Shown here: positions 1 to 32,965 of the stretch, piece after piece | How positions within the stretch are numbered: position 1 is the stretch's first letter | Layout: each line of letters opens with the position of its first letter | Assembly: GCA_964058805.1 (NCBI GenBank) | Contig: CAXKVV010001711.1 | Location: 1 to 32,965 of the forward strand | Direction of reading: 5' to 3' | Length of the DNA stretch: 32,965 nucleotides | Source of the DNA: Schoenoplectus triqueter | Taxonomy: Eukaryota; Streptophyta; Magnoliopsida; Poales; Cyperaceae | The notes under the pieces: model-generated | The model's input: the letters and a program-made list of their open reading frames with translations, nothing else | Told to the model about the DNA's origin: nothing | The model's database searches: none | Position numbers and translations under genes: made by a program

Positions 1-356
1 ACATTTCATGTTAAACAAAGCGGCTCGCTTAAAGAAGTGACTCAGGTCATGGAGAGCGGACCTACCCGATGAAAGCCTGTCTCGCGGGGATGCGCGATGG
101 ATGTTTGAGGGTAGCTAAAATATAAAAAACCAGGTTGGGTACATTCATCCGCAAAAGTACCACACGCCCAAGGAGGTGATCTGTTTCTAATCCCGAAATA
201 GATCATGGAGGGGTCAGACTAAGGGTTTACGCTTTTGCCCGACATTTAATGTCAAATAAAGTAATTCGCTTAAAGAAGTGACTCAGGTCATGGAGAGCGG
301 ACCTACCCGATGAAAGCCTGTCTCGTAGGGATGCGTGATGGATGTTTGAGGGTAGT
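1..356. repeat. Two copies of a ~115-bp direct repeat, period 241 bp
   Basis: Bases 1-116 recur at 242-356 with few differences. The shared core runs from cgcttaaagaagtgactcag to gatggatgtttgagggtag. The 125 bases between the copies are not repeated in view, so the true unit is 241 bp and the array may continue to the left. Tandem repeats between pol and the 3' LTR are common in Tat-lineage elements, but no function can be assigned. Confidence 0.8.
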
Positions 357-950
357 ACCCCCACAAAACAAATTGAGTGGAGATGAGTGAACGTGAGTTT
401 CCACTTTAGCACGCAACGGTGCACAAATGAGGGGAGAGTGGGTGAGCTTCCACAAAATAAATGTCAATTAAATATACAAGGAGCATCCACAAAATGGTGT
501 TATCAATTGCATCCATAATCCAATTGATACTGGTAAGTTTATCCATCAGTAATAAAGGGATAAACGGGTTTATTCTGTACCCGGCCTAGAGGTCAATACA
601 GACAGGTTCGGTATCCGTAAAATACCACGGTTACTTGAGTTTTGTATTGCCATAAATAAAGAGAAATGATGTATAGAATGAATGTAATAGGATGTTGTAA
701 GATTTTCCTTTTATTATGTTTAGACGCTGCGAAAGAATAAAGCAGTTGTAATAGGGCGCTTTTGCAAATAAGATTGGAGGTGCACAGCATGAATGGATGA
801 AATATTTCCCCGCGCTGCAGAGGAAGCGGTGAAAGGATAATAATAAAAGCAAGCATCATCCACAACAAAAGATCAAAATGATAAATGTCAAGGCATCCTA
901 TATCAAGTATAGCAAAAGAAAAGGAGAAAAGAAGAAATAAAAAGTGCAAT
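357..950. other. Noncoding stretch downstream of the antisense PMD gene
   Basis: No credible ORF or RNA gene is seen here. On the minus strand this is the 3' flank of the PMD gene. It starts T-rich right after the stop codon, so the gene's polyadenylation site probably lies here. Short imperfect repeats of a 'gagtgggtgagcttccac' type near 370-460 extend the repeat character of the first 356 bases. Confidence 0.4.
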
Positions 951-2648
951 CTATGGGCCCAAAAAGCGGGACTCCAACTCTAATAGCACGGTGCTGATGG
1001 TCTCTAAATGAGTATGGAGAGAGTGCCTATCCTCCTCCGAAGCTGCCTCGAAGTCTAAGAACTGAGCGAAGGCACTATCCCGAGCACTCGTGTGAATCTG
1101 CAGCTCCGGGAGACGTCCCGCCAAATGTCGAGAGAAGCCCTCCACCGATAATCTGTGGTCCTCTAGCTCCTGCACGAGCAGTCGAGCGGGCCCACCACTA
1201 ACTCCCATGGAGCGGAGAGTGGCACAAGAAGAGAGCCGCTGAAGGTAGTGGAGTCGAGCGGCCTCCAAATGCCTGCGCAGCTCATGAATCTCTAACTCGT
1301 GCTGATATACGAGAGAGCTCGCATCCTGGTAAGCCCTGAGTAGCTCCTCACACCTCCTAGAAATAAAAGTGCTCTCGAGACGAGGTGCAATGAGTAGAGC
1401 TGGCGCGATGGTATCCCGCATCAGCCTGTACCAATCAAAGGAGAAGCCACTGGGCAGGGAGTCCAGGATCTCAAAATCTAGCGGATAGCCTCCGAAGAAG
1501 GTATCTCGGAGTGCATCCCCCAGCGCGGCCAAGGCGAGCTGCACATCCCTCGATGAAACATCTGCAAGTAAAATAAATGGGTTAGACGAATTGTTATAAC
1601 CAAAGAAGAAATAGAAGGGAAAGAAGATCTAACCTATCGCCTCGTCGCCTGAGACAGGTGGGACTGAGTCAGGGATAGGGATGTCGGTCGCCTCAGGAGG
1701 ACCTGCAGGTGCACTAGACCCGGCTACAAAATAAAATGAAGAAGCATAAGTACATGAAAAATAAAATACGGGCAAAAGACAAAAGGAAATATAAGATACC
1801 GGGAGAAGCATGAGGCTCGGTGAGACCCTCGCTAGCTGGAACCCCCGTCTCTGGGCTGTGGAATAGCTGCTCCACCAGCCAACTCTCATCCAACTCCGAG
1901 TCATAATCGACTGCAACCCGCTCAGTCGAGACTCTGCTATCTGTGGCCATGAGAGGCTGCCCGTCGGGAGATGAAGAAGCATGAGATGGCCCTCCCTCGA
2001 TCAGTAATGGCTCGTCGCCTGCGGGCTCGACAGCCAATGGACTCTCCTGCTCTAAAGAAGCCTCCTCTGGCAGTGCAAGAGTGAGCACTGGCCCCAGAAC
2101 CACATCGAAGGAGTCACCATCCCCGGTAGGCACCAATAAAATCGACGGTGAGGCAGGACCGTCGTAGAAGAAAGACTCCGAACGGTGTGGAGATGCCATG
2201 TCATCAGCCTCAGGGTCTGTAAAATCTACATGTAAGAATGAAAATACTAGTGCATGCTGGCAACTAGGTATTAAATGAAGCACACGAACCTGCGACGGCA
2301 AGGTTGGTGCAAAACCCTGGAATAGCAGTGCTCGCAGGCGCCGATAGATCTGCTATGATGTCGTCTCGGGTAGCCTCCACAGGAGATGTCCCATGAGCTG
2401 AAAAATAAACTCTAATCAGAGGTGTAAATGAAGTGCGCCCGAATAAGGATAGGCGAGTCAGTAAAGAAAATCACCCGGAGTGGGAGAAGAAAAAGGAGAT
2501 GGAGAAGACGGCTGAGAGGCGCCGTCTCGATCCCTCCCCATAGCAGCTGGAGCCGGTGGCTCGACATGTGGCTGAGAATGAACGCCAACTACTCGTGGAC
2601 GAGGGACCGAGAACCCGGGCTCCGCGTGATCATACTCATAAGCCAGCT
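951..2648 (-). CDS. PMD gene exons 3-7: linker and coiled-coil C-terminus
   Basis: Exon 3 (2648-2475) and exon 4 (2397-2290) encode a Pro/Ser/Ala-rich linker. Exon 5 (2216-1800) encodes an acidic low-complexity stretch beginning DPEADDMASPHR. Exon 6 (1723-1634) is short. Exon 7 (1561-951) encodes about 202 residues, with a charged leucine-rich helix around residues 983-1025 (RCEELLRAYQ...ELEIHELRRHLEA) that reads as a coiled coil, so oligomerisation is plausible. The exon lengths 174, 108, 417 and 90 are all multiples of 3 between phase-1 introns, so exons can be skipped without a frameshift. Confidence 0.65.
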
Positions 2649-5600
2649 CTGAATCAAAGAAGAATTGGTCGAAATGAGATGAGGCTTATCGAAAAGAAAT
2701 AACCTAAAGGGTGATGAAGCATACCTGTGAGAATGGTCCTAACAGGAGCATGAGAAAACCGGCTGTCTAAACCCTGAAAGTCGACAGGCTCTGTGGCAAT
2801 GGCCGGGAAAGGGCTGCGATCACGCGAAACGGTGACATCTAATAGAGGCTGGCCATCTCGCGGACATGTACTCCGGACGACCACCGGAGGGGTATATGAC
2901 TGGTAAGAGCGGATGGCATCATGATACCACTGCTGATAACGCCTCGTGAAGGTGGAAATCCTAGAGGTGGATACCATCTGATAGCGAGTGCCCGTGCCTA
3001 GTCGGAAGAGGTGAGTGTAGCACCATCCGATACCCTCCAAATCAGCTGCCAGTGATATAGGGCGGAGAAGAGGCGCTGGAATATCCTGATCCAAGCCAAA
3101 CTGATGTGCGCATCGATGTGGTGAATAGGGCTCGATGAACATATAATCGCCCAATCTGAGAGGAAGAAAGCCCTGACGAATACTGATCAGGTACTCTAAA
3201 TCAATAGGCCTGGCTCGAATGCTAGAAGAGTCAGAAGAGGGAACTCTGCTGTCAATCACCATCCTGTCAGCAACCCTGGATGTCCCACGGGCCACTGATC
3301 TGTCTCGGGAGAAGCGCAGATGGTCTCGACTCCTGAAGAATCTATACCGGGCAGCCTCCGGAGTCAATGAAGCTGGCTGCACCCCAGCTAAGTCACTCAA
3401 TATGGGTAGGCGATCTCGTAGCATGACCGCCATGCCGGGATCATATGAGCCAGACCAGTGTAAATGGAGCCATCCGCTAATCAGATGCCACGGGATCAGC
3501 TCCTGGCACTGTGAAGGACTACGAGATGAAGTCAGACCGCGGAGGCACCTATAAATGTTGGCCAGTACAGGCACAGCCAAAGAAATCCTGTCGCCACGTG
3601 CGATCAGGCTCGCCATAATGAACACCGAAGGTCGAATGGTGTATGCGGGGGAGCTAGGCAATAAGAAATAGCAAATCCACCAAGAGATGAAAGCTGTCAA
3701 ATAAGTCTCCCGATCCACGTCATGAGAACACAGGGTATCCTGAGATGGGATAGGGCCGTCATGATGAATCTCGAGCCGACCTGTACCAAATGGATCTCTG
3801 GTAGAAGCCAAACCCGTAGGGCGAGTGTGAACCCGATCGGTGAAATAGGCGATCCAATGTCTGAACGGAACTCCGGGATGTCCCCTCCGTAGATGATGAT
3901 AAATCTCATAAATCCTATGCAAAGAAGGCGGGAATCGAGTGAAGTCTCCCGAGTCAGCGGGCGAGACTATGAACTCGTCATAGAAATGACCGAAAATCGG
4001 CAGCCCGGTCAACTGCTGTATCTCCAGGAGGGTCGGAGTCAACTCCCGATCGTCGATGAATAGAGTGTTGGTGGAATAGTTCCACCGCTCACAAAAGGCC
4101 CGTAGCCAGGGTGTGTCGATATGATAATGAAACATCGACAAGAAAACCGAGTCATATATCCCGGCTCGCCTAAGCAGAGTCCCCTCCCGCATGAGCACGT
4201 ACCGGGTCCACTCTAGCTGATATCCATGGCACTCTAAGGGAGTGATGAAGGGAGCAGTAGTCCATCTGTGAGCCTCCCCGTCGATAATCTCCTTGCCCAG
4301 GAGATGTGTCAAAGGAGCTGTAGAGGCAACGCCTAGAGGCTGAAGGGGCATGATGTCATGAGGCTGATCATCCCTGAAGAATAAACCGCCGCCTCGCGGG
4401 TAGACAGGAGTCGCTCGGATGGCTGAGATGAGAGGAGTCCAATCGCTAGGATCCTCGTAGAAAGAATGATAATGACTCAAGGGGCGGCGCGGAATGGCGT
4501 CGTGAGATAAAACTACAATACCCGAAGAAGAGAAGACGTCATGAGAAATGAAATGATGAATAATAAGGAATAATACACCAAGACAAGCCTTTCGAGCATT
4601 CAAGACTCGTCTTGGTGGGTGGCTCTTTGTTTACCCTTGAAAAATTTCAAGGATAAGTAGATGAATAAATGAAATAAATTGATGATAAATCATAAGAAAG
4701 GGGGAGAAGAAAGAGAGCAGTGGAAAGGTGGCCCACTGATCAGGAAAAGTCGCTGCATAACCCCGGAACAGATCCATTAGTCCCACAATGGAATGCTGAG
4801 CGCAAAGTGAAGAGTATAAATACCCCGCTATTCTTTATCCACTCAGCATGTGTGACACCCAAGAAGATCGAGGGAGAGAGGAGACCTCTTGGGTGTCACC
4901 ATGTGATTTTACATTTTCTGACAAGTGGGACCCACCTGGCAGCCCCTTGCAGATGAATCTAATAGCATAGCCTATCTGATGAGTCACCCATATGACCATT
5001 TCCACTGACAGGTGGACCCCACACCTCAGTGACCTATTGAAGAGGGTCAGAATTGAACCCTAGAAATCTGCCTTTGAAGCTAACCCTAGGAAGGAGCTGA
5101 AGCAGTATAATCCCTATACTACATGAAATGATGTCAATGCCAAGCTAGCATTTTGATGCAACTAATCATGAGAAATTCCAAATGTGATTTTGCTTTCAAG
5201 GCTGACCTGGTGCCAAAGCTGCGAGCAACCACCTAACCATGCTTTGATTTGTGTCAATTACTGATAAGTAGTCAGTTATTTGACCAAGTCACCCTCATGT
5301 TAAGGGATTGAAAGTCAATTTCACAAGACTGATCAGGTGCCAAAGCTGGGAGCAACCATCTGATCAAGTCTAGATTTGTATTAATTGCTGATAAGTAGTC
5401 AGCATTTGATCAAATCAAGCCCTAATGGATATCAATATAAGTCTAATTGGTATTTAGTTAGGGTGGTTTCTGCAAGAGAGAGGTAATTGGCAGAGACATT
5501 GAGCTACAATTGAGATTAGGGATTAATTCATGAAGACTAATAGGGTTTTATGAATAAAAGAATTTTTAATCCAGAGAAGGAGGGGTAAAAATGGAATTAA

Positions 5601-6668
5601 AAAATTACAGGGATGATCATCATGAATTTAGGGATTTTTGGTGAAATTTTCATGATTTTTGGATGAGTGGAGCTATTAAAATAAATTCAGGGAAGATAAA
5701 GGGAGAATAAATGGATTAATCAAAGGCTGAGATTCAATCAAGGGTTCATCTGGGTACAATCTGGGGGACAGAGACTTATCTGGGTGCAAACTGGGGATCC
5801 TAAACACACCTATACCGAATCAGAGAAGAGAGAGGGTGTGACACGTGTCAGCATTTCATTGGGCCACCTCATGCCACGTGTCAGCACCCCAATGGTCCAC
5901 CTCAGCCATGTGGGCCCCACACCCCTACAGACCTGACAAGTGGGCCCCACCTATGCCACATGGCAGTCAGCCATTGGTCCACATCAGCAGCCACCTCATC
6001 CAGCAGTAAGACAAATGGCAGCATGCTATAAGGCCACCTCAACAGCCCACTGCCATGTGGCCTTCCCTCATTGGTCCACCTCACCACTATGAATCCCACT
6101 ATGCTATAAGGCGACTGACAAGTGGGCCCCACTGGTGCCATGTCACCATACAGCGTGTATAAAGAGTGACAGATGGCTCTCTATGGTTGGTACAGGGCAA
6201 CACACAAGGTGCCACATGGCACTACATCACAAAGCCACATCATACACAGATTATTAACACTAAGGGTTTGTTTAATAAGCAATCAACCAATCAGGCAGAG
6301 CCACCTCAGCCTATTAACCCTAATCATCATGTTAATCAGCTGCTAAATGAGATGCCTAACTATTAAATCTGACATATGGGACCCAGTAGTCAGGTTAATA
6401 TGAGTAGGTGCATGAGATGAAAACTGTGAGCTGAGTCTATTCAATCTACCTCTTCAATCCAGCGCAATTCAATTTAAAACGAGAGGTAAAAGGAAGATAA
6501 ACCTGGTCTAAATGCGTTGAATCTCTGCTCTTCTTCTCTTCTGCGTTTTGGCTCACGCATGCCAGGTGCATCCACGCGCGATAAGGAACTCTCTCCCTCC
6601 TTCTTCTTCTCGCCATTGCCCGAGTCCAATGCAGCTCGTGTTTTCTTCTTGCCCTGACGCCTTACCAT
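951..6668 (-). CDS. Seven-exon plant mobile domain (PMD) protein gene, antisense in element A
   Basis: Reading on the minus strand, exons are 6668-6503, 4512-2725, 2648-2475, 2397-2290, 2216-1800, 1723-1634 and 1561-951. Every intron has GT...AG ends and every junction is phase 1, usually G|GT. The summed CDS is 3354 nt, 1117 residues plus TAG, with no internal stop. The protein has a lysine/arginine-rich N-terminus (nuclear-signal-like), a PMD of roughly residues 160-470, a Pro/Ser/acidic linker and a coiled-coil C-terminus. PMD proteins include Arabidopsis MAIN/MAIL1, which act in silencing, and many transposon-encoded relatives. Without exon 1 the PMD exon has no Met until residue 85 of its open frame, which supports the upstream exon. 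The splice model is inferred by eye; an RNA-seq read across 6503/4512 would confirm it. Confidence 0.7.
2725..4512 (-). CDS. PMD gene exon 2, encoding the plant mobile domain
   Basis: This 1788-nt exon encodes about 596 residues. The PMD hallmark is RAFCERWNYSTNTLFI followed by DDRELTPTLLEIQQLTGLP, matching the family pattern of a Trp-Asn pair, an acidic/threonine 'ELTPTL' segment and a 'LTGLPI.G' motif. Further family-like segments include WLHLHWSGSYDPG. The acceptor is ttgtag before 4512 and the donor is ACAG|GTATGC at 2724. Family knowledge: PMDs occur in cellular genes and in both gypsy and Mutator-like transposons. No polymerase or DDE motif is fused to it here. Confidence 0.8.
4815..4822 (+). 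promoter_or_regulatory. TATAAATA box near the LTR A start
   Basis: A consensus TATAAATA is followed by cccc about 190 bases into the LTR, in the sense direction of element A. Equivalent boxes, TATAAATA and TATAAAAG, occur in sense in LTR B (around 21890 and 21650, minus strand). It is a candidate LTR promoter, competing with the box at 7393. Confidence 0.45.
4852..4899 (+). other. Perfect 13-bp-stem hairpin just after the TATAAATA box
   Basis: The arms are GTGACACCCAAGA (4852-4864) and TCTTGGGTGTCAC (4887-4899), with a purine-rich loop of 22 bases. LTR B has two analogous hairpins at the matching place, each near its own TATA box. If transcription starts about 30 bases after the TATA box, the hairpin would be at the RNA 5' end. 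Confidence 0.75.
5080..5660. repeat. U3 block shared by all three LTR copies
   Basis: This block recurs inverted at about 18160-18840 (C) and 20890-21440 (B). It contains two internal tandem subunits with the words ctgactacttatcag, gcaattaatacaaat and agctttggcacc, so each LTR copy also carries an internal duplication. It is noncoding. Confidence 0.8.
5836..6140. promoter_or_regulatory. G-box / CCAAT word array in LTR A
   Basis: The words TGACACGTGTCA (5839-5850, perfect palindrome), CCACGTGTCAGC, GCCACATGGCAG, ATTGGTCCACCTCA and GACAAGTGGGCCCCAC recur in shuffled order about every 30-40 bases. CACGTG is the plant G-box core, ACGTGTC is ABRE-like and ATTGG is a CCAAT box. A related array lies at 20395-20710 in LTR B. 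The array sits between the conserved U3 block and exon 1, so it is a plausible enhancer or intron element. Confidence 0.5.
6503..6668 (-). CDS. PMD gene exon 1, inside the 3' LTR
   Basis: It encodes 55 residues plus one base, starting MVRRQGKKKT and ending ..NAFRP, followed by the donor G|GTTTATC. It is rich in Lys, Arg and Glu, as expected of a nuclear-targeting or nucleic-acid-binding tail. A homologous exon with the same phase and donor position (DAPGxREP motif) exists in the inverted LTR B copy at 19997-20138, which argues that it is a real exon. Intron 1 (6502-4513, about 2 kb) crosses the LTR/internal boundary at 4628. Confidence 0.65.
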
Positions 6669-7142
6669 GGTTGAAGGTGATCTAATAGAATAACGATGAT
6701 CAGAGGTGGGGTAAGAGGTGTTATTAGATCAATTATGAGAAATAGATGAATAAAAGGTGAAGATGAGTTATTACCCGAGATTGAACTAAAGAAAGGAATC
6801 CAATTGATACTCCGGAGGTCAAATTGAGTCACAAAGCAGCGTCTTTAAGGCAAGGCGACGCCGGCAAAGGTGAATTGATGTGGCAATTGAGTGAGAAAAG
6901 GGTTGAAAACCGAAGATCGCCGAAGACAGTGACGAGGTGGCAGGCCTAGTAGGCGATCCAGAAGTGAAATTGCACGATTGAGAAGATCACTTGGGCCAAG
7001 GCGATGCTAGTAAACATGAATTGGTGAAGTAATCGAGTGCACAAAATGCTAATTGTCCAAGAATTGAAACCGGAACGAAAATGAGATTGGAGAAATTAGA
7101 GCTGACAAATGAATGAAACAGTGTTCAAGCTAGCTGTGAAGA

Positions 7143-7153
7143 GTTTAAATAAG
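7143..7153 (-). promoter_or_regulatory. TATA-like box for the antisense PMD gene
   Basis: CTTATTTAAAC on the minus strand lies about 480 bases upstream of the PMD start codon at 6668. LTR B has CTATATAAGC at the matching place, about 500 bases upstream of its orphan exon. The equal spacing in two diverged copies supports a promoter. Confidence 0.45.
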
Positions 7154-7390
7154 TGTTGGCAACTCAGGGCCCACTCACCAGTCGAAACACATGAGCAATT
7201 GAGAGTATAGAGTCAAAGAATCGCGGCACAGTCAAAGGATAACAGAAAACGGTTATTGAAGTTCCACAACAAGCACAACTTGATCTCAACCATCCAAGCG
7301 AGTGTAATGAAGGGTGGAGATGCATCCAGGCTGGCAATCCAAGTAAAAGACAATCGACCAATCACAATTGAGATTGATTGAACTAATCAG

Positions 7391-7400
7391 CCTATATAAA
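7391..7400 (+). promoter_or_regulatory. CCTATATAAA box, sense promoter of LTR A
   Basis: The box is conserved in sense in all three LTRs: LTR B (19198-19207, minus) and LTR C (17296-17305, minus). It lies about 240 bases from the antisense TATA-like box and points the other way, so this part of the LTR reads as a divergent promoter. A splice-donor-like GAG|GTAATTG follows at 7551. Confidence 0.5.
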
Positions 7401-7740
7401 CTGAAAATTGGCGACAGCAGCAGGAACAGATCCATACATCCATTAGCAGAGCAATTGAGAATACATATACACTTGCATATACACTAGCAGTCATAGAGAA
7501 GAAGAGAGATTACAAAGAAACCGATTGAGTTAGATTACTACTCAGATTGAGAGGTAATTGTTCATGCATTCAATTGGCAATTCTTTTTAATTTCTGTAAA
7601 TGAATTTAGAGCTTTAATATAGTTAGTTAAACAGTCGATTGATTTCTTTTCTGTTCTTGCTACTATTCTTTGAGAATTTGTTTCATTCTTTCATATTTTC
7701 TTTTCTGCATTTTTGTTCTTTCTTTGAATAATCCTAATCA

Positions 7741-8125
7741 ATGGCGATTGACTGAGTCCAGTGAGCCACTGGCCCAATTACAAAGTAATTGGTGAGCCTT
7801 TAGGCCTGGACCAGTCACAATTATCAAAATTTTACAATTTGAATAGCATAGCATATATTCCTTTATGATTTTTCATTTTCAATCGATTTCTTTGTTTATA
7901 TCTGTCTAACTAATGAAAGATAATGACTTGTTATCCTTTGAGTATCCTAGTTGTATGATTCTGATTGAACAGATGAACCAATTCTTGCAAATTTGAAGAA
8001 ATGCACTGATTCTAGCACAAATCAATATACTGATGAAATTACAGAATTGAATTGGCTTCAATTGATCTCTATCTCAGCGAGCCACTGGCCCTAGCAATGT
8101 CTGGGTGAGCCTTTAGGCCTGAGAG
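7741..8125. repeat. Duplicated inverted-repeat module in the LTR A leader
   Basis: Two copies (7759-7808 and 8075-8122) share gagccactggccc and gtgagcctttaggcctg. The first contains the hairpin CCAATTAC-aaa-GTAATTGG. LTR C and LTR B have their own paired hairpins of different sequence at the corresponding place. Confidence 0.6.
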
Positions 8126-8170
8126 TCATCAATTGAATATAAAAACATCTTGAATTGAGAAAGGATCGCG

Positions 8171-8192
8171 GTCGGTACCAGTCGGTACCACA
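8171..8192. other. Twin GGTACCA site
   Basis: Two GGTACC words lie 10 bases apart. Aligned sites occur at 16503-16515 in LTR C (GGTATCA/GGTACCA on the minus strand) and at about 12094-12118 in LTR B. I first read the LTR C copy as a tRNA primer site, but it is inside the LTR. Confidence 0.45.
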
Positions 8193-8859
8193 TACCCGCC
8201 ATGCACAGTTGTCCCAACCCGGTTAATAGCATCTAGGAAGCTTCATTCTCATCCCAGATCATATGTACATGTCAAGGCGATGCTCAATAGTTGTATAATT
8301 GTCAAGAATCTCAATTGAATTCGGTGAATTTGATGAAGAAATGATCTTGATACCGGTTCTTACTAGCACAGTAACTGATAGTGTCGTATAAGTATCAACC
8401 ACCGTATAGATCTTTGATCGGATAATATAGAATGATTCTATGTACTAAGACGATATCAATGCGCTGGTCTGATCGGAGGAAGGAAGTTCCGGCGGCCGGG
8501 AACGCCACCTAGCACGGATCTTGACACATCGGGGAGTCAGAGACTGAAGGGATCCTTTCTGCACGATTCTTGAAGCGTTCACCGATCTTGAAGAATATCT
8601 AACGAACGAGATCTAGCAGGAGTTCGGGAATTTAAACAAGGAAAGATCTGGGCCTTATATATATTAAGCACGTATCTTAATCAAATCTAATGGCCCAGAT
8701 ATGTTTAAACATTTAAATAATAACTCCGTGCTAATCTGGGCCGTAGATCTATTAAACACTCATCTCAAACTAATCCGGCGGCCCAAGTGAAGAAGAGAGT
8801 TAGAAATATGCGCACCAATCTTGGAGTAGATCCGGCGGCCCAGATTAAGCCCATTAATT

Positions 8860-10135
8860 AAATAATAACAGAATAATAATAAATAAATGATTTGAAAATG
8901 CTATTGAACTCCAAATTGACTCAAATTTGTTTCTAAAATTTTCTTATTTTTCATACTATTTTTCTATATGAGAATATTCCAGTTTTAGAAATATAATCAT
9001 AATAAAACATTTTAAAAGCAAAATGTATTACATATATTGATATAGTTGACTTAGCTTTGACTTGTCATTTTAAATACTGTAAAAATTCCAAAAATACAAA
9101 TAAAAATCATAAATAATAACTAGATATATTTTAGTAATTTTTCAAGTGATTTTCCATGAAATAATAATAGTGATAGTAATATACTATAATAAATGATGAG
9201 ATTAGCTATATTCTTTGATAAATAAAAGAATATATGAATAATAATAGATATTATATTGATATTTTCTTGATATTTTCCTGTAAAAAGAATAATAAGAATA
9301 AATAGTACAAAATGTACAAAATATACTACTATGCATTTTCTTTCATAATAAAGGATGATAATATAGTTTTATAATATGAATTGTATTTCTTTTGCTATTT
9401 CTATACAAATATACAAAAAATATACTTTTGATGAACAAAATGTAAATAAAATAATAGTTGTAATAAAAACATAATGAATTTTATCTCTTATGACTATTTT
9501 CAAATAATAATAAAAATCTTATAGATAATGAATAGAAATAATAAATAGATATGATGAATAGTATAATAAATAGAATAGAATATTAGAATAGAATATTAGT
9601 AATGATTTCTCTTAGTTATTATAGATATAAAGAAAATATAATAAAGAATATAATAATAAAAAAATAATAATAGTAAAATAGTATAGCTAACCACCTTTTT
9701 AATTTTGTAAATAATTCTTACATCATGAATAGTATTACAATATAATAGAATATAATAACAAAATTCTATTACTTTAGCTATTATAAGCATTTTGGAAATA
9801 TAAATGAAAAACATAACCATTTCATTTTCTATTATTTTTGTAAGTGATTTTCTACAAAATAAATAGAGTTTAGAAATAATAAAAATAAATTCTACTATTT
9901 TTGGCCATTATAAAAATCCCAAAAATATTAATAGCTACCCATTTTCCTATTATTTTTCTACATAGATAAATAGAGTTTAAGAAATAAAAAATAATAATAA
10001 TAAAAAAATAATAATAGTAATAAGAATATAATAATAATAATAATAATAGTAATAATAATAATAATAATAAATGCATCTTCATAATAATGGAAGATATTAT
10101 ATAATAGACTCTGTGCATTTTAGAAATGAATAAAT
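8860..10135. other. AT-rich block with (AAT)n, LTR A
   Basis: This is a strongly AT-rich noncoding stretch ending in an AAT microsatellite at about 10028-10072. It pairs as an inverted repeat with 14760-15960 of LTR C, with many small indels. No gene is present; the open frames are low-complexity. Confidence 0.75.
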
Positions 10136-10136
10136 A

Positions 10137-10860
10137 TGCTCACACAAGGGGTGTAGAGTCACATGAGAATATTTGCACAACATTTAGAAAGACATGTCGA
10201 GACAAGAACATCTTGACATTTGATGAATAATAATAATATACGTTGAAACAAGAACATTTTGACGTAGGATGATTAAGGACTTAATAGCAACATGAGAAGA
10301 TATGTCAAGACAAGAACATCTTGACATTTGATGAATAATAATAAGATACGTTGAGACAAGAACAACTTGACGTGGGATGATTAAGGCTTCGATAGCAATA
10401 TGAAGAAGATGCGTTGAGACAAGAACATCTTGACGTGAGAAGATTAAGGCTTCGATAGCGACCTGAGAAGATACATCGAGACAGGAACATCTTGATGTTT
10501 GATGAAGAATAACCAGAGCTACGATACTAACATGAAGATATACGTCGACTCTGAAGAAGAAGAACATTACGATGTCCTAGAGAGGTGACATCTTAATGAC
10601 TCGCTGCCATGAGCAAGTAACTCATGATTGAATACGCTCACACAAGGGGTGTAGGGCTACATAGTAATGTTGCACAAGTAATGCAACACATAGAATGATT
10701 AGTCGAGACAAGAACATCTTGACGCTCGTTGAAGATTGATCAAAGCTACGACATCAGCATGGAGAGATATGTCGACTTTGAAGATGAAGAACATTACGAT
10801 GTCCGAGCGAAGTGACATCTTAATGACTCGGCGTCATGAACAAGTAATTCATGACCGTTT
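10137..10860 (+). repeat. Minihairpin repeat array, LTR A
   Basis: The word gagacaagaacatcttgacg recurs about every 55-65 bases. Its core CAAGA-ACA-TCTTG is a 5-bp hairpin with a 3-base loop. A larger unit of about 495 bases (starting ctcacacaaggggtgtag at 10139 and 10635) is repeated twice. Each large unit ends with GATGTC...GACATC and CATGAR-CAAGTAA-YTCATG hairpins. The mirrored array in LTR C is 13930-14710. Confidence 0.75.
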
Positions 10861-10870
10861 GAGCTGGCAA

Positions 10871-11466
10871 GACTGAACTCGTCCGTCGACGAGTTTGTCT
10901 TCCGACTCATTCCCCGAGAATGTGAGATTGAATCGGTCTGTTGGTAGATTCATCCACGAAACAGTGAATGTGAACCGTTCTGTAGGTAGGTTCCTTCACT
11001 AACACATGCCTCAATGTTGAATTGGCCCAGCGCTTCATGTTTGACATTGTGTGCAATTGTGTTTCCTAGGTTTATGAATCGGCTTAGTGCTACGAATTCA
11101 TGATCTAGAAGATCGGTGAGAAGAAACACGTGGGCCATATCCACCCTTCTCCTGATTCACCAACCTCAAGATCAACCGGCTCAGCGCTTCGAGTTGTATC
11201 TTGTGTGATTGGTTGTTGACTAGTTAAGATTGAACCGGTCTGTTTGTAGGTTTATCTTCTAGATCAACGGAGGTCGAGTCGGTCTGTATGTAGACTCACC
11301 TCAAGCCCCCTATGAAGAGATTAACCTGGTCTGTTGGTAAGGTTACATCTCGAGGAGGCATGGACTGAACCGGTCTGTTTGTAGGTTCGTCCACCACAGG
11401 ATAAAACCGATCTGTTTGTAGGTTTTATCTTCCCTAGATTGAACCGGTCTGTTGGTAGGTTCATCT
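10871..11466 (+). ncRNA. Array of nine covarying hairpins in U5 of LTR A
   Basis: Hairpins lie at 10871-10899, 10926-10953, 10970-10999, 11226-11258, 11272-11300, 11318-11350, 11362-11392, 11399-11433 and 11436-11466. Apart from the first, all have a 12-nt loop close to GGTCTGTTTGTA. Stems differ but pair: GAATC/GATTC, GAACC/GGTTC, GAGTC/GACTC, TAACC/GGTTA, GATAAAACC/GGTTTTATC. Several have a second outer helix (AGAT/ATCT, GGAC/GTCC). The array lies in U5, so it would be in the leader of the genomic RNA. Whether it acts as RNA or DNA is inference. Confidence 0.6.
11012..11202 (+). ncRNA. Three hairpins with a GGCTCAGCGCTTCG-type loop
   Basis: These lie within the larger array. Stems are CAATGT/ACATTG (11012-11049), ATGAAT/ATTCAT (11074-11101) and AAGAT.AAC/GTT..ATCTT (11168-11202). 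Their loops are versions of one word: tggcccagcgcttca, cggcttagtgctacg, cggctcagcgcttcga. They are mirrored in LTR C near 13590-13780. Confidence 0.55.
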
Positions 11467-11499
11467 TCCGTAGATCCATTTTATAAACTTAGACGACCA

Positions 11500-11781
11500 C
11501 TTGCCCATCTCTTAACTATACTATTTGCTTCTCTCTTTCAAAGATCCAGAGGTGCCTCGAGGTTCGTAGCCCAGGGTAATTAACGGTGGGGGCTTGCGCC
11601 CACCGGAATCTACAAGAACTCACAATCACTAAAAACCCCCTGAATGTGCATCCCAATATCTCTAAACGGCAGAATCGGCCGACACCCTGCAGATGCACGC
11701 TCGGGAGGGATCTCCGTGTCCTTCTTCCGCAGAACCCATCGCCCGGCGGCGGTGCGGCGGCGCGCGAAAAAGGGTCGCACA
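11500..11781 (+). other. GC-rich U5 end of LTR A
   Basis: Nearly identical (inverted) to 13003-13265. The last 74 bases, ending GGCGCGCGAAAAAGGGTCGCACA (positions 11759-11781), appear four times in the window: once here and three times in insertion C. Translations of this stretch (a Ser-Phe-Phe-Arg-Arg-Thr-His-Arg-Pro type peptide) lack any conserved start and are not called as genes. Confidence 0.7.
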
Positions 11782-12711
11782 GTTTCCGATCAAATATTGC
11801 ATTTAATCTGGGCCATTAGATCTGTGTTGAGATTGATTCTTAATGGATGAAAGGTCTTGATGCATTTCAGTTATTAGTATTAACTAATAAACTGTTCCAG
11901 TCGTCGGATTTCTTTGAGATTCCTCCAGATGCGCTAAGATCTATGCTAGTGCACTAAGAGTCGTGCCAACTCATTTCTTCAACTCCTCTGTTAGTTGCAC
12001 ATCAAGATTCGTGTTGTTGGTGAGAAGAATTTGATTGTGACCTCTGATTAAAAATCCATACAGCATATAGTAGAGAAGAGTTGTACTAGTTTGGTACTAT
12101 GATGTAATTTGGTACCGAAACGAATTGAATTGATTTCTCGATCAAATTGAACACTAATTCTTACAATTCCTGCACTGTACTTTGCCGCCTTGGTGTAATT
12201 GAGATGCTTATTAACTGTCTTCAAGTAATTGACTCAAATTGCAATGAAAATTCTCGAGCGATTGGTACATACTGGTTCAAGTTGCGAAATCGGTTGCAAA
12301 CTTGATCACCCGAGTTCGTACATGATTTACACATACTCATTACTCCTCTCTACATCTTTAATTGGACTATTCTATAGCTTTGACATGAGTTAGAGATAAA
12401 TTTCATGTCAGCACACAGAAGGAGATATATGAGTAAATATACGAGCTGAATTATCACTAATTCAACTATGTATTTCACTCAATTGTCATTGAATCGGATA
12501 ATCAAGCTTGCAAAGGAACCAGGAGGGTTACATAAACCCTTCAACTGATTGTCATTACAACTATTATCAATTTTTCTCTAAGTAACACCCGGGAGGGTTA
12601 CAAAAACCCTTCAACCGAGTCTCAATTTATCTCACACGCTCTGACATTGTGATTAGCATCAAAAAAACAGTAAGAAGTTGAAGAGATAAGATAAAAGATG
12701 AAGAAATCAAG
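11782..12711 (-). mobile_element. Detached inner segment of LTR B
   Basis: Removing insertion C joins 18886 to 12711, and the joined minus-strand sequence (tttgctattt-cttga-tttcttcatc) aligns with LTR A near 7655-7715. The twin GGTACC site (about 12094-12118) and a ctgggccattagat word (11805-11818) match LTR A at about 8171 and 8690. Hence it is LTR B continuing, cut again at 11782 by element A. A pair of small hairpins, AGGGTT...AACCCT, lies at 12525-12612. No gene is present. Confidence 0.65.
12707..12711. repeat. Target site duplication, left copy (tcaag)
   Basis: The same five bases occur at 18886-18890. Between them the sequence runs TGTGCGACC...GGGTAAACA (TG...CA), the expected ends of an LTR insertion. 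Confidence 0.8.
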
Positions 12712-13077
12712 TGTGCGACCCTTTTTCGCGCGCCGCCGCACCGCCGCCGGGCGATGGGTTCTGCGGAAGAAGGACACGGAGATCCCCCCTAGATATGCAT
12801 CCAAAATCTTATGTTCCATGAGTGTATTTTGATAGTCCCACCGGGCGTGCCAGATCCTGTGCGACCCTTTTTCGCGCGCCGCCGCACCGCCGCCGGGCGA
12901 TGGGTTCGCGGAAGAAGGACACGGAGATCCCCCCTAGATATGCATCCAAAATCTTATGTTCCCTGAGTTTATTTTGATAGTCCCACCGGGCGTGCCAGAT
13001 CCTGTGCGACCCTTTTTCGCGCGCCGCCGCACCGCCGCCGGGCGATGGGTTCGCGGAAGAAGGACACGGAGATCCCT
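12712..13077 (-). repeat. 2.5 tandem copies of a 145/146-bp LTR-PBS junction unit
   Basis: Unit starts are at 12713, 12859 and 13004. Each unit holds the last 74 bases of U5, then GGATC, then the PBS-like TGGCACGCCCGGTGGGAC, then about 50 bases of leader ending ggatgcatatctag. The copies differ by a few bases. The joint between leader and U5 lies within shared ATGCA...GGGATCTCC, a microhomology. Confidence 0.85.
12985..13002 (-). other. Putative primer binding site (TGGCACGCCCGGTGGGAC)
   Basis: It begins with TGG, as expected for pairing with a tRNA CCA end, five bases after the CA end of the LTR. The complement reads as a plausible tRNA 3' end (GTCCCACCGGGCGTGCCA), but I cannot name the tRNA. 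A second copy is at 12840-12857. Confidence 0.6.
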
Positions 13078-13320
13078 CCCGAGCGTGCATCTGCTGGGTG
13101 TCGGCCGATTCTGCCGTTTAAAGATATTTGGATGCACATTCAGGGGGTTTTTTAGTGATTGTGAGTTCTTGTAGATTCCAGTGGGCGCAAGCCCCCACCG
13201 TTAATTACCCTGGGCTACTAACCTCGAGGCACCTCTGGATCTTTGAAAGAGAGAAGCAAATAGTATAGTTAAAAGATGGTCAAGTGGTCATCTAGGTTTA
13301 TAAAAAAAAAGGTCTACGGA

Positions 13321-13925
13321 AGATGAACCTACAAACAGATCGGTTCAATCTATGGAAGACAAACCTACAAACAGATCGGTTTTGTCCTATGGAAGACGAA
13401 CCTACAAACAGATCGGTTCAGTCTATGCCACCTCGAGATGTAACCTTACCTACAGACCAGGTTAATCTCTTCAGAGGGGCTCGAGGTGAGTCTACATACA
13501 GAACGACTCGACCTCCGTTGATCTAGAAGATAAACCTACAAACAGACCGGTTCAATCTTAACTAGTCAACAACCAATCACACAAAATACAACTCGAAGCG
13601 CTGAGCCGGTTGATCTTGAGGTTGGTGAATCAGGAGAAGGGTGGATATGGCCCACGTGTTTCTTCTCACCGATCTTCTAGATCATGAATTCGAAGCACTA
13701 AGCCGATTCATAAACCTAGGAAACACAATTGCACACAATGTCAAACCTGAAGCGCTGAGCCAGTTCAACATTGAGGCATGTGTTAGTGAAGGAACCTACC
13801 TACAGAACGGTTCACATTCACTGTTTTGTGGATGAATCTACCTACAGAACGATTCAATCTCACAGTCCCGGGAAATGAGCCAGGAGACGAACTTATCGAC
13901 GGATGAGTTCAGTCTTGCTAGCTCA
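13321..13925 (-). ncRNA. Covarying hairpin array in U5 of LTR C
   Basis: This is the inverted counterpart of the LTR A array, with the same hairpins in the same order. Three stems differ from LTR A by paired changes: GATA..TATC becomes GACA..TGTC (13358-13386), GGAC..GTCC becomes AGAC..GTCT (13394-13424), and one G-C becomes A-T in the CGTCCGTCGACG hairpin near 13890. That last stem also carries one unpaired C/A change. Confidence 0.6.
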
Positions 13926-13929
13926 AATG

Positions 13930-14710
13930 GTCATGAATTACTTGTTCATGACACCGAGTTATTAAGATGTCACTTCGCTCGGACATCGTAATGTTCTTCT
14001 TCTTCAAAGTCGACATATCTCTCCATGCTGATGTCGTAGCTTTAGTCATTCTTCAGCGATCGTCAAGATGTTCTTGTCTCGACTAATCATTCTACGTGTT
14101 GCATTACTTGTGCAAAATTACTATGTTGCCCTACACCCCTTGTGTGAGCGTATTCAATCATGAGTTACTTGCTCATGGCAGCGAGTCATTAAGATGTCAC
14201 CTATCTAGGACATCGTAATGTTCTTCTTCTTCAGAGTCGACATACATCTCCATGTTAATATCGCAGCTCTGGTTATTCTTCATCAAGTGTCAAGATGTTC
14301 TTGTCTCGACATATCTCTTCATGCTGCTATCGAAGCCTTAATCATTCTACGTCAAGATGTTCTTATCTCAACGTATCTTATTATTCTTCATCAAGTGTCG
14401 AGATGTTCTTGTCTCGACGTATCTTCTCATGTTGCTATCAAAGCCTTAATCTTCTCACGTCAAGATGTTCCTGTCTCGACGTATCTTATTATTCTTCATC
14501 AAGTGTCAAGATGTTCTTGTCTCGACACATCTTCTCGTATTGCTATTAAAGCCTTAATCATTTCACGTCAAGATGTTCTTGTCTCGACGTATCTTCTTCA
14601 TATTGTTATTGCAACCTTATTTATCCCCCGTCAAGGTGTTCTCGTCTTGACTCATCATTCTAAATGTTATATCATGTGTGCAAATAGTCTTATGTGGCTC
14701 TGCACTCCTT
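13930..14710 (-). repeat. Minihairpin repeat array, LTR C
   Basis: Inverted copy of the array at 10137-10860, with the caagatgttcttgtctcgac word about every 60 bases and one or two more units than LTR A. It shows the same CATGAR/YTCATG hairpins around 13935 and 14165. Confidence 0.75.
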
Positions 14711-14759
14711 ATGTGAGCATATTTATTCATCTTCTAAAATGCACAAAATCTATTATATA

Positions 14760-15960
14760 ATATCTTCCATTATCATTCCTATTATGAAGATACATTTATT
14801 TATTATTATTATTATTATTATTAAAAATAATAGGAAAAGGGGTTAGCTAGTAACTAGAATCTTATTTATATTTTTGGGATTTTTATAATAGCTAAAATAG
14901 TAGAATTTTATTTTTATTATTTCTAAACTCTATTTATTTTGTAGAAAATCACTTACAAAAATAATAGGAAATAAAATGGCTATGATCTTTTATTTGTATA
15001 TTTTTTTTTAAAATGTTTATAATAACCAAAGTAATAGAATCTTTTATTATATTCTATTATTCATTATGTAGGAATTATCTACAAATCAAAAGATAGCTAA
15101 CTATATTATTTATTATTATCATTCCTTTATTATTATTTTTTTTTATTTTTAAAATCCATAATAGCTAAAAAGAAATCATTATTAATATTCTATTTCATTT
15201 ATTATACTATTTACTATATATTTTTCTATTATTTCTACTTATTATCCATAGGAAAATATAAGATTTTTTTATTATTACCATCATTAGTTGAAAAATAGCC
15301 ATAAGAAATGAAATTCATTATATTTTTATTACAATTATTATTTTTATTGCATTTTATTCATCAAAAGTATTTTTATTGTATATTTGTATAGAAATAACAA
15401 AAGAAATACAATTCATATTATAAAACTATATTATCATTCTTTATTATAAAAGGAAATGTATTTACTATTTATTATTATGGTAGTATATATTTTCGTATAT
15501 TTTGTTCTATTTATTTTTATTATTCTTTTTACAGAAAAAATATCAATATAATATCCATTATTATTTATTTCTATATATTTTTTTATTTATCAAAGAATAT
15601 AGCTAATCTCATTATTTATTATAGTATATTACTATCATCATTATTATTTCATGGAAAATCACTTGAAAAATCACTAAAATATATCTTATTATTATTTATG
15701 ATTTTTATTTGTATTTTTGGAATTTTTATAGTATTTTAAATGACAAGTCAAAGCTAGGTCAACTATATCAATATATGTAATGTCTTTTGCTTTTAAATTG
15801 TTTTACCATGGTTATATTTTTAAAACTGGAATATTATCATATAGAAAAATAGTATGAAAAATAAGAAAATTTTAGAAATAAATTTGAGTCAATTTGGAGT
15901 TCAGTAGCATTTTCAAATGATTTATTTACTATTTATTTTTAATATTCTGTTATTATTCAA
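14760..15960. other. AT-rich block, LTR C
   Basis: Inverted counterpart of 8860-10135, with an ATT microsatellite at about 14800-14822. Nothing coding is seen. Confidence 0.75.
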
Positions 15961-17295
15961 TTACTGGGCTCAAATGGATCGGGCCGGCTCTTATTTCTTT
16001 TCATTTTTCTTCTTATCTTCACTGGTTGGGCTCAATACGGAAACTGGGCTGACCTTGCTTTACTATTACTCTTTTATTCTCGTTGGGCCCAAACTGTTTA
16101 TTCTCTTTTTTTATTTCGCTGGGCCAGCTGTTATTACTCCTTTTCTTACTTGGGCCGAAAATCTTGGGTTAATCCTCAATCACCGGATGGCATCAAGATT
16201 CGTTGTCTGATAGGTGAAGGGTTCAGATTATTCATCACCTTAAGTCCAACTTGCGATCTTTATCACTCGTTGATCTGGCTTAAAGTTTCGCATAGCCCCT
16301 TCAAGATTCGTGTTATGGATTTCAACCTCGCGGATCTTGTCAGTTATTGGGTTAACGGGTCCTCCTCCTTCCTTCGCCGGAGCACCACCGCGCCGGCTCC
16401 TAGAGCATCGCCTGACTGAGACAAAACCCTTGGTGCCCTTCGTTTCGCCTGAATCGCCCTATGCTGCTGGGAATGCTTGTACCGATCGGTGTCTGACTTG
16501 GTACCAATGATACCAGTTGTGCGTATTTTCCTCTAATTCGGTGTAACTAACTTACCAGAAACTATAATCCATATTATATTCATTACTTTCAATGTATGCT
16601 TCGGGCTTTCTTATGGAAATTATCATTATGTATTCCATGCTTCCAAATCGGTTAAGCTTTAGCATTATTATTTAATCAAGAATTAACGAATCTTTGATCA
16701 ATTCAGATATATCTATCCAATACAGAGGTTTAGACAGATCATTCAACTAACTAAATTCATTAATTCGATTAGTGTTTACTAAGAGAATTTTAATTGAAGG
16801 AATGTTGTGAAAGAATTTAACTTGAATCTTTTTCCCCTGTAAATCCAGAATTATAGTTTTCCTCATTCGAAAAATAAATAAATAAAAGGTAAGAATCAAA
16901 AAGGCAAAGACAGAACAAGAAACTCACAACTGGTTTTATTATTTTGAAACCGAATTGATTGCATAGTTACTTACACCCTTTGATGCTCAAGACAATAACT
17001 CCAATTGCCTCCCTGTTGTAAAAATCTCGATTGAAATCACCGCTTTGTGAGCTGAGTTCTCAAGTATTCAACTGAGATCGATCAGCTTAGGCTATCACTC
17101 TCGGTTTTGATAAGAATTGCTGCGGTATAAGTTGAGTTCTCAGGTTTATAACCGAGATCGATCAACCAATGGGTATGATTCTCTTCCAGGATACAGTAGG
17201 TGTAGATTTCTCAGCTCTTATGCACCAATAGAAGAGATGTGGAGTCAGGTTATCAATTCTGGGGGGGGGGGGGGGTTTCAATTGCTGCTCCAATG
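15961..17295. other. Leader part of LTR C
   Basis: Noncoding. It aligns loosely with 7400-8860 of LTR A in inverted order (gggcc words, the twin GGTACC site at about 16503, cgaatcttgaag). A run of 15 G lies at 17261-17275. Open frames here have no support. Confidence 0.5.
17051..17166. other. Pair of covarying hairpins in LTR C
   Basis: 17051-17086 and 17131-17166 share gagttctca and gagatcgatca. Stems are GCTGA/TCAGC in one and GTTGA/TCAAC in the other. The inner stem AGT/ACT in the first becomes GGTT/AACC in the second. TCTC/GAGA is shared. Confidence 0.6.
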
Positions 17296-17305
17296 CTTAT
17301 ATAGG
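17296..17305 (-). promoter_or_regulatory. CCTATATAAG box, sense promoter of LTR C
   Basis: Matches the boxes at 7391-7400 (LTR A) and 19198-19207 (LTR B) in orientation and setting. Confidence 0.45.
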
Positions 17306-18885
17306 ATTCAATTGGAGTGTATCTGCCCAATTGTGCTTCTTTTCCACGCAATTTGTGTTTTCCAAGTGCCACGGATCGCTGATATGGCATAGCATCCCAC
17401 CGTTGATCTAATTATTGAATGGTGTGGATTAATATCAATTGTGTTTCTTTGCAATTAAATTGAGCATTAGGATTGCCAGCGTGGTGATTGTGATAACTGC
17501 CTCTTCTTTGCTTTGATTCCAACTCTTTTCCTCCCAAGAACCGATCGGATCCACTGTTAAAATCGAACTATGGTCTTGTGTACCAACTCCACCGAGAAAA
17601 TCAGATAAGAGAGACAGTTTTGTGCCAGTAACGGTTTTAATAGCATCGTGGGACCCACTTAAGCCTCCTTGAACCGCCAATTTATCCAATTATTCGCCAA
17701 ATCATCCAATTGAATTTTAAACCCGAATCCCTTCACCTCTGATGCGAGTGTTGTACAGTGCACCATCTTCAAAATAAATTGATTCAATGGATTCTCCTCG
17801 CCAAGGGCTTTCCAACGGTATATTATTTGTCAAATTCCGTCGCCGTTTGAGTGCTTTTCCATTTTCGGTTGTATTTTCGGTTAAGGATTGAGTTCAGCAG
17901 AGAAGAGATGAACACAGCAGGGAAGAAGGAACCTTTTTTCTGTTTGGTGGGGCCCAGCAGCAGTGAAGAAATGGAGAGGGAAGGGTGATGCATTCGGATG
18001 AGCTATACACCCATAGACCGGCCCCACATGTAATATTTAATGAGAAACAACAAAGGTGAACCAAGTTCATGCAACCTTCTCTTCTTCAAAATTCCTTTTT
18101 TCAGCGCCTAAACCATATCCCCTTTGTTTGGCAGCCCCAATTTGCACCAAGTCAGACCCTTGACTCCAAGTTGCACCCATAAAAGCCCTTGATCAAATCC
18201 TGACCCTTGGATTGATCTGATTTTCTTTCTCCAATTAATTTTAATAGATCCCTTCATCCAAAAATCATTAAATTTTCACCAAAATTCTCTAAAATCATGA
18301 TGATCATCTCTGTATTTTTATATTCCCATTTTACCCCTGTCTGTTTGTGCTAAAAATTCCATGATCAATAAAACCCTGTTTTATTCTTATAAAATCCCTA
18401 TTTATCAGTTGTAGCTCAGTGTCTCTGCCAAATAAATTCTCCTTGCAGAAACCACCCTAACTAAATACCAATTAGACTTATATTGATATTCATTAGGGTT
18501 TGATTTGATCAAATGCTGACTACTTATCAGCAATTAATACAAATCTAGACTTGATCAGGTGGTTGCTCCCAGCTTTGGCACCTGATCAGTCTTGTGAAAT
18601 TGACTTTCAATCCCTTAACATGAGGGTAATTTGGTCATAGAGCTGACTACTTATCAGCAATTGACACAAATTAAAGCATGGTTAGGTGGTTGCTCACAGC
18701 TTTGGCACCAGGTCAGCCTTGAAAGCAAAAATCACATTGGGATTTCTCATGATTGGTTGTATCAAAATACTGGCTTGGCATTGATACTATTCCATGTAGT
18801 ACAGGGATTGTACTGCTTCAGCTCATAGGGTTTGATCTTGGCTTTCTCTCTTGTATTTCTTCCTTCAACCTTTCAGGGGTAAACA
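17306..18885 (-). other. U3 part of LTR C
   Basis: Homologous to 4628-7390 of LTR A but shorter. The G-box array and PMD exon 1 are missing or unrecognisable between about 17930 and 18060. The block 18160-18840 is well conserved. The end aggggtaaaca at 18875-18885 is the LTR terminus. Confidence 0.6.
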
Positions 18886-18890
18886 TCAAG
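18886..18890. repeat. Target site duplication, right copy (tcaag)
   Basis: Identical to 12707-12711, it bounds insertion C. Confidence 0.8.
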
Positions 18891-19197
18891 AAATAGCAAA
18901 ATTCTAGAAAATTCAGAAATTATTCAATACTTACACCAATCTCTTCACAAAATTATACTCAATCGGCAACAATTACCTAGTTTTGAATATTCTCTGAGAT
19001 GAGTAAGTAGCTAATCAAGATTCAAACTTGACTCAATTGAAGGTCTTGAGTCGAAAGCAATCAATCTTTCTTCTCTCTTTCTATTTCTCTTACAATTATT
19101 TCAAGCTATCTCCTTTCTCTTAACCTCTCTTTCTCTCTGTTTTTTATGTGTCTTCTCTGTCGGGTCTCTTTCTTCTTTTTTTATGGCCAGCAATGGA

Positions 19198-19207
19198 TTT
19201 ATATAGG
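19198..19207 (-). promoter_or_regulatory. CCTATATAAA box, sense promoter of LTR B
   Basis: Sense TATA box. It is followed on the minus strand by an AG|GTAATTGTTG donor-like site near 18970, as in LTR A at 7551. Confidence 0.45.
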
Positions 19208-19487
19208 CCTAAAGGCTTAATTGTGATTGGTGAGTTGATTAGTGGCCGAATTATACCCTTTCAATTGATCTCCACCCTTGATTGCACTTCATTTAATGGC
19301 TAGGATTAGTTTGTGCTTCTTTTCAGTCAATTCACTGTCTTGAGTCAACACTTGACAGTTCTAAGTTGTTAGAGTTAGTTAAACTATTCATTGTATTACT
19401 CTATTGTCACTCCCTTGCACCAGTCGGATCTCTCACAATTCTAGGTCATTCTAGAACATTCCAATCTTGAACACTCTCAATACACTT

Positions 19488-19497
19488 CCTATATAAG
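19488..19497 (+). promoter_or_regulatory. CCTATATAAG box upstream of the orphan PMD-type exon
   Basis: It points right, about 500 bases before the ATG at 19997. With the box at 19198-19207 it forms a divergent pair. A splice-donor-like AGAG|GTAATTTTC at about 19837 may end a 5' UTR exon. Confidence 0.45.
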
Positions 19498-19996
19498 CTC
19501 TGAATAGTCTCAAATCACCATTGATCAATTAAAAGCCCATTTCTCCACTTAAGCCTCACTCTCGGCTTCTATACTCAATCAACACTTCCCTTCATCAATT
19601 CTTTAAATTGACAGCTTGTACAATCTCTTATCACCTTCATTAATCAATTTAGCACACTTGCTTGATCAATTGATCACCTCTTCATTGACTTTGAACACTT
19701 CCACCCATGGCCGGCTGGTGAATTGGTAGAATACTGGGTTAGAAGCTTCAAGTGGTTAGTTTGATACTTGTCTTAGCGTCGTGTGAGTGAAGATAGAGTG
19801 TTAGCGTCATCAATTGCACCTGCAAACATTCTTAGAGGTAATTTTCATTTTTAAGCCGACGAGTTATCTTTGTCAATTTCTCTCTCTCTCTTTATTAATT
19901 CTTTCAATTGATTGCTTAAACAACATCGTAATAGTGTCTAGAAGCCTCTGTGAAGAAGAATTAAAGCAAAACATCGTGTAGAGCTACTTTCCATCA

Positions 19997-20138
19997 ATGG
20001 TGCCTTCATCGTTCTCGGGTGGAAGAAAAAAGAAGAGAAGGAGAAGAAGCTGGGACGAAGGAAGGTCAGATGCGCCAGGTTCACGTGAGCCGACACTTCA
20101 AGCAGGGCATAGTCAAAGAGAGGAAGCGCATGAGCCAG
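19997..20138 (+). pseudogene. Orphan first exon of a PMD-type gene in LTR B
   Basis: It encodes MVPSSFSGGRKKKRRRRSWD and then EGRSDAPGSREP..EPG, ending in phase 1 at CCAG|GTACATG, the same donor position as LTR A exon 1. The N-terminal basic run and the DAPGxREP motif are shared with that exon; the rest has diverged. No PMD exon follows past the LTR end at 22086, so it can only be a truncated or chimeric transcript start. Confidence 0.6.
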
Positions 20139-20394
20139 GTACATGTTTAATCCTTTCTTTGATTTCAATCTCCGACTTGATCTATGCATGGGATTGGTGC
20201 ATGGTTGTTTATGTGAGTTATACACTCATAAACCTAACAAATGGGCCCCTTTATAAGCAATTGAGACTAGGCCCATAATATTTAACTGTGAATTGATTAA
20301 TGGTTTGCTTAGGCCTAATAGATTTGACTTGGCATGATCTGATAGAGCCACCTAGTTAATTGCTTTGTTAATTATCTAATATAGTATTGATCTG

Positions 20395-20710
20395 TGCTGA
20401 GGTGACATTTGTTAATGGATGTCATATGTCACCTGTGGGGCCCACACTGCTTAGTTGCATCAATGGCTGACTGCCATGTGTTAATAGGAATAGTCTAGTC
20501 TGCTGAGGTGTTTTGCTGCTGTGATGCCATGTGTCATTGGGTGCTGAGGTGGCTCTGCCTCAGCCTGCCACGTGGCATGTTGGTGGGGTCCACTTGTCAA
20601 GTCAGCCCAGTGGTGGATCCCACCCAGCTGAGGTGGACCAATAAGAGAGTGCCACATGACACTCAATAGCTGAGTTGGCCCAATAGGGAGCTGCCATGTT
20701 GCACTGGTAG
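20395..20710. promoter_or_regulatory. G-box / CCAAT word array in LTR B
   Basis: Words such as gccacgtggcatg, gctgaggtggaccaat, gccatgtgtcattggg and ggggtccacttgtca match the LTR A array at 5836-6140 in inverted orientation but in another order. Confidence 0.45.
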
Positions 20711-21549
20711 TGGCTGTTGAGTTTTGAATTGGCTCCCTTTCTTATCTCCAAATTGTACCTAGAGAGGTTCTGTCCCCAAGTTGTACCTAGAGAAACTTGT
20801 GATCAAATCTCATCCCTTGATTAATTCATTTAAACTGTTTTATCTTCTCTGAATTTATTTTCATAGCTCCACTTATTCAAAAATCATGAAATTTTCACAA
20901 AAAATCCCTCAATTCATGATGATCACTTCTGTAATGTTTAATTCCACTTTTACCCCCGCCTCCTTGTGTTAAAAAAATCTTTTATCAAGAAAACCCTGTT
21001 TTCTCTTCCGAATTAATCCTAATTTTCAATTGAATCTCAGTGTCTCTACCAAATAAAATTCTCTTGCATAAACCCCCCTAATTAAATACCAACTAGACTT
21101 GTATTGATTTCTCATTAGGGTTTGACTTGATCAACAGTTGATTACATGTCAACAAATGATATAAATCTAGACTTGATCAGATGTTTGCAACATTGGCATC
21201 TGATCAGTCTTGTGAAATTGACTTTCAATCCATGTTCATGAAATTGATTTGGCCAACAGTTGATTACTTGTGAACAGTTAGTACAAATCTTGGCTTGATC
21301 AAGCGTTTGCAACATTTGCACCTCGTCAGCCTTGAAAGCAAAATCACATTGAAATTTCTTGTGATTGGCTGTATCAAAATACTGGCTTGGCATTGACACA
21401 GTTTTTGTTGTACAGAGATTGTACTGCTTCAGTTCATCTTAGGGTTTGCTCTGAAGGTCTGATTTGAGGGTTGATCCTTAGGGTTTAATCTTGCCTCTCT
21501 TGATGTCTATCACTGAGGTGTGAGACCCACCTATCAGTGAAGAATAATT

Positions 21550-21623
21550 AAATGGATGACCCCTCAGGAGATCTCTCTCTCTCTCTCTCTCTCTCTCTTG
21601 AATCTCCTAAGGATCATCCATTT
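21550..21623. repeat. Hairpin with a (CT)n loop in LTR B
   Basis: Arms AAATGGATGA/TCATCCATTT (21550-21559, 21614-21623) and AGGAGAT/ATCTCCT enclose a CT microsatellite (about 21571-21598). A related hairpin GGGTGACA...TGTCACCC lies at about 21807-21860. Each is followed by a minus-strand-oriented TATA box, matching the single unit at 4815-4899 in LTR A. Confidence 0.65.
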
Positions 21624-22086
21624 CGAATGAACAGGAGGTGGCAGGGCTTTTATACTTATGCCTCTTGTCTATAATTTCATTATGGGATTAATACTTAATC
21701 TTTGTTCCAGCTTGATCAAATTTAGTGGATATGCTAGGTTCAGGTTGTTGAAGTTATTTGTGTGGGACTGTCCGGTAGGTCCCGCTTGTCAGAGAAAAAT
21801 AATCACATGGGTGACACCCAAGAGATCTCCCTTCTCTCTTGAGTCTCTCGGCTGTCACCCACATCAAGTGGACAGTGGATAGCGTGATATTTATACCCTT
21901 GTCTTTTATCCTAAAATTTCCTTATGGGATAAATAGACTTTTCCGGAGCTCAGCAGTGACTTCTTCTGGCTGGTGGACCCTTCTCTCTTGCCTTTCTCTC
22001 CTTTTTCTTATGATTTATCACTGATAATTTATATTTATCCTTAATTGTTCAGCTGCTTTATCCTTGAGATTTTTTAAGAGTAAACA

Positions 22087-24458
22087 ATGTCTTATGAATT
22101 CTTTCAGGATTTCATTGATTCATTTTAATAATCATGTCAAGTGTGCATTATTGATCCCTTTTACTTATTTATTAATTTTATTGTGTTTTCCGTTAACTAA
22201 TTTAGTTACGTCGTCCGACATTTCAAATTCCATAAATCGGTAACATTCCAAATAACAACATAAGCACAAAGGATAAATGATTTAATTCATTTTTATTGAT
22301 TCCATTTTTAATTACAATTACAATTACATCAATTATAAGAAATAAAAACCTAAAACAAAAGAAAATGGAGAAATTAACTAATATATTATATATTATATAT
22401 AATATTATATTAATATTTTTTATTTATTTAAAAATAGATAAATTGATTAATATATATTTTAATTACATCCTAATTTTTATTTTTATTATACTCAACAATT
22501 AGATGAATTATTTTAGAATATATATTAATATTACATCCTTATTAATTAGAAAAATAATTTGAAGAAAAATCAAGAAAAAAAAAGAAAATAAATAAAAGAA
22601 TTTAAATTAATTAAATAAATCATTATTATTTTAATAATGTGTTGGTGTTTTAATGAACGGGATCATATGTTGACTACCGTGCCAATTGTGCCTGTGCACT
22701 AGCAACCCGAAACAGGGGCAATCAGGAAATTTAATCATTTCCCATATGTTTAAGTTTATGTGATTAGTATATGGATATTGCCAACCTTTCGGGGCGGCTT
22801 CCAATTAATTTGATCATATTTTTAATTAAACCAATTTTGTTATTTGGAGACTTTTAATTATTGGGCCTTAATTATTTTTATTAATTCTAATTAGTATTTT
22901 AAATAGATTGAACTTATTTAACGGCCCAATAAGTAAGTTCTTGGCTCTCAGTTATTAGAAATGGGTGTAGTCTGTTTATCAATTTCTTAATAGATTTTCA
23001 GATTTTACTTAAAGCCCAACCAAAACCCAGTTATAGGGACAGTCCCCAACAAGGCAACAACCCAAGTCAGCACACAACAACAAAATTGAACCAGCAAAAC
23101 ACAGGGTCAACACACAAACCGGGCACAAGACAAAGCAACCCAAGCGTAGACAACAGATAACCAGCACAAATCACAGGCAACAAGCTAAAGGAAACAACAC
23201 AGACGACATAATAACCCACAAGTAAGCAACCAACAGGGCAATTCTCAGGACTGTATCAATTACCGGTACAATCAAACCAAAAATCAAGGCACAAACATAC
23301 AAAGAAGCACTAGTACACAAGGTATCATACAACCAACAGGAGAAACCAAAAATTACCAAAATAGGTCAGATAGCAGGGCACAAAAGGGACAAGGCAACAA
23401 CAAATAATCACATACCAGAAAACTAACCCGACAGAGACACAAATTCAGAAAATCACAGAGTCAGGCAAATCATAGCAAGGCAGCACCAATCAAGCGACAA
23501 GGGAGAAATTTGGCAAAATAAGCAAGTTTTCAGATAAAAGCTAGTGTCAGGGGCTGCCTCATATCACTGGTACCAAATGGTACCAGTGTACCAAGGGCAC
23601 CCTAGCTAGGAGCCAGTAACAGTAAGCAGCCAGATGGGTAGCAGAGGAAAACAAGCACAACATCATAGAACTAGGGTTTATTAGAAAACCATAATCAACC
23701 AGCAATAAGACAGTAAGACACGATGACCAACAAATAAGCAACCAACAATCCAACAACAAGGGAAAAAAATCAGAGCTAGGGTTTTTTACCAGCAAAAATG
23801 GAGGGATAAGATCAGCCAGCAAGAGGGCAAAAGGGGCAAGGCTCAACATAGCCAATCACAACCACCACCACTCGACCTCTTCTCCGACCTCCCTCCCCTT
23901 TATTGTTTCTTTCTCAATCGAAAACCGAGCCAACAATTATTTGTTCTTATTAGTAGCTAATCTCAGCACATGAGATAAATCACAAAAATAGAGGAAGGGA
24001 GGGGCCTGAGAGGCTTTTATAGGGAAGGAGAGGCAAGACAACGATCACACAAGACTATAGAGAGTCGGTAGAGCTCGTAGGTGCAGCAAAGTCGCGTGAG
24101 CGACAGGGGCAGGTGAGGCCCAAGCAACATCTGACAGCGACAGAGCGGACAGGTCCCTCATCACGAGAGTCAGAAAAAGATTGAACGACGGAGAGTCAGA
24201 GAGAGAGAGAGAGATGATGGGGGGCTTATCGCCAAGACAAGAGAGACGTGAGTGAGCGAGAGAGAGTTAATGAGATGGGATGCGCCGGGTGGACAAACAG
24301 GAGAGAGGGTGAGAGAACCCGAGAATTAAAGATGAGAGAGAGATAATAATTGAGGTGAGAGGGGCATTAAATGGGGAGAGAGAGTAAGAAGGGGAATGGG
24401 ATCATTTGTGGCGGAATGTTCCGGGCTTTGGTGCGGCGTTAAGCGTTTGTCCCGATTG
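22087..24458. other. Unassigned region between LTR B and the copia element
   Basis: No convincing gene. 22280-22640 is strongly AT-rich. 23040-23560 is CA/CAACAA-rich on the + strand. A perfect palindrome with 11-bp arms (CACTGGTACCA/TGGTACCAGTG) lies at 23565-23588. On the minus strand, CT-rich DNA (about 24180-24380) precedes CCTATAAAAGCC (about 24015-24025), as in plant promoters, and a hydrophobic open frame follows at 23855-23559. It may be another retrotransposon LTR on the minus strand; its ends are not found. Confidence 0.35.
24014..24025 (-). promoter_or_regulatory. TATAAAA box with CT-rich upstream DNA
   Basis: CCCTATAAAAGCC on the minus strand, preceded by long TCTCTC-type stretches (24185-24215 and 24325-24385), a common plant core-promoter setting. 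The downstream target is unclear. Confidence 0.35.
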
Positions 24459-24716
24459 TAATACTCATGCTTTTATTTACATCTTTATTCATATAACATT
24501 TAAGGTTATACCTTGATTAATCTGTCGAGTTATTTATTTATCTGCTTATAGTTAAACATTCAATTTATTCTCAAATTTTATTATTCATTTATTTAGTACA
24601 TGTCTTGTAAAATTTTAAAATTATGTTAAAATTCATTTAATTGGCCATAATTGTGTACCCTAATTTATGTTCTAGTTTAATTAAATTTTAATTAAATTTT
24701 CATGATTTAACAAAAA

Positions 24717-24728
24717 TGGTATTAGAGC
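24717..24728 (+). other. Copia primer binding site (TGGTATTAGAGC)
   Basis: One mismatch from TGGTATCAGAGC, the initiator-Met tRNA site used by most plant copia elements. It lies four bases after a CA that would end the 5' LTR. Confidence 0.75.
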
Positions 24729-24789
24729 AGGTTATATTGAATTCATCAAATGACACTGCTAAGATTTGTTAAAGAACCCCCGGTGTTTG

Positions 24790-25760
24790 ATCAAACCATC
24801 CAAAATTTTAGTCATTGAAAGAAAACTATGGTAAATTATCTTAATATACAATAGGTTTGTGATATAGTTGACAAAGGGTATATAGCAAAATATAATCCTA
24901 CCTCACATGTATTAACTACCGAGTTACTGTTAGATAAACAGATAAATGATAATGCAGTAAATGTTATTTTAAATTCAATAAGTGAGGGTGTAGCTTTATT
25001 ATTCGGTAACATGATCACTACTCATAAAATATGGAATGCCATGATAACTAGATATGAACTCACATATCAAAAAGACCAAAATTACCAGACTTGAAATAAA
25101 ATTTAAAAACTTTAGATTAGAGGATGGTGAAACCCTTGAAAATATGTATAATAGACTTATACATGTATAAAATAAATTTAGTGAATTAGGAGAAACTCTG
25201 TCTAACAGAAAAGTTGTTGGAAAACTTTTATGTGTGATGCTCAAGAAACCCAGATGTGAAGGGTACGTGAGCGTTTTAGAAGTCATGCAAGGAGTACAAG
25301 CTACATTCACTCTTGATGAAGTATATGCACATTGAGAAGCTTTGAGAAAACCCTCAAGTAAGCCGACGAGCCCATGTACGAATCCAAAGCAATAGCACTT
25401 TCAATTCTCAATTCACCATATCTGACTCCTTCATACAAAAACTTGATTACAAAAGCTCAAAAGATGTATTCCTATTGTCCAAAATGTTCCAAAGAATGCT
25501 AAGTTTTGAGTGAAAGTACAATAAGAAACGGGAAGAGGAAAATAAAAAGATAGTGTGCTTCGTCTACCATAAAGAAGGGCACACTATTCAATTCTGTTTC
25601 AAGTTATTTTCTCCTTTGAAGAATAAATAATATGAGGGAAGACAAGACCGCAAGCCAATGTACAAGAGTGATGGGTATAAAAATAAAAAGAAAGCCAAGG
25701 TTATGCAAGCGATGTGGAGCACTGAGTCCGACCACAGCGACTCTAGCACAAGTTGAGGAT
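24790..25760 (+). pseudogene. Copia gag (UBN2-type) remnant with altered zinc knuckle
   Basis: In broken frames it reads IVDKGYIAKYNP, ITTHKIWNAMITRYE, LEDGETLENMYNRL, NKFSELGETLSNRKVVGKLL, the UBN2/retrotran_gag pattern of copia capsids. The nucleocapsid zinc knuckle at 25556-25597 reads CFVYHKEGHTIQFC. The second Cys of CX2CX4HX4C is Tyr (TAC for TGC), so zinc binding is probably lost. Several stops (for example near 25168 and 25335) prevent full translation. Confidence 0.7.
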
Positions 25761-25939
25761 GAGCTCTCTCCCAAGTTGAGGTGATGAGCTAGAGTCTAAA
25801 CAGCAAGTTATCGCATCCACCTCTTCGAACGGTAAAAATGAGGTATATCTAAACTTATTATGTGATAGTGATGAATCTGATGATAATGATTATGATGTTG
25901 TAAATGATTCAAACTTATCTTTGAAAAATGATCTGATAA

Positions 25940-26203
25940 TTGATTCAAATAATAGGTTCTGCCAAAGAGGAAATTATTGAGGATTTAAATGCCAAAATTT
26001 TTGAGCTTGATTCAAAGGTAATGGAAGGTGAGATAACAATAAATGAACTCAAAAGTAAAAATAATTGTGAGTCACACTTAGGTGCGATAGGGTTATTGAA
26101 AGTAAAAGTGCAAAATTTAGAAAATAAAAATAGAATTTTAAGGACATCTAGTAGATTGAGTTGTACCACTAAGATGGACCTCGAGAAATTATATGTGGGT
26201 TAA
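25940..26203 (+). pseudogene. Coiled-coil spacer between gag and protease
   Basis: An 87-residue open stretch with KEEIIEDLNAKIFELDSKV and KVQNLENKNRILRTSSRL, a Leu/Lys/Glu heptad-like pattern. SIRE-type gag proteins carry such a helical region before protease. It is flanked by stops on both sides and is not a separate gene. Confidence 0.5.
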
Positions 26204-26899
26204 AAGCTCATGTTAAAATGGGACTTAGATATGTGGAGATAAGTTATCTTTCCATGTCTAAGAATACCCGAAACCTAAAAGAAAAAGGAGAGCATTCTCA
26301 AAAATTAGAAAATAAAAATGACATTGTTAAAAATGCAAAAAATAATGAAAGAAAACCTAATCATTCATATCGATATAAGTATACAAATAGAAGAAATATG
26401 AGCAATAAGTATATTTAATCCTCATTGATCAAATAATATTTATTTTAGGGGTCCGGATAGTTAGTTTTATGAATTAAAAAATCAAGACATGTCATCAAAT
26501 TGGACTCAAAGAAATGAGTCACAAAAAGATGTTCCCCAACATGCACAAAAGTCAAATCCAGTTGTTAAAAATAAAAAAAAACAAGTTCTCAAATGATCCA
26601 AGAAAGCGGGCTCAATGAATTAAAAAGTCATTGTCAATCTCATTTTGTTAAGAGTAGTGAAAAAAAGGTAACAACTGTGTTTTATAATTACTGCTGCACT
26701 ATATGACATATATCAATTGAGTGTGAACTTAGGAAGGGGAGTAACAATTCAAAAGTTATTTGAATTCCTAAGTCCAAGGAGTAAGATTTAGTCAAAGCTC
26801 CTCATAAATTAAATAAACTATTTATTTAGGGAGAGTTTAATTAAGTATATGTTGGTTGTTGACTAATATATCAAATGTAGATTTGTTTGGTGTCATCAC

Positions 26900-27340
26900 T
26901 CAAAGATAATACTTGGATCATTGATAATGGCTGTTTTTATCATATGAAGGGGATAAGTCAAATTTTAAAACCCTAGAATCAATTGATGGCGGGTCGGTTA
27001 CATTTAGAAGTAATCAAAGAAAGAGTAAATTATAGGTTTAGGTACCGTTAGAAATAAGAACATTACCATTTCAAATATATACTTTGTTGATAGTCTTAAC
27101 TATAATTTACTTAGTGTTAGCATATTATATGATGCGAGATACTATATCAAGTTTGATGCAAATTCTTATTATTTAATGCGCCATGCAGATGATAGTTTGG
27201 TATACAAAGGTGAAAGAAAGAAAAATATCTATTATTTACAATTTAATCATTTCGAACATGGTGAGCTATATCTCAATGCAACAACATTTGATTCATGGTT
27301 GTGGCATAGAAGACTATAGCCCACATATCAATAGACTCCA
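26900..27340 (+). pseudogene. Copia aspartic protease remnant
   Basis: NTWIIDNGCFYHMKG at about 26908-26950 matches the plant copia pattern W.[IL]DSGCS.HM. The catalytic D-S-G is D-N-G (26923-26931). Downstream, LWHRRL at about 27300 starts the GAG-pre-integrase HHCC region, broken by a TAG and a small deletion. Confidence 0.65.
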
Positions 27341-27348
27341 TTAAGAAA

Positions 27349-28542
27349 TTGATTAAATTAGAATTAGTCTATGGATTACCAACTAACAAAATACAGATTG
27401 ATAGCTTATGTGGTGCTTGTGCTCAAGGTAAGCAATCCAAAAGTAGCTTTAAATCCAAGGATATGGTAACAACTGACAAGCCGCTTCAACTTATTCATAT
27501 GGATTTATTTGGACCCATCGGTATACCGTGTCTTGCTAGAAAAAGGTACGCATATGTGATTATAGATGACTATAGTCGCTTTACTTGAGTTATTTTTCTT
27601 AGAATTAAGGAAGAAATATTTAAAAATTTTATCACCTTTTGTACTCGGGTTGAAAATAAATAAAATTAGAAGTGATCTTGGGAAGGAGTTTGAAAATACA
27701 AGATTTGACACTTTTTGCTCTAAAATAGGATATAAACAGGAATTTTCAGCACCCTGTACTCCTTAACAAAATGAGATAGTTGAAAGAAAAATAGGACTTT
27801 TCAAGAGCTTGTTCGGACCATGATGCATGAATATCCCTTGCCTAAGTATATTTGGGCCGATACGGTATATACATCATGCTATGTCATAAACCGAATAAGT
27901 ATTAAACCAATGTTAAAGAAAACTCTTTATGAATTGTGGAAGAGTTACAAATCTAATATATCATATTTTAGAGTATTTGGGTCAAAATACTTTGTGTTAA
28001 ATAAAATTCTAAAAAATATAAAATTTGACCCTAAATCTACAGAAAGAATATTTGTAGGGTATTCAATAACAAGTAAAGCTTATATGGTAGATATTCCATC
28101 TTCACGAATTGTAGTGGAATCTATGTATGTAAAGTTCGATGAATGTACTAACAAAGAGGCCGAGAAAGACATTAAAATTATAGGTGTTGAGGTACCGCAT
28201 GTAAAGGATGACAGGACCGACCAACGACTGATTGAGATTGATGGACCTCTCGAACAATCTACACCAGTGATACAAGAAGCTCAAATGCAAGGGAATGCCC
28301 TAAATGAAGAACAAATTCCAACAGAGGAGCCGATACCAGCTCAAACTGAATATCACATACCGGAATCTCTAAGGGAAGTATCATCACATCCTTTATCTAA
28401 TGTCATTGGCAATCTCAGAGAAGGTGTTAGGACTAGGTCTGGTCTAATTCAAATGATTGTCCACTGTGCATTTATATCACAAGTGGAGCCTAAAAACTTT
28501 AAAGATGCTAATGTGAATCCTAATTGGATTTGTGCTATGTAA
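27349..28542 (+). pseudogene. Copia integrase remnant
   Basis: CGACAQGKQ (zinc-finger end) and PLQLIHMDLFGPIG are in the first open stretch (27349-27588), which ends where a Trp codon TGG became TGA. The catalytic triad is still visible in pieces: Asp in HMDLFGP (27502), Asp in IRSDLGKEFEN (27673) and Glu in QNEIVERK (27773). The longest open part (27820-28542, 240 codons) covers the C-terminal half (ADTVYTSCYVINRI, FRVFGSKYFVL, KSTERIFVGYS) and the linker to RT. Confidence 0.75.
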
Positions 28543-29440
28543 GAAAAACTTGCTCAATTTGAAAGGAATAAAGTTTGAGAGCTTGTACCTAGACCGCATG
28601 ATCGAATAATCATAGGGACAAAATGGGTTTTTAGAAATAAATTGGATGAACATGGTAATGTTGTTCAAAACAAAGCTAGGTTAGTAGCACAAGGGTATAA
28701 ACAACAAAAGGGTATAGACTTTGAGGAGATATTTGTACCCGTTGCTCGTTTAGAGTCAATTCGGATGCTCTTAGCATATACCGCTCATAAAAGTTTTTCT
28801 CCTATTTTAAATAGATGTTAAGAGTGCTTTTCTGAATAGATTTATAGATGAGGGAGTTTATGTTTAACAACCCCTTGGTTTTGTGAATCTAACATTATCT
28901 AATCATATTTTTAGACTGACAAAAGCACTATATGGGCTAAAGCAAGATTCTAGGGCATGGTATGGTAAACTGAGTTCCTTTCTTATTGACAATGATTTCA
29001 AACGGGAAATAAATGATATAACACTTTTTACTAAGAAAAGATAAAATAATATCTTGCTAATGAAAATTTATGTGAATGACATTATTTTTGGTTCAACTAA
29101 TGCGACACTTGTCGAAGAATTTTTCTCTTTGATGCACAGTGAATTTGAGATGAGTTGATGGGGGGAGCTTTCCTTCTTCTTGGGCTTCAAATCAAACAAA
29201 TTAAGGATGAAATATTTATAAGCCAAACGAAGTATGCAAAGGAGCTTCTCAAACAATTTGGGGTAAATGACAGCAAACTAAGTAAAACACCGATGGCAGC
29301 CAATGCTACTATTGATTCTGATACTAGTGGCAAAGAAGTGGATATCACACAATACCGCGCTATAATTGGTAGTCTACTTTATTTAACTGCTAGTAGATCG
29401 AATATTATGTTTGCCGTATGTCTATGTGCTAGGTATTAGG
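28543..29440 (+). pseudogene. Copia reverse transcriptase remnant
   Basis: [61 protein letters not shown] and KALYGLKQ mark RVT_2. The catalytic YVDD box is YVND (29069-29080) after a GAC-to-AAC change. At least three stops and a frameshift near 29157 break it. Confidence 0.75.
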
Positions 29441-30009
29441 CTAATCCAAAAGAGTCTCACATCAATTAAAAGAATTCTCAAATATGTCAAAGGGACTCAA
29501 AATCTCGGGCTCTGGTACGGTCATCAATCCACTTTTGACCTGATCGAATTTACTGATGCTGACTTTGTCGGAGACCGAATGGATAGAAAAAGTACATGTG
29601 GCACGTATCAATTTCTTGGTGATTACTCGTGTTATGGTCGAGTCACAAACAGACTTCAGTGGCCCTTTCTACGGTCAAAACTGAGTATGTTGCGGCCGAT
29701 AGTTGTTGCACACAATTGCTTTGGATGATTAAAACTCTCCAAAATTTTGAATTATGCTTCCGTACAGTGTCAGTTATGTGTGACAACACCAGTGCCATTA
29801 TGATTTCAAAGAATCCTACATTATATTCTCATACCAAGCACATCGAAATAAGGCACTTATTTAGTCAGGATCATGTTGAGAAAGGAGATATCGAACTAGC
29901 GCATATAGATACCAAAAATCAAATGGTCGATATGTTCACTAAGTCCTTGAATACTCAACAACACAATGAACTACGGTTTAAGTTAGGCATACTTGAACTT
30001 AAGGATTAA
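29441..30009 (+). pseudogene. Copia RNase H remnant, end of pol
   Basis: Matches include KRILKYVKGTQNLGLWY, FTDADFVGDRMDRKSTCG, QTSVALSTVKTEYVAA and HIEIRHLFSQDHVEKG. A frameshift near 29630 moves the reading frame, which then stays open to the stop at 30007-30009, after FTKSLNTQQHNELRFKLGI. This is the normal C-terminus of copia pol. The conserved TEYVA motif is intact. Confidence 0.75.
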
Positions 30010-30109
30010 TAGTGCAAATACTAATAAAATATCACGTAACATTATTGACTTGAGCGTGTTTTTCAAATTCTGCCCAAAATAGATTGTTTGTGCATAAAAC
30101 TACCCTTAC

Positions 30110-30450
30110 ATTGCAACAATTATCTTAACCGTTACAACGAATCTTTTCGAATTTTCCTTCGCTTATAACCGTTGCAATGATTGTTCCCATCTGTTACAAC
30201 GAATTAATTAAACACCATTCAAAAATCTTCTAAATCTTTTCAGGGAATTATCTGCATTCATCCGTTGTAATGGATCTCCATCCGTTGCAATAAATATATT
30301 TGATACAAAATTCTGTGCACATCCGTTGCAACGGATATCCTAAGCGTTACAACGAATTCCAAATTTAATAGCCTATTTAATGCTTGATTTCATACATCTT
30401 CCTGTCTCCCATCCGTTGTAACGGATGGACTATTCGTTGCATTCAAAATC
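30110..30450. repeat. Scattered CCGTTGYAACGG palindromes, copia 3' noncoding DNA
   Basis: At least nine perfect or near copies lie 20-60 bases apart, including the perfect 16-mers at 30321-30336 (ATCCGTTGCAACGGAT) and 30411-30426 (ATCCGTTGTAACGGAT). Others are half-decayed (ccgttacaacgaat at about 30129). The linkers between them are unrelated. Confidence 0.75.
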
Positions 30451-30479
30451 GGCCTAGTAAAGGGACAAATCGCGCCCAT

Positions 30480-32153
30480 TCTTCTTCTTATTTCCCTTTC
30501 GTTTCTCTCTCATTTTCTTCTTCCTCTTACCATTGCTTCTTCTCTTTTTCTCTTCTTTATTCTGTCCAGCCACCTCTTCCTTCTTCTTATTCCTTCTACT
30601 TCTCCTCTTATTCTTTCTCTCTCTCTTTCTCCTTTCCTCTCCTTCAAGACACCCAACTCCCTTCTCAAGGATGAACCCAAAATTCTAGATTTGCAAGGTT
30701 TCATCGCTCGTCTCGACAAATTGATTATGGATTCACACTCATGGCCATTTTCTCTCTCTAACCGTGGTTGTCTCTCGGGTTTTCATCAATATTTAATAAA
30801 TTTTGCACTTAAGCCCCTTTGATTTTCATCGGTTGGTAAAATGCTTCCCAAAAGATTTCGTACCATTGATTTGGCCACCAAAACACTGCTCGCAGTTCAC
30901 GTTCTCAAAACCAGTTTCTCATTGATTTTACCATTGACAAACATAAGTGGTACCTATTTCGGGATGCCCAAGCCTATGCCAATTATATAGGCCAATTTCA
31001 TGAACGTCGGGTATCGACCGGCTTCTTCTTTGAAAAAATAGGAGGCATTAGGGACCAAGAGAGTGCTCAATTGGATCAATACTTAGAGCACCGGGGTTGC
31101 CGAAATTTTTTATCCTTCATAGAACCTATGTCTGCATCTATGATCCAGTTTTCTATGCCAATTTGTAATTCCACAATGAACCATTCTATGTCACTTCATG
31201 GTTAGTTGGTCATCCGATTGAACTTACCATGAAAAAATTGGGCAACTGGTTAAGTGTATCAAATAAAGGGGATGAGACATATCCTCTTAGGGGCTGGCCG
31301 ATTATCGCTTAGGAAGATGCCGATGCGTATCAGGTATGGTTTGATAGAGAATAGGTCTCGGAAAAATCCTTGTATGTCACCCATGTTCCCACACTTCACT
31401 GTCTCTTGTTTGTTCTCATCAATAATATTTTGAGTGCAAAATCAAATGTCAAGACCAATATGGAGCAAAATATAATTTTCTATCTGCGGCATCTCATTTC
31501 CCTAGATGACATCAAACTTAATATTCCATACATCATCCTACGACATATGAAAATTGCCTTCTCGAGTAAGTTTTACTATTTTCCATATTCACATCCATTC
31601 ATCGCATTGCCTTACATCACTGCATAAATCTACCCCCAAAAATTTCTGATAAGCTTAAAACCCCGCACAATATCTATGAGGAGCTTCCAAACATTGGTTC
31701 GCAAAGAGTTGTGACAAATGGTCGGCCGATCATGTTACCAGAACCTAAGGCCATAAATGACTAAATTTTTCTATCTAATGCCCTTCCTAATCAGTATTGG
31801 GATCCTACTAGTCCGACTCTTGAGGCACCTCCCACTTCCTCGACTCCGCCGACTCACACATCTTCTTTTAGCATTTCTGCACTTTACCTTCCCTTACAGA
31901 TATCAATGCCCAACTTCATTGGTTATGCACCCAATTTTCAACCTTCAATGCAGATTATCAGGTGTTCAAGAGTGATGTGTACGGTCGTCTAGATTTGATC
32001 GAGAACATCCAACATGATCGGATGGTTCAATGGGTCCAGTGTTTTGGTGTTGCCTCCACTTTTGCAGATGTGGATCATGATGATGGTGATGATGGTCCTA
32101 GTCAGGATGATGAAGGAGATGACAGTGATGTCACTGATGCCATGGATGAGTAG
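30480..32153 (+). pseudogene. Env-position ORF of the copia element (plant transposon protein type)
   Basis: In successive frames it reads DKHKWYLFRDAQAYANYI, FHERRVSTGFFF, LEHRGCRNFLSFIEPM, then (after a frameshift near 31201) GHPIELTMKKLGNWLSV, and LISLDDIKLNIPYIILRHM. This pattern resembles the 'putative plant transposon protein' family found in SIRE-type elements. The last open part (31962-32153) ends in an acidic tail (DDGDDGPSQDDEGDDSD). Two in-frame stops (about 31310 and 31351) and others break it. A Ser/Phe-rich CT-rich leader occupies 30480-30680. No signal peptide or fusion motif is recognised. Confidence 0.6.
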
Positions 32154-32505
32154 ATTAGTTTTTGTCATTTCTTTGTTACGGTTTAGGATGAGTGTTTCTT
32201 TTTTATTGTATGTTATGTGATGTTGGATATTGTTTGCTTTGGCATTATGTATGTTTTCATGATTATGTGACTTTGTTTGTTGTTTTGGCATTAGTTATAT
32301 CTGTTCTGTTCTTCTTTATTGTGATGTTGTGTTATTTATGTTAAGGGGATAATGCATATTTTGAGAGGGAGATTTGTCAAAAAAAATTTGATTTTCAAAC
32401 CAAAGGGGAGAAATAATTTGACATACTATAATTTTGATAAATTTATAAGGGATTATGCATTCTAAAATTCACAATTATATATGTATGTGGTTGTTTTGCT
32501 TTGTC

Positions 32506-32517
32506 AAAAGGGGGAGA
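32506..32517 (+). other. Copia polypurine tract (AAAAGGGGGAGA)
   Basis: It lies directly before the TG of the 3' LTR. Two similar purine tracts occur upstream (gagagggagattt at about 32360 and caaaggggagaaat at about 32400), suggesting a repeated PPT-like region. Confidence 0.75.
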
Positions 32518-32518
32518 T

Positions 32519-32965
32519 TGTTGTTGTAAATAATTTTCAAAAATATATATTTATATTTGTCAATTTGTAAAATAATCAAATAAAAATTTAATATTTTCTT
32601 TGAGTACATGTGTTGCAAGAATAAAGCATCAACATAAGAATATGCATGAACATCTTAAAGAAAAGTTAGGTTAGATTTATAACGAACAAAAGTAATCAAA
32701 TTACTCTTGAGATTAAACCAGTGAAATGAAGGTATTTGGATCTAACCGTTGCAACAAATTAAATAATCTCAGTACAAAGTTGAGCCAAAAATAACCAGCA
32801 GCAAAATTATCTTTATCCGTTGTAACGGATCATCTTGAGAAAAATTATAATGTGTCACTGACTACAAGCATTGCAACAAATCCTTATATCTGTTGTAACG
32901 AAATAAATTGCTCACGTTCAAAAGTTATCCAAAAATAATCAGGGAATTATCCCTTCTTAACCGTT
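32519..32965 (+). mobile_element. Copia 3' LTR, first 447 bases (cut by window end)
   Basis: It starts TGTTGTTGTAAATAA. It carries at least four more of the CCGTTG/CAACGG palindromes (32745, 32815-32830, about 32868, about 32889) and a half copy at the window edge. The rest lies outside the window. Confidence 0.65.

Follow-up and report, generated by a model that had tools for sequence, protein, structure and literature searches.

Introduction

Retroviral psi and DIS leaders consist of structured RNA around the primer-binding site, with palindromic dimer contacts. Retroviral and Ty1 leaders contain a single hairpin or a handful of unlike ones, and the constitutive transport elements of simple retroviruses present a repeated loop to an export receptor, in two copies with internal loops. 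For plants, the available part of an account of BARE, a barley Ty1/copia element, mentions dimerisation and packaging signals as well as separate pools of translated and packaged RNA (PMC3735527). The open-access literature covered, as far as its accessible text goes, held no description of how plant Ty3/gypsy elements choose their own RNA for packaging, and its titles and abstract beginnings described no hairpin array in an LTR leader. Two papers appear possibly relevant by topic from these same parts, one on LTR structure (PMC3601003) and one on hairpins in maize elements (PMC10760457).

Here we analyse a window of 32,965 nt, contig CAXKVV010001711.1 of Schoenoplectus triqueter (Cyperaceae), in which a first-pass annotation had proposed a hairpin array inside an LTR. 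Judging from the way its sequence varies, the array very probably functions at the RNA level, as a structure under selection in RNA of the sense strand.

Results and Discussion

The array sits near the end of a long LTR

The array lies near the 3' end of an LTR of ~7 kb and ends ~315 nt before the LTR does; its assignment to U5 in the first-pass annotation is provisional. An inverted LTR in the same window carries it as well.

4628 to 11781, plus strand: LTR A, ~7 kb, TG...CA ends, a 3' LTR with the internal region upstream (BLAST with the 6991-bp C460 LTR)
13320 to 13916, minus strand: the same array in inverted LTR C (eight covariance-model hits, 35.2-51.5 bits)
12980 to 13002, minus strand: primer-site motif GGATCTGGCACGCCCGGTGGGAC flanking the end of LTR C (sequence)

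LTR A was considered a 3' LTR because its upstream flank matches the stretch preceding the 3' LTR of another copy, C460. The 3' end of LTR C is at 12712. As a separate observation, the LTR end and primer-site motif are tandemly repeated there in several copies with a period of ~145 bp (window 12712-13076, minus strand), and further copies with this period occur at C22:535544-535860 (genome G000), C463:27374-27688 and C1004:5012-5328. Region 10871-11466 has at least 40 scored matches among 668 first-look candidates in the genome.

The young C460 copy has two LTRs of 6991 bp each (99.99% identical, TG...CA ends), with ACCAG as the 5-bp flanking repeat, and measures ~28.6 kb from LTR to LTR. After its 5' LTR comes the primer-site motif GGATC-TGGCACGCCCGGTGGGAC, whose pattern (25 places, up to 3 mismatches) has 280 matches genome-wide; a further stretch that shares the motif, L048, lacks the class IV array (see below). 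Pfam assigns its ORFs to gag, protease, RT, RNase H, a second RNase H and integrase, in the order gag-protease-RT-RNase H-integrase, with the protease matches scoring below the curated cut-off. The second RNase H is of archaeal type (RVT_3, PF13456, E 6.7e-19) and lies between the RT_RNaseH and integrase matches, an arrangement that we take to be a mark of the Tat clade. Judged by domain order and clade features, the array-bearing element is probably a Tat-type Ty3/gypsy element. Between pol and the 3' LTR, one antisense ORF encodes a Plant mobile domain (PMD, PF10536; window 2654-4603, minus strand; L029:148-2124) and a second has no Pfam family (two ORFs were scanned; a third measures 225 aa). 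In copy L030, the ~570 residues from the first ATG after a splice-acceptor-like stretch to the gag domain match no Pfam family. Scanning three pieces of L030 for a CCHC zinc knuckle gave none, in a search that motifs spanning piece borders would escape.

A putative leader composed of repeated hairpins

A putative leader of ~1.6 kb, presumably transcribed, would run from the LTR promoter to the primer-binding site, beginning ~30 nt downstream of a TATA-box candidate. Its features, all on the plus strand of the window, are as follows.

10097 to 10105, plus strand: TATA-box candidate TTATATAAT (motif; putative promoter function)
10138 to 10159, plus strand: leader hairpin with AAGGG loop, second copy at 10636-10657 (fold)
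10194-10219, 10239-10266 and 10302-10327, plus strand: class I hairpins, loop CAAGAACA, units 1-3 (folds)
10347-10374, 10411-10436 and 10694-10730, plus strand: class I hairpins, loop CAAGAACA, units 4-6 (folds)
10608-10626, 10660-10697 and 10827-10863, plus strand: class II hairpins, loop CAAGTAA, three units (folds)
10865 to 10904, plus strand: leading hairpin H0, AACTCGTC/GACGAGTT (fold)
10924 to 10956, plus strand: class IV unit 1, GAATC/GATTC (covariance model, 43.9 bits; among the units on which the model was built)
10966 to 10998, plus strand: class IV unit 2, GAACC/GGTTC (37.8 bits)
11007 to 11055, plus strand: class III hairpin a, loop with AGCGCT (fold, variants)
11061 to 11113, plus strand: class III hairpin b, loop with AGTGCT (fold, variants)
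11111 to 11157, plus strand: long hairpin between class III b and c (fold)
11160 to 11212, plus strand: class III hairpin c, loop with AGCGCT (fold, variants)
11226 to 11258, plus strand: class IV unit 3, GAACC/GGTTT (46.8 bits)
11270 to 11302, plus strand: class IV unit 4, GAGTC/GACTC (41.6 bits)
11317 to 11349, plus strand: class IV unit 5, AACCT/AGGTT (35.3 bits)
11361 to 11393, plus strand: class IV unit 6, GAACC/GGTTC, outer stem GGAC/GTCC (43.8 bits)
11398 to 11430, plus strand: class IV unit 7, GATAAAACC/GGTTTTATC (33.5 bits)
11435 to 11467, plus strand: class IV unit 8, GAACC/GGTTC (48.0 bits)

Among 30 distinct AT-rich rows preceding the first leader hairpin, TATTATAT occurs in 17 and TATTAT in 26, and the end of TATTATAT lies 29-36 nt from the hairpin anchor; unlike an earlier listing, these rows had not been preselected for TATA. 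Ahead of the primer site, the C460 leader contains 38 ATGs. A stretch resembling a branch site and splice acceptor (CTAAT...T-run...GCAG) immediately precedes the first gag ATG in each of the nine distinct 5' ends continuing into gag (L002, L006, L013, L016, L018, L021, L023, L025 and L027). The leader upstream of the array is itself tandemly repeated, and the last class IV units were also scored as a tandem repeat (11359-11475).

Arms of class I are paired in 105/144 cells (24 distinct arm pairs, including chance matches outside the leader), against 91.0 ± 4.4 when re-dealt. For class II the figures are 126/210 cells (35 distinct arm pairs, including many chance matches outside the leader) and 84.0 ± 6.2, with stems that differ as widely as CATGAG/CTCATG and GTTGCA/TGCAAC. 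The commonest class III loop variants listed keep AGCGCT or AGTGCT and several diverged ones do not; being self-complementary (AGCGCT, or AGTGCT with G.U), these loops (window 11007-11212) are possible dimer contacts. In H0, pair 10881/10890 is GC in 19, GT in 13 and AT in 9 of 41 copies, and the H0 position of LTR C gives an extra weak model hit (16.5 bits, E 0.3).

In all eight class IV hairpins (10924-11467) a 5-bp inner stem bears the loop G-N-UCUGU-N(N)-GUA. Six share one plan, in which a 1-nt 5' bulge separates the outer from the inner stem and the loop has 12 nt; the exceptions are unit 5, with a 3' bulge, and unit 7, with no bulge. Of 36 copies, 33 have GC and 3 have AT at the outer pair 11362/11392 of unit 6. 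A covariance model (R1), built on 66 of 102 distinct units, gives 14 hits with E < 1e-4 in the older array of L015; the array is still present at 77-83% identity, and the number of class IV units differs between subfamilies, from 8 to 14. In many units the loop end and 3' arm together read GUA(A/G)GU, and a splice-donor/U1 role was set aside after a plus-strand scan of three leader stretches, using approximate donor frequencies, returned 0 sites above 4.0.

The first-pass annotation had described eight successive hairpins headed by a ninth. All of the stems it quoted are present in the sequence, and there are indeed eight hairpins, but they fall into two groups, two at 10924-10998 and six at 11226-11467, separated by a long hairpin and three hairpins that have a different repeated loop (CGGCTYAGYGCTTCGA type). 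The ninth hairpin, H0, is real but differs in its loop, CGTC. Three paired substitutions had been reported for LTR C, and three were seen (10881/10890 G-C to A-T; 11362/11392 G-C to A-T; 11402/11427 T-A to C-G), but pair 10880/10891 is broken there (C-G to C.A). Unit 7 of LTR C also lacks one T from its 3' arm; the first-pass annotation mentions neither change.

Class IV stems vary in pairs around a conserved loop core

A search by loop alone, covering the window and the collected loci, yielded 102 distinct units, every one with at least four of five inner pairs (5/5 in 96, 4/5 in 6). Relaxing the loop pattern gave 28 distinct arm pairs, five of which lie outside arrays, with 119/140 cells paired, against 89.8 ± 4.2 when re-dealt. 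Across the 102 units, which are related by descent, 86.4% of 1020 cells are paired (73.0% when shuffled), 191 cells are changed on both sides (61.9 when shuffled), and the covariation score is 0.522, compared with 0.266 ± 0.012 for shuffled units and 0.077-0.157 for slid structures. Two of the five covariation measures fail to beat shuffling in these units, as there is no excess of pairs changed on both sides (9 vs 8.9, reached by 464/500 shuffles) or of further pair types (26 vs 24.1, reached by 94/500). A 66-unit subset scored 0.494 (shuffled 0.251, slid at most 0.166); it was chosen by hand, and the excluded units held 2 of the 4 A.C cells. When class IV stems of the L015 subfamily were compared with eight other sequences, 48 cells had changed on both sides with pairing kept and 7 with pairing lost, alongside 35 changes from Watson-Crick to G.U, 17 from Watson-Crick to A.C and 18 transversions; these counts are of cells, not independent events, and decayed copies are among the sequences.

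Change rates were taken from close copies. Removing L015_4 from a 42-row leader alignment left 41 rows. Five diverged copies were omitted from the rate count, leaving 36; in the tree counts below, their pairs past 11300 were masked. Inner stems changed 3 times over 80 sites (0.037 per site), loops 24 times over 96 sites and outer stems 21 times over 102, while the remaining array sites past 10905, class III hairpins counted in, changed 122 times over 316 (0.386 per site). The tandemly repeated upstream part had 504 changes over 506 sites, with a less sure alignment. The loop changes fall at positions 1 (2), 2 (14), 8-9 (7) and 10 (1), with none at positions 3-7 (UCUGU), 11 or 12 (the final UA). 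The constant loop of the earlier description is therefore constant at UCUGU and the final UA, and variable at positions 1, 2, 8-9 and 10. Its pattern of a conserved loop on free but paired stems was upheld. A kissing loop had been offered as one reading of that pattern; the class IV loop, which has GATC, GGTC and GTTC forms among the 102 units, is not self-complementary in general.

Fold energy by itself is a weak signal. A stretch of 641 nt has a z of -4.8 (20 shuffles), and 150-nt windows over the class IV hairpins reach just -0.75 to -1.35. The mean for 150-nt windows from 10178 on is -1.76 on the plus and -1.96 on the minus strand (10 windows), compared with -0.27 and -0.35 upstream of 10178 (37 windows). 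The structured zone starts near the TATA-like motif, and the putative leader is as foldable on the minus strand as on the plus strand. Rfam gave no match at gathering score in 8500-16500; its single match there, to xrRNA class 3, scored 19.9 bits (31 needed; E 1.8) at window 13873-13920, on the plus strand and antisense to LTR C. One class IV pattern had 0 matches in viral contigs. A scan for loop 6-mers on at least three mutually compensated stems (leader plus 12, leader minus 10, L040 7, L015 8, L048 12) was set aside as evidence, because AT-rich sequence defeats it: its controls gave 0, 2, 1, 18 (AT-rich LTR), 0, 1, 2, 0 and 1, and 100 mononucleotide shuffles of the leader gave at most 5, with 43 above zero.

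Possible roles of the array

Because the loop letters are fixed and the stem letters free but paired, we infer a partner that reads the loop. Every class IV hairpin would offer it the same loop, G-N-UCUGU-N(N)-GUA, with the stem letters mattering little as long as they pair, and many units in a row would give one RNA many equal docking sites, so that repetition would amount to avidity. The best overall explanation, which we advance tentatively and at somewhat less than even confidence, is a multivalent platform made of RNA, whose most likely use would be the Gag-linked selection of genomic RNA that has not been spliced. The putative partner would be the element's own Gag, or the ~570 residues preceding the gag domain; its job would be to mark unspliced genomic RNA for packaging, and the palindromic class III loops might provide dimer contacts. 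The position of the array, upstream of gag in the putative leader, would fit a packaging signal. Taken together, the upstream ATGs and the acceptor-like stretch suggest that spliced and unspliced RNA may differ by the leader. Spliced RNA would then perhaps serve as the template for Gag, leaving the array as a mark of the unspliced genomic RNA, which for the 28.6-kb element would be ~22 kb. For the array itself, a Gag or packaging role is plausible, though we would not call it probable.

A related, equally provisional reading is of a modular array in which each of four hairpin classes is read by its repeated loop, giving a tunable multivalent platform for packaging or export. On this reading, unit number might grow and shrink between subfamilies while stems drift in pairs, a suggestion that we likewise make with reserve. 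If true, the modular array would be a new kind of retroelement RNA signal. The ~100 natural stem variants with a repeated loop would constitute a ready-made binding experiment, distinguishing letters that are read from those that are merely paired, and the array would exemplify RNA-level selection inside an LTR and serve as a marker for related leaders in other plants.

It is also conceivable, if somewhat unlikely, that a host factor binds the array for nuclear export or retention of unspliced genomic RNA, with repeated loops in the style of a constitutive transport element. A repeated loop suits host-factor docking as well as Gag docking, and the acceptor-like stretch common to the nine 5' ends means that the full-length RNA may retain an intron and require a signal for export; against this, the rough donor matrix found no site above 4.0 in the leader, and we know of no plant factor that reads the class IV loop. 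Control of gag translation, by internal entry, by shunting or by hiding upstream ATGs in structure, is unlikely. The 38 ATGs of C460 would call for something of the kind, but removal of the leader by splicing would solve the same problem, and ribosome-landing structures seldom need many copies of one loop. Export and translation control thus stand as rivals to packaging, and the results separate none of the three.

RNA pairing or DNA palindromes

Packaging, export and translation control all act through RNA. A DNA-level origin, in which conversion or cruciform repair keeps the arms complementary, or the arms are a pair of sites for DNA-binding proteins, with no RNA role, is distinctly unlikely. 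Such a process should yield G.T and A.C equally, whereas RNA tolerates G.U. Both were counted on a tree made from the unpaired columns. The window served as its root, because structures derived from the window are biased towards pairs preserved on the path leading to it. In the named leader hairpins, G.U exceeded A.C by 29 to 9 on internal branches (p 0.0017; 32:7 in an alternative count without window rooting) and by 33 to 19 on terminal branches (p 0.07), while the internal-branch changes in unpaired columns were not strand-biased in this way (C>T 63, G>A 71; A>G 52, T>C 41). Inner-stem cells of the 102 units likewise include 21 G.U, 4 A.C and 2 C.C, which a DNA process would not predict. 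Counting each of the 23 distinct inner arm pairs once (17 are fully paired) gives 10 G.U, 4 A.C and 2 C.C, and this ratio of just 10:4 speaks for the DNA-level account, as does the tandem repeat at 11359-11475, in which both arms could convert together.

Other folds were counted in the same way. Generic sense folds of the leader gave G.U:A.C of 44:21 and 48:41, and its generic antisense folds lean to G.U too (56:37, p 0.06); AT-rich LTR folds, as befits a control, showed no G.U excess in either sense (13:22, 22:24) or antisense (11:28, 14:20). In the first 1.2 kb of the LTR (window 4628-5860), sense folds gave 22:9 on internal branches (p 0.03) and antisense folds 10:11; some windows there fold better than shuffles, and the genomic RNA would carry this region at its 3' end. 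As the antisense folds of the leader and the sense folds of this region also lean, the named hairpins are not alone in showing the asymmetry. Class IV stems alone showed no G.U excess among close copies, with too few events (internal 1:0, terminal 4:6). Genome-wide, the fourth inner pair (12-nt loops only) is C-G 1204 times, T-A 334, T.G 10 and C.A 0; the 10:0 ratio (p 0.002) counts against a DNA process, with the proviso that the C stands in a CCG context where methylation may favour C>T. The third inner pair, which is context-balanced, gave G.T 5 and A.C 1 genome-wide, too few to be significant.

The first-pass annotation had cautioned that DNA conversion could homogenise stem arms. The excess of 29:9 points instead to RNA pairing, although some controls lean likewise; in sum, the G.U preference of the leader stems shows signs of selection on sense-strand RNA rather than DNA conversion. 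That the array is a neutral by-product, one chance hairpin amplified in tandem and drifting, is highly improbable: the Retand lineage of the Tat clade commonly has tandem repeats, according to the accessible part of PMC11963269, and the upstream leader is itself such a repeat, but inner stems change about ten times more slowly than other array sites in the 36 close copies, and double changes mostly keep pairing (48 vs 7 cells).

Relation to described leaders and packaging signals

Within its own clade, the element differs from the Retand elements surveyed in PMC11963269, whose LTRs, in the part of that paper available, measure 315-1194 bp and whose antisense TRP28 ORF occurs in 97% of clusters. 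The 6991-bp C460 LTR is outside that range, and the antisense ORF here carries a Plant mobile domain. BARE resembles it in having the leader of a plant LTR element, but belongs to another superfamily, and the accessible portion of PMC3735527 contains no hairpin array.

The 5' leader of Ty1 (PAL1/PAL2) is alike in being structured RNA near the primer-binding site with palindromes for dimer contact, as far as the available text of PMC9503155 describes it. What sets the present locus apart from retroviral and Ty1 leaders is that one loop occurs 8 to 14 times on different stems. Constitutive transport elements share the offer of a repeated loop, but here the loops, as predicted from sequence, are apical and form an array. 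In the degenerate packaging sites of satellite tobacco necrosis virus and hepatitis B virus core, as far as the beginnings of abstracts describe them, many stem-loops likewise have a short loop motif in common; the biological relevance of dispersed packaging sites is itself under test, to go by the title of PMC6475782. Those viral sites are dispersed along the genome, whereas the hairpins described here, predicted from the DNA, form a tandem array on a uniform 33-nt plan.
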